From positions 18,807-82,806 of the forward strand of contig NZ_VLLC01000008.1 in NCBI RefSeq assembly GCF_007830435.1: DNA of 64,000 nt. Direction: 5' to 3'. Below the pieces are notes generated by a model. It was not told where the DNA came from, made no database searches, and saw only the letters and a list, made by a program, of their open reading frames with translations. Positions 1 to 64,000 of the stretch are shown in pieces. This DNA is from Desulfobotulus alkaliphilus. GTDB lineage: Bacteria; Desulfobacterota; Desulfobacteria; Desulfobacterales; ASO4-4. Position numbers and translations under genes: made by a program. Position 1 is the stretch's first letter, and each line of letters opens with the position of its first letter.

Positions 1-93
1 TTTGTCATAAAGTAACTTTTGAAGTTACTCAGAAGCAACCCACGCCGTGTTACGGCGCTTTGTCATAAAGTAACTTTTGAAGTTACTCAGAAG
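1..93. repeat. Two direct copies of a 35-bp repeat with internal palindromes
   Basis: Positions 1-35 and 59-93 are identical and are separated by a 23-bp spacer, giving a 58-bp period. Each copy contains the dyad AGTAACTT-TTG-AAGTTACT, and the spacer contains a second dyad, CGCCGT-GTT-ACGGCG (43-57). The array may continue to the left of the window. It lies directly upstream of the ispH fusion gene. It could be an intergenic tandem repeat or a paired protein-binding site. Two copies with one spacer are too few to call a CRISPR array. Confidence 0.75.
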
Positions 94-137
94 TTACGAA
101 AATCTTTAACTTTTTTCATCCGACCGAGAGCTTATTT

Positions 138-1880
138 ATGCATATCCAGATAGCAAAAACAGCAGGCTTCTGCATGGGTGTCCGCAGGGCCGTTGACATG
201 GCCATTGATGCGGCAAACAAAAGTGAAGGCCCCATATGCACCTATGGGCCTCTGATTCATAACCCACAGGTCCTTGACATTCTTGAAGAAAAAGGCATCC
301 CCATCCTCAACGGCATTCCGGAAAAGGGAGAGGGTACCATCATCATCCGTGCCCACGGAATCCCTCCCTGTCAGCAGAAGAAACTTCAGGATGCCGGATA
401 CACGGTCATGGACGCCACCTGCCCCCGCGTCATCCGTGTGCAGACCATCATCCGGAAGCATACGGAATCGGGGCACCATGTCATTATTGCAGGGGATGCC
501 GATCACCCCGAGGTTGTGGGACTTCTGGGCTACGCCGGCAGTACTGGCCATGTCATAAGCAGCATGGAAGAACTGGCTGCCCTTCCTGTCTTTGAAAAGG
601 CCATTATCGTGGCCCAGACAACCCAGAACACCCGCTTTTATGAGGATATGCGCACATGGGTTGCAAGGGAAAGATCCCACTACAAAGTATTTAACACCAT
701 CTGTGACTCTACGGAAAAACGCCAGAATGAAACCATGGCTCTGGCAAAGGAGGTTGATCTTGTCATTGTTGTAGGCGGCAAAGAGTCCGGCAACACCCAG
801 AGGCTTGCGGAAGTAGCCATGGAAGCCGGAACCCCCAGCCTTCACATTGAATCCGCCGAAGAAATCCCAAGGGATATACTGAGCGGTAAAAAACGCATCG
901 GTATCACCGCAGGTGCTTCCACACCCAACTGGATTCTGCGTCAGGTCGTCAGTACCCTTGAAGGTCAGGCCATGACGGACAGCCCCATGCAGGCATGGAT
1001 AAAAAGAACCCAGCGTTTGCTTTTAAGCAGCAATATCTACCTTGCCATGGGGGCTGCTGCCCTCAGCTATGCCGCCAGCACGCTGCAGGGATTCGACCAT
1101 GAACTTCGCTACTCCCTCATTGCCGCAAGCTATATTCTTTCCATGCAGATCTTCAATACCCTCACGGGGATTCCTTCGGACCGCTACAACAATCCGGAGA
1201 GGGCAAAACTCTACGAAACCCACCGGCCATTTTTCTTTTTTCTTGCGGGTGCTGCCGGAATTACAGGCCTTGCAACGGCATTCCAGGCTGGCATCTTTCC
1301 CTTTACCATGCTTTTTTTCATGACCCTTGCGGGCCTTCTTTACACAGCCCCCCTTTTACCAGCCTCCTTTTCCCGCACCCACATCCGCAGCTTAAAGGAT
1401 ATTCCGGGATCCAAAACCATCCTGATTGCCATTGCCTGGGGAGTTCTCTGCGTTATTCTTCCTTCGGCAGGCATCAGGGGGAGTCTTGACACCGCCACCC
1501 TTTCGGCCTTTCTCTTTGTGGCTGCGCTTGTTTTTGTCCGCACCGCTTTTTTTGATGTCATGGCCCTTCAGGGAGACCGCATTGTCGGGAAAGAAACCCT
1601 TCCCATTCTCCTTGGAGAAGAAAGGAGCCGCAGGCTGCTCATTCTCCTGAGCACCCTTGTGTTTACAGGAATTTTTTTCTGCATCCATCTTTCCATTTTC
1701 CCTGATCCGGCCTTTTTTCTGGCCCTTGCCCCCTTTCTTCTGATATGGATGCTGTGTGGTGAAATCAGCGGTCGCATTCCTGCGGATACACATCTGGCTT
1801 TTCACATTGAAAGCCTGCTCATCCTGACCGGTATTCTGGCAACCATGATTAAAATTCCCACGCTGCAAAATATTTGGTAA
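138..1880 (+). CDS. ispH: IspH (HMBPP reductase) fused to a UbiA-type prenyltransferase domain
   Basis: Residues 1 to about 280 are a complete 4-hydroxy-3-methylbut-2-enyl diphosphate reductase, the last step of the MEP isoprenoid pathway, making IPP and DMAPP. The three cluster cysteines are C12, C95 and C189. The substrate residues H41 and H74 and the SGN motif (217-219) are present. From about residue 295 the protein becomes a polytopic membrane domain. It has two Asp-rich UbiA-like motifs: one around NTLTGIPSDRYNNPER, the second FFDVMALQGDRIVGKETLP. IspH alone is about 280-320 aa, so the extra 290 aa are a real fusion in one frame. The fusion could pass isoprenoid diphosphates to a membrane prenyl transfer; the acceptor is unknown. 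The ATG at 138 has only a weak upstream GAG. Confidence 0.93.
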   Translation: MHIQIAKTAGFCMGVRRAVDMAIDAANKSEGPICTYGPLIHNPQVLDILEEKGIPILNGIPEKGEGTIIIRAHGIPPCQQKKLQDAGYTVMDATCPRVIRVQTIIRKHTESGHHVIIAGDADHPEVVGLLGYAGSTGHVISSMEELAALPVFEKAIIVAQTTQNTRFYEDMRTWVARERSHYKVFNTICDSTEKRQNETMALAKEVDLVIVVGGKESGNTQRLAEVAMEAGTPSLHIESAEEIPRDILSGKKRIGITAGASTPNWILRQVVSTLEGQAMTDSPMQAWIKRTQRLLLSSNIYLAMGAAALSYAASTLQGFDHELRYSLIAASYILSMQIFNTLTGIPSDRYNNPERAKLYETHRPFFFFLAGAAGITGLATAFQAGIFPFTMLFFMTLAGLLYTAPLLPASFSRTHIRSLKDIPGSKTILIAIAWGVLCVILPSAGIRGSLDTATLSAFLFVAALVFVRTAFFDVMALQGDRIVGKETLPILLGEERSRRLLILLSTLVFTGIFFCIHLSIFPDPAFFLALAPFLLIWMLCGEISGRIPADTHLAFHIESLLILTGILATMIKIPTLQNIW

Positions 1881-1933
1881 AGACCTGCTGCCGCACCGAA
1901 ACAGCAGACTGCTGTGCAACAAGGAGCCTTTCC

Positions 1934-2449
1934 ATGGTTTTCCATAACGATAATGCAAGGGATCTCTCCAGAGAGGTTCTCGTGGCCCTGCGCCGTATCA
2001 CCCAGGCCATTGAGCTGCACTCCAGACAACTGGTGAGGAGCCACGGTCTCACAGGACCCCAGCTGATTATTCTCGAAGAAATTGCCAGAAACGGGGAAAT
2101 GGCCGTCACGGAGCTGGCACGGGCCATCAGCCTCAGCCAGGCAACGGTGACGGGTATTCTGCTGCGCCTTGAACGTCAGGGCCTGATTTCAAGACTGCGC
2201 GGGATCAGGGACAAACGCAATACCCTTGTCTCCGTTACGGAAAAAGGAAAAGCCATACTGGACGAGGCCCCTCCCCTGCTGCAGGAAACCTTTGTGCGCC
2301 GCTTTGCGGACCTGCCCCAGTGGGAACAGCTCATGATCCTGTCCAGCCTGCATCACATCGTCCATATGATGCAGGCCAGAAGCATAGACGCTTCTCCCTT
2401 TCTCGTTACAGGCCCCATCCACAATGAAAATGAAACAAAGGGTCAATAG
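1934..2449 (+). CDS. MarR-family transcriptional regulator
   Basis: The protein is 171 aa with a winged helix-turn-helix typical of MarR repressors. The recognition-helix region is LARAISLSQATVTGILLRL and the wing contains RDKRNTLVSVT. The ATG at 1934 is preferred because AAGGAG lies 8 nt upstream; a longer in-frame reading from 1874 has no ribosome site and would overlap the ispH fusion. MarR proteins usually bind palindromes as dimers and respond to small ligands; neither the target nor the ligand can be read here. The gene follows the IspH-UbiA gene by 53 bp, so co-transcription is possible. Confidence 0.9.
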   Translation: MVFHNDNARDLSREVLVALRRITQAIELHSRQLVRSHGLTGPQLIILEEIARNGEMAVTELARAISLSQATVTGILLRLERQGLISRLRGIRDKRNTLVSVTEKGKAILDEAPPLLQETFVRRFADLPQWEQLMILSSLHHIVHMMQARSIDASPFLVTGPIHNENETKGQ

Positions 2450-2663
2450 CGGATAAGAAATCCATAAGGCCTGCACCAGAAAAAGAGGACGCATTTATCC
2501 TGATGGGGATATCCTTAAACAGGCTTTAAGTAAGAAAGACTTTTTGCCGATCACATAAAAGAAGCTGCGAAGGATCAAACAGCATCCGACAGACAGGGGG
2601 TATTCAACCTTTACTCCCAATTTTCAGTGTCGATTTCCGGCACTCATCTGAATAAGACAGAAC
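2450..2663. other. Intergenic stretch with no recognisable gene
   Basis: No convincing coding frame or RNA was seen. Near 2635-2645 there is a single arm (TTCCGGCACTCA) of the small inverted-repeat module that occurs complete at 2775-2845, so this may be debris of the same repeat family. Confidence 0.5.
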
Positions 2664-2925
2664 GTAACTGTTCAGCACAGTTTATTATGAACTGCCAATG
2701 CTGCAATTGTAGCAGCTTCGTACTGTTGCAAGGCTCCGTGGCTATTTGCAAGTGACATTGCAATCGTTTCGGATTCCGGCACTCAAGCCATAAACTCAAT
2801 GCCTACTATAAATAGCAATAAGCTTTTTCAGGCTTGAGTGCCGGAGTGCGTCATGGGCAAATAGCCTGGGGCCTGTGTATATGTCTTGCAGATATGGTAA
2901 TTGGAAAACTGTGCTGAATAATTAC
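2664..2925. mobile_element. MITE-like element, copy A (262 bp)
   Basis: The left end GTAACTGTTCAGCACAGTT and the right end (reverse complement GTAATTATTCAGCACAGTT) form 19-bp terminal inverted repeats. The flanks are gacagaac (2656-2663) and gacagagc (2926-2933), an 8-bp target duplication with one mismatch. There is no coding capacity. The left half contains the core GACATTGCAATCGTTTCGGA shared with the other copies. A second inverted-repeat module (2775-2845) sits inside it. GTAA ends and 8-bp duplications are typical of IS66-family elements, so an IS66-mobilised MITE is a reasonable inference. Confidence 0.85.
2775..2845. repeat. 71-bp nested inverted-repeat module within MITE A
   Basis: The module is bounded by TCCGGCACTCAAGCC and its exact reverse complement GGCTTGAGTGCCGGA. 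A homologous module of the same length lies in the opposite orientation inside copy E (38748-38818). Confidence 0.8.
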
Positions 2926-3007
2926 GACAGAGCAAAGCAAACGGGTGAAAGAGCCGTCGGAATGTTACTGCCTCCTTTTTCCCATGACCTGAACGTCTGG
3001 AGAGCCC

Positions 3008-5233
3008 ATGCCGGAAAAAACCCTTTCCTACCAATGCAAAAAATGCCATGCAGAGCAGCAGCTTTCAGGCGCTGCAGCGGGCAGTGTCGTGCCCTGCACC
3101 CATTGCAGCGCCCCCATGGCCATACCCGCCTCTGCACCTCCGGTGATTCTGCAGCTGGCCCTGCACGCAGGGGATATTACAAAGGAAGGGCTTTCTGAAA
3201 TCATGCGGCTGTGGGAGGAAAAAAGGGCCGAAAACCCCCATACGGAAATTCTGGAAGTTCTTAAGGATCAACCGGGCATAACTGAAGAAAAAATCAATAA
3301 ACTGAAAAAAACCCATAAGGTTTGGCTGCTGCGCAGCCGGGAAAAACGCCTTGCAGCGGCCATTCTGCGCCTTGGGTGGGTTTCCGAAGAAAAAATAAAG
3401 CAGGCCACGGACATTCAGCAGCTCATTTTCCGCAAAAAAGGCGTTCACCCCGGCCTCGGAGATGTTTTAATCCAGCAGGGCCATTTGAAAAAGGCCCAGC
3501 TGGATGCCATTCTCAAGGCCATGAATAAATGTGATGAACCCGCTGCAAAAGCCCCGCCTGAAACAAAAAAAACACCACCCAAAGACCCTGAAGGGGATCC
3601 TGTCTGCCATGCATCCGCCCCCGATGGAATTCCCTGTTATACAATGGAGCAGGATGAAACATCCCCGTCTGAACTGGACAGCTATCTCAGCCTGACCGTT
3701 TCCAAAGACAATATGGCCGCATTCATCAGGGAAAAAGAACCCCTTCCCCCACACCTTACAACCGATGAGCTGCTGGACTGGATTCAGGCAAAGGGCATCA
3801 TTTATGGCCTTGTGGACCAAAACCTGCTGGATGGTTTCATCCGTTTTGAATCCGTGCGCCAGTCCAGCTTCAAAACAGCCTCAGGCAAGCCTCCAAGGCC
3901 AGGGAAGGAAGGAAGGATTCAGTTTCATTTTCCAACGGATTTCCTCTCCAGCGGTGCCATGCTCACCGATGACGGACGCATTGACTTCCGGGAGCGGGGT
4001 GCCATTCCCCATGTGACAAAGGGCAGTCTTCTTGCTGAAAAAACAGCTACCATCCATGGAGTAAACGGAGTGGATGTCTTTGGCAATATACAGGTGGTTC
4101 CCGAAGTGAAGGATCCCCCCTTAAAAGCGGGAACCGGCGTCTACACCAGCGAGGACCGTCTCAAAATATTTGCCAAAATCGACGGTCAGCCTTCCCTCCG
4201 GGCCTCGGGCGAAGTCTCTGTGATTGACGAAATTCTCATCAAAGGGGATGTGGGCTATGAGACCGGCCATATTCAGTATGAGGGCAAAGTCCGCATTACG
4301 GGTAAAATTCCGGCGGGATTCCGGGTAGAGGCCAATGAAGTAACCGCAGAAGCCGTAGACGGCGGCCAGATCAGTGCCAAGGGAGATGTGGTGATCACCA
4401 ATGGAATCACCGAGGGGGAAGTTTATACGGAAGGGGAAGTGCGGGCCAAATTTGTCAATAAGTCCAAAATACGAACCCTTTCCAATGTCACCATTCACAG
4501 TGAAGTGATTGATTCCGACATTGCCTGCTCCGGTGGTTTCAACATCCGTAGCGGAAAAATCATTGCTTCGGAAATAGCTGCCCGTCAGGGTATTGAAGCG
4601 GGTACCATCGGAACGGAAATATCCTCTTCTTCCACCCTGCATATCGGTATTGATCTCCCCCTTCAGGAAACCTTCATGGAGATCGACCGTAAAATTCAGA
4701 AAAAAAAGGATATCCTATCCAAAGTGCTTCTCCTGCCCCAGGAGCTGGAAAATGAGGAGAAGAAACTTCTCGCCGACATCACCCATTTTGCCCAGGTCCA
4801 GGACCGTTCCGGCCTGAAACTGAAACTCATTCAGGAAAAAAAATTTGACGAAGCAGAAACCACCGCCGCCGAAGCCCCTTCTCTGGTAAAAAAACTCCAT
4901 GAAGACATGCAGGAGGCCGAAAAAAGACTGGGAGAACTCTTTAACCGTCAGGACACCATTGATGATGACAAAAAAAAGGCCCGGGAAGCCATAGATGCGG
5001 CAGAAAAAAATCTGAAAGAAGACGAGCAGGAAAAAAAGGCCATGGAAGACTGGGCTGCCCAGCGTACGCCCATTGCCCTTTTGAAAATCAACAGCAAGGC
5101 CTATCCGGGGACACGGATTGTCGGCTCCAAAGCCCAGGCCACCCTTCAGGAGCCCTTATCCAAGTGCATGGTACGTCAGGTTGAAGTCCAGGATACGGGG
5201 GAAAAGGAATATATCATACGTATATTCAGGTAA
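3008..5233 (+). CDS. FapA-family (DUF342) polymer-like protein with N-terminal zinc ribbon
   Basis: The protein is 741 aa. It starts with a putative zinc ribbon (C10, C13, C30, C33), followed by a region of about 170 aa resembling no named domain. A FapA/DUF342 beta-helical domain spans roughly residues 220-555, rich in short Gly-Val-Ile repeats such as DEILIKGDVGYETG. A charged coiled coil (about 560-690) and a short C-terminal cap follow. FapA-type proteins have been linked to flagellar assembly and envelope processes, but the biochemical role is not settled. There are no flagellar genes nearby. GGAGAG lies just before the ATG. The gene stands alone downstream of MITE copy A, which may have changed its promoter region. 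Confidence 0.85.
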   Translation: MPEKTLSYQCKKCHAEQQLSGAAAGSVVPCTHCSAPMAIPASAPPVILQLALHAGDITKEGLSEIMRLWEEKRAENPHTEILEVLKDQPGITEEKINKLKKTHKVWLLRSREKRLAAAILRLGWVSEEKIKQATDIQQLIFRKKGVHPGLGDVLIQQGHLKKAQLDAILKAMNKCDEPAAKAPPETKKTPPKDPEGDPVCHASAPDGIPCYTMEQDETSPSELDSYLSLTVSKDNMAAFIREKEPLPPHLTTDELLDWIQAKGIIYGLVDQNLLDGFIRFESVRQSSFKTASGKPPRPGKEGRIQFHFPTDFLSSGAMLTDDGRIDFRERGAIPHVTKGSLLAEKTATIHGVNGVDVFGNIQVVPEVKDPPLKAGTGVYTSEDRLKIFAKIDGQPSLRASGEVSVIDEILIKGDVGYETGHIQYEGKVRITGKIPAGFRVEANEVTAEAVDGGQISAKGDVVITNGITEGEVYTEGEVRAKFVNKSKIRTLSNVTIHSEVIDSDIACSGGFNIRSGKIIASEIAARQGIEAGTIGTEISSSSTLHIGIDLPLQETFMEIDRKIQKKKDILSKVLLLPQELENEEKKLLADITHFAQVQDRSGLKLKLIQEKKFDEAETTAAEAPSLVKKLHEDMQEAEKRLGELFNRQDTIDDDKKKAREAIDAAEKNLKEDEQEKKAMEDWAAQRTPIALLKINSKAYPGTRIVGSKAQATLQEPLSKCMVRQVEVQDTGEKEYIIRIFR

Positions 5234-5344
5234 GAAATGTCAAAGGAATGTAACAGGCTTTTCAAAGCCCTTTTCCCCGTGCTATCCTTTAGAAAATAAT
5301 CAAAGAGGCTGTATCTGCCCATTTTCATAACAAGGATACCCCCC

Positions 5345-6274
5345 ATGAACACCATTATTCCTGCCCCCCTGCGGGGGACGCTTGTCATCAGCATCATCGG
5401 ACTTTCCACGGCTGTCCTGTTCATTCCCCTCATCTGTCTCGCCATACTAAAAATTGCCATCCCATGGAAAGCCAGCCGAAGCGTATGCACCCGGATACTC
5501 ATCCACATCAGCACCCTCTGGGTTTACATCAACAGCCAGACCTTTTCCCTTCTACTCCCTACGAGGTGGGAAGTGCGGGGCGGGGAGAGGCTGTCTCCCA
5601 AAGGATGGTATCTTGTGCTGTGCAATCACCAGAGCTGGGTAGACATTCTGGCCCTGCAAAAGGAGCTGAGGGGAAAAGTACCCTTTTTAAAGTTTTTTTT
5701 AAAGCAGCAGCTCATATGGGTCCCCGTCATGGGTATCGCATGGTGGGCGCTGGATTTCCCCTTTATGAAGCGCTACAAAAAAGAATACATCCTTAAATAT
5801 CCCCACAAAAAAGGCAAAGACCTTGAGGCCACACGCAAAGCCTGTGAAAAATTCCGGACCAGCCCTGTTTCCGTCATGAACTTTGTGGAAGGCACCCGCT
5901 TTACCCCCAAAAAACATCTCTGGCAGAAAAGCCCCTTTACAGGGCTTCTAAGGCCAAAGGCTGCAGGCACGGCCTTTGTTCTCTCTGCCATGGGAGATCA
6001 GATGGATCAGATCGTTGATGTCACCATTGCCTACCCCAAAGGCATTCCCACCTTCTGGCAGTTCATATGCGGCAAAACCCCCCTTATCCGTATGCACATC
6101 CGTACATTACCCATCCATGCAAAACTGCGGGGAGACTATTTTAATGATACGGATTTCAGGGAAACCTTCCAGCAGACCCTCAACGGTCTCTGGCTGGAAA
6201 AGGAAAAACGCCTGATGGAAATGCAGCAGGAGATATGGAGAGATCCAGATCAGATAAAAATGGAAGCTGCATAA
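5345..6274 (+). CDS. YihG-like 1-acylglycerol-3-phosphate acyltransferase
   Basis: The protein is 309 aa with two N-terminal hydrophobic segments and a PlsC/LPLAT domain. The catalytic H(X4)D motif is NHQSWVD (H95, D100), and the acceptor-binding motif is FVEGTR (EGTR at 182-185). The long basic insert and C-terminus resemble the YihG/OlsA-like branch rather than compact PlsC. The likely reaction is acyl transfer to a lysophospholipid at the inner membrane. An AAGGA-type ribosome site precedes ATG 5345. It is a single gene, converging on the IHF-like gene. Confidence 0.85.
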   Translation: MNTIIPAPLRGTLVISIIGLSTAVLFIPLICLAILKIAIPWKASRSVCTRILIHISTLWVYINSQTFSLLLPTRWEVRGGERLSPKGWYLVLCNHQSWVDILALQKELRGKVPFLKFFLKQQLIWVPVMGIAWWALDFPFMKRYKKEYILKYPHKKGKDLEATRKACEKFRTSPVSVMNFVEGTRFTPKKHLWQKSPFTGLLRPKAAGTAFVLSAMGDQMDQIVDVTIAYPKGIPTFWQFICGKTPLIRMHIRTLPIHAKLRGDYFNDTDFRETFQQTLNGLWLEKEKRLMEMQQEIWRDPDQIKMEAA

Positions 6275-6319
6275 CCGGCGACTCCAGCCGGAGCCTTTCT
6301 GTCGCCTGACACAGGGTAA

Positions 6320-6610
6320 TTATTCCGCCATCTGGTTAACTCTGTCCCTCAGAACAGAAGAACATTTAAAGGTGACCACCTTCCTGCCATCCAGCATCAT
6401 GCTGTCTCCAGTAGCAGGATTGCGTCCAAGCCTCGGCTTTTTATCCCTGACACAGAATTTTCCAAACCCGCTGACCAGCACGTCTTCTCCGGACTCCAGA
6501 TTGCGTTTGATTATTTCCAGCAGTATCTCCACGATCTCTATACTGTGCCTGCGGTGAATACCAAGACCTTCCTGAATGGCATCAGCAATATTATTTTTCG
6601 TCAACGTCAT
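6320..6610 (-). CDS. IHF alpha-like DNA-bending protein (HU/IHF family)
   Basis: At 96 aa it has the normal length for the family. The beta-arm carries GRNPATGD (62-69), including the conserved proline that intercalates in DNA. The N-terminus (MTLTKNNIADAIQEGLG) resembles IhfA. These proteins bend DNA as dimers in transcription, recombination and nucleoid structure. A partner beta subunit is not in the window, so homodimer versus heterodimer is open. GGGGATGAGG precedes the ATG. It is divergent from the thioesterase gene. Confidence 0.9.
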   Translation of the reverse strand: MTLTKNNIADAIQEGLGIHRRHSIEIVEILLEIIKRNLESGEDVLVSGFGKFCVRDKKPRLGRNPATGDSMMLDGRKVVTFKCSSVLRDRVNQMAE

Positions 6611-6724
6611 ATCCTCATCCCCTTTAGCGTGAATTCATCCCGGGCTATCGTAACAATTTGGAACAAATCTTACGGATGTTTTTAAATAAATCAAGCATAA
6701 ACGGCACATTGCAATGGAATCTTT

Positions 6725-6743
6725 CTGATATCTGACATATCAG
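6725..6743. promoter_or_regulatory. 19-bp palindrome in the divergent IHF-like/thioesterase intergenic region
   Basis: CTGATAT-CTGAC-ATATCAG is a perfect 7-bp dyad with a 5-nt centre. It lies between the divergent genes and upstream of the thioesterase -35 box. It could be an operator; the regulator is unknown. Confidence 0.35.
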
Positions 6744-6795
6744 GAGATGCCCTTCCCTGATAAGGACAGGACACCTGACACAGGCTACAGAACAA

Positions 6796-6825
6796 TTGAC
6801 AAAAAAAAGAAAGCCCTTCTATAGT
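6796..6825 (+). promoter_or_regulatory. Sigma-70-type promoter of the thioesterase gene
   Basis: TTGACA (6796-6801) and TATAGT (6820-6825) are separated by 18 bp, about 80 bp before the start codon of the thioesterase gene. Confidence 0.65.
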
Positions 6826-6903
6826 GGCGGAGTTTCACCATCAGATTTTTTATTCAGGTAAAAAATATCAGTCGGAAATACCCATTCATACGGAGAAGAA
6901 ACC

Positions 6904-7407
6904 ATGCAAGGAAAAACTGTCAGGGAAAGCCGGGTTATTCTGTCCCATCTTATGCTGCCGGAAGACACCAACCCCGCTGGCAATGTCCATGGTGGTGTTA
7001 TCATGAAATACATTGATAATGCAGCAGGGGTTGTGGCCGTACGCCATGCCAGAAAACTCTGCGTCACAGCGTCTGTTGACCGGCTTGATTTTTTTAACCC
7101 CGTTTTCATCGGCAATCTTCTCATCATCAAAGCCAGTATGAACATGGTTGGCAGCACATCGGCAGAAATCGGCGTACGGGTAGAAGCAGAGGATGTCCTT
7201 ACCGGTGAAATAAGGCACGTGGTTTCTGCTTACCTCACCTTTGTGGCGCTGGATGATAAAATGAAACCCAGCCCCATGCCTCCCCTGATACTTGAAAATA
7301 AAGACGAGGAACGCCGTAACAGGGAAGCAAAGGACAGGCACAGGGTACGTATAGCAGAAAAACAAAAGGAGAAAGCCTGCCAGAAAAACCCGGACCTCTG
7401 CGCATAA
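6904..7407 (+). CDS. Acyl-CoA thioesterase, YciA/BACH-like hotdog fold
   Basis: The protein is 167 aa. The hotdog motif NPAGNVHGGVIMKYID (from residue 23) holds the catalytic Asn/Asp-region residues of YciA-type thioesterases. VTASVDRLDFFNPV is the second conserved strand region. It hydrolyses acyl-CoA to free acid and CoA in the cytosol. The last 35 residues are highly charged, a common tail in this subfamily. It has its own promoter (6796-6825) and terminator (7424-7447), so it is monocistronic. Confidence 0.9.
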   Translation: MQGKTVRESRVILSHLMLPEDTNPAGNVHGGVIMKYIDNAAGVVAVRHARKLCVTASVDRLDFFNPVFIGNLLIIKASMNMVGSTSAEIGVRVEAEDVLTGEIRHVVSAYLTFVALDDKMKPSPMPPLILENKDEERRNREAKDRHRVRIAEKQKEKACQKNPDLCA

Positions 7408-7423
7408 ACTAAAATCATGGGTT

Positions 7424-7447
7424 AAAAACCCGGCTACCCGGGTTTTT
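7424..7447 (+). terminator. Rho-independent terminator after the thioesterase gene
   Basis: AAAAACCCGG-CTAC-CCGGGTTTTT is a perfect 10-bp stem ending in a T run, 17 bp after the stop codon. Confidence 0.85.
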
Positions 7448-7501
7448 AGCCCTTTGGCATCCATAAAACCAAACAAAAATCTCCTGCCATGGAAAAAAGA
7501 T

Positions 7502-9172
7502 ATGACCCCAAAAAGCTTCATCGTACAGATCTTTTTTTTATGCCTTCTCTTTGCCAGCCTCCCATCGGCGCAGGCCGTTTCCGAAGAAAAAGATACGCTG
7601 CAGTCCGCCGGTCCACCTTCGGCCCTTCAGACACTCAAAGACCTTCGCCTGTCCATCGAAGCCATTGATAAGGATATCCTTGAAAAGGAAGAGAGCTACG
7701 CAAAAGCCCTCATGGAAGAACGCAAAAAAGCCATCCGCATGGAAGTCAGCCACCTGCTGAGGCTCAAGGATGCCTATCAGCGGGAATTTGAATCCATTGC
7801 CTCGGGCATAGAGATTGAAGAAACTGCACAGGCCCCTCTGAAAGCCTTCCGCATTGAAGAAGAACTCATGGAGGTACTGCGGCCCCTTGTGGAAGGCTTA
7901 AAGCAGATGACATCAAGGCCGAGGGAACTGGAAAGGCTGAGAAAAGACATTACATTTTACGAGAATCATCTCCCTGAAATCCGCTATGCCATCTCCAAGG
8001 TAGAAGGCTTCATGGCAAAAACAGAGGATGAGCAACTCTCCCTGCACCTTGAAGAGCTTCTCATGAACTGGCAGGAAAAAGAGCAGGAAGTGATCCGCCA
8101 GATACGTCGCCTCCGCTTCCAGCTGGAACAGAAAACCGGCCCGGATGAGTCCATGCTGGTCACCATGCAAAAAGGGGTCACCAATTTTGTCAAAACAAGA
8201 GGGCGCAATCTTTTTCTGGCCTTTTCCGCTTTTATCACAACCTTTCTGCTCCTGAGACTGGCCTACTGGAAGTGGAGTCAGAACCAGAAAAAATCCCCAC
8301 CGCCCTTTTATCACCGCCTGCTTCAGGTAATTTTTCACAGTACAACGGCCTTTGTCTCCGTCAGTGCTGCCCTGCTCCTGCTTTATGCCTTCGGAGACTG
8401 GATGCTCCTCAGTATCGCCCTGCTCCTGCTGATTACCCTGATCTGGTCCGCCAGAAATGGTATGGCCCAGTTCTGGGAACAGGGTAAACTGATCCTGAAC
8501 ATGGGAACCCTCAGGGAGGGGGAAAGGGTCATTTACACAGGCCTGCCGTGGAAGGTTCAGAAACTGGGTCTGCACGGCATCCTCATCAACCCCAGCCTGG
8601 AAGGGGGAATGCTTCGCATTCCACTGAAGCACCTTGTGGGTATGCAGTCCAGACCCTATGAAGAAGATGAACCCTGGTTTCCTTCCGAAAAAAATGATGT
8701 CCTTCTTCTGGAAGATGGCAGCATTGCAAAGATCCTCATGCAGACACCGGAGCAGGTTGTGGCAGAGCTGGAGGGTGGGGCCAGAAGAACCTGGGCCGCC
8801 GTGGATTTTCTGGGCTTGTCCCTTTGCAATCTCAGCAGAAAAAAATTCGGCATCAGCGTGACCATGGGGCTTGACTACGGATATCAGGCAGAAATTACAA
8901 ACAAAATACCCGGACTCCTGGAGCAGTATGTCAGAAAACACCTTGATCGGGAAAATCATAACAGGTATTTGCAGTACCTTGATGTCATCTTCCTTGAAAC
9001 GGGACCATATGCCCTCAACCTCAGGGTTTTTGCCGTATTTTCTCCCGAAGCTGCGGAAGAGTACCTGAACCTGCAAAGAAAAATCAGAAAACTCTGCATG
9101 GAGGCTTCCAGCCATTATGGCTGGTGCATTCCCTTTCCCCGGCTTGCACTGCACCGACCCGCCAGTGACTGA
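7502..9172 (+). CDS. MscS-like mechanosensitive channel protein with long periplasmic N-terminus
   Basis: From the ATG at 7502 the protein is 556 aa, with a signal peptide (MTPKSFIVQIFFLCLLFASL...). A helical, coiled-coil-rich periplasmic part covers about residues 30-240, followed by three to four membrane helices (about 250-345). The MscS-type beta domain begins around NMGTLREGERVIYTG, with a C-terminal alpha/beta domain. An upstream TTG at 7454 is possible but would put a hydrophilic tail before the signal peptide. MscS homologues release solutes on hypo-osmotic shock. The pore-helix Gly/Ala pattern is only weakly visible, so gating is not proven. The last 58 nt overlap the convergent CCA enzyme gene. 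Confidence 0.75.
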   Translation: MTPKSFIVQIFFLCLLFASLPSAQAVSEEKDTLQSAGPPSALQTLKDLRLSIEAIDKDILEKEESYAKALMEERKKAIRMEVSHLLRLKDAYQREFESIASGIEIEETAQAPLKAFRIEEELMEVLRPLVEGLKQMTSRPRELERLRKDITFYENHLPEIRYAISKVEGFMAKTEDEQLSLHLEELLMNWQEKEQEVIRQIRRLRFQLEQKTGPDESMLVTMQKGVTNFVKTRGRNLFLAFSAFITTFLLLRLAYWKWSQNQKKSPPPFYHRLLQVIFHSTTAFVSVSAALLLLYAFGDWMLLSIALLLLITLIWSARNGMAQFWEQGKLILNMGTLREGERVIYTGLPWKVQKLGLHGILINPSLEGGMLRIPLKHLVGMQSRPYEEDEPWFPSEKNDVLLLEDGSIAKILMQTPEQVVAELEGGARRTWAAVDFLGLSLCNLSRKKFGISVTMGLDYGYQAEITNKIPGLLEQYVRKHLDRENHNRYLQYLDVIFLETGPYALNLRVFAVFSPEAAEEYLNLQRKIRKLCMEASSHYGWCIPFPRLALHRPASD

Positions 9173-10248
9173 CAGCGCAGATCCCGCAGGCGATAACCGG
9201 CCTCCACGCCTTCCAGTCCGTGATCCGGAGGAAGATGGATGGAAAGAATCCGTTCAAGGTCCTTTTTTACCCTTTCAAGGAAATCCTCTCCGTGATCTGC
9301 CCTGACCAGACGGAACAAAGCTTCCACAAGATCTGCCCTGTGCAGTGTGACCAGAAGATCCACACGGGTACCCGGGCGGAGGCTGCCATAGAGCCCTGCC
9401 TTCATATGATAACGTGCAGCCATGCGACCGGCTTCCGTAAGCCGCCTTGAAAGCCGCAGCTTCAGGGCAAAACTCCTGGCCATGGTTTCACCCGCCCTAT
9501 CATGGCCATGGTGGGAAGGCCACGCTTCCTTCGGGGTGGCAAGCTTTCCAAGATCATGGCACAATCCCATCCATGCCAGAAGCTGGCTCCCATGCAAAGC
9601 ATCCGTCACATCCATCATATGTTCAAACAGTGACCCCCTGTGCCATGGAGCAGGACCAGCCGGAACATCCATGGCTTTTTTCATCTCACTGAACCAGGGA
9701 GAAAGACAGCCGGTTTCTGCAAGAATACGGAAAAAACGGGATGGTTTTTCACCGGAAAGGGCAGAAAGAAGCTCATTCCCTACCCGTTCCGGTGAAAGGT
9801 TTTCCAGCACATGAGACGTTTCCTTCATGGTTTCAAGAAGTTCTGGGGCTGGGGTAAAATCCGGAAAAAGACTTGCAAACCTTGCGGCACGGAAGACCCG
9901 GAGGGGATCTTCCAAAAAATTTTCCCTGCGCACCGGCCGCAGTATTTTTTCCTTCAGATCCCTGAGGGCCATGGGATGATAATAAAGTCTGCCCCCTTCA
10001 TCTTCTGCCATGGCGTTGATGGTCAGATCCCGCCCCAGCAGATCCTCCTGAATATTATCTGTATGGGAAAGAATATATTCATCCCCTCCCACCCTGTACA
10101 CTGGTGTCTCTTTTCCCTGCTTCCGGGCAGAGGGAAAAGCCTTCATAAAATCCGCTTCGTTGGCCCCTAAAACCAGAAAATCCCTGTCTTTAAAGGCTCT
10201 TCCCATAAGCCTGTCACGGACAGCCCCACCTACGCTATAGATTTTCAC
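9115..10248 (-). CDS. cca: CCA-adding enzyme / tRNA nucleotidyltransferase with HD domain
   Basis: The protein is 377 aa. The class II nucleotidyltransferase head has GGAVRD (7-12), the metal pair DRD (D21, D23), RDLTINAMA and the RRD-like LEDPLRVFRAARFA. A C-terminal HD domain has HDLGK at 231-235, as in E. coli-type enzymes with phosphohydrolase activity. The enzyme builds or repairs the tRNA 3' CCA end. It follows the DUF1232 gene by 3 nt, so they form an operon. Its 3' end overlaps the convergent MscS-like gene. Confidence 0.93.
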   Translation of the reverse strand: MKIYSVGGAVRDRLMGRAFKDRDFLVLGANEADFMKAFPSARKQGKETPVYRVGGDEYILSHTDNIQEDLLGRDLTINAMAEDEGGRLYYHPMALRDLKEKILRPVRRENFLEDPLRVFRAARFASLFPDFTPAPELLETMKETSHVLENLSPERVGNELLSALSGEKPSRFFRILAETGCLSPWFSEMKKAMDVPAGPAPWHRGSLFEHMMDVTDALHGSQLLAWMGLCHDLGKLATPKEAWPSHHGHDRAGETMARSFALKLRLSRRLTEAGRMAARYHMKAGLYGSLRPGTRVDLLVTLHRADLVEALFRLVRADHGEDFLERVKKDLERILSIHLPPDHGLEGVEAGYRLRDLRCQSLAGRCSASRGKGMHQP

Positions 10249-10251
10249 ACG

Positions 10252-10710
10252 CTATTTCCCGCCAAGCATGGCCCGGATTTTCCTTATCAGGCCGGCTCCG
10301 ATCATCTCATCGGCCACATCCAGCACACGGCGCACCGTCTCAAAAAGATCCTCCTCACCGACCCAGTGTTTTTCAAGGACATGGGCCGGGGTCCGGGTCA
10401 TGACACTGTTCAGGGCATAGGTGGCCAGAACAATATCATCCAGATAACCCGCAGGTCCCAGAATGGCTTCGGGCAGAAGATCAATGGGTGAAATAAAATA
10501 AGCAATGGCAAAGGCAAGCTTGGCCTTTTCTCTGGCTGGAACTTCCGGATCCACAACCAGTTTACATAAAAGATAGAAAAGATCCGGTGCCAGCAGAATA
10601 TACTCCGACCATCTGTTGTTTCTGCCTGCTTCGGATACGGCCCAGTCTTTAATTTTTACCCGAAGCTTCCGGTAAAAATCTTCATTTTTATTGTCTTCCC
10701 ACTCTGTCAT
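10252..10710 (-). CDS. DUF1232 (YkvA-like) small membrane-associated protein
   Basis: The protein is 152 aa. The DUF1232 signature is AYFISPIDLLPEAILGPAGYLDDI, with a hydrophobic hairpin and acidic residues. The ATG at 10710 is chosen because GGGGGAG lies about 5 nt upstream; a start 8 codons earlier has no such site. The function of the family is unknown. It is translated immediately before cca, suggesting co-expression but not necessarily a shared role. Confidence 0.8.
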   Translation of the reverse strand: MTEWEDNKNEDFYRKLRVKIKDWAVSEAGRNNRWSEYILLAPDLFYLLCKLVVDPEVPAREKAKLAFAIAYFISPIDLLPEAILGPAGYLDDIVLATYALNSVMTRTPAHVLEKHWVGEEDLFETVRRVLDVADEMIGAGLIRKIRAMLGGK

Positions 10711-10793
10711 TTGCTCCCCCCTGTTTTGATGCACTGCCCATTATTATTCAATTTGCCCTGGGACAAATTGACAAAAAGTATGGTAAACCTTGA

Positions 10794-10920
10794 GTAATTA
10801 TTCAGCACATTTTTATATGCAAGATTGTGTATTATTTTCAAAGTACTGGTTCCTGCAAAAGACAATCGGGCTGTTTGTGAGTGACATTGCAATCGTTTCG
10901 GATCAGAGATTCGAAGGCCT
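10794..10920. mobile_element. MITE-like element, copy B (one half only)
   Basis: It begins GTAATTATTCAGCACAT, then matches the reverse complement of the right half of copy E (AGACAATCGGGC, then GTGAGTGACATTGCAATCG and TTTCGGATCAGAG). The similarity fades around 10920 and no second inverted repeat is found, so this is a truncated copy. The remaining bases to 11114 hold nothing I recognise beyond the leader of the next gene. Confidence 0.7.
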
Positions 10921-11114
10921 GTGTAAAACCATCAAAGCTTAAGCCACGGCCGCCGGGATTGCAAGCACCACGCTGTCTGGATTCCAAAGACTGAAATCAG
11001 CATTAAAAAAAATCCTTAAAGCCTGTATCAATGGGCTGCACGTCCTTGATGTTTCCACCCGATGTGTGGATAATAATAAATGCATAAAACATAAATACCT
11101 GTCATGGAGAAAAC

Positions 11115-12113
11115 ATGGAAAAGAAAAAAGCACTGGTAACGGGCGGCAACGGCTTTCTTGGTTCAGCCATTACCCGCAGCCTTCTTGATACGGGATGGGA
11201 AGTCCGGATTCTGGCCAGAGGACAGACAGGGATACCGGAAAAAAAAGAACATCTTTCCTGGATTCGGGCAGATATACGGGACAGGGGACAGGTCATGCAG
11301 GCCGCAGAAGGGGTTGAGACCGTCTTTCACACGGCAGCCCTGGCCGGCGTCTGGGGGCCTGAAGAAAATTACCGCAGCATCAATGTGGAAGGAACGGAAA
11401 ATATCCTTGAAGCCTGCAAAGCAGCAGGCTGCCGCCTGATCCACAGCAGCTCGCCTTCGGTGATCTTTGACGGCAGTGACATGGAAGGGGTAGACACAAG
11501 CCATCCCTACCCGGACACCTACAGTGCCGCCTACCCGAAAACCAAGGCGGAAGCAGAAAAAAAAGTAAAAAAAGCCGCCGCAGAAGGACTTCCCTGCATC
11601 ATCCTGAGGCCCCACCTGATCTGGGGGCCGGGCGACAACCACCTTGTTCCGAGAATCCTTGCCCGCTCAAAAAGACTGGCCCGCATCGGAAAGGGAAACC
11701 CGCCCATTGATACCGTATATATTGACAATGCCGCCCACGCCCATATCCTTGCGGACAAGGCCCTTGCCGCCAGACCGGAGCTTTCCGGAAACATCTATTT
11801 TGTTTCAGACAACGATCCTGTACCCCTATGGGATATGGTGGATGCCATTCTGGCAGCGGGTTGCAAGCCTCCCGTTTCCAGGCGGGTTCCCCTGAAACTT
11901 GCCCGCGGACTGGCCTCTTTCCTTGAAGGCCTTTATACTCTTTTCAAACTTCCCGGCGAGCCCATGCTGACGGGCTTCACCGTTAAAGAACTGAGTACGG
12001 CCCACTGGTTTGACATAGAAGATCTCTGCCGGGATACGGGGTATGCCCCTCTGGTTTCCAGAAAAGAAGGCCTTAACCAACTTGAACGCTATCTGAAAGG
12101 GACGCCATTATGA
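11115..12113 (+). CDS. NAD(P)-dependent extended SDR, 3-beta-HSD/OleD-like
   Basis: The protein is 332 aa. The Rossmann motif is GGNGFLG (10-16) and the catalytic YxxxK is Y140/K144 with preceding serines (HSSSPSV). The C-terminal substrate region is family-typical (FTVKELSTAHWF). Members reduce or oxidise hydroxyl/keto groups on lipid, sterol or long-chain beta-hydroxyketone substrates; the substrate here is unknown. The stop codon overlaps the next start by 4 nt (ATGA), coupling it to a small cytochrome c. Confidence 0.85.
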   Translation: MEKKKALVTGGNGFLGSAITRSLLDTGWEVRILARGQTGIPEKKEHLSWIRADIRDRGQVMQAAEGVETVFHTAALAGVWGPEENYRSINVEGTENILEACKAAGCRLIHSSSPSVIFDGSDMEGVDTSHPYPDTYSAAYPKTKAEAEKKVKKAAAEGLPCIILRPHLIWGPGDNHLVPRILARSKRLARIGKGNPPIDTVYIDNAAHAHILADKALAARPELSGNIYFVSDNDPVPLWDMVDAILAAGCKPPVSRRVPLKLARGLASFLEGLYTLFKLPGEPMLTGFTVKELSTAHWFDIEDLCRDTGYAPLVSRKEGLNQLERYLKGTPL

Positions 12114-12397
12114 AAAAGAAAAAAACGCTGTTTCCTGCCTTTGTTCTGATTGCTGCTCTGGGCCTTTCCCTTGCCCTCTTTTCTCCCGTCGCATCTTCCG
12201 ACGCTCTGGCCGAAGGGGAAAATCTGCTCCAGAACCGGTGCACTTCCTGCCATGGGGCAGGAAAAATTACCCGAGCAAAAAAAGACAGAAACGGATGGGA
12301 ACGCACCGTAAGGCGAATGGAACAGAAAGGGGTTCAGTTAACGGATGCCGAACGAAGCCTTCTCATCCATTACCTTGCCACAAGCTACGGGAAATAA
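12110..12397 (+). CDS. Small periplasmic monohaem cytochrome c
   Basis: The protein is 95 aa with a signal anchor or signal peptide (MKKKKTLFPAFVLIAALGLS...). It has one haem-binding motif, CTSCH (C44, C47, H48), and a plausible distal Met (M70) in a WERTVRRM context. The YLATSYGK end resembles the haem domain found in diverse respiratory modules. It overlaps the SDR gene by 4 nt, which suggests a redox link, though the SDR is cytosolic and this protein is exported. Confidence 0.85.
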   Translation: MKKKKTLFPAFVLIAALGLSLALFSPVASSDALAEGENLLQNRCTSCHGAGKITRAKKDRNGWERTVRRMEQKGVQLTDAERSLLIHYLATSYGK

Positions 12398-12403
12398 TTT
12401 TCT

Positions 12404-12979
12404 TCAGTACTTTTTTTCAAGCCTTGCAAGCTGCCCGTACAGCCGCTGCTGACGGGCAGTATCCATAAAGGGCAGATGGGTCTGGATATCCGCCAAAACC
12501 TCCCTCAGGGCCTCTTTTTTCTGAACAGGATGGGGCATCCAGCTTCCATCCACGGGATGCTGCATCTCAACACTTTCCCAAAAGACCCTGTTCAGAGGAA
12601 CAAGGGAAACCCGCCAGAAACGGATATCCGCGCCACAGGCTTCGGCAAACTGCTGCAGAACCCTCAGATGGCGGTTGGATATTTTACTGATGCGCTTATA
12701 CTGCTCAAAGGTAAAAAGCTTTGCCTCACCTGCTATCCGGATACGGCCCAGCCCCCCTTCGGCCCTCCGGATTTCCTCTTTTGTTCTGCGGATGACCCTG
12801 CCATCGGGAAGGGTATGCACACAGCCCGCACTGGGCTCCCAGTCTTCCAAAGCGGAGCACCAGACCACAGCCCTTTCCCTTGGTGAAAAGGACGGCGAGG
12901 TGCGGATGACGCCGGCAGCAAGAATCCCTGCAAGGGCTTTTCCCGTTGTGTAGTGATAGACGGACTCCGAAGCGGCCAT
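12404..12979 (-). CDS. Unknown protein with ADP-ribosyltransferase-like N-terminus
   Basis: The protein is 191 aa with no signal peptide. The start VYHYTTGKALAGILAAGVI, then RAVVWCSALEDWEPSAG, recalls the N-terminal His strand of DarT/ART-like folds, where a conserved H sits in a YHxT context followed by a helix and a G-[IL] turn. This is resemblance by eye only. The rest (KRISKISNRHLRVLQQFAEACGAD region) has no motif I know. AAGGA precedes the ATG. An unknown gene lies upstream in the same direction, 77 bp away, and might be its partner. Confidence 0.6.
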   Translation of the reverse strand: MAASESVYHYTTGKALAGILAAGVIRTSPSFSPRERAVVWCSALEDWEPSAGCVHTLPDGRVIRRTKEEIRRAEGGLGRIRIAGEAKLFTFEQYKRISKISNRHLRVLQQFAEACGADIRFWRVSLVPLNRVFWESVEMQHPVDGSWMPHPVQKKEALREVLADIQTHLPFMDTARQQRLYGQLARLEKKY

Positions 12980-13056
12980 GGCATATTCCTTAGAGATAAG
13001 TCGGCTAAAGATTTTTTTTGTCCCACATCCTGACTTACGGTGAATTCCCCCTGTTT

Positions 13057-13482
13057 CTACTGAGGGCTTTTTTGTAAAAACTTTCTGGCAAATTTGATAA
13101 AGGCTTTAGGCTCAGAAAGCTCCTTCACTTCTGCCATCAGCCCCATCTTCATCAGGTTATCGAGGGGCCTGTTAATGGCCGTTCCCGAAGCCTTGCCCTG
13201 ATCCACCAGTGTAAACAAAAGCTTCTGCCTGTGACGCAGCGAAACGGTCACTGCGTGAAGAATTTCCTCCTTGCCCTTCAATGCCTCGGTGGCCTTGCGT
13301 ACCCTTCCCTCGTGCTCGGAAAGGAAGCGGCGACCATCCTCACTGGCCGGTGGTACAGAAAAAAGCCTGTTGGTCACAGCCGCAGCCAGCAGCCCTGCCC
13401 TTTCCTGCTCCATACTTTCAAGGTATTCCTCCAGCAGTCTTCTGTATACCCCATGCTTGATCTGATCAAAGGCCCTGTCCAT
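13057..13482 (-). CDS. Hypothetical cytosolic protein
   Basis: From the ATG at 13482 the protein is 141 aa; the frame stays open to a TTG at 13593 (178 aa), but neither start has a strong ribosome site. The sequence is helical and charged (RRLLEEYLESMEQERAGLL; LRHRQKLLFTLVDQGKASG). The C-terminal part, INRPLDNLMKMGLMAEVKE, looks like a winged-helix-type segment, so DNA binding is conceivable. No family was recognised. Same strand and 77 bp upstream of the ART-like gene. Confidence 0.55.
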   Translation of the reverse strand: MDRAFDQIKHGVYRRLLEEYLESMEQERAGLLAAAVTNRLFSVPPASEDGRRFLSEHEGRVRKATEALKGKEEILHAVTVSLRHRQKLLFTLVDQGKASGTAINRPLDNLMKMGLMAEVKELSEPKAFIKFARKFLQKSPQ

Positions 13483-13792
13483 ACTTTTATAAAACTGTTT
13501 TTTTGTAAAAAAGAACACGTCTTTGCCCCATATATTTAAAAAGTCATATGTTTCCTGAAACACGCCCGCAGAACTTAAAAATGAAAAGAACAATTCTTAC
13601 AGCTTTTCTTTCTAGCCGAAAAAACACCGGGCCTCAAGGAGTGAGCCCTTATAAAAAATCATATTTTTTCAAATTTGATTTTTATTCACAGCAATGATAG
13701 CAGATACCTTCCAGAAAGATCATGATTGGACAAAAATCAGGTCTTTTTGTCCACCATGTTCACCATCCATATCATCAGCAGGGAGGCTCTCC

Positions 13793-14800
13793 ATGAAAAG
13801 CATTCGGGATACGGCAAGGGAAAAAATGACCGGCTACTGCCGGGTCTGCCCCATCTGTAACGGTAAAAACTGCGCTTCCGGTGTTCCCGGAATGGGCGGA
13901 CTGGGAACGGGTGAAGCCTTCCGGGCCAATGGCGAAGCCCTTGCTGACATCCGGCTCAACATGCGTCTGATCCATGATATTACGGAACCGGATACCCGGA
14001 CAGAACTCTTTGGAACAAGCCTTGATTTTCCCCTGCTGGCCGCACCCATTGGCGGTGTTTCCTATAATATGGGCGGTGCCATTCCCGAGGCAGCCTATAT
14101 CCATGCCATTGTGGACGGATGTCGCAAGGAAGGCCTCATTGGATGCACGGGCGACGGCGTTCCTCCGGAAATCTCCCAGTGCGGGTTTGAAGCCGTCAAA
14201 GCCGCAGAGGGTCTGGCCATCCCCTTCATCAAGCCATGGGAAGACAAGGAGCTTTTTGAAAAACTCGATAAGGCTCTGGCATGCAACCCCATGGCCATCG
14301 GCATGGACATTGATGCCGCAGGTCTCATTACCCTGAGACTGCAGGGCCGCCCCGTTTCTCCAAAATCCATCTCAAAACTCAGGGAAGTCAGAAAGCATAT
14401 CCAGAGGCCCTTTATCCTCAAAGGCATCATGACACCGGATCAGGCGGAACTGGCCATGGATGCCGGGGCCGATGCCATTGTGGTTTCCAACCACGGCGGC
14501 CGTGTTCTGGATATGACTCCGGGAACGGCGGATGTGCTTCCGGAAATCGTTGAAACCGTAGGCGGAAAAATCCGTGTACTGGTGGACGGTGGCATCCGGA
14601 GTGGGGTGGACATACTGAAAATGCTGGCTCTGGGAGCGGATGCCGTCCTCATTGGAAGGCCCTTTTCCATTGCCGCCTGCGGGGGAGAAAGCGAAGGTGT
14701 ATGCACCTATATCCGCCAGTTGCGTACCGAACTGAAACAGGCCATGGTGATGACCGGCTGCGCCAGCATTGCAGACGTGGATGAATCCATCCTGTACTGA
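13793..14800 (+). CDS. FMN-dependent alpha-hydroxy-acid dehydrogenase/oxidase
   Basis: From the ATG at 13793 (AGGGAGG 8 nt upstream) the protein is 335 aa. It is a TIM barrel of the lactate/glycolate oxidase superfamily. The active-site region is SNHGGR (232-237), with phosphate/FMN binding in LVDGGIRSGVDILKMLALGADAVLIGRPF. The N-terminus has four clustered cysteines (C16, C19, C22, C27), not typical of glycolate oxidase; they may bind a metal or FeS cluster. Likely oxidation of an L-2-hydroxy acid, substrate unknown. A terminator follows directly. Confidence 0.88.
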   Translation: MKSIRDTAREKMTGYCRVCPICNGKNCASGVPGMGGLGTGEAFRANGEALADIRLNMRLIHDITEPDTRTELFGTSLDFPLLAAPIGGVSYNMGGAIPEAAYIHAIVDGCRKEGLIGCTGDGVPPEISQCGFEAVKAAEGLAIPFIKPWEDKELFEKLDKALACNPMAIGMDIDAAGLITLRLQGRPVSPKSISKLREVRKHIQRPFILKGIMTPDQAELAMDAGADAIVVSNHGGRVLDMTPGTADVLPEIVETVGGKIRVLVDGGIRSGVDILKMLALGADAVLIGRPFSIAACGGESEGVCTYIRQLRTELKQAMVMTGCASIADVDESILY

Positions 14801-14806
14801 TACCGG

Positions 14807-14840
14807 AAACCGGGGAAGTTGGACTGCCTTCCCCGGTTTT
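14807..14840 (+). terminator. Rho-independent terminator
   Basis: AAACCGGGGAAG (14807-14818) pairs exactly with CTTCCCCGGTTT (14828-14839) across a 9-nt loop and is followed by T. It ends the hydroxy-acid dehydrogenase transcript. Confidence 0.85.
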
Positions 14841-14948
14841 GACTGCCCTTCAGAAATCTGTACATCCCGTTTTACAGTCTGATAACCAGCTTCTTTTATC
14901 CACTGGGATCTGAATCAGAATAATTTACAGCCGGTTGAAGGAGAAAGC

Positions 14949-15740
14949 GTGACAGACACATTCCGTATTGTATCCTGGAACGTAAACGGTCTTCGGGCCA
15001 TCTGGAAAAAGGACTTTGAAGCTTCTGTCAAGGCCCTTGATGCGGACATTCTCATGCTGCAGGAAACCAAGCTGCAGGAAGACCAGAGAAGTGAGGAGAT
15101 GCTTCATCTGGCCGGATACCCTTTCCAGGCATGGAGTTATGCCCGGAGCAAAAAGGGCTATTCCGGCGTGATGAGCTACTCCCGCACGGCACCCGCAAGC
15201 ACGTCATCGGATATCGGCGTCCAGGAATTTGATGATGAGGGACGTGTCAACCAGCTTGATTTTGAAGATTTTACCCTTTTCAATGTGTATTTTCCCAATG
15301 GTCAGATGAGCGAAGAGCGCCTTGACTACAAGCTGCGTTTTTATGAGGCCTTCTTCAGCCATGCGGATGGGCTGCGCAGGAAAGGACGACCTGTCATCGT
15401 CTGCGGAGACTACAACACAGCCCACAATGATATTGACCTGAAACACCCTAAGGCCAATGCGGACCGCTCCGGGTTCCTGCGCATCGAACGTGACTGGCTG
15501 GACCGCCTCATGGCCGGTGGATGGACCGATACCTTCCGCCATCTCTACCCGGACACCGTGAAATACTCGTGGTGGTCCTACCGGTCCAATGCACGAAAAA
15601 CCAATGCAGGCTGGCGCATTGACCTTTGCCTTGTCTCGCAGAATATCGTAGAAAAGGGCTGGCTGAAAAGTGCCTTCATCGACAATGATATTATGGGCTC
15701 AGATCACTGCCCCGTGGGACTGACCCTGGAAATACCTTAA
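14949..15740 (+). CDS. xth: Exodeoxyribonuclease III
   Basis: The protein is 263 aa, the usual length. Family motifs are SWNVNGLRA (9-17), LQETK (E39), CGDYNTAHNDID, and the C-terminal GSDHCPVGLTL that supplies the catalytic Asp-His pair. It is an AP endonuclease and 3'-5' exonuclease in base-excision repair. It starts with GTG at 14949 behind GAAGGAG. Confidence 0.95.
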   Translation: MTDTFRIVSWNVNGLRAIWKKDFEASVKALDADILMLQETKLQEDQRSEEMLHLAGYPFQAWSYARSKKGYSGVMSYSRTAPASTSSDIGVQEFDDEGRVNQLDFEDFTLFNVYFPNGQMSEERLDYKLRFYEAFFSHADGLRRKGRPVIVCGDYNTAHNDIDLKHPKANADRSGFLRIERDWLDRLMAGGWTDTFRHLYPDTVKYSWWSYRSNARKTNAGWRIDLCLVSQNIVEKGWLKSAFIDNDIMGSDHCPVGLTLEIP

Positions 15741-15797
15741 GGCTTGCGCCTTGCAATCAAAGATTTTTACAGAAACACCGACACCAAAGGTTGGTTT

Positions 15798-16769
15798 ATG
15801 GCCTGTTTCCCGCCGGAATCCTCTCTTAGATGCTGCGCGCATCTGCCCGTATCTCCGGAATCTTCCCCGGAGCAATCATGTGAGAACGCAAGGGGCAGAC
15901 AGAAAAACAAACTCTTTAAGCATTTTAAAATACTATCTATTTTAAAAACATCCCTATTGTTTTTTCTTTTTTCGGGCTGTTCCTCAGGCAGCGTGCTTAT
16001 CCGGGAAGCAGATCTCGCCCGGATGGACCGCCATCTTTCGGATCAGGCACTGATGACCAGTCATATACTGGAACTCCAGAGCCGTAACAATGATGTCCTG
16101 ATCAGCCTTTTTCACAGGGTCCAGTCAGGTCAGGACTGTGGCGAACTCATACCATATATTTCTGAAATCATTGAACTCAACAAAAAAAACACCTGCCTGC
16201 TGGAAAAATTACCCGAGAGACTGAGCACAATAAAAAGCTCTGAAGCTCCGATAAAAAACGATCCCCCCCGACTTCCGCCACCCCACACAACGGAAACCCT
16301 GCCAACCCAAAAAATGCTCGTTGGTGCCGAAGAAAAAATCCGTATCACTCCGCCGGGGCTGGTTTTCCCGGCCCGCATGGACACAGGTGCGGAAACGGCC
16401 TCTCTGGATGCCAGAAACATTGAGCGCTTCGAACGGGACGGAGAACGCTGGGTACGCTTTGACATGCCCCATCCGAAAACCGGAGACATGATTCCCATGG
16501 AGCATAAACTTCTCCGTAAGGCCCGCATTCTCCAGTCCAGCAGCGATGAAAGTGAACGCCGCGCAGTAATTGAGCTTTCCATTACCATAGGTGAAACCAC
16601 CCAGCTTGCGGAATTCACTCTCACGGACCGCAGTCACCTAAGCTTTCCTGTCCTCATTGGCAGAAATGTTTTAAAGGATGTCATGGTGGTGGATGTCGGC
16701 CTGTCCAATACCATTCCTCTGACAGAAAGTCCGGCTGCACAGAGGCCAGACAGAACGGATATGCCCTGA
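15798..16769 (+). CDS. Retropepsin-like aspartic peptidase lipoprotein (RimK-associated, DUF785-type)
   Basis: From the ATG at 15798 (AAAGG 7 nt upstream) the protein is 323 aa. A hydrophobic segment ends in the lipobox LFSGC (C61), but it is preceded by an unusually long n-region. A TTG at 15744 would lengthen it further. After a helical, Pro-rich linker comes the peptidase domain, with the active-site DTGA at 195-198 in RMDTGAETASLDA and a C-terminal FPVLIGRNVLKD strand. It is the first gene of a conserved trio, overlapping the next by 1 nt (TGATG). The natural substrate is unknown. Confidence 0.8.
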   Translation: MACFPPESSLRCCAHLPVSPESSPEQSCENARGRQKNKLFKHFKILSILKTSLLFFLFSGCSSGSVLIREADLARMDRHLSDQALMTSHILELQSRNNDVLISLFHRVQSGQDCGELIPYISEIIELNKKNTCLLEKLPERLSTIKSSEAPIKNDPPRLPPPHTTETLPTQKMLVGAEEKIRITPPGLVFPARMDTGAETASLDARNIERFERDGERWVRFDMPHPKTGDMIPMEHKLLRKARILQSSSDESERRAVIELSITIGETTQLAEFTLTDRSHLSFPVLIGRNVLKDVMVVDVGLSNTIPLTESPAAQRPDRTDMP

Positions 16770-18280
16770 TGCAGCGACTCAGCCTGTACTGGATTGTCGT
16801 ACTTCTGATCACAGCGGGCATCAGCCTTGCCTGGCTCCGCCACACCCAGATGCAGATCCCCTTCAAGCCCGGCTGCGATACCGGTGTCTGGCTCATTGAG
16901 GCCCGCTTAAGCTTCACCGCCTCCCAGCGCCCCGTACTTGCCAGCCTGAGCATTCCCAAAAACCCTCCCGGATTCCGGATCTTCAATGAGCAGGCCGCAT
17001 CTCCGGGCTATGGCTTTTCCATTGTGGGTCAGGGAGAAAACCGCAGGGCAGAATGGTCCCGGCGCACGGCCGAAGGTGCCCAGACCCTGTATTATAAAAT
17101 CCAGCTGAGCCCAGATCCATTGCAAAGGCAAAAAACGGAAATCCCGCCGCCCCCTCCGGATATGGTTTACTGGCAGCCATCCGAAGCAACCGCAGCCCTC
17201 GCTCTGATTGAAGCGGCAGGTGCCACATCCAGCACACCGGAAAGCCTTACCCGGGAAATCATAAAAATTCTGAATACGAAAGAAAAGGAACAGAATGCCG
17301 CCCTCCTGCTTGCAGAGTACAGGCAGGAAATCCTCCTTACCCGCCTCCTTGCGGAAGCAGGCATCCCAAGCCGTGTGGTGCAGGGAATATTTCTGGAAGA
17401 CGGCAGAAGAAACCAGAGCCTTGTCCCCATGGTCGAAGTCTATGCAGGGGAAAAATGGATACTTTTCAATCCTGCAACGGGTGAGCAGGGCATTCCGGAT
17501 CATTTTCTTCTGTGGCACAGAAGTGGCCCATCACTGCTGGATCTCTCCGGTGGCAGTTCGGCAAGGGTCAGTTTTTCCATGATTTACCAGAGTATCCCTG
17601 CCCTTGAAATGGCTAAAATCCAGTCGGACAGCAATGGCTTTTCCTTTTTAAGCATGCACCATCTGCCCCTGGATCAGCAGGGTGTCTTCAAACTGCTGCT
17701 TCTCATTCCCATGGGAGCTCTGGTGGTCACTTTCATGCGGATTCTCATCGGTATCCGGACATCCGGCACCTTCATGCCCGTACTCATCGGCATGGCCTTT
17801 CTCCAGACCTCCCTGATCCCCGGTCTGGTCTATTTTCTGGCCATCGTGGGGACTGGCCTTCTTATCAGAAGCTATCTTTCCTATCTCAACCTTCTTCTGG
17901 TGGCACGCATAGCCACCATTGTCATCATTGTGATCACCCTGATTACCCTGGCCAGCCTCATGGCCATCCGCCTTGGCTTTCACACGGGCATGCCCGTCAC
18001 GGCCTTTCCCCTCATCATCATTGCATGGACCATTGAACGCATGTCCATTCTCTGGGAAGAGGAAGGTATGCGGGAAGTCATGGTACAGGGTACGGGAAGC
18101 CTTGCGGTGGCACTCTGTGCCTATGCCTTCATGCGTCATCCCCTCGTGGCCCATTTAAGCTTCAATTTTCCCGAACTCAACCTGATCATCGCCGCCCTGA
18201 TTCTCTTGCTTGGACAGTACACGGGCTACAGACTCTTTGAGCTCCACCGCTTTGCAGCCATGAAAGACCGGACACCATGA
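16769..18280 (+). CDS. Inactive transglutaminase-like domain fused to a 7TM domain
   Basis: The protein is 503 aa: one N-terminal membrane anchor, a periplasmic part, a transglutaminase-fold region (about 155-255), then about seven membrane helices (about 305-495). In the fold region RLLAEAGIPSRVVQG and VEVYAGEKWILFNPATG are recognisable. The catalytic Cys before the helix and the His before VEVY are both missing, consistent with the family being called inactive. NCBI-style names for such trios include RloA/RloB/RloC, associated with osmotic tolerance; I recall this, it cannot be tested here. It overlaps the following ATP-grasp gene by 4 nt. Confidence 0.85.
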   Translation: MQRLSLYWIVVLLITAGISLAWLRHTQMQIPFKPGCDTGVWLIEARLSFTASQRPVLASLSIPKNPPGFRIFNEQAASPGYGFSIVGQGENRRAEWSRRTAEGAQTLYYKIQLSPDPLQRQKTEIPPPPPDMVYWQPSEATAALALIEAAGATSSTPESLTREIIKILNTKEKEQNAALLLAEYRQEILLTRLLAEAGIPSRVVQGIFLEDGRRNQSLVPMVEVYAGEKWILFNPATGEQGIPDHFLLWHRSGPSLLDLSGGSSARVSFSMIYQSIPALEMAKIQSDSNGFSFLSMHHLPLDQQGVFKLLLLIPMGALVVTFMRILIGIRTSGTFMPVLIGMAFLQTSLIPGLVYFLAIVGTGLLIRSYLSYLNLLLVARIATIVIIVITLITLASLMAIRLGFHTGMPVTAFPLIIIAWTIERMSILWEEEGMREVMVQGTGSLAVALCAYAFMRHPLVAHLSFNFPELNLIIAALILLLGQYTGYRLFELHRFAAMKDRTP

Positions 18281-19236
18281 GCTGGATTTCACCCTTTGCG
18301 CTGAAAGATATGGGAATATTAGGCATGAACCGCCGCAACCATGCCTTTGTGGCCCGTTACAACCCACGCCGTTTCTACCCCCTTGTGGACAACAAGCTCA
18401 AAACCAAACAGCTTGCTGCGGCCTGCGGTGTCCCCACCCCGACCCTTCGCCTCGTCGTCAATGCCCAGCATGAAGTAAAATATGTGAAAAATAAGATGCA
18501 GGACTGCGAAGGCTTTGCCATCAAACCAGCCAAAGGCTCCGGTGGGAAAGGTATTCTTGTCATCTCAGGAAAACGGGGGAATCATTTTATCAAATCTTCG
18601 GGCAAACATCTCAACGAGCGGGATATGGAAAGACATATTTCCAATATCCTTGCGGGTCTGTACTCTCTGGGCGGTACCCCGGACACGGCCCTGATCGAAG
18701 ACATCATTCAGATGGATCCCCTGTTTGAAGGATACTCCCATCAGGGGATTCCCGATATCCGCGTGATTGTTTTTCAGGGCTATCCCGTTATGGCCATGCT
18801 CCGGCTGGCTACCGAAGCTTCCGATGGCAAGGCCAACCTGCATCAGGGGGCTGTGGGAGTAGGGCTGGATATGGCCACAGGTAAAGGCCTGAGGGCGCTT
18901 CAGTTTGGAAAATCCGTATCCCGCCACCCGGACACGGGCAAAGAACTGACATCCATCACAATACCCGACTGGAAAAACCTGCTGGTTCTTGCCAGCCGAT
19001 GCTATGAAATGACAGGATTAGGCTACATAGGAGCAGATATTGTACTGGACAGAAACCGCGGCCCTTTAATGCTGGAACTCAATGCAAGACCCGGACTTGC
19101 CATACAGATGACCAATGGAGAAGGCCTTCTGGGCCGTCTGAAAAAAATTGAGGGGCTGAAACAGCAGAAAACAGACATTCATGACCGGGTCAGTCAGGCC
19201 ATGGAGTTATTTGGGAAAAAGACCCCCGGCCCATAA
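18277..19236 (+). CDS. Alpha-L-glutamate ligase-like (RimK-type) ATP-grasp protein
   Basis: The protein is 319 aa. The ATP-grasp fold is seen in FAIKPAKGSGGKGILVI, the VPTPTLRLV entry region, and the metal-binding end GPLMLELNARPGLAIQ with E and N ligands. RimK-like enzymes ligate amino acids (often glutamate) to a carboxylate using ATP. Here the partner genes are a membrane transglutaminase-like protein and a periplasmic aspartic peptidase. The operon therefore probably makes or handles a peptide-like product at the cell envelope. Starts with ATGA coupling; 98 bp to the convergent DUF554 gene. Confidence 0.88.
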   Translation: MSWISPFALKDMGILGMNRRNHAFVARYNPRRFYPLVDNKLKTKQLAAACGVPTPTLRLVVNAQHEVKYVKNKMQDCEGFAIKPAKGSGGKGILVISGKRGNHFIKSSGKHLNERDMERHISNILAGLYSLGGTPDTALIEDIIQMDPLFEGYSHQGIPDIRVIVFQGYPVMAMLRLATEASDGKANLHQGAVGVGLDMATGKGLRALQFGKSVSRHPDTGKELTSITIPDWKNLLVLASRCYEMTGLGYIGADIVLDRNRGPLMLELNARPGLAIQMTNGEGLLGRLKKIEGLKQQKTDIHDRVSQAMELFGKKTPGP

Positions 19237-19334
19237 TCAGGCGACTGACAATTTTTCGGACAATCGTTGCAGAACATGGCAGACCCTCTGCAGGCCTTTC
19301 ACACCCATCCATGCCCCTTACAGGACAGGTCAGG

Positions 19335-20039
19335 TCAGGGACCGGACTGTTTCGCAAGGAGGGTAAGCCCATAGAAAAGAACCGGCACAAAGATGGCGGG
19401 CAGCATATTGCCCAGGCGGATGCGGGTGATTTCCATCAGGTTCATGCCGATGGCAAGGATAAGGAGTCCCCCCGTACCGGACATCTGGGCAACCACCTCC
19501 GGAACGAGAAAGGGTTTGACGGCAACAGCGGCGATGGTGATACTTCCCTGATACAAAAGAACCGCCAGCGCCGAAAACAGTACACCCGCCCCCATGGAAG
19601 CGGCAAAAATAACCGAAGCCACACCATCCAGAGCCGATTTGGCAAAAAGGGTCTGATGATTGCCTGTCAGGCCACTTTCTAAAGAACCCACTATGGCCAT
19701 GGAGCCTACACAGAAAATAAGACTGGAGGTAACAAAGGCCTGGGCCATACTGCCCTCACCGTCTTTTCCGGCAAACCTCTTCTCCAGCATCCTGCCCAGT
19801 CCTGCCAGCTTTTCTTCTATGCCCAGCCATTCGCCCACAAGGGTTCCCAGCACAAGACTCCCGATCATGATCAGAATGGCATCACAGGCCAGGGCTGTTT
19901 TAAGACCAATGAGCATCACAGCCAGTGCCAAAGCCTGCATGATGGTCTGCTTATACCGCTCGGGGATGCCTTTTCCAAAAAGGAGTCCCACAAAGGCACC
20001 GACGCATATTGCCGCAACATTGACAAGGGTTCCCAGCAT
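19335..20039 (-). CDS. DUF554 family membrane protein
   Basis: The protein is 234 aa with about seven hydrophobic helices. The N-terminal motif GTLVNVAAICVGAFVG and the internal LGTLVGEWLGIE are signatures of the DUF554/YdfK/YqgA family. A predicted transport role is not established for the family. It stands alone between convergent and co-directional neighbours. Confidence 0.85.
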   Translation of the reverse strand: MLGTLVNVAAICVGAFVGLLFGKGIPERYKQTIMQALALAVMLIGLKTALACDAILIMIGSLVLGTLVGEWLGIEEKLAGLGRMLEKRFAGKDGEGSMAQAFVTSSLIFCVGSMAIVGSLESGLTGNHQTLFAKSALDGVASVIFAASMGAGVLFSALAVLLYQGSITIAAVAVKPFLVPEVVAQMSGTGGLLILAIGMNLMEITRIRLGNMLPAIFVPVLFYGLTLLAKQSGP

Positions 20040-20141
20040 AAAACGCTTTCTTTTTTCATATGAAAAGGGCGAAAACCGGACTTTTCCGGCATCCGCCCCT
20101 TCGGTGCTGATTTTTCAGAAAAGCTATTTAAACACTTACAA

Positions 20142-20330
20142 TTAAAGACCGTTGATAACAATGGCAGTGGGCTCACACACTTCAAGACAGGACTCGCAGC
20201 CAAGGCATTCGTCTACATTGACAACTTCAGACTTGCCGTCTTTCATTTCAAACACGTCCACAGGGCATACATCAACGCATTCTTCACAACCAATACATTT
20301 GTCCTGATCTACAATGGGTTCGTAAGACAT
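20142..20330 (-). CDS. 2x[4Fe-4S] ferredoxin
   Basis: The protein is 62 aa with two CxxCxxCxxxC clusters: C12, C15, C18, C22 and C42, C45, C48, C52. The first is followed by Pro in clostridial style; the second has E before P (CEP). It is a small cytosolic electron carrier, common in sulfate reducers and other anaerobes. A strong AAGGAG lies 7 nt before the ATG. It appears monocistronic. The 215 bp upstream hold no other gene. Confidence 0.95.
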   Translation of the reverse strand: MSYEPIVDQDKCIGCEECVDVCPVDVFEMKDGKSEVVNVDECLGCESCLEVCEPTAIVINGL

Positions 20331-20545
20331 TCTGCTTCTCCTTAAAAAATTATTTTTTTAAACAAAACGGGGAAATCCCCACATTCACTCCCAAAGGCCA
20401 GTTTACGTTTCAGGCGACTCCCTTGCGGCCTTTCAACCTGACCGTTCTTTCGGGTACAGTGAAACGGCTGCTCTGTCAACAGATCTGACAAGGAAAAAAA
20501 CACCCCATCCCCAAAAACCAGTCCTCTTACAATTTTTTTTTGATG

Positions 20546-21205
20546 TCAGGGCCATGGATGCAGCTCCTGCATCAGAATCTGTAAAATTCCCCGGAAGCCA
20601 TGGTCCGTTGCCCATGGGCTGATGAAAAGCAAAAAGATACAGATACCCCCAAAAACAAGACAGACCCGGTCCCCAGCGGTCCACGCAGATCTGTCTGCAT
20701 TTCTTCCGGAAAAACCATTCCCCGCCTCCGCAGCAACGCAAGGGGGATTTTCTGCCACTCCGTCTGACCTCCGCCGCCTGCGCAGCAAGACACGCAGCAC
20801 CTGAGCCAGATCATCCATAGAAAGAAGAACAGCCCTGAGTGCCTTTTCCCATACCACAAACCGGGCACCGGTTTTCACACCCTGCACCCCTGCCCGTGCC
20901 GCAGAGCCAAGGCCAGCAATCCCCATGATGATCTCCATATAAACCCCAAGGACCAGTGCAAAAATCACAAGACTGATGTCCAGCTTGATGGACCAGCAGA
21001 CCCTTGCCAATATAAGTGGAAAGGGGGCGCCTTCATCTTCGGCCTTCTGCCGGATTCCTTCGAAAAGACCATGGACAGCCACCACGGCAACCAGCCAGAA
21101 AAGACTGATCCAGATGCTTAACACCACGGCAAGCCCAAGATAGAGAAGGATAAAGGACCAGCGCTCATCATGGTTCAGAATCCAGTCATACAAAATGCTT
21201 TTCAA
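20546..21205 (-). CDS. Hypothetical multi-pass membrane protein
   Basis: The protein is 219 aa, starting at TTG 21205 directly behind GGAAGGG. Helices are visible at about 17-45, 70-95 and 180-195. There is an amphipathic Arg-rich segment (VLRVLLRRRRRSDG). No family was recognised. It follows truA by 11 nt and so belongs to the selenoprotein-truA transcript. Confidence 0.65.
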   Translation of the reverse strand: MKSILYDWILNHDERWSFILLYLGLAVVLSIWISLFWLVAVVAVHGLFEGIRQKAEDEGAPFPLILARVCWSIKLDISLVIFALVLGVYMEIIMGIAGLGSAARAGVQGVKTGARFVVWEKALRAVLLSMDDLAQVLRVLLRRRRRSDGVAENPPCVAAEAGNGFSGRNADRSAWTAGDRVCLVFGGICIFLLFISPWATDHGFRGILQILMQELHPWP

Positions 21206-21216
21206 TTCCCTTCCCT

Positions 21217-22062
21217 TCAGCCTGCACCCTCTCCTCCCATGCCGATACCGGGAGGCGGTTTGATTTCCATGGCAGGCTGTCTGAAGTCATTGTTTAAATC
21301 ATAATGGACGGCTTTCAGAAAAAGACCCTGAGGCGGTGCGGTAACACCTGCCAGCTCACGCTTTTTCCCTTCAAGGATTTCTGGTAATGACTCAGGCTTT
21401 ATTTTACCCCGTCCCACCTGAATAAGGGTACCTGCCAGATTTCTTACCATATAACGCAGAAAACCATTGCCTGTCACCTCAAAGGCAAAAACATCGGGAA
21501 TACCCGGCTCATCGCTAAAAAAAACACTGTACAGGGTCCGTACCGTATGGCTTCTCGGGCTGCCAGCCGCCTCAAAGCTTTTAAAATCATGGGTTCCCAC
21601 CAGATATGCCGCAGCGGCATCCATGGCTTTCCTGTCCAGAGGCTGCCAGACATGCCAGAGATAATTTCTGCCAAGGACCGGGCGCAGTGGCCGGTTCAGA
21701 ATGCGGTATCTATAGGTTTTTGCCCTTGCAGCAAAGCGGGCATGGAAGGCAGGGCCTGCCTCCATACAGTGATGGATGGCAAGACCTTCGGGCAGAAGAC
21801 AGTTCAGGGCCTTTTTTATGGCAGAGCCATTCATGCGGGTATGCATATCAAAGTGGGCCACCTGGGCAAGGGCATGGACACCAGCATCGGTCCTGCCGGA
21901 GCCATGCACGATGACGGGCATATTGGCAATCAGGGAAAGGGCCTTTTCCAGCTCTCCCTGAACGGTTTTAATTTTGGGCTGGCACTGCCAGCCATGGAAA
22001 CATGAGCCGTCATATTCCATGACAATTCTGAATCGACGCACCTTTTTTCCAATCCCTTTCAA
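21217..22062 (-). CDS. truA: tRNA pseudouridine synthase A
   Basis: The protein is 281 aa. The catalytic Asp is D59 in GSGRTDAGVHALAQVAHFD; RMNGSAIKKALN and the C-terminal GNGFLRYMVRNL are typical. It makes pseudouridine at tRNA positions 38-40. The TTG start at 22062 overlaps the stop of the upstream selenoprotein gene in a TTGA arrangement, which suggests translational coupling. A GTG at 22041 (protein beginning VRRFRIVMEYDG) is the alternative. The C-terminal about 25 residues are Pro/Gly-rich and variable. Confidence 0.93.
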   Translation of the reverse strand: MKGIGKKVRRFRIVMEYDGSCFHGWQCQPKIKTVQGELEKALSLIANMPVIVHGSGRTDAGVHALAQVAHFDMHTRMNGSAIKKALNCLLPEGLAIHHCMEAGPAFHARFAARAKTYRYRILNRPLRPVLGRNYLWHVWQPLDRKAMDAAAAYLVGTHDFKSFEAAGSPRSHTVRTLYSVFFSDEPGIPDVFAFEVTGNGFLRYMVRNLAGTLIQVGRGKIKPESLPEILEGKKRELAGVTAPPQGLFLKAVHYDLNNDFRQPAMEIKPPPGIGMGGEGAG

Positions 22063-22244
22063 AGACGATCCACGGGAATCCAGGCAAGGCGCTCTTCCAT
22101 GGCCTCATCCATGAGCTCCTGTACCCTGGATTCCGGACAGTTATGGCCGCACACCGTGCAGCGGAAAGTCACCCTCCGTCAGCTGCGTCTTACCAGAATT
22201 CTGCCCTTCCCGCATACGGGACAAACCAAAGCTGTTTCCACCAT
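22059..22244 (-). CDS. Predicted small dual-CxxC selenoprotein (in-frame UGA as Sec)
   Basis: A 61-residue frame starts at ATG 22244 behind GGAAGG. It has an in-frame TGA at 22181-22179 (residue 22) and runs on for 39 codons to a TGA that overlaps the truA start. Before the UGA is CPVC (C8, C11) and then RILVRRS; after it come RRVTFRCTVCGHNC (C29, C32, C36) and an acidic tail with MDEAMEERLAWIPVDRL. A paired CxxC knuckle only makes sense if the UGA is decoded. A SECIS-like hairpin follows (22146-22162). From memory, a family of dual-CxxC small (seleno)proteins is annotated in sulfate reducers, and this fits it. Function unknown; zinc ribbon or redox role possible. The alternative is a nonsense mutation in a CGA codon. 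Confidence 0.72.
22146..22162 (-). promoter_or_regulatory. SECIS-like hairpin downstream of the in-frame UGA
   Basis: In RNA, GCUGCAC-GGU-GUGCGGC forms a 7-bp stem (one U-G pair) with a GGU loop. The loop guanines are 24 and 25 nt after the UGA. Bacterial SECIS elements sit just inside the coding region with a G at the first or second position of a short apical loop, so geometry and loop both fit. Confidence 0.6.
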
Positions 22245-22289
22245 CCATCCCTTCCCTGTCAAGGTGAATAAAAATCTGTGTATTATGCC

Positions 22290-22317
22290 TTGATCCCCTG
22301 AAAAGATAAAGTACAAT
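22290..22317 (+). promoter_or_regulatory. Likely argJ promoter
   Basis: TTGATC (22290-22295) and TACAAT (22312-22317) have a 16-bp spacer. Transcription would start near 22324, which argues for the argJ start codon at 22384 rather than the in-frame ATG at 22324. Confidence 0.5.
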
Positions 22318-22383
22318 GGAAAAATGTCTCAGGGAAAGAAATGTTCCCTTATTCTCCACAACCTTATTTTTCAGGAACACACC

Positions 22384-23565
22384 ATGACAGCCATGCAATG
22401 CAGAGGTTTTTCCGCCGGTGCCCTTTGTGCCGGAATCAAATACAAGGACAGACCGGATCTGGCCATGCTGGTCTGCGACCACCCCGCAGCCGCAGCCGCC
22501 GTTTTCACCCGGAACAGGGTCACGGCTGCGCCGGTGAGGCTCAGCCGGGATCACATCGCCTCCGGCCGCTGCCAGGCCCTTATTGTCAATTCCGGAAATG
22601 CCAACTGCGCCACCGGAGAAAAGGGAATGGAGAATGCAAAGGCCATGGCAGAGGCCACAGCCCATGCCCTGCAGATGGCACCGGAGCTGGTGCAGGTGGC
22701 CTCCACGGGAGTCATTGGCCAGCAGCTTCCCATGGACCGTATTCTTCCCAAAATACCGGAACTGGCCGCAGCCCTTCACCCGCAAGGGCTTGATGATCTC
22801 GCCTCTGCCATCATGACCACGGATCTTGTGAAGAAAACAGCTTCCCGCACCCTGCAGATCCGGGGAAAGGAAATCACCCTCTGCGGTGTTGCCAAGGGCT
22901 CCGGAATGATCCGGCCGGACATGGCCACCATGCTGGCCTTCCTTGTCACGGATGCGGATATTCTTCCGGAAAAGCTGTCTGCCCTTTTAAAAGAAGCCGT
23001 AAATAAAAGCTTCAACCGCATTTCCGTGGACGGCGATACCAGCACCAACGATACCGTACTGCTCATGGCCTCCGGTGCTTCCGGCATACAGCCCGCAGGA
23101 GAGGAAGAAAAGACCTTTGCCTCGGCACTGAACGACATCTGTCTGGACCTCGCCACCCAGGTGGTTCAGGACGGTGAAGGTGCCACCAAGCTTGTAAAAA
23201 TTGTGGTGGAAGGGGCAAAAAGCAGGGAAGATGCCCTGAAAGCCGCAGATACGGTGGCCTGCTCACCCCTGGTAAAAACCGCCATCTTCGGAGAGGATGC
23301 CAACTGGGGCCGCCTTGCCATGGCTGTGGGCCGATCCGGTGCGGACCTTGACCCGGACCGCATCACCCTGTCCTTTGACAACACCCTGCTCGTGAAAGAC
23401 GGCGTATGGTTAGGGCAGGATGCGGAAAGCCGTGCTTCTGCCGTCATGAAACAGAAAGCCTTCACCATTCTCATTGATCTGGGGATGGGGGACGGCAGGG
23501 ATTTCATGCTGACCTGTGACTTTTCCTATGACTATGTGCGCATCAATGCCGACTACAGATCATAA
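22384..23565 (+). CDS. argJ: Bifunctional ornithine acetyltransferase / N-acetylglutamate synthase
   Basis: The protein is 393 aa from ATG 22384 (CAGGAA upstream). The self-cleavage/active site is KGSGMIRPDMATM, with the nucleophilic Thr at residue 182 at the start of the beta chain. VNSGNANCATG (68-78) is the other family motif, with the oxyanion region around STGVIGQ. It recycles the acetyl group in arginine biosynthesis. Whether it also makes acetylglutamate from acetyl-CoA cannot be told from motifs alone. It overlaps the next gene by 20 nt. Confidence 0.95.
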   Translation: MTAMQCRGFSAGALCAGIKYKDRPDLAMLVCDHPAAAAAVFTRNRVTAAPVRLSRDHIASGRCQALIVNSGNANCATGEKGMENAKAMAEATAHALQMAPELVQVASTGVIGQQLPMDRILPKIPELAAALHPQGLDDLASAIMTTDLVKKTASRTLQIRGKEITLCGVAKGSGMIRPDMATMLAFLVTDADILPEKLSALLKEAVNKSFNRISVDGDTSTNDTVLLMASGASGIQPAGEEEKTFASALNDICLDLATQVVQDGEGATKLVKIVVEGAKSREDALKAADTVACSPLVKTAIFGEDANWGRLAMAVGRSGADLDPDRITLSFDNTLLVKDGVWLGQDAESRASAVMKQKAFTILIDLGMGDGRDFMLTCDFSYDYVRINADYRS

Positions 23566-24286
23566 ACAACAAACTCCGCCATCGGAAGGCATCCGCCTGC
23601 AGAAATATCTGGCGGACGCAGGCCTGTGCTCCCGCAGGGAAGCAGAACGCCGCATCGAAAAGGGCCGGGTGCGCATCAATGGAAAAACCGTCCGGGAAAT
23701 GGGCCTCCGGGTAAAGCCCGGAGACCTTGTTGAAATGGACGGTAAAAAAGCCGAGGCCAATGATCCTTTCATCTATGTGATGCTGCACAAACCCGCAGAG
23801 GTGGTCACCTCCTGCAGGCACAGGGGAGAAAGGGTGGTCACCGACCTTGTGGACCTTCCTTTCCGGATTTTTCCCGTGGGAAGACTGGACAAGGATTCCA
23901 CGGGCCTTGTGCTTTTAACCAACGACGGCCCCCTGCACCACAGGCTTTCCCATCCCTCCTTTGACCATGAAAAGGAGTATCTGGTGGAAACGGCCCCGGC
24001 CCTTGACGCCAAAGCCCTGAAACAGATGGCTGAGGGCATTGTCATTGAAGGCAGAAAGACCCGGCCGGCAAAGGTATTTCCACAGAACCGGAATGCCTTC
24101 CGCATTGTGCTGCTGGAGGGACGTAACCGGCAGATCCGTAAAATGGTTGCGGCCTGTGGCGCAGAGGTTCTCCGGCTGCACCGTATCCGGATGGCCGTCC
24201 TGAACCTTGGCAGCCTGCCATCGGGTGAATGGCGGCATCTCACCCCTGAGGAGGTGGCAAAGCTCAAGACCTTAAATAAAATGTAA
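23546..24286 (+). CDS. rluB: RsuA/RluB-family 23S rRNA pseudouridine synthase
   Basis: From the ATG at 23546 the protein is 246 aa; in-frame starts upstream (23516 on) would overlap argJ more. An S4 RNA-binding domain (about 16-65) is followed by the synthase domain, with catalytic D115 in VGRLDKDSTG and KEYLVE. The final codons AAA-ATG-TAA are odd: the TAA is the GTAA end of MITE copy C. Removing the element restores 14 more codons (starting KTNFRN) and a stop that overlaps the next ATG as TAATG. The present C-terminus is therefore shortened by insertion. Confidence 0.9.
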   Translation: MPTTDHKQQTPPSEGIRLQKYLADAGLCSRREAERRIEKGRVRINGKTVREMGLRVKPGDLVEMDGKKAEANDPFIYVMLHKPAEVVTSCRHRGERVVTDLVDLPFRIFPVGRLDKDSTGLVLLTNDGPLHHRLSHPSFDHEKEYLVETAPALDAKALKQMAEGIVIEGRKTRPAKVFPQNRNAFRIVLLEGRNRQIRKMVAACGAEVLRLHRIRMAVLNLGSLPSGEWRHLTPEEVAKLKTLNKM

Positions 24287-24628
24287 CTGTTCAGCACAGC
24301 TTTCCAGGTACCATAGCTGCCAGACAGATGCACAGGCCCCAAGCTATTTGCCCGTGACGCAATCTTATTCGGGAGCTTCTTGCCCTGTGCGGAAGCGGCA
24401 AAAACTCGCCGCCACAGGCAGGATAAGCTTTTTATTACCATGGCAGGCCTTGGTACGCTGCCTTTGTGGCGGCTCAAACAATTTGCCGCTTCTTTCGCAC
24501 AGGCCTGCAAAGCTCTGATCCGAAACGATTGCAATGTCACTTGCAAATAGCCACGGAGCCTTGCAACAGTACGAAGCTGCTGCAACTGCAGCATTGGCAG
24601 TTCGGAATAAACTGTGCTGAATAATTAC
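24283..24628. mobile_element. MITE-like element, copy C (346 bp), with perfect 8-bp target duplication
   Basis: The ends are GTAACTGTTCAGCACAG and CTGTGCTGAATAATTAC. The flanking octamers are both aataaaat (24275-24282 and 24629-24636). Relative to copy A it lies in inverted orientation. It has an extra central module (CTTATTCGGGAGC, then CTTGCCCTGTGCGGAAGCGG) shared with copy E. It is non-coding and fills almost the entire 395-bp gap between rluB and the SH3 gene. Confidence 0.92.
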
Positions 24629-24681
24629 AATAAAATGAAAACCAATTTCAGAAACACAAAACAGCTTACAGGGAGAAAATA

Positions 24682-25161
24682 ATGCGCATTCACATTCCTG
24701 TTCTTTTCATCTGCCTGCTGCTGGCCGGAACAGCGGTCATGGCAGGCACCCTGCAGGTGCAGACCGGCAGCACTCCGCTGCGGGAAATGCCTTCTTTCCT
24801 TGCGGGTACCATTACAAACCTTTCCTACGGTCAAACCGTGGAAATCCTTTCCCGGCAGGGTGACTGGCGCAGGGTAAAGGTGGCAGGATCAAAAACCATG
24901 GGATGGGTTCACGCCTCGGCCCTGACGGACCGGAAAATTGAGCTGGCTGCCGGTGATGCCCTCTCCGGCAGCGTGAGTTCCGATGAGCTGGCTCTGGCGG
25001 GAAAAGGTTTCAGCCCGGAAGTGGAAGCTGCCTTCCGTGCGGAAAACAGCAAGCTGAATTATGCGGATATCAACCGCATGGAAACCTTCCGCATCTCGCC
25101 TGAAACATCCTTACGCTTTCTCCGGGAAGGGGGCCTGCGGCCCGAAGGAGGTCTTCAATGA
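24682..25161 (+). CDS. Secreted SH3-domain protein
   Basis: The protein is 159 aa with a signal peptide (MRIHIPVLFICLLLAGTAVM-AG). A bacterial SH3-like domain covers about residues 25-85, with LREMPSFLAGTITNLSYGQ and GDWRRVKV...GWVH. SH3b domains usually bind cell-wall or protein ligands. AGGGAG precedes the ATG. Its stop overlaps the M48 peptidase start by 4 nt (ATGA), so the two proteins probably act together in the periplasm. Before MITE insertion it was also overlapped by rluB. Confidence 0.85.
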   Translation: MRIHIPVLFICLLLAGTAVMAGTLQVQTGSTPLREMPSFLAGTITNLSYGQTVEILSRQGDWRRVKVAGSKTMGWVHASALTDRKIELAAGDALSGSVSSDELALAGKGFSPEVEAAFRAENSKLNYADINRMETFRISPETSLRFLREGGLRPEGGLQ

Positions 25162-26066
25162 AAAAAGCAGCCTTTCTCCTTCTCTGCCTGTCCATGACTT
25201 TTTTTGCAGGGTGCAAAACCATGGGCGTGGTTTCTGAGGTGGGAACCACCGTGGGCGTTGCTTCCGGAACCATCAGTGAGTCCCAGGCGGAAGCCATCAA
25301 AAGAAGCAGTGCGGCACTGGCCAAAAGTTTTGAAGATATCACACCGGAACAGGAATATTATATCGGGCGCAGTGTGGGCGCCGTCATCCTGTCTTCCTAC
25401 AAAGTATGGAACAATGAAAAAGCAACGGATTACGTGAATGTTCTGGGTCAGACCCTTGCCCTCTACTCCAGGACCCCTGAAACCTACCGGGGTTATGCCT
25501 TTCTGATCCTTGATTCCGATGAAATCAACGCCTTTGCCGCACCCAGCGGCTTTATTTTCATCACAAGGGGCATGCTGCGCCTCTGCAACAATGAAACGGA
25601 GCTGGCTGCGGTGCTGGCCCATGAAATCGCCCATGTTTCGGAAAAACACGGCCTGAAAGCCATCAGAAGATCCCGCCTGACCACAGCCCTCACCACCATT
25701 GCCGTGGAAGGGGCGGGAGCCTTTGCCGGAGGCCATCTGGCAGAACTCACCGAAGCCTTTGGGGGTTCCGTTGCGGATATCACAGGCACCCTCATGACCA
25801 ATGGCTATTCCAGAGCCTTTGAACGGGAAGCCGATGCCGGAGCCGTGGCCATACTCAGGGCTGCGGGCTATGATCCTGCAGGGCTTCCCAACATGCTGTC
25901 TGCCATGGAAATACACCTGAAGCCCGGAGCTCCTGACTTTGCCAACACCCATCCCGCACCCCGGAACAGGATAGCAGAACTCCGCCAGATGGGAGTTCAG
26001 GCCAGAACCATACAGGCGCACCATGTCCGGGACGCCCGGTTTAAAAATGCACTGGGCAGTGTATAG
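25158..26066 (+). CDS. M48-family zinc metallopeptidase lipoprotein
   Basis: The protein is 302 aa with a lipobox ending at C19 (FFAGC). The HEXXH zinc site is HEIAH (155-159), and the third ligand lies in FEREAD (222-227). It resembles LoiP/BepA-type periplasmic quality-control peptidases but lacks a TPR domain. Coupled to the SH3 gene upstream and followed after 9 nt by the cyclase gene. Confidence 0.92.
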   Translation: MKKAAFLLLCLSMTFFAGCKTMGVVSEVGTTVGVASGTISESQAEAIKRSSAALAKSFEDITPEQEYYIGRSVGAVILSSYKVWNNEKATDYVNVLGQTLALYSRTPETYRGYAFLILDSDEINAFAAPSGFIFITRGMLRLCNNETELAAVLAHEIAHVSEKHGLKAIRRSRLTTALTTIAVEGAGAFAGGHLAELTEAFGGSVADITGTLMTNGYSRAFEREADAGAVAILRAAGYDPAGLPNMLSAMEIHLKPGAPDFANTHPAPRNRIAELRQMGVQARTIQAHHVRDARFKNALGSV

Positions 26067-26075
26067 GAGAAAATC

Positions 26076-28184
26076 ATGCAATCCGGCAGCTCCCTGATTC
26101 GCATCCTGTACCGCACGGGCCTTGCAACGAGCCTTGCCATGGCCCTTGTGCTTATGGTGTCTTTCACCGGACTGCTGGACAGGATGGAATGGAAAACCTT
26201 TGATGTCCGTGCAAGGATGATGGCCAAACCTTCCGCCAGTACAGAAAATGTGGTCCTCATTCTTGTGGACCAGAACAGCCTGGACTGGGCCAGGGAAACC
26301 AACCACCTTTCCTGGCCCTGGCCCAGGGAAATCTGGGCCTACATCCTTGATTTCTGCCAGTCCAGAGGAGCAAAGGCCATAGGACTGGATATTCTGTTTA
26401 CGGAACCCTCCATTTACGGAGAATACGATGATGCGGCCCTTGCTGCGGCTTCCCGGCGCTTTGGCTCCGTTGCAGGTGCCCTCTTTCTGGGAGACAGCAC
26501 AGGTGCGGCGACAGACTATCCTGACAGGTATCCCCAACCCCCTCCCTTTCTTGGTACACAGCCACCGGAGCGCAAAAGGGCCAGTCTGGCCCATGGAGAT
26601 ATTGCAGCCAGCTGGGGGATACCCGGCAATGTGGGCCTGAACCCTGATCCCGACGGAATTTACAGAAATGTACGGCTTTTCACCTCCTTTGACGGTAAGG
26701 CCTTCCCAAGCTTAGGGCTGGCCACATGGATGGCGGCCCACCCCCATGTCCGCCCGCTGCAGGACGGCAAGACCCTCTATCTTGACCACCGGAGTATTTT
26801 TTTAAACAGTCACCATGAAGCAAGACTCCGCTTCCGGGGGCCATCACGCACCCACCCTTCCATCCCCGCAGCAGCCATCCTCAGGGCTGCCATTCTGGAA
26901 ATGCAGGGCAAGGATGCGGAGCTAGCCGAAGCAGATTTTTTAAAGGATGCCTATGTCCTTGTGGGCTATTCCGCTCCCGGACTCCATGACCTCACGCCCG
27001 TCCCCGTTGGCGGTGCCTATCCCGGCGTGGAAGTTCATGCCACCCTGCTGGACAATTTTCTGGAAGGGGATTTTTTAAGGGATATTTCAAACAAGGCCTT
27101 TTACGGTCTGGCCCTTCTGCTGACGGCATTCTGCGCCCTGATACCTGCGGCTTTTCCCGCCATGGCTGCTGCCCTTACAGCCCTTGCACTGGCCCTGCTT
27201 CTGCCAGCAACCCTCAGTTTCAGCCTCTATGGTGCGGGTATGGTGCTTCCCCTTCTTCCCCTGATGAGCGGCACAATCATGGCATCCGTCACCGTCATTT
27301 TCATCAATTACACCACGGAGGGTAAGCAGAAGCGTTTCATCAAAAATGCCTTTTCACAATATCTCAGTCCTGCGGTCATTGATGAGCTGCTTGTCCATCC
27401 GGAAAAACTGAAACTGGGGGGAGAAAAAAGGGAAATCACCATCTTTTTTTCCGACCTTGAAGGCTTTACAAGCATATCCGAAGGCATGGACCCCGAAGAT
27501 CTCACCTCCTTTCTCAACCATTATCTCTCCGCCATGACAGACATCATTCTGGAAAGCGGTGGCACCGTGGATAAATATGAGGGGGATGCCATCATTGCCT
27601 TCTGGAATGCCCCCCTGTCCCTGGAAAACCATGCAGACAGGGCAGTTCAGGCTGCCCTGCGCTGTCAGGATACCCTAAGGGAAATGGCTGATGCGCTGAA
27701 AAAATGGACACAAAAAAAAGTGCGCATGCGAATCGGCATCAATACAGGGGATGCGGTGGTGGGTAACCTTGGGTCCAGCAAACGCTTTGACTACACCATG
27801 TTGGGGGATGCGGTGAACCTTGCGGCCCGGCTGGAAGGAGTAAACAAAATATTTCGTACCTACACCCTTATTTCAGAAAGCACGGCATCTGCCATGGGAC
27901 CGGAAATCCTTCTGAGGGAAATTGCAAGGGTGAAGGTTGTGGGTAAGGAAACACCCATCCGGATCTATGAACCCGGATGGGCCGGAGCTGACGATGGGCT
28001 CCTCCCCTTATTTAACGGGGCAAGGGAAGCCTTTTACAGGGGAGAATTCAGGAAAGCCTCAGAAAAATTTCTGGCTCTGGCAGAAAAGGATGGGCCATCA
28101 CGATCCTATGCAAAAAAATGCAGGGAACTCATGGAAAATCCTCCCGAAGAATGGCAGGGCATCTGGGTGATGGATCAGAAATAA
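26076..28184 (+). CDS. CHASE2-domain adenylate/guanylate cyclase (class III)
   Basis: The protein is 702 aa: an N-terminal membrane helix, a periplasmic CHASE2 sensor (about 45-320), then three membrane helices (about 335-415). The catalytic domain (about 455-630) has metal-binding aspartates in FFSDLEGFTS and DKYEGDAIIAFW, with the transition-state region MLGDAVNLAARLEG. The C-terminal about 50 aa are TPR-like. The product is predicted to be cAMP or cGMP; the GDAI/FDYTM residues do not settle which. Its terminator follows at 28214. Confidence 0.92.
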   Translation: MQSGSSLIRILYRTGLATSLAMALVLMVSFTGLLDRMEWKTFDVRARMMAKPSASTENVVLILVDQNSLDWARETNHLSWPWPREIWAYILDFCQSRGAKAIGLDILFTEPSIYGEYDDAALAAASRRFGSVAGALFLGDSTGAATDYPDRYPQPPPFLGTQPPERKRASLAHGDIAASWGIPGNVGLNPDPDGIYRNVRLFTSFDGKAFPSLGLATWMAAHPHVRPLQDGKTLYLDHRSIFLNSHHEARLRFRGPSRTHPSIPAAAILRAAILEMQGKDAELAEADFLKDAYVLVGYSAPGLHDLTPVPVGGAYPGVEVHATLLDNFLEGDFLRDISNKAFYGLALLLTAFCALIPAAFPAMAAALTALALALLLPATLSFSLYGAGMVLPLLPLMSGTIMASVTVIFINYTTEGKQKRFIKNAFSQYLSPAVIDELLVHPEKLKLGGEKREITIFFSDLEGFTSISEGMDPEDLTSFLNHYLSAMTDIILESGGTVDKYEGDAIIAFWNAPLSLENHADRAVQAALRCQDTLREMADALKKWTQKKVRMRIGINTGDAVVGNLGSSKRFDYTMLGDAVNLAARLEGVNKIFRTYTLISESTASAMGPEILLREIARVKVVGKETPIRIYEPGWAGADDGLLPLFNGAREAFYRGEFRKASEKFLALAEKDGPSRSYAKKCRELMENPPEEWQGIWVMDQK

Positions 28185-28213
28185 TCAGGCAAGGTGTCAG
28201 CAGGTAAGAGTGC

Positions 28214-28248
28214 ATCCCATGGCCTGTGTTGGCCATGGGATTTTTTTT
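28214..28248 (+). terminator. Strong rho-independent terminator after the cyclase gene
   Basis: ATCCCATGGCC-TGTGTT-GGCCATGGGAT, a perfect 11-bp stem followed by a run of T (28241-28248). Confidence 0.92.
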
Positions 28249-28264
28249 GAGAGAATCCGATTAC

Positions 28265-29710
28265 TTATTTGAAGGTATATTCCAGGCTGAATGCCAGAAC
28301 ATGGGCATCGGGCCTTTTGTATGTGGTTGGATAACCTTTACCCTCAGGAAACTCAGTGGCATTGTTTTTCACATCAAAATAAATGTTCCGCATGTAACCG
28401 ACACCAATGGAGAAATGATTGTTCACTTTTGTTTTTACGCCCGTACCCAGATTGAAATAGTTATTCTTGTAAAGACCTTCCGACTGATACTTGTCATCAT
28501 AGTTGAGGAATGCATAGGCAATACCGGCGCTGAAGGTGGTATTTTGAGAAATTTTATAATTTCCGCCCACACCGATTTCAAATCCCGGATCCAGATCATA
28601 CTTGATTTCATTCTCGACCATACCCTGAGCCGTGCGGGTAGATGTTGCTGGCTTCTTATATTCCCCCCACATGGGCAGATAAAGGATGAACATACCATTC
28701 ATGTTCAGCCTTTCAGTCAGGGCATAATCCGCCCCCAGAAATATTTTGGTGGGCTCATCAAAACGGAAGGTTCTCTTATCCGTATAACCGGAAGCATGGG
28801 AGAGGACATTGTCTTGGGAAAGGTCCTTTTTCACATCCACCTCCCAGTCCATGGGAGCAAGGGACTCGATCATAAAGGCAAGGTTCAGCCTTTCAACGGG
28901 CTTATAGTTCACACTTAAAAAAACAAGTCCCCCCAGAGCCGACCATTCCCCCTCATAAAGGGTATCCTTCACCCCCAAAGGACCTGCGCTCTGCACGTCA
29001 ATCTGTGTGGACTGGAAGCCGTAAATAATCCTTGCCCCTGCCGCCACAGACAGCCTCTCATTCACCGCACGGGCCGCACCAAAGGTAAAGGCCGGCATCA
29101 TGGAAAGGATTTCCACGCTGGCTCCTGCTCCTGGTCCAGCAATAGGCCTCATAACAGGATTGCCATCTTTTCCTATAACAGGATTACCATCTGGTCCAGA
29201 TACAGGTACATAATCAATATCAAAATAATTTTTCCCATTTGTCCAGGGAGATTGGCTTCCAGCTTTTGCCTCAATACCCCACAAGGCCGTATTCACCATG
29301 GGTGTACCATCGGCAAAAAAGATGCTGCCTCCCCCGCCATAGAAATATAAGCCGCCAAAGAAGGCCCAGTCATCCCTCTTGTAATTGGCGTAAATGGAAG
29401 GAACAAATTTGGTCGCCCTTTCCTGCGAGTAGGATCTCTGTCCCGGATAGTCTCCGCCCACCTCAATTTTGTATGGGTTGTAAAGGGACTGACTGGAAAA
29501 ATGAAGGTGTACCCCATCGTCCATCCGTACAAGCCCGGCAGGGTTCATCACCACACCATCGGCACTGTCCGTTGCGGCATGCCTGCCTGCCGGGTTGGAA
29601 ATCCAGTTGGCACTTAAGTTTGTTGCATAATTGATATAGGTTGCATACGCCGAGGATGCTAAAAAAATTAAACTCACTGTCAAACCAAAAACCAAACCAT
29701 TCCTTTTCAT
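28265..29710 (-). CDS. OmpP1/FadL/TodX-family outer-membrane transporter
   Basis: The protein is about 481 aa from ATG 29710 (GGGGAG upstream; a TTG one codon earlier is also in frame). The signal peptide is MKRNGLVFGLTVSLIFLASS. The N-terminal hatch has the FadL hallmark NPAG motifs (SNPAGRHAA; MNPAGLVR), and the C-terminus is a beta-strand ending in F-K (FSLEYTFK). These porins pass long-chain fatty acids or aromatic hydrophobics across the outer membrane. Cargo unknown. Monocistronic, convergent with the cyclase gene. Confidence 0.92.
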   Translation of the reverse strand: MKRNGLVFGLTVSLIFLASSAYATYINYATNLSANWISNPAGRHAATDSADGVVMNPAGLVRMDDGVHLHFSSQSLYNPYKIEVGGDYPGQRSYSQERATKFVPSIYANYKRDDWAFFGGLYFYGGGGSIFFADGTPMVNTALWGIEAKAGSQSPWTNGKNYFDIDYVPVSGPDGNPVIGKDGNPVMRPIAGPGAGASVEILSMMPAFTFGAARAVNERLSVAAGARIIYGFQSTQIDVQSAGPLGVKDTLYEGEWSALGGLVFLSVNYKPVERLNLAFMIESLAPMDWEVDVKKDLSQDNVLSHASGYTDKRTFRFDEPTKIFLGADYALTERLNMNGMFILYLPMWGEYKKPATSTRTAQGMVENEIKYDLDPGFEIGVGGNYKISQNTTFSAGIAYAFLNYDDKYQSEGLYKNNYFNLGTGVKTKVNNHFSIGVGYMRNIYFDVKNNATEFPEGKGYPTTYKRPDAHVLAFSLEYTFK

Positions 29711-30450
29711 CAAACTTCTCCCCTGACAACATTAAATAATAAATAAGTACCTGCCCCTGCGACAGCATACCAAAAACAGCTTTTGCATCCGCAGACCCTT
29801 CACAGTCAGCAACCATGGTCTTCCATGGCGGCCTGCATATCCCGACAGCGGATCAGGATTGGCTCCGCATCAGAAGCCCCGTCCTGCACTGTGCGTAAAT
29901 ACAGACAACATCCGTATTCAGTGCGTAATCACAGCCAATCCCAGAACTGGAATTACCTCAGGTAAATCCTGTTCTCTTACAATGTCATTGCAAGTCCTGT
30001 TCCCGGACACATGTCACCATGGCATCCGTCACAGGATCAAGGATGCGAACGCAGCCTCATCTTTTTTAACGGCCTGAAAAAAAGTGAAAAAATCAACCAA
30101 AAAAAATACCCTGTTTTCATCCCATGCCGGATACGGCAGGATCTGAAGCAGGGCAGCAGCAACAATAAATTTAAAAATAAATACAAAAAAACAAACACTT
30201 AAACCAAACAACCCAAAGAAAAAAACGTACGCTTTCTACCCGCAAAAAAGAGTACGACGATACAGAACAAAAACCTTAACGGTGGGACATTTATGCCCTT
30301 TCCCTCAAAAATCAAATAAACATATATAAATTACAAAACCTTAACACAAGCACAACAAAACCACCCATAGTTACATGTTTTACCCATACCTGAAACAATT
30401 CCTTACGGGAACACAGATCTCACCAAAAAAACAATCCTCCAGTATTTCCA
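29711..30450. other. AT-rich intergenic region without a convincing gene
   Basis: This stretch is poly-A/T rich, particularly 30060-30400, and contains only short spurious frames. It marks the left side of an island of unusual composition that extends to about 32.7 kb. I see no recognisable gene or RNA before the intron remnant at 30451. Confidence 0.55.
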
Positions 30451-30538
30451 ATCGAGTAGTTGTAGTGCAGAGTGATCCTCTCCGCAAAATCTCTCTCACA
30501 GAACCGTGCTTACGGGCCTCGTACACAGCTCCTGTGAG
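30451..30538 (-). ncRNA. Group II intron 3'-end remnant (domains V and VI)
   Basis: On the minus strand 30531-30501 reads GAGCTGTGTACGAGG then CCCGTAAGCACGGTTC. This closely follows group II domain V (GAGC...GURU...AAGCACGGUUC), with a degenerate tip lacking the GAAA tetraloop. A CTCACAG/CTGTGAG stem encloses it, and a domain-VI-like segment then leads to CTACTCGATT. No reverse-transcriptase frame lies upstream of it, so it is a fossil. Confidence 0.5.
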
Positions 30539-30827
30539 AAAATCGAGAAAATTACGAAAAATGTAAGTAGGGGCTTGTCAGAAGGGACATAACTGGGCTA
30601 TGGGGAGTGCTTTGTTTTACAGAAAGGGATATCTGCGAGTAATTGTGCGATCCTTATCAGATTATTTTTTCTTCATAATTTTACTAAAGAGGTCATTTCC
30701 CACTCGACACAGATAAAACGGCCTGATTTTTGTGATCAGGGAGCAAGGAACCAAAACCATATCGAGGGATTTTTGAATTTTTTAAGCTGAAGATTTTATT
30801 TTTTTAAAAAAAGTGAGGAGGGGTATC

Positions 30828-31085
30828 GTGGAAAACCGTGTAGAGTTTTATAGGATGAGTAAAACATCCAATCCTAAAATTTTGAATAGAATTACTGAGC
30901 AAATTTTAAAGGCAGGTTTTTCTGGAAATATTAAAGTTTATGATTTGGGTTTAGACGATGAGGCATCAATGAGCTTAATAGTTGAAGGAACTTATGAAAA
31001 TGAAGATTGTTGCGTAGCTGTTGGATATGGAATGAACAGGCAAAATCTGGCAATTAGAAAAAAATGGTTCAGGCATGCTCCTTGA
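30828..31085 (+). CDS. Hypothetical small protein
   Basis: The protein is 85 aa, starting at GTG 30828 with a near-perfect AGGAGGGG 4 nt upstream. The sequence (ITEQILKAGFSGNIKVYDLG; DDEASMSLIVEGTYENEDC) suggests a compact alpha/beta protein with no signal or membrane segment. No family recognised. Codon use is AT-rich, unlike the flanking core genes, consistent with horizontal acquisition. Confidence 0.6.
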   Translation: MENRVEFYRMSKTSNPKILNRITEQILKAGFSGNIKVYDLGLDDEASMSLIVEGTYENEDCCVAVGYGMNRQNLAIRKKWFRHAP

Positions 31086-31193
31086 GAAGACCAAAAGAGT
31101 TGACAGGTTATTATTGTGAAATCTTCGGCAAAAAAGATCCTTTTTTATGCTGGAAAGCATGGCTGGAAGGAAAATGCTATAACAATACGACTG

Positions 31194-31320
31194 TTTAAGA
31201 GCTTATCCAAAATTAATAGATTTAAGCCAAAACAGGCAATAAATGGCCGCTATTGACTAATAATAATACTATATACTGTATAACGAGCTGTTCGGAAGAG
31301 ATTTTGGGCAAGCTCTTAAA
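31194..31320. mobile_element. Second, unrelated MITE-like element (127 bp including TTTAA ends)
   Basis: The ends TTTAAGAGCTTATCCAAAAT (31194-31213) and the reverse complement of 31301-31320 match at 18 of 20 positions. The outermost TTAA on each side may be the target duplication, giving a GAGC-ended inverted-repeat element of about 119 bp. It has no coding capacity. The end sequence and short TA-rich target recall IS5-group elements, but this is uncertain. Confidence 0.6.
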
Positions 31321-31379
31321 CCTGTAATCCTTAAAACAATAACCATGAACTTTAAAACCATCAGTAAAGAAAAGAACAA

Positions 31380-32039
31380 ATGAATAAAACATTTAAATTT
31401 CTAATATTTTTTGCGTTCATTACCATCTTGCCAGCAGAAGCCGGAATTTTTGGTAAACGATATATTGGATTTAGCGTAGGGCATACTATTGTAGGAGATG
31501 AAGAACTACAAAACATTGATGACCCTATTTTGTCATACGGATTAGGCGGACGTTTCCCTGTCAGCCCTAATCTTGACTTGATGGGCTCAGTCACTCAAAG
31601 TAAGATTAGTGGAGACATGTATTTATATAATCAATGGGGTGGATACTACTCGGTATCTATGAAAACAACAGGAACAATAATTTCTGGTAGTTTTCAATAT
31701 CATTTTTTACCTGAAGAAAAAGTTAACCCCTTCATTGGTCTTGGCCTTGCTTGGTCGAAAGTGGAGACTGAGACATCGTTTGGAGGATATACTTATTCAG
31801 AAACAGATAACGATGCAGGGGCTCTGCTAGGAGCTGGGGCAGAGATCAGCCTTGACGACACTATCTCATTAAATTTTGGTATTTTGTATCAAACAGAAAT
31901 GTATGATAAAGAAGACTTCATTCTGGGTGGCGGGTTTAACTTATGGGCAACACCTCAGCTGCTACTGACTATCGCTGGACAATATAGCTTTGAATTTGAA
32001 AATAAATCAATCTCGGCTGGTATATCGATAGGATTCTAA
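31380..32039 (+). CDS. Outer-membrane beta-barrel protein (OmpA/OprF-like 8-strand type)
   Basis: The protein is 219 aa with a signal peptide (cleavage near PAEA-GI). Alternating strands include KVNPFIGLGLAWSKVE and LGAGAEISLDDTISLNFGI, and it ends in F (AGISIGF), the pattern for Bam-dependent barrels. No exact family; ligand unknown. The gene is AT-rich and the ribosome site is weak (AAAGAAAAG). Confidence 0.75.
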   Translation: MNKTFKFLIFFAFITILPAEAGIFGKRYIGFSVGHTIVGDEELQNIDDPILSYGLGGRFPVSPNLDLMGSVTQSKISGDMYLYNQWGGYYSVSMKTTGTIISGSFQYHFLPEEKVNPFIGLGLAWSKVETETSFGGYTYSETDNDAGALLGAGAEISLDDTISLNFGILYQTEMYDKEDFILGGGFNLWATPQLLLTIAGQYSFEFENKSISAGISIGF

Positions 32040-32099
32040 AAAAAAAATAAAACCGTATTACTGCGTTTGCTTGTCAGTTGTGCGTTAAAAGGAAAAAAA

Positions 32100-32447
32100 A
32101 TGAATCGAACTATGCTTCTCGTCTTTCTCTTCATGCTCATTACCGGATGTGCAACTACTGCAACAATGACAGGAAGAGCTTATCCTGCTGTTAATCCCTT
32201 ACACGTGAAGGTCTTATTTGAAGAAAAACCATCTTGCGAATATGAGGAGTTGGCATTTATCGGAACACCTCTTCTATGGAATCAAAACATCGCTGTTCAG
32301 CAGGCTAGGGAAAAAGCAGCAGAAATCGGGGCAGATTACGTTGTGATTAAAAGGGTCCATGTGAACGCATTCAATGATGCCAGCGTTAGCGCTATTGCGT
32401 ACAAATGTGGAAAAGTCGATAGGGAAAAAGTGGAAATCAATCAATAG
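32100..32447 (+). CDS. Small hypothetical lipoprotein
   Basis: From the ATG at 32100 (AAAGGA upstream) the protein is 115 aa. The lipobox is FMLITGC. The mature part has QQAREKAAEIGADYVVIKRV, a helix-strand unit seen in YbjQ/DUF4156-like small lipoproteins that sense or bind at the envelope; assignment tentative. It follows the barrel gene by 60 bp in the AT-rich island. Confidence 0.65.
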   Translation: MNRTMLLVFLFMLITGCATTATMTGRAYPAVNPLHVKVLFEEKPSCEYEELAFIGTPLLWNQNIAVQQAREKAAEIGADYVVIKRVHVNAFNDASVSAIAYKCGKVDREKVEINQ

Positions 32448-32458
32448 GCAAGGTTATT

Positions 32459-32642
32459 GTAATTATTCAGCACAGTTTATTCCGAACTGCCAATGCTGTA
32501 GTTACAGCAGCTTTGTACTGTTGCAAGGCTCCGTGGCTAATTGCAAGTGACATTGCAATCGTTTCGGCACAGGGCAAAAAGCTTGGGGCCTGTGCATCTG
32601 TCTTACAGGTATGGTATTTAAAAAACGGTTCTGAACAGTTAC
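32459..32642. mobile_element. MITE-like element, copy D (184 bp, shortest full copy)
   Basis: The left end is GTAATTATTCAGCACAGTTT. The right end is the reverse complement of GTAACTGTTCAGAACCGTTT. The flanks aggttatt and gcattatt agree at 5 of 8 positions, a decayed duplication. It has both end modules and no central module, which makes it the minimal form of the family. Confidence 0.82.
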
Positions 32643-32660
32643 GCATTATTAAAAAATAAT

Positions 32661-32698
32661 CGAGTAGGATAGTGCAGAGTGAGCATCTCTGCACTATC
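32661..32698 (-). ncRNA. Second group II intron 3'-end remnant (domain VI-like hairpin)
   Basis: Minus strand GATAGTGCAGAG-ATGCTCA-CTCTGCACTATC, a perfect 12-bp stem, is followed by CTACTCGATT. This ending matches the intron remnant at 30451, which also has CACTCTGCACTA then CTACTCGATT. No domain V is found next to it. It could instead simply be a terminator-type hairpin. The rest of the 32448-32825 gap is copy D and about 125 bp of unassigned sequence. Confidence 0.35.
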
Positions 32699-32825
32699 CC
32701 TTTCAATTTATGGTGGGTCAAAATTATTGCCCGCTAGTGGGCCATTTACCATGATCACTAACAACTGCACATACCCGATGAAAATACCGGCACTGGCAAT
32801 CTCCGCTCACCATTCCGGTATCCGC

Positions 32826-33614
32826 CTAAAATCTCAGACCTGCCTCCACAAAAGGCCCTGAGAATGTGGCATCCACATGAATACCAGATTCATCCAGATC
32901 AATAATTTCATGCCGCCAGCCTCCGGCTATGAAACTTGTAACAATAAAAGGAAGATTCATGAAATTATAACGGATGCGACCAATACCGGACAGAACCTGA
33001 CTGTCTCCGATGGCAAGCCCCCGGAACTCCGCCTCAAGCCCCAGAGAATCAATGGGCTCAAAACGGGCGGCAAGATAAGCCATGGGAATGGCCACATTTG
33101 TACTTTCACTGAAAGAGTTCACCCCCTGAGTCATGCTGGCATCCAACTGATACAGCCGGACGTTGATACCAAAATCAATGGCTGTGGTGCCCAGGGTAAA
33201 AATACCCAGAAAGGGCACTCCGTAAAAAAGGGTCACATCCAGCTGGTCTGCGGTCAGGCTTGAGTCATAGGGCGTATTGGCGATAAACCTCTGACCGGCA
33301 AAATCAAAGGCATTCTGAAAGGTACCTGTCCCACTGAAATCCATGGCCGTTCCCATGACATACACATTGGGAAGAACAAGGGGCAGGTTGATCCTGAAAC
33401 GGCCCGTCAGTCGCCACTCACTGTCATAGCCAAGATCCCTGTCCACATCCAGCCTTGTTCCGTTCACCCCCCCACGACTGACCCCCATGTCACCGGAAGG
33501 CATCTGCATCCATCCGCCAGCGGCCACTTCTGCATTGATGAGGGGCAGGGCCGAAGAATATGAAGGCAGTGCCAGAAAAAAAGCCAGAACAGCAATGAAG
33601 TGCATGCGTTTCAT
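32826..33614 (-). CDS. Outer-membrane beta-barrel protein (TIGR04219-like)
   Basis: The protein is about 262 aa from ATG 33614 (GGAGGA upstream). A signal peptide is followed by LPLINAEVAAGGWMQMPSGD, typical of the TIGR04219-type barrel group. The strands are repetitive and the final residues VEAGLRF end in F. Members are of unknown function. It lies at the far (3') end of the leftward receptor/ABC gene set, 27 nt after an unknown gene, and may be co-transcribed. Confidence 0.78.
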   Translation of the reverse strand: MKRMHFIAVLAFFLALPSYSSALPLINAEVAAGGWMQMPSGDMGVSRGGVNGTRLDVDRDLGYDSEWRLTGRFRINLPLVLPNVYVMGTAMDFSGTGTFQNAFDFAGQRFIANTPYDSSLTADQLDVTLFYGVPFLGIFTLGTTAIDFGINVRLYQLDASMTQGVNSFSESTNVAIPMAYLAARFEPIDSLGLEAEFRGLAIGDSQVLSGIGRIRYNFMNLPFIVTSFIAGGWRHEIIDLDESGIHVDATFSGPFVEAGLRF

Positions 33615-33640
33615 CAAAAAATTCCTCCAGAGTTTTTTAG

Positions 33641-34468
33641 TTAATCAGATGTTTTTGGTTGATAAGCGGAAAAGGTCTCAAAAAGTGCCGTAAAAACAGC
33701 CTTGCCTTCCTGATCTCCTTTTTTCTTTCCGGTAAACAGTTTTTTCACAATAGTTTCCGTTTCCTCAACGCCTGGGATCAGAGGACCAGAAATGCGGAAA
33801 ATCCGGAAGTCCTGCCCACAGAATGCCGTCAGCCCGCGGACAGTCTTTTTGTCTCCTTCTTTTTCCTGCAATCCATAGAGCAGCCATCCCGGTTCTCTCC
33901 ATGCCGCAGGACCAGAAGACAGGCCCAGCAGTTCGGCAAAAAGCATCAGGGCGGTTTTCACACCTTCTTCATCCCGGATCTCCAGTGCCAGTGCCCCTTC
34001 ATCGGCAATGGCCTCAATATCTTTAAGCGTAAAGGAAAGATCCAGTCTTTCAAGGCAGTGGGAATGAAGATGGTCAAGAGTATCTGCTTTGCTGCTAACC
34101 AGAACGTCCGCATCCGAAAGTATCTTTCTGGCATTGGTAAAACTGATCATTTCCTTGATGGTAGGGCTTTTCCTCATGGCAACATCCTCAAGGCTGCTCC
34201 TGTAACGGCCCAGCCCCCTGTCGGCCACCACAATATCAGGAAGCGCTCCCGCCTCTTCCCATATATAAACATCCATATCCCGAACCGTTCGGGGCAGATA
34301 GCTGCTTTCTGCCATGAGGAGACGCAGGCTCTCTTTGTCAAGTTTTTCAGCATCAGGAGACAGAGATTTTTTTATCCTGAGGACCAGTTTGTCAAGAGCA
34401 ATTTTTTTCAAAAGGGACTCACGAAAAGTCACGATAATCCTCCACGGCAAAAACAAGGTTTCCTTCAT
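33641..34468 (-). CDS. Hypothetical cytosolic protein in the DUF4857/ABC cluster
   Basis: The protein is 275 aa with no obvious signal or membrane segment. Part of the sequence (DVYIWEEAGALPDIVVADRGLGRY; TLDHLHSHCLERLDLSFTLKD; LRGLTAFCGQDFRIF) looks like a periplasmic-sensor-less alpha/beta protein. No motif or family recognised. It is 133 bp from the DUF4857 gene upstream and 26 bp from the barrel gene downstream, so it is probably part of the same function. Confidence 0.6.
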   Translation of the reverse strand: MKETLFLPWRIIVTFRESLLKKIALDKLVLRIKKSLSPDAEKLDKESLRLLMAESSYLPRTVRDMDVYIWEEAGALPDIVVADRGLGRYRSSLEDVAMRKSPTIKEMISFTNARKILSDADVLVSSKADTLDHLHSHCLERLDLSFTLKDIEAIADEGALALEIRDEEGVKTALMLFAELLGLSSGPAAWREPGWLLYGLQEKEGDKKTVRGLTAFCGQDFRIFRISGPLIPGVEETETIVKKLFTGKKKGDQEGKAVFTALFETFSAYQPKTSD

Positions 34469-34601
34469 CCGGATTCCTGCAGGATCAGATAAACAATCTG
34501 CATTTTTTTCCGCACCCGAAAATAAAGAGGTTAAATATAATAATAGAATAAAAAAGCCTCTGTGGGAAGATTACTCTCAAACAAAAAAGAACCCGGCATT
34601 C

Positions 34602-35891
34602 CTAACGCAGTCCGAATAACGATTTCTGCCCCTTTTTTTCAAAACATGGATAGATCTGCACCAGCAGCACAAAAAAGCCATATATACCAAAAAGAAAAAG
34701 CAATGCCGCCTCATGGAGCCTGAAAAAAAAAGTCCCCTTCCACCACTTCCTTATCACCATAAACAGCACCAAAAAGAAAAGAATCCCCGCAAATGAAGTA
34801 TGGTCAGAGAAATCAAGGCGCAGATCCGCGCCCCTGCCATATTCAGCTCTGGTCTGAACAACAAAGGGGAAAAGCATGGATCTGACCCTTGATGCCCCTG
34901 ACGAAAGCCCTTGAATTCTTTCTTCTTCGTAAGAATGAACAGGATGATAGTCCAGCCCCAGACGCAGGGCATATATTTTTTCCTCATCCCCGTATACCAC
35001 TGTGCGGCCAAGGAGATCTGCCATGAAAATAAGCCCCATGGTTTCAGGATCAAAATCTTTCAGATCAAGGCTTTCCACCCGGTAGTTTTCCTGCATGAGA
35101 AGATGAAACCTTCCGTCATCCGTTACAAGATAACCATAGAACTCCCGGCGGCGGTCTTCGGTCACAGCCAGATGCCGTATCTCTCCGATACCCCTAATGC
35201 CTGTATCCATGCAGACAGGTTCTCCCCTCACCTGCCTGAGGTGAAAAAGGCTTCCTTCTGCATCCCTGATAAAATAGCCGTCGTCATGGGGTTTTCTTGT
35301 GGTAGAATTGCCCCACAGGGCTTTTACGGGAAAGGAAAACCCCGCTTCCGAAAGGGCATTGTTCACCTTCTCTGTCATTTCAAGATCTTTTTTTCGGGTC
35401 AGACCATTTTCAAAAACAAGGCCACCATCCTTCCAGAACATGGTCTCGGGCAGCCTGAGATCGGAAAATTCCGAGGCCGATTCCAGCAAAGGCCACAGGG
35501 GAACAGGGGGTTCCTTCAGATCCTGCGGACGATACCTGAATACCTGATAGCCTTCTTCCACGGCTTCCCTTGTAATCAAAACGCCCTGAATCGTTTCAGG
35601 CATGCTGTTCCAGGCAAAAACATTTCTGTACCAGAACAGGGGCGTTGCCATCATAAATTCCATTCTGTCATACTGCCTGCCGGTTTCATCCCTGTAAACC
35701 CTCTGCCCATCCGGCGTACTGCCGGACAAGAAAAAAAGATCCTTTACCGGGCTGTACAAAATAAAGGGAGTCGGTGCTCCCTGCCTGAAGGCAAGGTCAA
35801 ACATGCGGGGCAGGACAACGGCCATCACCAGCACGGCGGACAGACAAAGCACCCATCCGGATATTTTTTTAAAGAAACTTTCAATGATCAT
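34602..35891 (-). CDS. DUF4857-family membrane protein (second copy)
   Basis: The protein is 429 aa with one N-terminal helix (about 12-32), a large extracytoplasmic domain, and two C-terminal helices (about 365-415). Shared with the paralogue at 36553-37827: W-x-MPETIQGV; FRPQ/FRYRPQDL; RKPxDxGxFIxDAEGSLFHL. The family is known only beside ABC transporters and has no assigned function. It overlaps the permease gene by 4 nt (ATGA). The C-terminal end (EKKGQKSLFGLR) is basic and cytosolic. Confidence 0.8.
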   Translation of the reverse strand: MIIESFFKKISGWVLCLSAVLVMAVVLPRMFDLAFRQGAPTPFILYSPVKDLFFLSGSTPDGQRVYRDETGRQYDRMEFMMATPLFWYRNVFAWNSMPETIQGVLITREAVEEGYQVFRYRPQDLKEPPVPLWPLLESASEFSDLRLPETMFWKDGGLVFENGLTRKKDLEMTEKVNNALSEAGFSFPVKALWGNSTTRKPHDDGYFIRDAEGSLFHLRQVRGEPVCMDTGIRGIGEIRHLAVTEDRRREFYGYLVTDDGRFHLLMQENYRVESLDLKDFDPETMGLIFMADLLGRTVVYGDEEKIYALRLGLDYHPVHSYEEERIQGLSSGASRVRSMLFPFVVQTRAEYGRGADLRLDFSDHTSFAGILFFLVLFMVIRKWWKGTFFFRLHEAALLFLFGIYGFFVLLVQIYPCFEKKGQKSLFGLR

Positions 35892-36556
35892 AGGGTTCCC
35901 CTTTTAAAGCGCTCCGCAGAAATAAAGGGGGCAAAGAGCATCAGCAGGGCCATCAGACCATAAAGCCCCAGCACACCCTCAAACCCCGCATAACCGCACC
36001 CTGCAAGGTAAAGGGACGCCATCTGCCAGCCAATAATTCCGTAAATCACCCTTCGCAGAAGAGAGATATCCAGCAGTGCGGCCCCCGCCATGGCATAGAC
36101 GGGAAGGCCCGCCAGCATCCATGGAAAAACCGTCAGTCCCACAGAGCGCACCACAGGCCATGGGAAAAAGTACTGCGTGATCAGCAGCAGCGCAGCAATC
36201 ATGAGACCGCAGACAACAATCACCGTAAGGGCACCACAGAGAACAAGGATGCCCACACCCTGCATCTGGGGGAAAGGAAGGTGAAGCTGCAGCCTCAGCC
36301 CCCTGTTCGGAGTATCCGGCAACCATTGCACCAGTGCCGTTACCAGGCCGGCCAGCACACCAAAATACTTAAGACCGGAAAAAAACATCACCTGCCGTTC
36401 CACAAGATTCTGCCAAATGGGCACAGCGGGCCCTGCAGCAAACTCCCTGTACAGTCCATGTCCCGTAAACAAAAGAAAAGAAAATCCCAGAAGAGAAAGC
36501 CCCAGAAAGGCCCAGCGCAGCTTCAGCCATTCCTTAAAGATGAAGGCCCGGATCAT
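35888..36556 (-). CDS. ABC transporter permease, second copy
   Basis: The protein is 222 aa from ATG 36556 (GGAAAGGAGG upstream), with six predicted helices. The N-terminal FKEWLKLRW motif and LPDTPNRGLRLQLHLPF are mirrored in the paralogue at 37824-38495 (YKEWIKLRW; FPETRQRSLRLLLHLPL). It is an ABC-2-like membrane subunit, so probably an exporter type. ATGA overlaps on both sides with DUF4857 genes. Confidence 0.82.
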   Translation of the reverse strand: MIRAFIFKEWLKLRWAFLGLSLLGFSFLLFTGHGLYREFAAGPAVPIWQNLVERQVMFFSGLKYFGVLAGLVTALVQWLPDTPNRGLRLQLHLPFPQMQGVGILVLCGALTVIVVCGLMIAALLLITQYFFPWPVVRSVGLTVFPWMLAGLPVYAMAGAALLDISLLRRVIYGIIGWQMASLYLAGCGYAGFEGVLGLYGLMALLMLFAPFISAERFKRGTL

Positions 36557-37827
36557 ACAGCCCTCCTTTCCACAGGTTTCTGGCCCGGCACATGGCCTGC
36601 CCATAAAAGGGCAAAAAGACCGAAAAAACCACAAACCCCCAGCACCAGCCAGTCTGCGGGGCTCTCCTTCAGGGATCTTCCCTGCCAGTGCCGCCACAGA
36701 ACAAAAGAACCAAGGGCCGCAAGAATCCCCAGCGCCCTTGCCAGAAGAAAATCATGATTCCATGAAAGGCGCAGGGTCAGATAACCCGAATCCGGAACCC
36801 CCTGCATAATCCTGAAGGGAAAGAAAAAAGCCTCGGCTTTGCGTGCAGACTCACTTCGCAGGGGAGGTAAGTCCATGCGAATTTCCCGGATGACCGCATC
36901 CCGATGATCTGTGACAGTCACGGAAAGGGCATCCCCCCCTTCTACGGTATAGTGGTGTACCAGAGGGTCCCTTCTCCATGTAAGCCGCATTTCTGATGGA
37001 TTAAACTCTTTCAGGGGAAGGGGTGTAAGGCTGTAATCCGGATAGTTCATACGATGGACACCCCCTTTCCAGTCCACCAGAAGACCATAGGCATGCCGTC
37101 CCGGATGTTCTTCCACCTGAACATAACGGATACCGGGAGCAAAATCCTTGAGGACAGGCCGGACCTGGGGCTGTCCCTTCGCCTGTATGAGGTGAAAAAG
37201 GCTGCCTTCCGCATCCAGAATAAACCAGCCCCAGTCAAAGGGCTTGCGGGTTGAAGTCCTGGCCCAGGCTTTTTGTGCCGGAAAATGAAAACCCGCCCTC
37301 TCAAAGGCTGCGGTAAAAAGCAGGGATTTTTCTTTAAGAACCCTATTATCCGAAGTCCGGATAAATTCCGCCTGCCTGCCGGAAATTCTCATCACCTCTC
37401 CGGGCATTTCCAGATCAACAAATCCGGAGGCCGCCTCCATGACAAAACAGAGGGGGATTTCAGGACCATCCAGACTCCTTGGCCGGAAAAAAACATTTTG
37501 AACGCTCAAAGGCAGTTTTTCCGGTTCCACGGCCACACCCTGGATGGTTTCCGGCATTTCTCCCCACCGGACAAGGTCCCTTGCATAACGGAAAGGAAGC
37601 AGGCTTACAAAATCCTTCTGATCCAGCTCCCTGCCTTCTTCCGTACGGTAAAAATTCTGACCATAAGCGTCCAGTTCATGAATCAGAAACCCTTCACTCA
37701 CGGAACTGTAAAATATAGCAAGCCTGTTCCGCTGACCCTCTGCTGCCTGCCAGAAAAAGCGTGGCAGGAAGGTGGCAAGAACCACAAGGGCAAAAAAAAC
37801 AGCCGCATACCTCGAAAAAAACGTCAC
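36553..37827 (-). CDS. DUF4857-family membrane protein (first copy)
   Basis: The protein is 424 aa, a paralogue of 34602-35891 and about the same architecture: an N-terminal helix, a large periplasmic domain, and C-terminal helices (SFVLWRHW; WLVLGVCGFFGLFALLWAGH). Gene order permease-DUF4857-permease-DUF4857 with 4-nt overlaps indicates tandem duplication of a two-gene unit and strict stoichiometric expression. Confidence 0.8.
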   Translation of the reverse strand: MTFFSRYAAVFFALVVLATFLPRFFWQAAEGQRNRLAIFYSSVSEGFLIHELDAYGQNFYRTEEGRELDQKDFVSLLPFRYARDLVRWGEMPETIQGVAVEPEKLPLSVQNVFFRPRSLDGPEIPLCFVMEAASGFVDLEMPGEVMRISGRQAEFIRTSDNRVLKEKSLLFTAAFERAGFHFPAQKAWARTSTRKPFDWGWFILDAEGSLFHLIQAKGQPQVRPVLKDFAPGIRYVQVEEHPGRHAYGLLVDWKGGVHRMNYPDYSLTPLPLKEFNPSEMRLTWRRDPLVHHYTVEGGDALSVTVTDHRDAVIREIRMDLPPLRSESARKAEAFFFPFRIMQGVPDSGYLTLRLSWNHDFLLARALGILAALGSFVLWRHWQGRSLKESPADWLVLGVCGFFGLFALLWAGHVPGQKPVERRAV

Positions 37828-38495
37828 TGGTCACCTCCCCGTTTTGCCCTCATAACAGGAAGAAAGAGCATGATCACAAGGCTCAGGGTCACCAGCCCGT
37901 ACATCCAGAGGGACTGGGCATAGGCAGCAGGCTGGCCGCCTGAGGTCAGCATCTTAAAAAAGCCGTAAACAAGGCATGCCCCCATGACTCTCCGCCACCA
38001 TGCCGTTTCCATAAGCACCATGGCGGCCCCGCAGTAAAGGGTCATGCCTGCCAGCATATGGGGGAGCCAGGCCCACACAAGGCCCGTTACAATTTCATGG
38101 GGAAAACGCAGGGCATAGATGAAAACCAGCCCCAGACCATGCAATCCGGCAAGAAGACAGACAAAGAGAAGTCCCGTTCCCACCACCACGGGAATCAGAA
38201 TTTTTTCCGATAAGGGCAGATGAAGAAGAAGCCTGAGGCTCCGCTGCCGTGTTTCCGGAAACCACTGGGAAACACCCAGTACCAGACCACAGACCGCAGG
38301 AAAAACAAGCTGGCCCCCATAGGGCATCTGCTGTTTCAGGATAAGGCCTTCCCACAGCTCCGTACTTTCCCTGATGGCAGCAAGGTAACGGAGACCCAGC
38401 CCCGCCTGCACCAGCGATGCAAGGCCCAGCAGTGCCAGTATGCCAATGGGCCAGCGGAGCTTGATCCATTCTTTATAAAACAATGCGCGCAGCAT
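37824..38495 (-). CDS. ABC transporter permease, first copy
   Basis: The protein is 223 aa with six helices; see the shared motifs with 35888-36556. AAAGGAG precedes the ATG. With its paralogue it could form a heterodimeric channel driven by the single ATPase encoded at 38952-39839. Only the MITE copy E separates it from the ATPase gene. Confidence 0.82.
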   Translation of the reverse strand: MLRALFYKEWIKLRWPIGILALLGLASLVQAGLGLRYLAAIRESTELWEGLILKQQMPYGGQLVFPAVCGLVLGVSQWFPETRQRSLRLLLHLPLSEKILIPVVVGTGLLFVCLLAGLHGLGLVFIYALRFPHEIVTGLVWAWLPHMLAGMTLYCGAAMVLMETAWWRRVMGACLVYGFFKMLTSGGQPAAYAQSLWMYGLVTLSLVIMLFLPVMRAKRGGDQ

Positions 38496-38519
38496 TTTTT
38501 CTCCTTTATAAAATTCTGA

Positions 38520-38938
38520 CTAACTTCTTCAGCACATTTTTCCTTTGGTAAATAGAAAACCTTTAAGCAGATGCATAGACAACCGGACCATTTGTTCGTG
38601 ACGCAATCTTATTCGGAAGCTTCTTGCCCTGTGCGGAAGCGGCAAAAACTCCCCGCCACAGGCAGAATAAGCTTTTTGATTACCATGGCAAACTTAAGCA
38701 CGCTGCCTTTGTGGCGGCTCAGACAGTTTGCCGCTTCTTATTAGCACTCCGGCACTCAAGCCTGAAAAGGCTATGCTATTTGCATGACAGGCTTTGGGTT
38801 TATGGCTTGAGTGCCGGACGAAGCTCTGATCCGAAACGATTGCAATGTCACTCACAAACTGCCCGATTGTCTTTTGCCGCTACCAAAACATTTAAATTAA
38901 TCCATAATATTTCCAGACAAAATGTGCTGAATACTTAC
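38520..38938. mobile_element. MITE-like element, copy E (about 419 bp), inside the ABC operon
   Basis: The right end is the reverse complement of GTAAGTATTCAGCACATTTT; the left end CTAACTTCTTCAGCACATTTT is diverged with one extra base. The flanks aattctga and aaacctga agree at 6 of 8. It contains the central module shared with copy C (CTTGCCCTGTGCGGAAGCGG) and, in the opposite orientation to copy A, the 71-bp nested module. Its excision would leave the ATPase and permease genes about 35 bp apart. Confidence 0.82.
38748..38818. repeat. 71-bp nested inverted-repeat module within copy E
   Basis: TCCGGCACTCAAGCC to GGCTTGAGTGCCGGA, homologous along its length to the reverse complement of 2775-2845 and of identical length. 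Confidence 0.8.
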
Positions 38939-38951
38939 AAACCTGAGGCAG

Positions 38952-39839
38952 TCAGTACTTCCCCGTCACCCCAATGAAGGCATCCTCAAGGCCCATGATC
39001 ACCTCTTCGGGTTCCACCCCCTCCACTCCCAGTGCAGCAAGGCTTGCCATAACCGCCTCCCTGTCTTCGAAGGTGAAAACATCCACCCTTTCCCCCACAA
39101 TATCAAAGTGGACAATGGCACCTCCCCTGCGCAGCCTGGAAGCCGCCTCAGCTCCCCTGAACCGGAAACATTTCACCCCATCCATGAAATCCTTCAGGGT
39201 GGACTGGCAGATCACACCACAGCGGTCGAGAATGATAATATCATCCACAAAGCGTTCCAGATCCTGAACAATGTGGGAGGTCACAAGGATGGTCTTGTCC
39301 CTGCCCTCCACATAATCTTTCAAAAAATCAATGAAAAGCCTGCGGTAGTTGGCATCCAGCCCCAGAGAATAATCGTCAAGGATCATAAGGTCCGCATCCT
39401 GAGCCAGAATCAGCCCAAGGGTCACCTGGGAGCGCTGGCCGCAGCTCATGCGGAAAATTCTGTGGGTATAGGGAAGCCCCAGCTTATCCATCAGATTATA
39501 ATAAAGCTCCCGTTTCCATTTCGGGTAAAAGGCGGAATAAAACTTTTCCACCTCTTCTATGCTCATGTAGCCATATTGCAGATGGCCTTCGTGGAGAAGA
39601 CCGATCCTTCTGCGGGTGGCCGGTTGTATGGCATGGGAAGGCTCTCCGAAAATCCTGCATTCTCCTGAAGAAGGCTGAAGAAAGCCCATGAGGATATTGA
39701 TGGTGGTACTCTTGCCGACCCCGTTTTTACCCAGAAGACCGAAAATCCGCCCCGGTTCCACCGTAAAATTCAGGTTCCGGAGAACTTCCTTTCTGCCGTA
39801 GCTGTGGCAGAGGTTCCGGCATTCAATCACAAAAGACAT
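38952..39839 (-). CDS. ABC transporter ATP-binding protein with unusual catalytic motifs
   Basis: From the ATG at 39839 (GAAAGGAAG upstream) the protein is 295 aa. Walker A is GKNGVGKST (37-45). The signature motif reads MSCGQ instead of LSGGQ (131-135), and Walker B is LMILDD (151-156), where the catalytic Glu is Asp. The D-loop (LGLD) and the H-loop (TSHIVQD) are intact. It is the energising subunit for the permease/DUF4857 pairs downstream, in the YhaQ/BcrA-type exporter group. The replaced catalytic residue may slow hydrolysis. Confidence 0.88.
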   Translation of the reverse strand: MSFVIECRNLCHSYGRKEVLRNLNFTVEPGRIFGLLGKNGVGKSTTINILMGFLQPSSGECRIFGEPSHAIQPATRRRIGLLHEGHLQYGYMSIEEVEKFYSAFYPKWKRELYYNLMDKLGLPYTHRIFRMSCGQRSQVTLGLILAQDADLMILDDYSLGLDANYRRLFIDFLKDYVEGRDKTILVTSHIVQDLERFVDDIIILDRCGVICQSTLKDFMDGVKCFRFRGAEAASRLRRGGAIVHFDIVGERVDVFTFEDREAVMASLAALGVEGVEPEEVIMGLEDAFIGVTGKY

Positions 39840-39900
39840 GGTGCTTCCTTTCAAAAAAACATGGCAAGGCATGATTCGATCAGGGAAAGGGAATATGAAC

Positions 39901-42372
39901 TCAGAACTCCAGAGAGATTCCTGCCCAGAACTGTCGGCCCATCAGAGGGGTGTTATCGGATGTGCGGATCTCCGTATCAAAAAGGTTCATGACCTCAAGA
40001 TCCCAGGTTGCGGCAAAACGGCTTCCGAAAGGAAGCTTTCCTTTGAGACGCAGATCCATCTGCCAGAAGGCCTTACGAACCACCTTTTCATAGATGGGAG
40101 CATTTTCCCGCAGCACTTCTCCTGTAACGGGATCCCTTTCCTTCTCACTTTCGGGAAGTTCCCCTACTTCCCTGCTGTCCCGGATTTCATCGAAATCCGA
40201 CTTCCAGGAGAGAAAGGCCGTAGCAGAAAGGTTCCAAGGCAATTTCTGAATCAGGGTCAGGTTGCCCACCCAGGGTCTGGCATAATTGCCCTTGGGTAGC
40301 TCATCCAGATAATAAAGCCTGTCCTCATACCAGACACGCCTGCTGTTTTTGTCTTCCTCCACCAGCAGTTCATTGAAGTCAATCGCATGGGTGTGGCTTT
40401 CCTGCCAACTGAGGTTGGCCAGTATCTCCCTCTCCTCCCAGCGTCTTCCCCAGCTTACACGCACGGATCTGTAATCGCTCCTGCCCTTGTTACTGAAGGT
40501 GTCGTAACGCAGGCCGTCCAGTTCATAGCTGCCCCTTTCCCGGGCAAACTCATTTTTGTTTTCCCTTTCCACATAACGCAGGGTCAGCCGCCCTCCCATA
40601 AGACGCTGATCCAGCCCCACGGTCCATTCATCGCTATAGGGGGTGTCCAGATCAGAAAAGCGCCAGGCGGTTTCGCTACCGCCTGCATGCTCCCATGGGG
40701 TCACCTGATTCTGATACGTCGTCCGCCATTCATTACGGGAACCCCTCCCCCTGCCTTCCTTCAGCTTATGGCTGAGGAAGGCCTGACCGTAATATCGGTT
40801 CAGGCCACCGGTCACTACCGTATCGCCTGTCCCCAAAACATCGAGATCCGCTGAAAATCTGGGAGCAAGATCGGTATTTTCAAGATAATCATCCCGGCTG
40901 ATCCGCAGCCCCGGGCGCAGGGTAAGACGCTTCCAGCTCATGGTGTCGGAAAGATAAAAAGCCAGAGACTGGATTTCTGCTTCCGCTTCATAAGCTGGAA
41001 GAACCTGCCTCCTGGAAAAATACTGCTCGCCCAACACGAGGGAGACATCATTGGGATCTGCTCTGAAATTTGAATTATCCGTAACGGGCGATGTATAAAT
41101 AAAGGCATCTTCGGGTCTTTTTTCCCGCCCCTTAACCCTGGAAAGGGAAAGACCTGTCTCAACACTGTGAGCCGTACCGGCAAAAGAAAAGGATGCCAGC
41201 TTCAGGGCCGTGTTGGCCTCCAAAGTATCCTGCTCCCTTTCAAGATTCCCGTATCCCCCTTCCATGCTTGAAGACTTGGCAGATGTACTCATGCCCCAGT
41301 TTTTTGAGGGGGTTATGGCCCATCTATACCAGGATGAACTCTGGGAAATCCGTTTATTTTCACTGTAGCGCCAGGAAAGGCTGGTATCAAGACTTCCCCA
41401 GCCCTTTTCCCGGAGGTGCCTGGCCCTGATGGCTGTCCCTCCACCTTCTATTTTATATCCGTTATTGACAGCATCCCGGTGAAAATACTCGCCCTCATAA
41501 GGCGCATGGGTCAAGGAAATATCCAGAGAATCCCAGTCGGATACGAAGGCACTGCCTTTAACAAAAAAATGTTGCCCTGTACGGGTCTGGTCCAGCGTTC
41601 CTCCAAGATTTTTCAAGGGTATGGTTGACCGGTCTTCTCTGAATGAAACAAGAAACCCCATATTTTCGGTAACTGGGATATCCAGTCTTATCCCATAATG
41701 TTCTTTTCGGAACTTCGGCTGCCAACTGGCATTGGCAGAATGGTGCATCTGATGCTTTTCCTGATCATTCAGATGAAACCGGGTCCAGGAATCCCTGGTA
41801 GTTCGATAGAAGAAAGCTCCTGAAAACTCCGTACCCGGTGTCCGTGTTCTGGCATCCACGACACCCCCTGTAAATCCACCATAGCTTGCTGGCACATTGC
41901 TGTCATACACCGTCAGGGACTCCAGGACATCCGGAGAAGGACTCAGTTCCATGGAATGACCCGGCACCTCATGCAGGCTGTTAACCGACTTTTGGGTAGG
42001 ATCCAGAAAGCTGTTATTTCCTGTTCCATCCACGGAAAAATAGTTATCGTAAAAGCGACCTCCGGAGATGGATACTTCAGGCGGGAGAATCTCGCCGCCT
42101 GTGGCAGCCGAGCCATAGGCTTCATCAAACTGAACACCCGGCAGCACCTTCAGCATATCCGTGAGGGTGGCATTGCCTGCGGGCAGATTTTCCAGCACCG
42201 TACCGGAAATGACGGACTGGCCCGTCGCCCGGATATCCGCCGTGTCCTTCACCAGTATTTCCTGCATAAGATAAACGGAGTTATCAAAATCATGCTTTTC
42301 TGCCACGGATAAAGCAGGGCAGATAAATCCCGAACCTCCCAGGAGCAGCATAGCCAATAATTTTTTACACAT
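39901..42372 (-). CDS. TonB-dependent outer-membrane receptor
   Basis: The protein is 823 aa with a signal peptide (MCKKLLAMLLLGGSGFICPA). A possible TonB box is QEILV, followed by a plug domain with LPAGNATLTDMLKVLPGVQFDE and VPASYGGFTGGVVDART. A 22-strand-type barrel ends in ISLEF. It imports large or scarce substrates with TonB energy. The typical substrate class is not readable. It sits 61 bp upstream of the ABC ATPase, suggesting linked action across both membranes. Confidence 0.92.
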   Translation of the reverse strand: MCKKLLAMLLLGGSGFICPALSVAEKHDFDNSVYLMQEILVKDTADIRATGQSVISGTVLENLPAGNATLTDMLKVLPGVQFDEAYGSAATGGEILPPEVSISGGRFYDNYFSVDGTGNNSFLDPTQKSVNSLHEVPGHSMELSPSPDVLESLTVYDSNVPASYGGFTGGVVDARTRTPGTEFSGAFFYRTTRDSWTRFHLNDQEKHQMHHSANASWQPKFRKEHYGIRLDIPVTENMGFLVSFREDRSTIPLKNLGGTLDQTRTGQHFFVKGSAFVSDWDSLDISLTHAPYEGEYFHRDAVNNGYKIEGGGTAIRARHLREKGWGSLDTSLSWRYSENKRISQSSSWYRWAITPSKNWGMSTSAKSSSMEGGYGNLEREQDTLEANTALKLASFSFAGTAHSVETGLSLSRVKGREKRPEDAFIYTSPVTDNSNFRADPNDVSLVLGEQYFSRRQVLPAYEAEAEIQSLAFYLSDTMSWKRLTLRPGLRISRDDYLENTDLAPRFSADLDVLGTGDTVVTGGLNRYYGQAFLSHKLKEGRGRGSRNEWRTTYQNQVTPWEHAGGSETAWRFSDLDTPYSDEWTVGLDQRLMGGRLTLRYVERENKNEFARERGSYELDGLRYDTFSNKGRSDYRSVRVSWGRRWEEREILANLSWQESHTHAIDFNELLVEEDKNSRRVWYEDRLYYLDELPKGNYARPWVGNLTLIQKLPWNLSATAFLSWKSDFDEIRDSREVGELPESEKERDPVTGEVLRENAPIYEKVVRKAFWQMDLRLKGKLPFGSRFAATWDLEVMNLFDTEIRTSDNTPLMGRQFWAGISLEF

Positions 42373-42410
42373 GGCTTTTTCCCTGAATATAGAATCTGTT
42401 GATAAAAATG

Positions 42411-42447
42411 AAAACCGACGACACCCATCAGGGTGTCGCCGTTTTTT
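42411..42447 (-). terminator. Terminator or attenuator hairpin between the lipoprotein and receptor genes
   Basis: CGACACCC-ATCA-GGGTGTCG (42419-42438) is a perfect 8-bp stem, flanked by AAAAC/GTTTT extensions. A second smaller hairpin, ATCAGGG-AGCATG-CCCTGAT, lies at 42458-42477. On the minus strand the main hairpin is followed by TCGGTTTTCATTTTT, so partial termination after the lipoprotein gene is likely and would lower receptor expression relative to it. Confidence 0.6.
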
Positions 42448-42481
42448 CTAAAAATCAATCAGGGAGCATGCCCTGATGATA

Positions 42482-45400
42482 CTAAGGCAGAAAAATTGGC
42501 CGCATATCTTCCGTATCCGGGATACCGTTCCCGTTGGAATCCGGATCCAGCTCAAGCCCGGATTCTGCTATCATCTCATCCGTTGCCAGAGGGTGGAAAA
42601 AGTCCGGCCTGCCATCCTTGTCCGTATCCACCCATGCAATGTCCGTATCAGGAAAATCATCCTGCTTTACAACAAGTGCAGCAACATCCCCTATGGTGTC
42701 ATAACGACCGGGGATGGCAGCACTGGGGCCATGGATCAAGGGGACTGCCAGAGCCGCTTCCATGGCAAATTCAATCAATCCGGCCTCTCCGGCTGCCCTT
42801 GCCAAATTGCCCATTTCTCTTGTTTTATTGCTCAGACTCGCCAGTTTTTCAGCGCTATTCTGGCCTTTACTAAAAATTCGTTGGGCCGTCACCATATCCC
42901 GGACTTCCCAGGCCCTCGATCCAAGGACACGATAGCGCTGTGCAGCGGTAACCAGCGTATTCTCCCTCTGGGCTTCCGGTGTGGCATCGCTAAAAATCTT
43001 ATCAGCAAAATCCTCTCCCGCCAAAATCAGCCCTGGGGCCAGATCAGCTGAACCACTCCCAATGGCTGCACGGGCAAGATCATTGTACTGTAAAGCCAGA
43101 ACAGCAGGCGCATGATCTTTGGCAACCAAGGCCAGATATTCCCTTCCCTCTTCAAAAAGGGCGCGGCTGCGCTCTCTTTCTCCGATCATTTCCCACATAC
43201 GACCGGTGGCGCTCAGGGCATTGATCCGCCATGCAGGATCCGCAATACGGGCAAGGACTTCCTCCGCCTCTTCAAGGCTTTCAACAGCCCTGGTATGGGC
43301 ACCGGCAAGGTGATAGACCCTTGCAATCTTCACATACCCCCGCTCAACCTTAAAACGGCTCATGTTTAAAGGAGTACTTCCATTGGGGTACATCCGCCGG
43401 ACCTCCCCAAGGGCCGTATCCCCCATGCGCTCAGCAGCAGCATGGTTTCCTGCTTCCGCGAATATAACTCCGGCACGGGGAACCACCAAATTTACGTAGG
43501 TCAGCGCCCCTATACGGTTAATGGCTGTCTGGTCAGTATCAACATTGTTTCCCCTGTACCCGACAACATGCGTTTCAAGCACTTCCAGCAATTCATCGGG
43601 CCTGTTATCACGGGCAAGAAAATTGATAATGGCTTCATAGGAGCTGCTTTTGGCACGAACCTCGTTATCCGGGATGGTATCAATCAATGCCCAGGCCTTT
43701 TCTTCAGAACCTGCTTCGGCAAGGGCCTCAACCATGGAATCGACAAAGCTCCATGATCTTTCTTTGGTGAGATTTAAACGCTGGGGGTTGGTATCGGGGA
43801 AAGAGACAAGATCGTCATTCTCCCGCAATGCTTCAATCTCGTCAATAATTGCCTCCACCCGCTCTCTGTCACCGAGGGCTGCAAAACGAAGGGCTGTTTC
43901 CGCAAGGGAATACACCCGCGCCCTGTAGCTTTTTTCTCCATTTGTATCATTGGGGGGCTGAACGCTTGAAAAGAGATGCATATTTTCCAGAACAATGCGG
44001 GCGGCAGCGAAATCCTTCGAACTGGTATCTTCCTGCCTGTATGCAAGAAGCTCATCGGCATAGTTTCTGAAGGCTACAATCAGGCGACCGTGATGGCTCG
44101 TCCCGGTAAGAACTGGCAGCAGCTCAATGCCAATATAATCCATGACCTCTTCAGCTTTGTCATTGTTTCCGGCCCTTCTGTACAGTGCTGCCATCTGCTG
44201 AAGACGTGCTGTATCCGCATTGGATGTATTAATGGCCCCGGTACTGCTGATGATCTTCTTTTGCAGGGCAAAGGCTTTATCCAGGTTTGCTATGGCATCA
44301 GAGTTTCTGTCAAAGGGCAGATATCCCCTGGCCACTCCCATCCAGGCATCTACCTTGAAAGCCGGAAGATACATCTGGAAATCGATATATTCTTTGGCCC
44401 GGTCAAAATACCCGACCTTTGCCATACCACTGACGATCTGGACACGGATCCTGTCGTTCACATTGTCGTCCAGCACCGTACCCAGCATGGTTTCAGCCTT
44501 GTATAATCGGGATGCATTGGAATTATAATAATAATTTATCCGCTTAGCATTATCGTTCCCCAAAAGTTCGTGGGGGAGCAGGGGAAGGGCAATGTCATAG
44601 AGATAAGGCGATGCGGCAAGTTGAGGAATTCTTGGGTCTTTGCCAAGGGACACACCATCTTTTATCAGATGATCCGCATGCAGAGTGCCATCAACCAGGG
44701 GACCATGGACATCATAGGTGGTTTGATCCTGACTCAGCTCCATAGAAACAAGATCATAGGCATCAATCACATAGCGAAAAACCCTCTCCACAGCAAGACC
44801 ATGGGCTGGCATGGCAGTATGCTCAAGGAGTGATGTGGCAAGAATTGCGGCACTGTGTCCGTAGGATTGCCGGTGGCCATCAAAATTTTCATCGGCATTT
44901 CCAAACAGACTTTCCATGCTTGCCATCAATGAACCCTGGAGTGTCTGCCGCTTCAAAGCAAGAACAACAGCCGCAGGGTCATTGGCATCTGCTTCGACCA
45001 TTGCCTTATTAGAACTTGTGATCTCATCTCTTTTTTTCGGATCAGCAATCAGTGCCTCTAAAACCACCGGATCCACCTTGCCATCTTCACCTGTAAGGGG
45101 GGTACTGTCTATATCAAAATCAGAAAAGGGAGCAGGCTTATCTGATTTTGTGATGATATCCGAAATAAGTGATGCCCGTACCTGTACGATTCCACTGGTG
45201 GAAGGCAGGGCCATGACATCGGTATCATCCTGAAGACCTAAAAATCTGCGTACGCTATTTTTGGCTTCATCAGCATTCTTTCCATCCTCCATACCCTTTG
45301 TCACAAGGGTGGTCAGGGGTGTTACAGCCAGCAATCCTTTATCTGAAAAAAGATCAAGGGGACTTTCAAAGGCATTGCTGCCAATCCTCTTACCGGTAAC

Positions 45401-45742
45401 AGTATCCTCCCCTCCCCTGGCAACAATTTTAAAAGGCCCCTCTGACATCCTGTCGTTTCTGATGAGAAGACTGAAAAAACCATCTTCTCCGCTTACGGTT
45501 GTACAGAATACATCACCAGAAGCACCGCAGATCTCAAGCCTTTCTTTTCCACCCATCTCCCAGAGTTCTACCGTGGCACCTTTAACGGGAGGATCTTCCA
45601 CGATCCCAGAAAAATGGCTTGTTTTCGGTCGATCCGAAGGTGGAGGCGCCGAAGAGCTGGATGAAGAATCCCAGCATCCGGCAAGCAGCATGAAAGAGGC
45701 CAATCCTGCAGCAGCAAGGCTGATGGCTCTTATTTTTTTCAT
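42482..45742 (-). CDS. Large lipoprotein with carboxypeptidase-like N-domain, TPR-like repeats and Ca-type C-terminus
   Basis: The protein is 1086 aa with lipobox MLLAGC and a Ser-rich linker. Residues about 40-125 resemble a carboxypeptidase-regulatory-like beta fold (GATVELWEMGG; SGEDGFFSLLI). Most of the middle is alternating helices with TPR-like pairs (WMGVARGYLPFDRNSDAIANL; ARVYHLAGAHTRAVESLEEA). The end has two Asp-rich loops (DTDKDGRPDF; DPDSNGNGIPDTED), as in thrombospondin type 3 or EF-hand calcium sites. It is the first gene of the leftward set and probably surface-exposed, perhaps capturing substrate for the receptor. No enzymatic motif seen. GAAGGAG precedes the ATG. Confidence 0.8.
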   Translation of the reverse strand: MKKIRAISLAAAGLASFMLLAGCWDSSSSSSAPPPSDRPKTSHFSGIVEDPPVKGATVELWEMGGKERLEICGASGDVFCTTVSGEDGFFSLLIRNDRMSEGPFKIVARGGEDTVTGKRIGSNAFESPLDLFSDKGLLAVTPLTTLVTKGMEDGKNADEAKNSVRRFLGLQDDTDVMALPSTSGIVQVRASLISDIITKSDKPAPFSDFDIDSTPLTGEDGKVDPVVLEALIADPKKRDEITSSNKAMVEADANDPAAVVLALKRQTLQGSLMASMESLFGNADENFDGHRQSYGHSAAILATSLLEHTAMPAHGLAVERVFRYVIDAYDLVSMELSQDQTTYDVHGPLVDGTLHADHLIKDGVSLGKDPRIPQLAASPYLYDIALPLLPHELLGNDNAKRINYYYNSNASRLYKAETMLGTVLDDNVNDRIRVQIVSGMAKVGYFDRAKEYIDFQMYLPAFKVDAWMGVARGYLPFDRNSDAIANLDKAFALQKKIISSTGAINTSNADTARLQQMAALYRRAGNNDKAEEVMDYIGIELLPVLTGTSHHGRLIVAFRNYADELLAYRQEDTSSKDFAAARIVLENMHLFSSVQPPNDTNGEKSYRARVYSLAETALRFAALGDRERVEAIIDEIEALRENDDLVSFPDTNPQRLNLTKERSWSFVDSMVEALAEAGSEEKAWALIDTIPDNEVRAKSSSYEAIINFLARDNRPDELLEVLETHVVGYRGNNVDTDQTAINRIGALTYVNLVVPRAGVIFAEAGNHAAAERMGDTALGEVRRMYPNGSTPLNMSRFKVERGYVKIARVYHLAGAHTRAVESLEEAEEVLARIADPAWRINALSATGRMWEMIGERERSRALFEEGREYLALVAKDHAPAVLALQYNDLARAAIGSGSADLAPGLILAGEDFADKIFSDATPEAQRENTLVTAAQRYRVLGSRAWEVRDMVTAQRIFSKGQNSAEKLASLSNKTREMGNLARAAGEAGLIEFAMEAALAVPLIHGPSAAIPGRYDTIGDVAALVVKQDDFPDTDIAWVDTDKDGRPDFFHPLATDEMIAESGLELDPDSNGNGIPDTEDMRPIFLP

Positions 45743-45787
45743 AATCTCTCCTTCTTTGCTTGTTTGGTCTGGCTAAAAAAATTAAGA

Positions 45788-45817
45788 CCACCTATCAACA
45801 AGATGGTGGACTGTCAA
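45788..45817 (-). promoter_or_regulatory. Promoter with an operator-like palindrome for the lipoprotein/receptor gene set
   Basis: On the minus strand TTGACA (45817-45812) is followed 17 bp later by a weak -10, TAGGTG (45794-45789). The spacer carries CCACC and ATC arms with GAT-GGTGG complements across 45788-45809, an imperfect 8-bp dyad. An operator here would block RNA polymerase directly. Confidence 0.35.
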
Positions 45818-46022
45818 TAATTTAAAACATAAAAAATAAGCTTGGCAAACACGTTTTGTACTCAACAAAAATTCTATTGACTCTTAAATTATTGCCGACT
45901 ACAAGGCAATCCACAAGGGATTTTGGATTCATGTAATCCAAATCAGCATCCAAAGAATAATTACAAGCTGCTCCCACCCCATCCTCCAAAGGACCGGTGA
46001 GCATGTAGTGAAAGGAATCAGC

Positions 46023-48884
46023 ATGTTTTTCCATGGTATTCACCCCGGATTCCGGCTAAGCCGCATTCCTGCCATCGCAGTGGCCTGCTTCTTTCTCTTT
46101 ACAGGTAGCCTTTTCGCCCTTCCGGACACAAGGGGCTGGATTCATGAAAAAAGCGACCTGCCCCTGCATCCGGATCTGATCACGGGAACCCTTGATAACG
46201 GACTTCGTTATGTGATTCTGCCCCACCATACCCCAAGAAACCGGGCCAGTCTTCACCTCAATGTACAGGCAGGCTCCTTCCATGAAACCGATTCCCAACA
46301 AGGTCTCGCCCATTTTGTGGAACACATGGCCTTCAACGGTTCCACCCACTTTCCTCCGGGCACCCTGATCCATTATTTCCAGAGCATTGGCATGAGTTTT
46401 GGCGGAGACACCAACGCCCATACCGGACTTGGTGAAACGGTTTACCACATTCTCCTTCCGCAGGCCGATGCCGATGGCCTTGAAAAAGGACTTCTGGTTC
46501 TTTCGGACTATGCCCATGGCCTTCTCTTCGATGAGAATGAAATAGAAAGGGAAAAAGGCGTTATCCTTGCGGAAAAAAGAGCCAGAGATTCTGCCCGCTA
46601 CCGCACGGGGCAGGCCCTGCGCCGCTTTCTTCTCCCCGGCATACGCAGCAACGAACGCGCCCCCATCGGAAAAAAGGCCATCATCGAAAAGGGAGACAGG
46701 GCCGAGCTTCTGGACTATTACAATACCTGGTACCGCCCCGAGTACATGATGGTCATTCTCGTAGGAGACGTAGAACCGGTTGAAGCAGAATCCCTGATAA
46801 CCAAACACTTTGCCCCCATCAAAGCCAGAGCCCCAGAACGGCAGATTCCGGAAATGGGAAAGTTTCAGCATAAAGGGGATGCTTTTTTCCATCATGCAGA
46901 ACCCGAATCCGGCGATGTATCCGTTATCATAGCCACATCCCGCATGCTTTCTCCCAGAAAAGACAGCATCCGGTCCCGGAAGGAAAGCCTCACCCTGCAG
47001 CTGGGCAGCATGCTCCTCCGCCACCGCCTGTCCGACAGACTCAGTGATCCGGCAACACCCTATACCCGTGCTGTGGCCATGGCAGACATCCAGCATGAAA
47101 CCATTTTATCCACCCGCCTTGTGGCCATCTCTCCCCAGGATAAATGGGAAGCCTCCCTTTCTCTCATGGAACAGGAGCTGCGAAAGGCCCTGACCCATGG
47201 CTTCAGCGAAGAGGAAATGGAGAGGGTTCGAAGGGAAGCCCTCTCCCGCATTGACCGACGTATTGCGGGCTTCTCCACCACACCCAGCCGTAAAGTGGCC
47301 GATGAGATCATCCGGGCCATGAATACCCCCCGGGTTTTTACCTCCCCGGAGGACGACAAAGCCCTTTTTGCAGATTTCATTGAAAATATGACGGCAGAAG
47401 ATGTGCTGGAAGCCATGAAAGAGGCCTGGGGTGATGATCACAGACTGATTGCCATCACGGGCAATACGGGCATTGACGATCACACCGCCCTTTCCCGTAT
47501 GCGGTCCGTGTGGAAAGAAAGTACCGCCATACCCGTTGCGGCACCGGACATGGCAGAAGCTGCCATCTTCCCCTATCTCCCGGAACCGGAAAAAACTGTC
47601 CAGCCCCTTGAGCTTATCTCCATTGAAGATCTGGAGTTTGCCACCGCCCGCTTTGCCAATCACACCACCCTCCATGTAAAACAGACGGATTTTGAGGCTG
47701 ACACCGTCCGGGTTCTCCTCTCCTTTGGTCCCGGCAGGGCCCATGAGCCGGAAGAGTGGCCCGGTCTTTCCCTTGCTGCCCCCGCCCTTGTCAATCTGTC
47801 TGGAACCGCTACCCTTGACCGACCAGCTCTGGCACGGGCCCTTGCGGGTAAAGGAATGAGCGTGGAATTCTCCGTGGCACAGGAAAATTTCCGTTTCACC
47901 GCATCCGCCAGGCCGGAAGATTTTTCCGAACTGATGAATCTCCTGCGTCATCGTTTGCTGGACCCTTCCTTCCGGACGGAAGCCTGGGAACTTTCCCGCA
48001 GATGGGCAGAGCAGCAGGACCGACGCATGGACTCCGATATTGCGGCCACCATGCAACATATGGCCCCTTCTTTCTTTGCTTCCTTTGACCCGAGATTCTC
48101 CAGACCCAAAGCCTCTGAAATGGATGAGGCCATGCGGCTTGCCGCAGAAAACTGGCTGGCACCTGCCTTCAGGGATGCGGCCCTTGAAATCAGCGTCGTG
48201 GGCAATGTGAATCCTGACCTTGTCATTGAAGAAGTGGGACGTTATTTTGGTGATCTTTCCCGCAGCCCCCGCAAGGAAAAAATCATACGTCCCCTCAGCT
48301 TTAATCAGGGAGCCAGAGCCACCTACTGGGTGGCCACACAAATTCCCTCTGCCCAGATCCGTATCGGCTTTCCCACAACGGGTCTTGAACCGATGGAAGA
48401 ATCCAGGGGGCTGAGCCTTCTGGCCCGGGTTCTTTCGGACCGTATCCGCAGGGAAATCCGTGAAAAACAAGGCCTTGCCTATTCGCCCCGGAGTTTCCAT
48501 CAGGCCAGCTCCGTATACAAAGATTACGGCGGGCTTTACATGCATACCGGTGCAAGGCCGGATCAGGCCGCCATGGTGCGTAAGGCTTTGATGGATGTTG
48601 CCGAAAAACTTAAAAAAGAAGGGGTTTCTGAGGAAGAACTCCGCAGAGCCAGAGACCCGCTCATGACCGGCCTGAAAGAAAGGTTCCGGAACAATAACTT
48701 CTGGCTTGCCGGCGTAATGGCAGGATCTGTGGAAGATCCCCGCCAGCTGGATCGGGTGCGTACCCTTGAAAGCGGTTATCTGGAAATTACCACAAAGGAC
48801 CTGACTCGGCTGGCGGAGAAATGGCTCCAGCCCGACAGAGCCTCTTCGATCACCGTATTACCCGTTGGAGAAGAAGGACTGTAA
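46023..48884 (+). CDS. M16-family zinc peptidase (PqqL-like, two-domain)
   Basis: From the ATG at 46023 (AAAGGA 6 nt upstream) the protein is 953 aa; a GTG at 46008 is also in frame. The signal peptide covers about residues 11-32. The inverted zinc motif is HFVEH (97-101), with the third ligand Glu in FDENEIEREKGVILAE. A second, inactive M16 half follows, with the binding region RIGFPTTGLEP. M16 proteins degrade peptides or partly folded proteins in the periplasm. The stop overlaps the yejA-like start (TAATG), so the peptidase is expressed with the oligopeptide importer. Confidence 0.92.
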   Translation: MFFHGIHPGFRLSRIPAIAVACFFLFTGSLFALPDTRGWIHEKSDLPLHPDLITGTLDNGLRYVILPHHTPRNRASLHLNVQAGSFHETDSQQGLAHFVEHMAFNGSTHFPPGTLIHYFQSIGMSFGGDTNAHTGLGETVYHILLPQADADGLEKGLLVLSDYAHGLLFDENEIEREKGVILAEKRARDSARYRTGQALRRFLLPGIRSNERAPIGKKAIIEKGDRAELLDYYNTWYRPEYMMVILVGDVEPVEAESLITKHFAPIKARAPERQIPEMGKFQHKGDAFFHHAEPESGDVSVIIATSRMLSPRKDSIRSRKESLTLQLGSMLLRHRLSDRLSDPATPYTRAVAMADIQHETILSTRLVAISPQDKWEASLSLMEQELRKALTHGFSEEEMERVRREALSRIDRRIAGFSTTPSRKVADEIIRAMNTPRVFTSPEDDKALFADFIENMTAEDVLEAMKEAWGDDHRLIAITGNTGIDDHTALSRMRSVWKESTAIPVAAPDMAEAAIFPYLPEPEKTVQPLELISIEDLEFATARFANHTTLHVKQTDFEADTVRVLLSFGPGRAHEPEEWPGLSLAAPALVNLSGTATLDRPALARALAGKGMSVEFSVAQENFRFTASARPEDFSELMNLLRHRLLDPSFRTEAWELSRRWAEQQDRRMDSDIAATMQHMAPSFFASFDPRFSRPKASEMDEAMRLAAENWLAPAFRDAALEISVVGNVNPDLVIEEVGRYFGDLSRSPRKEKIIRPLSFNQGARATYWVATQIPSAQIRIGFPTTGLEPMEESRGLSLLARVLSDRIRREIREKQGLAYSPRSFHQASSVYKDYGGLYMHTGARPDQAAMVRKALMDVAEKLKKEGVSEEELRRARDPLMTGLKERFRNNNFWLAGVMAGSVEDPRQLDRVRTLESGYLEITTKDLTRLAEKWLQPDRASSITVLPVGEEGL

Positions 48885-50728
48885 TGCGCCTGAATCTGAT
48901 ATGTATGCTGCTGATACAGGGGCTCTACTTCATGACACCGGCACTGGCGGCTCCCACCCACGGCATAGCCCTGTGGGGAGAGCCCCAGTATGGCCCTGAT
49001 TTCACACATTTTGCCTATGCCAGACCGGACGCCCCCAAAGGCGGGCATCTGCGAATGGCCGCCACAGGAAGCTTTGACAGCTTTCACCCCTTCACCATCC
49101 GGGGAACGGCAGCGGCAGGGGTGGGGCTTCTTTATGAAACCCTCATGACAGCCTCCCTTGACGAACCCTCATCCAGCTACGGACTCATTGCCCAATCCAT
49201 TATGGTGTCGGAAGACCGTACTTCCGTAACCTTTCGGCTGAGACCGGAAGCGCGCTTCCATGACGGCCAGCCCGTACGGGCCGAGGATGTGGTTTTTTCC
49301 TTTCAGATTCTTGTCAGGGAAGGCTCTCCCCACTATCGTAAATACTACGAAGATATAACCGGAGCGCATGCCCTGGATGACCATACCGTGCGCTTTGATA
49401 TCCGCCCCGGTTCTGCCATGGAAACACCCTATATAACAGGACAGCTCCCCGTTCTTCCCGCCCATGTCTGGAAGGAAAGGGAATTTTCCCGATCTTCTCT
49501 GGAAACGCCCGTGGGTTCGGGCCCCTACCGTATCCATTCCTTTGATACAGGCAGACGCATCACCTATGTACGAGATCCGGATTACTGGGGTTGGCATCTT
49601 CCTGTGAATCAGGGACATTTTAACTTTGATTTTATCTCGTGGGAATACTTCCGGGATAACACAGTCAGTCTTGAAGCCTTCAAAGCCGGTGTTTTTGATT
49701 ACAGGCTGGAAAATACTGCCAAAACCTGGGCTACCCTCTACGACGGGCCAGCATTCCGGGACGGACGCATCCGCAAGGAAACCATCCCCCACGAACGACC
49801 CCAGGGCATGCAGGGCTTTGTTTTCAATATCCGCAAACCCGTTTTCAGAGACAGGGCGGTACGTAAAGCCCTGTCCCTGATCTTTGATTTTGAATGGGCC
49901 AACACCCATCTCTTTTATGGCCAGTATAATCGCAGTCACAGTTTTTTTCAAAACTCCCCCATGGCAGCGGAAGGGCTTCCTTCGGAAGAGGAACTTGTTC
50001 TGCTGGAACCCTTTCGCCATCTCCTGCCAGAATCTGCCTTCGGTCCTGCCATAGTACCACCTGTCACTGACGGATCGGGGAATATACGCCCCCTGCTCAG
50101 GGAGGCGGACCGCATTCTCAATGAGGCCGGGTGGATTCTCAAGGACGGAAAACGCATTCACAAAGAAACGGGCCGCCCCCTTTCCTTTGAGATTCTTCTC
50201 GCATCGCCTTCCTTTCAGCGTATTGCCATGCCCTTTCGGCAGAATCTCGCCCGGCTGGGCGTGGATGCCTCGGTCCGTGTGGTGGACCGCACCCGCTATG
50301 TGCGTCAGCTGCAGGATTTCAACTATGACATGATCGTGGGAAACTTCCGCCAGAGCCACTCCCCCGGCTCAGAACAAAGGGATTTCTGGGGATCGGCAGC
50401 GGCATCCGTACCCGGAGGCCGCAACACCATCGGCATTGCCGATCCTGTGGTGGACGCCCTTGTGGAACACATTCTCAATGCAGAAAACAGAGAAGAACTC
50501 ATTACGGCATGCAGGGCCCTGGACAGGGTACTGCGGGCCAACCACTACGTGATTCCTCAATGGTTCAATGCCAGCTACCGCATCGCCTACTGGGACAAGC
50601 TCCGCCATCCGGAAAAATCACCTGAGCATGGCCTTGGCATTTATACCTGGTGGATTGATACCAAAGCCGAAGCCCGCCTCACACCCGGAGCCGTCATGCA
50701 CACAGAGCCGGGAGAAAACAGAAAATGA
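48884..50728 (+). CDS. yejA: YejA-like oligopeptide-binding protein (family 5 solute-binding)
   Basis: The protein is 614 aa from the ATG that overlaps the previous stop. It has a signal peptide ([22 protein letters not shown]). Family 5 SBP motifs are [24 protein letters not shown] and [26 protein letters not shown] at the end, the latter typical of YejA. The substrates of YejABEF are peptides, including microcin C-type compounds; the specificity here is unknown. Overlaps yejB by 4 nt. Confidence 0.9.
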
Positions 50729-51831
50729 GTGCCTACCTGCTGCGCCGCCTTCTTTTGATTGTTCCCACCCTGCTGGGAATTCTCACGGTAAACTTTTTTG
50801 TCATCCAGGCCGCTCCCGGCGGCCCCGTTGAGCAGATGATAGCCCGAATTTCCGGAACCAGCGGAGATCTGACAGAACGAATTTCCGGCTCCGGTGCTGA
50901 CGACTTTTTTGAAAACGACAACGCCCTGGAGACGGAAGCCGGTATCCGCTACAGGGGTGCGGAAGGACTGGATCCGGAATTCATAGAAGAACTGGAAAAA
51001 ATGTTCGGTTTTGACCGCCCCATGCACGAACGCTACTTCAAACTTCTCAAAGATTATTTTTTCTGGGATTTTGGCGAAAGCTTCTATAAAAATGAAACCG
51101 TTCTTTCCCTTATTGCCCAGAAAATGCCCGTATCCATTTCTCTGGGCCTCTGGTCTACCCTTATCATCTATATGGTCTGCATTCCCCTTGGCATACGCAA
51201 AGCGGTACACCATGGAACCCGCTTTGACGGATGGACCACCACCGTCATCAGTGTGGCCCACGCCATACCGGTCTTCCTGTTTGCCATTGCCCTTGTCATT
51301 CTCTTTGCGGGAGGCTCCTATTTTCAGTGGTTCCCGCTGCGGGGACTTACTTCGCCGGGGTTTGACCAGCTTTCCGCAGTTGGAAAAATTCTGGACTACT
51401 TTCACCATCTGGCTCTTCCCATCACAGCCATGGTCATTGGCGGTTTTGCCTCCCTCACCATGCTCACCCGCAACAGCTTTCTGGATGAAATTCACAAACA
51501 GTATGTGGAAACCGCCAGAGCCAAAGGAGCGGATGAAAAACGGGTTCTTTTCGGCCATGTGTTCCGCAATGCCATGCTCATTGTCATTGCCGGATTCCCT
51601 TCCGCCTTTGTTTCCATGTTCTTCACAGGATCCCTGCTCATTGAAGTGATCTTCTCCCTTGATGGTCTGGGGCTTCTGGGTTTTGAAGCCACCATGGGCC
51701 GGGACTATCCGGTAATGTTCGCAACCCTTTACATTTTCACCCTCATGGGACTTCTGCTCAGCATTATCAGTGATCTCACCTATACATTTGTGGATCCCCG
51801 CATTCATTTCGGTACAAGGGAGGGATCATGA
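50725..51831 (+). CDS. yejB: YejB-like oligopeptide ABC transporter permease
   Basis: The protein is 368 aa with six membrane helices and a large periplasmic loop after the first, as in YejB. The EAA-like contact loop is [23 protein letters not shown] overlaps occur on both sides. Confidence 0.93.
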
Positions 51832-52847
51832 AAGCTGCCACCCGACGCAGATGGGAACGATTCCTTGCCAACCGCAAGGGCCTCATCTCCCTTATCCTCT
51901 TCATCATACTTTTTTTCGTAAGCCTTTTTGCGGAATTCATTGCCAATGACAGGCCCCTTATGATCCGGTACCAGGGAGAAACCTATTTTCCCGTACTCAA
52001 AGATTATAATGAAACGGTTTTTGGAGGCGACTTTGCAACGCTCTGCGACTACAGAGACCCCTATATTCGGGAAAATGTGGATGCCCATGGGTTCATGATC
52101 TGGCCACCCATCCGTTTTTCCTACAACACCATTCGTATGGATCTCCCCGAACCGGCCCCTTCCCGTCCGGACAGAACCAACCTGCTCGGCACGGACGATC
52201 AGGGCAGGGATGTACTGGCACGGGTAATCTACGGCTACCGGATTTCCGTTCTCTTCGGGCTTTGCCTTGCCTTCGGAGGTGCTGTCATCGGCACCTTTGC
52301 CGGAGCCCTGCAGGGCTATTACGGGGGCAAGGTGGATCTTATCGGCCAGCGATTCATGGAAATCTGGTCCGGATTGCCAGTGCTCTACCTCATCATGATC
52401 CTCTCCAGTGTGGTGACACCCAGTTTTTTCTGGCTTCTCGGGCTCATGCTCCTTTTCGGATGGATGTCCCTTGTGGGCGTTGTCAGGGCTGAATTTCTGA
52501 GGGGACGTAACCTCGGCTATGTCAAGGCCGCAAGAGTCATGGGCATGACAGACAGGCGCATCATGTTTCGGCATATTCTGCCCAATGCCATGGTAGCGGC
52601 CCTCACCTTCTTTCCCTTCATTCTCAATGGTGCCATCACAACCCTGACGGCCCTTGATTTTCTGGGATTCGGCCTCCCTCCGGGTTCTCCCTCCCTCGGA
52701 GAACTGCTCTCCCAGGGAAAAACCAACCTCCACGCCCCATGGCTGGGGATTACCGCTTTCTGTGTTCTTTCCATCATGCTCACCCTCCTCATCTTTGTGG
52801 GAGAGGCTGTGCGGGATGCCTTTGATCCCAGACTGGAAAGTCTGTAA
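51828..52847 (+). CDS. yejE: YejE-like oligopeptide ABC transporter permease
   Basis: The protein is 339 aa. An N-terminal helix and a long YejE-type periplasmic insert (residues about 40-110) precede the permease core. [16 protein letters not shown] is the usual DppC-family signature, and the EAA loop is [17 protein letters not shown]. Twelve nt separate it from the start chosen for yejF. Confidence 0.93.
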
Positions 52848-52859
52848 AGGATGTTTGAC

Positions 52860-54449
52860 ATGCATACACCCCTTGTCACCGTTTCCAATCTGTCCATTGC
52901 CTTTTCCAAAACCGGCGGAGCCCTTTCGCCCGTAGTCCATGGCATTGATTTTCAAATTCATCCCGGAGAATGCCTTGCCCTTGTGGGAGAATCCGGATCC
53001 GGTAAATCCGTGACCGCCAAAAGCCTCCTGCGACTCCTTCCTGCGGGCTGCCGCATTGACGGCAGCATGGCCTTCAAGGGCATGGACATCGCCACCATGG
53101 AGGAAAGCAGACTGAGGAAACTGCGGGGCGGACGCATTGCCATGATTTTTCAGGAACCCCTTTCCGCCCTGAACCCCCTGCATCCCGTGGGCAAACAAAT
53201 TGCAGAAACCCTGTATCTGCATCAGGGTCTTCCCCTGCACCGTTCGGAAAAGGAAGTAACAGCCCTTCTGGACCGTGTGGGCATTCCCGATGCCAGCCGC
53301 CGCAGAAAATCCTATCCCCATGAACTTTCCGGAGGTCAGCGTCAGCGGGTGATGATTGCCATGGCCATTGCCAATAACCCGGATCTTCTCATTGCAGACG
53401 AACCCACCACCGCGCTGGATGTCACCGTGCAGGACAAGATACTGCGCCTGCTGGAAGACCTTCGCAGGGAACGGAACATGGCCATGCTCTTCATCACCCA
53501 CGACCTCGGCGTGGTACGTCGCATGGCAGACCGCATTGCCGTCATGAAGGATGGCCGCATCCTCGAAACCGCAGACAGAGAAACCCTCTTCACAAAACCC
53601 GTCCACCCCTGGACCCGGGAACTCATCAAAACGACCCGGGCCACACCCCTGCGGGCCCTTCCGGACACCCCACCCCTCCTGCAGACACGGGAACTTGCCG
53701 TGCGTTTTCCCATCAAAGAGGGCATCCTTCAGAGGGTCAAAGGCCATGTCCATGCGGTGCGGGGGGCGGATCTTGTAATCCGCAAGGGAGAAACCCTGGG
53801 TGTGGTGGGAGAATCCGGCTCGGGCAAAACCAGTCTTGCCCATGCCCTTTTGCGCCTGATTCACACCGAGGGGGAAATTCTTCTGGAGAATCATCGCATA
53901 GACGGTCTCTCTACCGGTGAATTCCGCAAATTGCGGCCCAGAATGCAGATGGTGTTTCAGGACCCCTTTGACAGCTTAAGCCCCCGAATGACCGTGGGCG
54001 AAATTGTGGGAGAAGGCCTTGAGGTTCACTCCCAAATGAAAACGAAAGAAAGGAACATTCGAATTGCCCAAAGCCTTGAGGCCGTGGGCATGGATCCTTC
54101 TATGACAGACCGCTACCCCCACGAGTTTTCCGGCGGACAGCGCCAGCGCATTGCCATAGCAAGGGCCCTGATCCTCAATCCCGATCTCCTCGTGCTGGAT
54201 GAACCCACCTCATCGCTGGACCGCTCCGTGCAGTTTCAGGTGCTGGAGCTTCTGCGACGTCTTCAGGAAGAGAGGGGGCTGAGCTATCTTTTCATCAGCC
54301 ATGATCTTGCCGTTGTACGAGGCATCAGCCACAGAATCGCCGTGATGAAGGACGGGGATATTGTGGAAACAGGACCTGCGGAACAGCTCTTTACAAGGCC
54401 TGAGCATCCCTACACAAAAGAACTGCTTTCCGCCGCTCTGGCTGCGTGA
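52860..54449 (+). CDS. yejF: YejF-like double ATP-binding protein of the oligopeptide transporter
   Basis: From the ATG at 52860 (AAAGGA 8 nt upstream; an ATG at 52851 abuts the ribosome site) the protein is 529 aa with two nucleotide-binding domains in one chain. Walker A sites are [10 protein letters not shown] and [10 protein letters not shown], both halves have SGGQRQR, and Walker B is [12 protein letters not shown] and [12 protein letters not shown]. It supplies both ATPase halves for YejB/YejE. Confidence 0.95.
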
Positions 54450-54507
54450 AAAAAGCACCTTCGCCTTTCCTCACTCTCCCTCATTCGTCAGGAGCGAGAG
54501 GCGGGGA

Positions 54508-54775
54508 TCAAAACATGGGGCACACAAAAGGGTGCTCAACGCAAAATTGCGTCTGCCCGTGGATGCGCATGGCATGCCAGTCAAGGCTATTATTACAATA
54601 AGGTACAACAGCAGATTTCACGCGGGCAGTTGCTTTGTTCAAAAAATTTGCCGCCCAGTGCTTTTTGGCCGACCGACATTATTGCCCAAGCGGAAAGACA
54701 AGGAATAGAGCCATCATTCCATCCAAAACGAACCGGAAAGAGAATCGTTATCCTGCTGCTGGCAACGGGAATCAG
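54508..54775 (+). pseudogene. Decayed IS5-family transposase fragment
   Basis: In one frame, GAHKRVLNAKLRLPVDAHGM is followed by PVKAII; a second frame gives GTTADFTRAVALFKKFAAQ and LADRHY; a third gives IIAQAERQGIEP; and the second returns for IPSKTNRKENRY. Together they trace the DDE core of an IS5/IS1031-type transposase in order, broken by at least three frameshifts, with both ends missing. No inverted repeats were found. The bases between yejF and it (54450-54507) hold no gene. Confidence 0.75.
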
Positions 54776-54808
54776 CAAGCAAAATCCCTCAACCGCAGTT
54801 TAGTTATC

Positions 54809-54854
54809 AAAAAAAGGGATTGAAAAATCAATAAGATTGATATTTCAATCCCTT
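54809..54854 (-). terminator. Rho-independent terminator of the complex I operon
   Basis: On the minus strand AAGGGATTGAAA pairs with TTTCAATCCCTT around an inner ATCAAT/ATTGAT stem, and T7 follows. It is about 195 bp beyond nuoN; the interval 54855-55049 has no gene that I recognise. Confidence 0.75.
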
Positions 54855-55049
54855 ACAGGCCACATAGCATGTACGTTTTTCGTAACTACAGCAAATTTTC
54901 CCGCCCTCCGGGAAAGGGGCCGGAGATGAGAGAAGTATGTTGTAAAAGCTTCTTTATCCCACTGGTTTTTTCTTAAATTTTTAAAGGGCTGACAAAGTCA
55001 GAAGAGTCCCGGTGAATAGTTACAGTCTTTCAATACTGTCACGATTCAG

Positions 55050-56483
55050 CTAAAGCAAAACACCAACGACTTCCTTTGCCATAGCCACAATGGGTTCAGG
55101 GAAAAGACCCGAAGCCAGAATCACCGCAGTGATAAAAACACCAAAGGCAGCCGCAGGCAAACCAAGGGAAAGGCCCTTTCCCTGCTCAGCGCTCCCTTCG
55201 TTTTCCGGCAGGGCATAGGCGGCCCTCACCAGTTTCAGATAGTAAAATGCAGATATGGCCGCATTGATTACCGCAAGAATGACAAGGCCGTAGTACCCCT
55301 TACCGATGGCTGCGGTAAATACGAGAAACTTCGTAGGAAAGCCTACGGCGGGTGGAATACCTGCCATGCCACAGGCAGCTACAGCCAGAGTCAGGGCAAG
55401 GAGGGGAGAACGCCTGTGCAGTCCCTTTAAACCCTCAAAACTCAAATTCTCACCGGCCGGTGCCACCTGACAGATCACATAAAAGCACCCAAGGGTCATT
55501 ACCATATAACCGAAAACATAATAGATGGCCGAGGCAAAGCCTTCGGGCCCCACGGAAAGAATACCCACCATCACATAGCCCGCATGGGCGATGGATGAAA
55601 AGGCCAGAAGACGCTTGATGTCATTTTGCACAAGGGCCGCAAGATTACCGTAGGTCATGGAGAGTACGGCAAAGACAGAGAGTATCCATATAAGATGACC
55701 CGTATCCGCACCACTGGAAGCAACAAAGCGGATCAGCAGGGCAACGGCTGCAATCTTCGGCAGTGTTGCCACAAAGGCCGTGGTTTCATTGGCCGCACCT
55801 TCATAGACATCCGGGGTCCAGAAATGCATGGGAAACATGGCAAGTTTGTAGAAAAAACCCGCAAGAATCATCAGAAGACCAATGAGGGCCAAAGGTTCGC
55901 TACGAACCAGCTCCGGAAGTACGGGGCCCAGCTCCGAAAGATATGTGGTTCCCGTAAGCCCCACCACATAACTCATACCAAAAACGGTAATACCGGTGGC
56001 AAGGGCACCGAACAGCACATACTTGATACCCGCTTCATACTGAACCCGGTGGGCCCCTTTGCGCATGGGAATGGCCACGTAAAGGGCAAAGGAGGATATC
56101 TCAAGGCATAGGAGAATAGTAAGAAGCTCCACACTGCTCACAAGGAAGGTCAGGCCCATGGTGGAAATGGACAGGAACATGGCATATTCCGATGAAACTT
56201 CCCGCCGGACTCCGGGAAAACCGGAGGAAAGACAAAGCACACCAAGAAAGCCCAAGGCAATGAGCAGTTTAAATGTCTGTGAAAAAAGATCCACACGATA
56301 GGCATCAAAAAAAAGCATGCCTTCTGCATTCAGGGCTGCAAGGGAAGCAAGAACCAGCACCCCTGCACCCCCAAGGGCCACCCTTCCCACAAGGGCAGAG
56401 CCCGCATTAAAGAGGGAAAGCCCGAAAAAAATCAGGGTCATCCCGATAAGGACCAGTTCGGGGAGAAATTCCATCATAGACAT
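55050..56483 (-). CDS. nuoN: NADH-quinone oxidoreductase subunit N
   Basis: The protein is 477 aa with about 14 helices. The proton-channel fold has a conserved Glu in helix 5 (LLCLEISSFALYV) and Lys in the discontinuous helix (KLAMFPMHFWTPDVYEGA; NDIKRLLAFSSIAHAGY). It is the last gene of the cluster. The preceding nuoM is 96 bp away; the order H-I-J-K-...-M-N matches complex I. Confidence 0.94.
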   Translation of the reverse strand: MSMMEFLPELVLIGMTLIFFGLSLFNAGSALVGRVALGGAGVLVLASLAALNAEGMLFFDAYRVDLFSQTFKLLIALGFLGVLCLSSGFPGVRREVSSEYAMFLSISTMGLTFLVSSVELLTILLCLEISSFALYVAIPMRKGAHRVQYEAGIKYVLFGALATGITVFGMSYVVGLTGTTYLSELGPVLPELVRSEPLALIGLLMILAGFFYKLAMFPMHFWTPDVYEGAANETTAFVATLPKIAAVALLIRFVASSGADTGHLIWILSVFAVLSMTYGNLAALVQNDIKRLLAFSSIAHAGYVMVGILSVGPEGFASAIYYVFGYMVMTLGCFYVICQVAPAGENLSFEGLKGLHRRSPLLALTLAVAACGMAGIPPAVGFPTKFLVFTAAIGKGYYGLVILAVINAAISAFYYLKLVRAAYALPENEGSAEQGKGLSLGLPAAAFGVFITAVILASGLFPEPIVAMAKEVVGVLL

Positions 56484-56579
56484 GGCGTATAGATCCTAAA
56501 CCTTGAGGTTGGCAACATATGGGTTGGGCACAAAAGCCCCTTATCATCATTCAGGCCAGACATGGAAGATTCCTTCTGA

Positions 56580-58157
56580 TCAATGCCCGCTGACAGCCGC
56601 TGCCTGCCCTGCAGCAACCTGATCCAGCAGGTGCGTCACACTGGCATCCATTACGGACAGCACAGGCTGGGGATTCAGTCCGATCCAGAATACAAAAACC
56701 ACAAGAAAAGCCAGACAGGCGGTTTCACGAAGATCCAGATCCCAGAGCCTTCTTCCATGGCCATGGTCTTCTCCATGATCTTCGCCATGTCCGCCTTCGA
56801 GGGCAGCCTCTCCATGGTGATGCATATGACCGTCACTGGTATCCCATACCATCTTCTGCAGAAGTCTCAGCATGTAGGCAGCAGCCAGGATGGCTCCGGG
56901 AATGGCAATGGCTCCCACCAGAGGCTGGCTCCGGAAGGCACCCATCAGAACCAGAAATTCACCGACAAAACTGTTGGTCCCCGGAAAAGCCAGAGAAGAA
57001 AGGGAAAAGATACCAAGGAAAGTGACATATACGGGCATGAACATGCCTAAGGCCGAATTATCTCCAATTTCCCTTGAATGGGTACGCTCGTAAATAATAC
57101 CAATGCAGATAAAGAGGGCACCCGTTGTAATCCCGTGATTGATCATCTGCAGCATGGCACCCTTGACCCCTTCGTCATTGAGCAGAAAAATGCCCAGGGT
57201 GACAAAGCCCATGTGTCCGACGGAGGAGTAGGCAATGAGTTTTTTGATATCGTTCTGGCCAAGTGCCAGATATCCGCCATAGAGAATACCCACAAGGGAG
57301 AGGGCAATGAGAAAAGGCGCAAACATCTCCGTGGCCTGGGGCGCCATGGGAAGGCAGAAGCGGAGAAAACCATAGCCGCCCATCTTCAGAAGAATGGAGG
57401 CCAGAATCACCGAACCTGCCGTCGGCGCTTCCACGTGGGCGGCCGGAAGCCAGGTATGGAAGGGAAACATGGGAATTTTTACGGCAAAGGCCAGGGCACA
57501 TGCGGCAAAAATCCAGGCCTGCCAGGCAAAGCTGTACTCCGAAGCCATGAGGTCGGGGATAAAAAAGGTACCGGTTTTCACCCGCAGGGCAACAATGGCC
57601 ACAAGGAAGAAAATGGAGCCGATAAAGGTATAAAGGAAAAACTTGATGGCCGCATAATCCTTGCGGGGACCACCCCATACGGCAATGAGCAGGTACATGG
57701 GAATCAGCATGGCTTCCCAGAAAATATAGAAAAGCACCGTATTCATGCTGACAAAAACCCCGATCATGGCGGTTTCCATGGCCAGAATGACAAAAATAAA
57801 CTCCGCAAGACGATGCTCAATGTATTTCCAAGAGCAGAGAATGCAAAGGGGCATGATCAGGGTTGTAAGCAGCACCAGAAGAACGGAAATACCATCCACG
57901 CCGAGCTGATAGGAAAGCCCGATGCTGGGAAACCACTCCAGCTCTTCTACAAACTGATAGGCAGCCGTACTTCTGTCAAAGGCCGTCCAGAGGGGAAGGC
58001 TCAGGGCGGCTGTCATAAGGGTCACCAGCAGGCCCCAAAGTTTCAGGACGGTCTGATTCCGGATGAAAAAACAGCAGGCAGCACCGGCAAGGGGTGTCAG
58101 CAGAATCACCGAAAGAATGGGATACCCAAGGCTGTTATAAAGCAGAGCATTTGTCAT
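56580..58157 (-). CDS. nuoM: NADH-quinone oxidoreductase subunit M, with a His-rich loop
   Basis: The protein is 525 aa. Antiporter-like helices include the Glu in METAMIGVFVS and the channel signatures KIPMFPFHTWLPAAHVEAPTAG and NDIKKLIAYSSVGHMG. Before the last helix a loop (residues 443-468) has eight histidines interspersed with Gly, Glu and Asp, longer than usual for NuoM and possibly metal-binding. Confidence 0.93.
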   Translation of the reverse strand: MTNALLYNSLGYPILSVILLTPLAGAACCFFIRNQTVLKLWGLLVTLMTAALSLPLWTAFDRSTAAYQFVEELEWFPSIGLSYQLGVDGISVLLVLLTTLIMPLCILCSWKYIEHRLAEFIFVILAMETAMIGVFVSMNTVLFYIFWEAMLIPMYLLIAVWGGPRKDYAAIKFFLYTFIGSIFFLVAIVALRVKTGTFFIPDLMASEYSFAWQAWIFAACALAFAVKIPMFPFHTWLPAAHVEAPTAGSVILASILLKMGGYGFLRFCLPMAPQATEMFAPFLIALSLVGILYGGYLALGQNDIKKLIAYSSVGHMGFVTLGIFLLNDEGVKGAMLQMINHGITTGALFICIGIIYERTHSREIGDNSALGMFMPVYVTFLGIFSLSSLAFPGTNSFVGEFLVLMGAFRSQPLVGAIAIPGAILAAAYMLRLLQKMVWDTSDGHMHHHGEAALEGGHGEDHGEDHGHGRRLWDLDLRETACLAFLVVFVFWIGLNPQPVLSVMDASVTHLLDQVAAGQAAAVSGH

Positions 58158-58189
58158 CGTAAATACCGTATCCGGGTCTTGGTTTCATA

Positions 58190-59995
58190 TTAAAGGAGAA
58201 TCACCACGATCATGATACCGAACAAAAGAACGGCAGCAGCACCAATATAGTGCTGAATCTTGCCCGTCTGGGCCTGACGGAGCTTATCTCCTGTATCCAC
58301 AACGCCCCTGGCTGTTCCGTCCACAACATAGTCAATGCCTTCCCTGTCAAACCAGGAAAGCGCCTTTGCCGTCAGCATGGTCCAGGCCAGGCCGATACTG
58401 CGGTAAACCTCACCCACCCAGTCATTCACCCTTGAAAGGGGGCCGGAAGCAAAGGCCATGAAAACAAGACTCCCTTTCCGGTAAAACCAGTCCAGATCCA
58501 GATTCATTTTCGGCTCAGGCCCCAGCTTTTTGACCATGAGATAGAAGCCTAAGCCCGTAAAGCCCAGAAGCTGCAGGGTTTCCGAGAGATGATAGGCCGT
58601 ATAGGGCTGATAATCCACCGCATAGGGCAGCATGCGGTAAAGGTACTCAGGGTAAAGCCCGAGGAAAAAACACATAAAGGCAGCGATACCCATGGCCCAG
58701 AGCATGCAGGCCGGAGGATCCTTGGCTTCGGGAACCGAAGGCTCGGACTTTCCACCATACCAGATATAGTAGGGAAGCTTGATGCCCACGGAAAGGAAAG
58801 TCCCCACGGCGGCAAGGGTCAGCATGAGCAGCAGCCCTGTCCGGTGGGCCTCGCCTGCGGCGGCTATGATCATGGATTTTGAAACAAAGCCCGATGTCAG
58901 GGGGAAGCCCGAAATGGCAATCCCGCCGATTACGGTAAAAATAAGGGCAAGGGGCATTTTGGCATACAGCCCGCCCAGCTCATTGAGTTTCGATCGCCCT
59001 GTCATCTCCAGAACAGCCCCCGCTCCCATGAAGAGCAGAGCCTTATAGAGAATATGGGCATAGGCATGGGCCACGGCCCCATTAACGGCCATGGCCGTCC
59101 CTATGCCGATACCGCAGACCATGTAACCGACCTGACTGACTATATGATAGGCAAGAATCCTTCGGGCATCGTTTTCTATGACGGCGTAAGCCACACCATA
59201 GAGGGCCATGATGGCACCAAGGATGGCCAGGGCCTCAAAACCGGGAAAGCCCCTTGCCAGAACATAAACCGCTGTTTTTGTTGTGAAGGCGCACATGAAC
59301 ACCGCCCCCGTAACCGTAGCCTCAGGATAGGCATCGGGCAGCCAGGCATGGATGGGCGGAACAGCCGCATTCAGCATGAAACCTATCATGATGAGATAGT
59401 CCGCAAGGCCTGCATCCGTAGGCAGAATCTGCACAAAGGTGAGATCCCCGCCCGTTGCCCGGTATTTCAGGAAGATGCCTGCCAGAAGAATCAGACCGCC
59501 AAGCATATGTACCAGAAGGTAACGGAATCCGGCCTCTATGGATTTCTTCTTTTTTCTGTACCAGATGAGGAAGGTGGATGCCACGGCCATCAGCTCCCAG
59601 AAAATGAAGAGCGTCAGATAATCACCCGCCAGGGTGACACCAAGGGATCCTGCCACATAGAGCCATGCCGCCGTGTGCTGGCCCCAGTCCTCCACTTTCA
59701 AGGCAAAAAGGGAGCCGATCACAGCCATCAGGGTAAAGACATGGAGAAAGACATAGGTGAGCTTGTCCACCCGTCCGAATACCATATCAAAACCCATCCA
59801 GCTCACATGACCGAAGCTTTCCGGCAGCATGTTGATCTGGAAAAAAGCCACAAGGGGAATAATCACCAGTACGGCATTTTTCAGTTTCATCCGGCAGAAA
59901 AAGGGCATCAGGACCGCACCCAGTATGAAAAGGGTGGCCGGATGCATCAGCCAGGGGTGCAGCAGGGCCAGAGGCGATAGCATGCTACTTGTCAT
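58190..59995 (-). CDS. NuoL-like proton/sodium-pumping subunit (complex I)
   Basis: The protein is 601 aa. The MrpA/NuoL-type core has NAAVPPIHAWLPDAYPEA and ENDARRILAYHIVSQVGYM. The C-terminus has the NuoL-style extension (DREGIDYVVDGTARGVVDTG; LRQAQTGKIQHYIG). It is annotated elsewhere as Na+/H+ antiporter subunit D; the C-terminal QTG motif argues for the NuoL position. Start at ATG 59995, overlapping the 87-codon gene upstream by 11 nt, with GAGGA before it. Confidence 0.88.
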   Translation of the reverse strand: MTSSMLSPLALLHPWLMHPATLFILGAVLMPFFCRMKLKNAVLVIIPLVAFFQINMLPESFGHVSWMGFDMVFGRVDKLTYVFLHVFTLMAVIGSLFALKVEDWGQHTAAWLYVAGSLGVTLAGDYLTLFIFWELMAVASTFLIWYRKKKKSIEAGFRYLLVHMLGGLILLAGIFLKYRATGGDLTFVQILPTDAGLADYLIMIGFMLNAAVPPIHAWLPDAYPEATVTGAVFMCAFTTKTAVYVLARGFPGFEALAILGAIMALYGVAYAVIENDARRILAYHIVSQVGYMVCGIGIGTAMAVNGAVAHAYAHILYKALLFMGAGAVLEMTGRSKLNELGGLYAKMPLALIFTVIGGIAISGFPLTSGFVSKSMIIAAAGEAHRTGLLLMLTLAAVGTFLSVGIKLPYYIWYGGKSEPSVPEAKDPPACMLWAMGIAAFMCFFLGLYPEYLYRMLPYAVDYQPYTAYHLSETLQLLGFTGLGFYLMVKKLGPEPKMNLDLDWFYRKGSLVFMAFASGPLSRVNDWVGEVYRSIGLAWTMLTAKALSWFDREGIDYVVDGTARGVVDTGDKLRQAQTGKIQHYIGAAAVLLFGIMIVVILL

Positions 59996-60233
59996 CGTAA
60001 TAGTCCTCTTGCTTCATAAGCCAGGCATGGGAAATACCTTTGCAGATCACAATCATGCCCAGACAGCCGAACAGGGCAAATACACTCCAGAATCCGATGA
60101 GGGTATCCCCGAAAAAATGAGGGTCATGCCGTTCTGCCATAAAATCATAGACAAGGGCCCCGCCAAGGAAGGCAAAAAAAGCCCACTTGAACCATTCCGT
60201 CCGTTTCCGGAGCCAGGTCATCAGTTGTCCCAT
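59985..60233 (-). CDS. Small membrane protein in the complex I operon
   Basis: The protein is 82 aa from the ATG at 60233, with GAGG 9 nt upstream; a GTG at 60248 would overlap the preceding stop as GTGA (87 aa). Two helices (ALVYDFM region and IGFWSVFALFGCLGMIVICKG). The C-terminal end KQEDYYDD is acidic. Not a recognised Nuo subunit; the position between two antiporter-like genes suggests an accessory of the membrane arm. Confidence 0.7.
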   Translation of the reverse strand: MGQLMTWLRKRTEWFKWAFFAFLGGALVYDFMAERHDPHFFGDTLIGFWSVFALFGCLGMIVICKGISHAWLMKQEDYYDDK

Positions 60234-60244
60234 ACGTAAAAACC

Positions 60245-61732
60245 TCACATCAGAAGATGAATAATGGCCAGAAGAAGATCCGGCCGGATCCCGATGGCCA
60301 CGGAAATGGCGCCTGTGATTAAAAGCGGAACCACCATCAGCAGAATCAGCGGACGGGTTTCCAGTAAAGCCGGAGCCGCAGCAGCGCCCTCCGCAGGCTT
60401 ACCAAAATAAGCCGTCAGAATAACAGGTACAAAATAACCGGCGTTGAGCAGGGAACTGACCATCAGCACAGACAGAAGAATCAGGTTGTTCAGGTCCATG
60501 GTTCCCAGAGCAAGATACCATTTGGTAACAAAGCCCGATACCGGAGGCACACCGATCATGGAAAGGGATGCCAGGGCAAAGGCCAGCATGGTCAGGGGCA
60601 TGGCAAAACCCAGACCTGCCATTTCACGGATATCCTTTTTTTGTGTAGCAACAAAGATGCAGCCAGCCGCAAAAAAGAGGGTAATCTTGGCAAAACCATG
60701 GTTGGCGATATGGATCAGGCCACCGGTAATGCTGTTGGGCGTCAGCATGGCCACACCCAGAATGATATAGGAGAGCTGGCTGACCGTGGAATAGGCAAGC
60801 CTCGCCTTGAGGTTGGTTTTGGTGAGTGCGATAATGGAAGCCGTGATAATGGTGAAACTGACAAAATAGGCTGTTATCAGCCCCAGCCCCGTGTCTGCCA
60901 GCAGATCCACACCGAAGACGGAAAGCATGATGCGGCAGATGGAAAAAACACCGATTTTAACAACCACCACCGCATGCAGAAGGGCTGAAACGGGGGTCGG
61001 CGCCACCATAGCCGAAGGAAGCCAGGAGTGCAGCGGCATGACACCCGCTTTGGCAAAACCGAAAAAGAGCAGAATGTAACTGACCACCACCATCCACCGG
61101 GAAGCATCCGCAGGGAAAATACCCGAAGCAATGTCACCCATGGCAAAATCAAGGGTGCCGCACTGCACGTAAATGATGGCCATGGCCGGAAGCAGGAAAG
61201 CCTTGGAGGTGAACATCAGGTAAACAATATACTTCTGTGCCCCTTCATAACCCTCTTCATCCTGATGGTGCATGACCAGAGGATAGGTGAAAATGGATAC
61301 AATTTCATAAAAGAGATAGAGGGTGAACAGGCTGCCGGAAAAGGCTCCGCCCAAAGCAGCACCTACGGAAACGGCATAACAGACATAAAAACGGGTCTGG
61401 GCATGCTCGTTTAATCCCCGCATGTAGCCCACACAATAGATGGATGCCAGAATCCAGAGGAAAGATGCCGTTCCAGCAAAGAGAAGACCTAAGGCATCCA
61501 CCTGAAATTTTATGGCAATTCCCGGCCAGAGCTCAAAAAGTGTGTAGGAGAAACTCCCGCCGGCCAGGATGTGAGGAACAAGAAGAGCAACGGATATAAA
61601 GGTAAGAACCGCACCTGTGAGAGACCAGGCCTCCCTGAGATTGGGCCTTGAGCCCGAAGCCATCACAGCAAAAGCGGTGAGCATGGGCAGCAGCACAGGT
61701 AAGAGTATTTTGCTGGTAATCATGGTTTCCAT
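60245..61732 (-). CDS. Additional MrpD-like antiporter subunit in the complex I operon
   Basis: The protein is 495 aa with about 14 helices. Conserved Glu in LFYEIVSIFTYPLVMH and Lys in FAKAGVMPLHSWLPSAM, with KTNLKARLAYSTVSQLSY. It is closer to MrpD/HyfB-type subunits than to NuoL, M or N. With NuoL-like, NuoM and NuoN it makes four antiporter-type subunits, one more than in E. coli complex I. Confidence 0.88.
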   Translation of the reverse strand: METMITSKILLPVLLPMLTAFAVMASGSRPNLREAWSLTGAVLTFISVALLVPHILAGGSFSYTLFELWPGIAIKFQVDALGLLFAGTASFLWILASIYCVGYMRGLNEHAQTRFYVCYAVSVGAALGGAFSGSLFTLYLFYEIVSIFTYPLVMHHQDEEGYEGAQKYIVYLMFTSKAFLLPAMAIIYVQCGTLDFAMGDIASGIFPADASRWMVVVSYILLFFGFAKAGVMPLHSWLPSAMVAPTPVSALLHAVVVVKIGVFSICRIMLSVFGVDLLADTGLGLITAYFVSFTIITASIIALTKTNLKARLAYSTVSQLSYIILGVAMLTPNSITGGLIHIANHGFAKITLFFAAGCIFVATQKKDIREMAGLGFAMPLTMLAFALASLSMIGVPPVSGFVTKWYLALGTMDLNNLILLSVLMVSSLLNAGYFVPVILTAYFGKPAEGAAAAPALLETRPLILLMVVPLLITGAISVAIGIRPDLLLAIIHLLM

Positions 61733-61759
61733 ACCGGGTTCGCCTCAAATGGCTTCGGG

Positions 61760-62080
61760 TTAATGACGAAGATCATGGACCGCACTGGGATCATCGGTGT
61801 GGTACTTACGATAAACGGCCAGAATAAAGCTGACCACAATGGCAGCCTCAGCCGCAGCCAGCCCCATGATGAACAGGGTAAAAACCTGACCAATGGCAGG
61901 GTCCGGCAGCACAAAGCGGTTAAAGGCCATAAAGTTAATGGATGCACCGCAGAGGATCAGCTCCGTTGAAATCAGCATCCCCATAAAGGAGCGGTGTCGC
62001 ACCATGCCGTAAATGCCCATGACAAAAAGCACCAGACCAATAATCAGGTAGGTTGTCAGGTGGCTGCTCACACTCAGCAT
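61760..62080 (-). CDS. nuoK: NADH-quinone oxidoreductase subunit K
   Basis: The protein is 106 aa with three helices. The conserved Glu residues are E40 (ISTELILCGASINF) and one in AAAEAAIVV, both typical of NuoK. Three nt separate it from nuoJ. Confidence 0.95.
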   Translation of the reverse strand: MLSVSSHLTTYLIIGLVLFVMGIYGMVRHRSFMGMLISTELILCGASINFMAFNRFVLPDPAIGQVFTLFIMGLAAAEAAIVVSFILAVYRKYHTDDPSAVHDLRH

Positions 62081-62083
62081 ATT

Positions 62084-62599
62084 TCAGGACTCCCTTCCAC
62101 CGGTAGCCAGAATAATGGCTCCGATAATCGCCGCCAGAAGCACCACGGAAATGAGTTCAAAGGCCATACAATAACGGTAAAGAAGGGTTTCCCCCAGCCA
62201 TGGCAGAGAAAAATCTCCTGTCTTTTCAAGGGCAGGTGTAAACGTGGCCCTGAGCAGGGGAATCAGCAGAAGAAAAAAACCGGTAAAGGAAGCGGCAACG
62301 GCCAGAAACCTGTTTTTTCCTTTAAAATTGCTTTCTGCAATTTCCTGGGGCGTGTAGCCCACCATCACACCGAAAACCATGAGGATACAGATGGCTCCCA
62401 CATAGATCAGGATCTGCATCATGGTCAGAAAGATGCTGCCCAGATAAAAATAAAGCCCCGCAACTCCGAGAAGGCAGACCGCAAGTCCTAAAACCGCATG
62501 CATGAGAAGGCGGGCACGGACGGCAAGGATGGCTCCCATGAAGGTGAGTATGACAAAGGCAAAAAACAGGGCTTCTGCAATAAAAACATAGGTACTCAT
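62084..62599 (-). CDS. nuoJ: NADH-quinone oxidoreductase subunit J
   Basis: The protein is 171 aa with five helices and the NuoJ motif MMQILIYVGAICILMVFGVM. It overlaps nuoI by 4 nt. Confidence 0.95.
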   Translation of the reverse strand: MSTYVFIAEALFFAFVILTFMGAILAVRARLLMHAVLGLAVCLLGVAGLYFYLGSIFLTMMQILIYVGAICILMVFGVMVGYTPQEIAESNFKGKNRFLAVAASFTGFFLLLIPLLRATFTPALEKTGDFSLPWLGETLLYRYCMAFELISVVLLAAIIGAIILATGGRES

Positions 62600-63048
62600 G
62601 TTAAAGAGCCTCCTCCCTTCCCAAGGCGACCAAGGAGATCCATATGGAACTCCTCACGGGAGTATCCTGCAAGATTGTATTCCTGAGAATAGGCAATGGC
62701 ATCCGTAGGACAGCTTTCCACGCAGATCCCGCAGAGACTGCACCGGGTAAAATCCAGCTCAAAACCTGTAAGTATTTTTTTCTTGGAACCCTCGGGTTTT
62801 TCACTGTGGATGCTAATGCAGGCCGAAGGACAGGCTCTGGCGCACATGCCGCAGGTGATACAGAGGGAGCCTCCGGTTTTTTCATCGGAAACAAGTTCTA
62901 TATGCCCCCGGTAATTGGGCGTAATGGTCAGGGTTTCACGGGGATAGTGAACCGTTACCGTTGGCTTGAGCATTTCTTTAAAGGTCACGCCAAGGCCCAC
63001 CAGCAAACTTTTTGTACCGTGGTAGAGGTCGGAAAAATAGCCGCTCAT
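62596..63048 (-). CDS. nuoI: NADH-quinone oxidoreductase subunit I (2x[4Fe-4S])
   Basis: The protein is 150 aa with two cluster motifs, [12 protein letters not shown] and [12 protein letters not shown], and the membrane-docking N-terminus ([17 protein letters not shown]). It holds the N6a/N6b clusters passing electrons towards the quinone site. Overlaps nuoH by 4 nt. Confidence 0.95.
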
Positions 63049-63992
63049 AGCTTTACGATCACCGCCGTTACAATAAGGTTAAGGAGCGCAAAGGGAATCA
63101 GGTATTTCCAGGAGAGGTTCATCAGCTGATCAAAGCGGACCCTGGGATAGGTCCAGCGCACCCAGATCATAATGAACATCAGGATGTATACCTTCAACAG
63201 GAACCAGAAGGCTCCGGTCCATGCGTCCATGGGCAGGGGCAGGCCGCTCCATCCGCCAAGGAAGACGGCCACGGCGACACTGCTCACGATAAACATGTTG
63301 GTGTATTCACCAAGGAAAAAAAGCCCGAAACCCATGCCTGAGTATTCCGTATGGAAACCTGCGGTCAGCTCACTTTCCGCCTCGGGCATGTCAAAGGGTG
63401 CCCTGTTGGTTTCCGCCAGTGCCGCTATCAAATAGATGATGAAGGCAAGGGGCTGGAGCAGGCAGAACCAGAGGCCTGAAATCTGGGCTTCCACAATGGT
63501 CCGCATACTGAAGGAATTGGTGATCAGCACCACAGACAAAAGGGAGAGGAGAATGGGTATTTCATAGGCAATATTCTGGGCCACGGAACGCATGGCACCG
63601 AAAAGGCCGTATTTATTGTTAGAACTCCACCCGGCCACAAGAATGGCCATGACATTGAGGCTGGCCATAGCCAGAATGAAGATCAGGCCAATATTCATGT
63701 CAATGATAGTCAGATTCTCTGAAAAGGGCAGCACCAGAAAGGGCATCACCACGGGCGTGAAGGCCAGGAGGGGGGCCACACGGAAAAGCATGCGGTTGGC
63801 ATCCCTTGGGATGACAAGCTCCTTGGTCATGAGCTTGATGCCATCCACAAGTGTCTGGAGAATGCCATGCCAACCGACCTCATAGGGACCGGGTCGGCGC
63901 TGGATATGGCCAGCGATTTTTCTCTCCGCATACACCATGAAAAGGGCATTCACAAAAACCACGGTCACCACAAAAAGGGCGGCAATCAGCAT
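63045..63992 (-). CDS. nuoH: NADH-quinone oxidoreductase subunit H, possibly 5'-truncated by the window edge
   Basis: 315 aa are visible from ATG 63992. The quinone-channel motifs [19 protein letters not shown] and [19 protein letters not shown] are clear. Only about 22 residues lie before AERK, where NuoH usually has 25-33, and no ribosome site is visible in the 8 bases left, so the true start may be beyond 64000. Confidence 0.93.
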
Positions 63993-64000
63993 GCGCAGCA

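Follow-up and report, generated by a model that had tools for sequence, protein, structure and literature searches.

A probable small dual-CxxC selenoprotein of the catalogued NF041197/OS_HP3 family encoded beside truA in Desulfobotulus alkaliphilus

Between truA and argJ in the window (the whole 64,000-nucleotide stretch of Desulfobotulus alkaliphilus DNA that was analysed), a short minus-strand frame is interrupted by one in-frame UGA, which raises the questions of whether this codon is read as selenocysteine (Sec), to what family the product belongs, and whether the neighbouring tRNA-modifying enzyme says anything about its role. Direct reading of the DNA confirmed the elements described in the first-pass annotation, namely a 61-codon minus-strand frame with a ribosome site, a TGA at codon 22 and a CxxC motif on each side of it. 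The frame opens with an ATG at 22244 and ends after codon 61 with a TGA stop at 22059-22061; the two motifs read CPVC (residues 8-11) and CTVC (residues 29-32), and a purine-rich, Shine-Dalgarno-like AGGGAAGGG is located a few bases 5' of the ATG. The features of the locus, in window coordinates, are as follows.

22248..22257, minus strand: Shine-Dalgarno-like AGGGAAGGGA, 5' of the ATG (seen in the sequence; purine-rich equivalents in the genus relatives L058 and L070)
22059..22244, minus strand: probable small selenoprotein gene, 61 amino acids plus stop (translation with TGA as U, NCBIfam match, genus relatives)
22212..22223, minus strand: first CxxC (C8, C11), invariant in a 68-sequence alignment
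22179..22181, minus strand: UGA codon 22, almost certainly read as Sec (codon counts across homologues)
22149..22160, minus strand: second CxxC (C29, C32), within the SECIS hairpin, invariant in the same alignment
22146..22162, minus strand: bacterial SECIS-type hairpin with a 7-bp stem (fold, loop-G conservation, AGG bias, covariation)
21217..22041, minus strand: truA, tRNA pseudouridine synthase (PF01416, 8e-42; GTG at 22041 the likeliest start, TTG at 22062 the alternative)
22324..23565, plus strand: argJ, divergent neighbour (PF01960, 4.8e-153 from residue 31; true start probably at about 22381)

The 61-amino-acid protein matched the NCBIfam model NF041197.2 over the whole of its 53 positions (profile 1-53), with 60.6 bits when Cys was placed at the Sec site, 52.5 bits with X at that site and 51.1 bits in the genome search, relative to a curated cut-off of 40 bits, and the two CxxC motifs flank the Sec/Cys position as in that family (C8, C11, U22, C29, C32). 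A Pfam search of the same protein gave no family above its cut-off. In excerpts of two papers (PMC13188914, PMC9312934), the model, named CxxC_Se_CxxC ('dual CXXC motif small (seleno)protein'), is the same as OS_HP3 and carries an RxU motif, and reviews attribute OS_HP3, in the excerpts available, to Zhang and Gladyshev 2007 (PMC13188914, PMC9312934, PMC12013277). According to an excerpt of the deep-Sep paper (PMC12013277), Desulfosarcina widdelii has OS_HP3 as an already known selenoprotein; a second hypothetical protein, DW, is added there, and an excerpt of a 2026 review (PMC13188914) files DW under NF041197 as well. The 61-amino-acid gene is real and belongs to a selenoprotein family catalogued since 2007, a genuine but ordinary find; the expectation that annotation would overlook it did not hold, as NCBI already has the curated model NF041197 for the family.

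With NF041197/OS_HP3 the protein shares its length, the CxxC-x10-Sec-x6-CxxC arrangement, the helix, the C-terminal (N/D)R(L/I) and the RxU motif, while this member and its genus differ in having Val where Cys is common before DRL, and a first CxxC that is one residue further from Sec. The genus relatives L058 and L070 were 93% and 70% identical, respectively, and across the 68-sequence alignment the invariant positions were C8, C11, C22 (Sec/Cys), C29, C32 and R60. The 'hypothetical protein DW' has a related dual-CxxC frame with a TGA between the motifs and differs by GxU in place of RxU and by another C-terminus, forming a paralogous, lower-scoring subfamily. This GxU type often occurs as one extra copy per genome (for example, L075 1501-1650, L189 4001-4150 and L187 4001-4159); the genome search found none in the host. 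NF041197 matches above the cut-off were present in 184 of the 291 genomes sampled from the host class and in 88 of 395 genomes sampled across the phylum, with exactly one TGA in almost all matches of the host class. Other classes also have a Cys-only subfamily with an IHEV...IIYD C-terminus (L153-L156, L158, L159, L162, L163).

The reading of UGA-22 as Sec, together with membership in NF041197/OS_HP3, was judged to have a probability of about 0.95 from the sequence comparisons. Among distinct homologues of the host class, the Sec column held TGA in 83 of 91, TGT in 5 and TGC in 3, so that the search for Sec or Cys homologues at this column, proposed in the first-pass annotation, returned 83 TGA and 8 Cys forms; Cys also occupied the column in several families of other classes. 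The other genes proposed there as a check, selA, selB, selD and selC, were all found in the host genome (profile matches of 626.5, 372.2 and 383.1 bits for selA, selB and selD, respectively, and 75.4 bits for tRNA-Sec). The host selD (L190, G000:C17:66531-67451) contains one in-frame TGA and so is itself a selenoprotein gene. Presence of selB was rejected as an explanation of Cys versus Sec forms since it also occurs in genomes with Cys forms, and the exchange of Sec for Cys in those genomes is thus not due to loss of the Sec system.

The hairpin with a GGU loop about 24 nt past the TGA, as described earlier, was found to have a 7-bp stem; it starts 16 nt after the UGA, and the GGU (22153-22155) starts 23 nt after it. 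Folding energies were -10.3 kcal/mol for the hairpin and -18.0 kcal/mol for 48 nt. The bSECIS model, as quoted in an excerpt of PMC13188914, calls for an apical loop of 3-9 nt, a stem of 4-16 bp, a G in the first two loop positions, a loop 16-37 nt from the UGA and a minimum free energy of -7.5 kcal/mol or lower, and the loop, stem, distance and energies found here all lie within these ranges. The hairpin energy was within the shuffle range (z of about -1.6 to -1.7; 13-16 of 200 shuffles as good), and as it is only modestly better than that of shuffled sequences, the case for the hairpin rests on comparison. The loop G at nucleotide 24 after the UGA was present in 82 of 83 TGA forms versus 0 of 8 Cys forms, and AGG accounted for 56 of the 60 Arg codons spanning it, compared with 39 of the 457 at other positions of the gene (Fisher p = 4e-44); the sequences behind these codon and loop-G counts are not phylogenetically independent, although the contrast is stark. 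TGC was used in 162 of 166 codons of the second CxxC, which lies within the hairpin, versus 121 of 166 codons of the first. In 30 sequences, 92.4% of stem pair cells were paired, versus 28-52% when the partner was shifted by 1-3 columns; 12 cells were changed on both sides, and the stem's covariation score was higher than in any of the 500 shuffles. The comparative evidence for the hairpin is far beyond chance. The proposed SECIS check thus came out with a bSECIS-type hairpin whose guanine is conserved in TGA forms only, and the Sec/Cys column, this guanine and the Sec machinery of the genome together strongly support the earlier inference of selenocysteine. Decoding would follow the standard bacterial route, in which SelB, tRNA-Sec and the hairpin direct insertion of Sec at UGA-22.

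As for the protein itself, the four invariant cysteines would hold a single metal ion, most likely zinc, in a small zinc-ribbon fold, in which a strand-turn-strand between the CxxC motifs would place the selenol at an exposed hairpin tip among basic residues, with a C-terminal helix to follow. The AlphaFold model (pLDDT 76.5, pTM 0.46) comprised a hairpin at 15-20/25-29 and a helix at 38-53, with Sec in the modelled turn (residues 21-24), at a distance from the cysteine knuckles. Sequence-profile matches were weak and included 2jrp (2.1e-5), HypA (zinc domain, 3a43) and zinc-ribbon subunits of RNA polymerase; VIA-align matches, likewise weak (Z <= 4.1), were to zinc-ribbon-type proteins, Elf1 and the ATCase regulatory chain among them, and Foldseek gave no match against the PDB at E <= 0.001. 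Zinc ribbons such as the YfgJ-like 2jrp/2jne, the HypA zinc domain, the MqsA N-terminal domain and Elf1 have, like the modelled protein, a beta hairpin linking two CxxC knuckles, but no selenocysteine, and the similarity is weak and of fold only. On this modelled fold the protein is probably a zinc ribbon. A putative role of the selenol as redox nucleophile is the least certain step and can be put forward only tentatively. The near-C-terminal Cys of a (P/R)C(N/D)R(L/I) motif may be the partner of the selenol, and would be so only in members that have this Cys, which 63 of 83 Sec forms possess and 20 lack; the host genus, with Val at that position, also lacks it, so that it is not a general resolving residue.

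Alternatively, instead of a structural zinc ribbon whose selenol is redox-active, the four Cys and the Sec could together make up a site that binds or delivers soft metals, as in a metal chaperone or scavenger. The 68-sequence alignment holds five invariant thiol/selenol groups within 53 residues, and the profile similarity noted above includes the zinc domain (3a43) of HypA, a nickel chaperone; however, no recurrent metal-resistance or metallocentre genes adjoined the gene in the neighbourhoods examined, and the modelled hairpin, if right, puts Sec away from the cysteine knuckles. This makes a soft-metal site unlikely, though worth keeping in mind beside the zinc ribbon with its putative redox selenol.

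The adjacency to truA had been read in the first-pass annotation as a clue to a possible role, with the selenoprotein stop overlapping the truA start. An overlap does exist for the alternative TTG at 22062, but the genus conserves a GTG at 22041-22039 as the start, about 17 nt downstream of the stop, which makes the overlap doubtful at this locus. At five related loci from four families, the stop and the truA start do overlap as ATGA, in frame with truA. Among the 83 loci mapped to families, truA was within 4 kb in 44, spread over 22 of the 30 families sampled from the class, and it was immediately downstream of the selenoprotein gene in 24 loci of the host class. Divergently upstream of the selenoprotein gene are argJ and an RsuA/RluB-type pseudouridine synthase. 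Directly after truA, a 219-amino-acid hydrophobic ORF (window 20546-21205, minus strand) is conserved in the genus (L058, L070) and gave no match in a Pfam search.

This arrangement might suggest a partnership between the protein and TruA, in which the selenoprotein would, for instance, sense redox state or serve as a cofactor when tRNA is modified, and the frequency of the linkage and the in-frame overlaps within the class would fit. However, truA was within 4 kb at none of the 39 loci from other classes, so that no linkage was found beyond the host class, and the neighbours there are instead lineage-specific housekeeping genes (phosphoribosyltransferase, alaS, fabD-like); even within the class, an AEC-type permease stands between the selenoprotein gene and truA in several families, and argJ, which has no link to tRNA modification, is as common near the selenoprotein gene as truA. 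As the truA linkage is absent outside the class, it reflects class-level gene order and is poor evidence, and a weak clue, for a tRNA-modification role. A functional partnership with TruA is thus very improbable and was largely rejected, and slightly more improbable still is the narrower proposal that, within the class, translation of the selenoprotein is coupled to that of truA and the protein assists tRNA pseudouridylation or places it under redox control. To judge from the gene orders, the adjacency looks like an ancestral arrangement of the class, possibly co-transcribed, with no sign of a tRNA-modification role. Among the loci of other classes, a phosphoribosyltransferase-like gene recurs upstream on the same strand in seven; several of the Sec forms L174-L186 are divergent to an alanyl-tRNA synthetase-like gene (six loci), and others among them are placed after a fabD-like gene. 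Literature searches found no link for truA with selenoprotein terms, nor for zinc ribbon with Desulfobacter, and the OS_HP3 literature, in the excerpts available, makes no mention of a truA/argJ neighbourhood, which seems to be the sole element of the locus undescribed in the searchable literature.

Two further explanations concern the UGA itself. If it were an ordinary stop, the product would be a 21-residue peptide followed by a fortuitous or decayed frame, a reading that the shortness of both halves and the unexceptional energy of the hairpin might suggest, but that is hardly credible given a downstream frame conserved to its last residues over dozens of families (C29, C32 and R60 invariant), Cys at the column in homologues without the SECIS guanine, and one TGA per gene recurring throughout the class. 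Reading of the UGA by a near-cognate tRNA as Trp or another residue draws on one further homologue, L100 (G241:C1:5043985-5052137, minus strand, gene near 4001-4159), which has TGG (Trp) at the Sec column; it is just as hard to credit, as Cys occupies the column in the eight class homologues and in further families of other classes, the hairpin guanine is retained in TGA forms only, the genome has the full Sec machinery, and L100 itself keeps a SECIS-like AGGTC loop, as well as its truA neighbour. The TGG of L100 suggests a recent TGA-to-TGG change with loss of Sec, or a sequencing or assembly error. A sense codon for neither Cys nor Sec at this column had been named beforehand as evidence against selenocysteine, and this single instance is outweighed by the 83 TGA and 8 Cys forms. 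Both the plain stop and the Trp reading were rejected on conservation, Cys forms, guanine and Sec machinery; the Trp in L100 may mean that the selenol is dispensable.

One stretch of nucleotides serves both the second CxxC and the SECIS loop, and replacement of Sec by Cys releases the guanine and the AGG codon. The comparisons made here lend further support to a selenoprotein family that is catalogued but functionally uncharacterised; as it is nearly universal in the class, its gene would be a sensible target for knockout.
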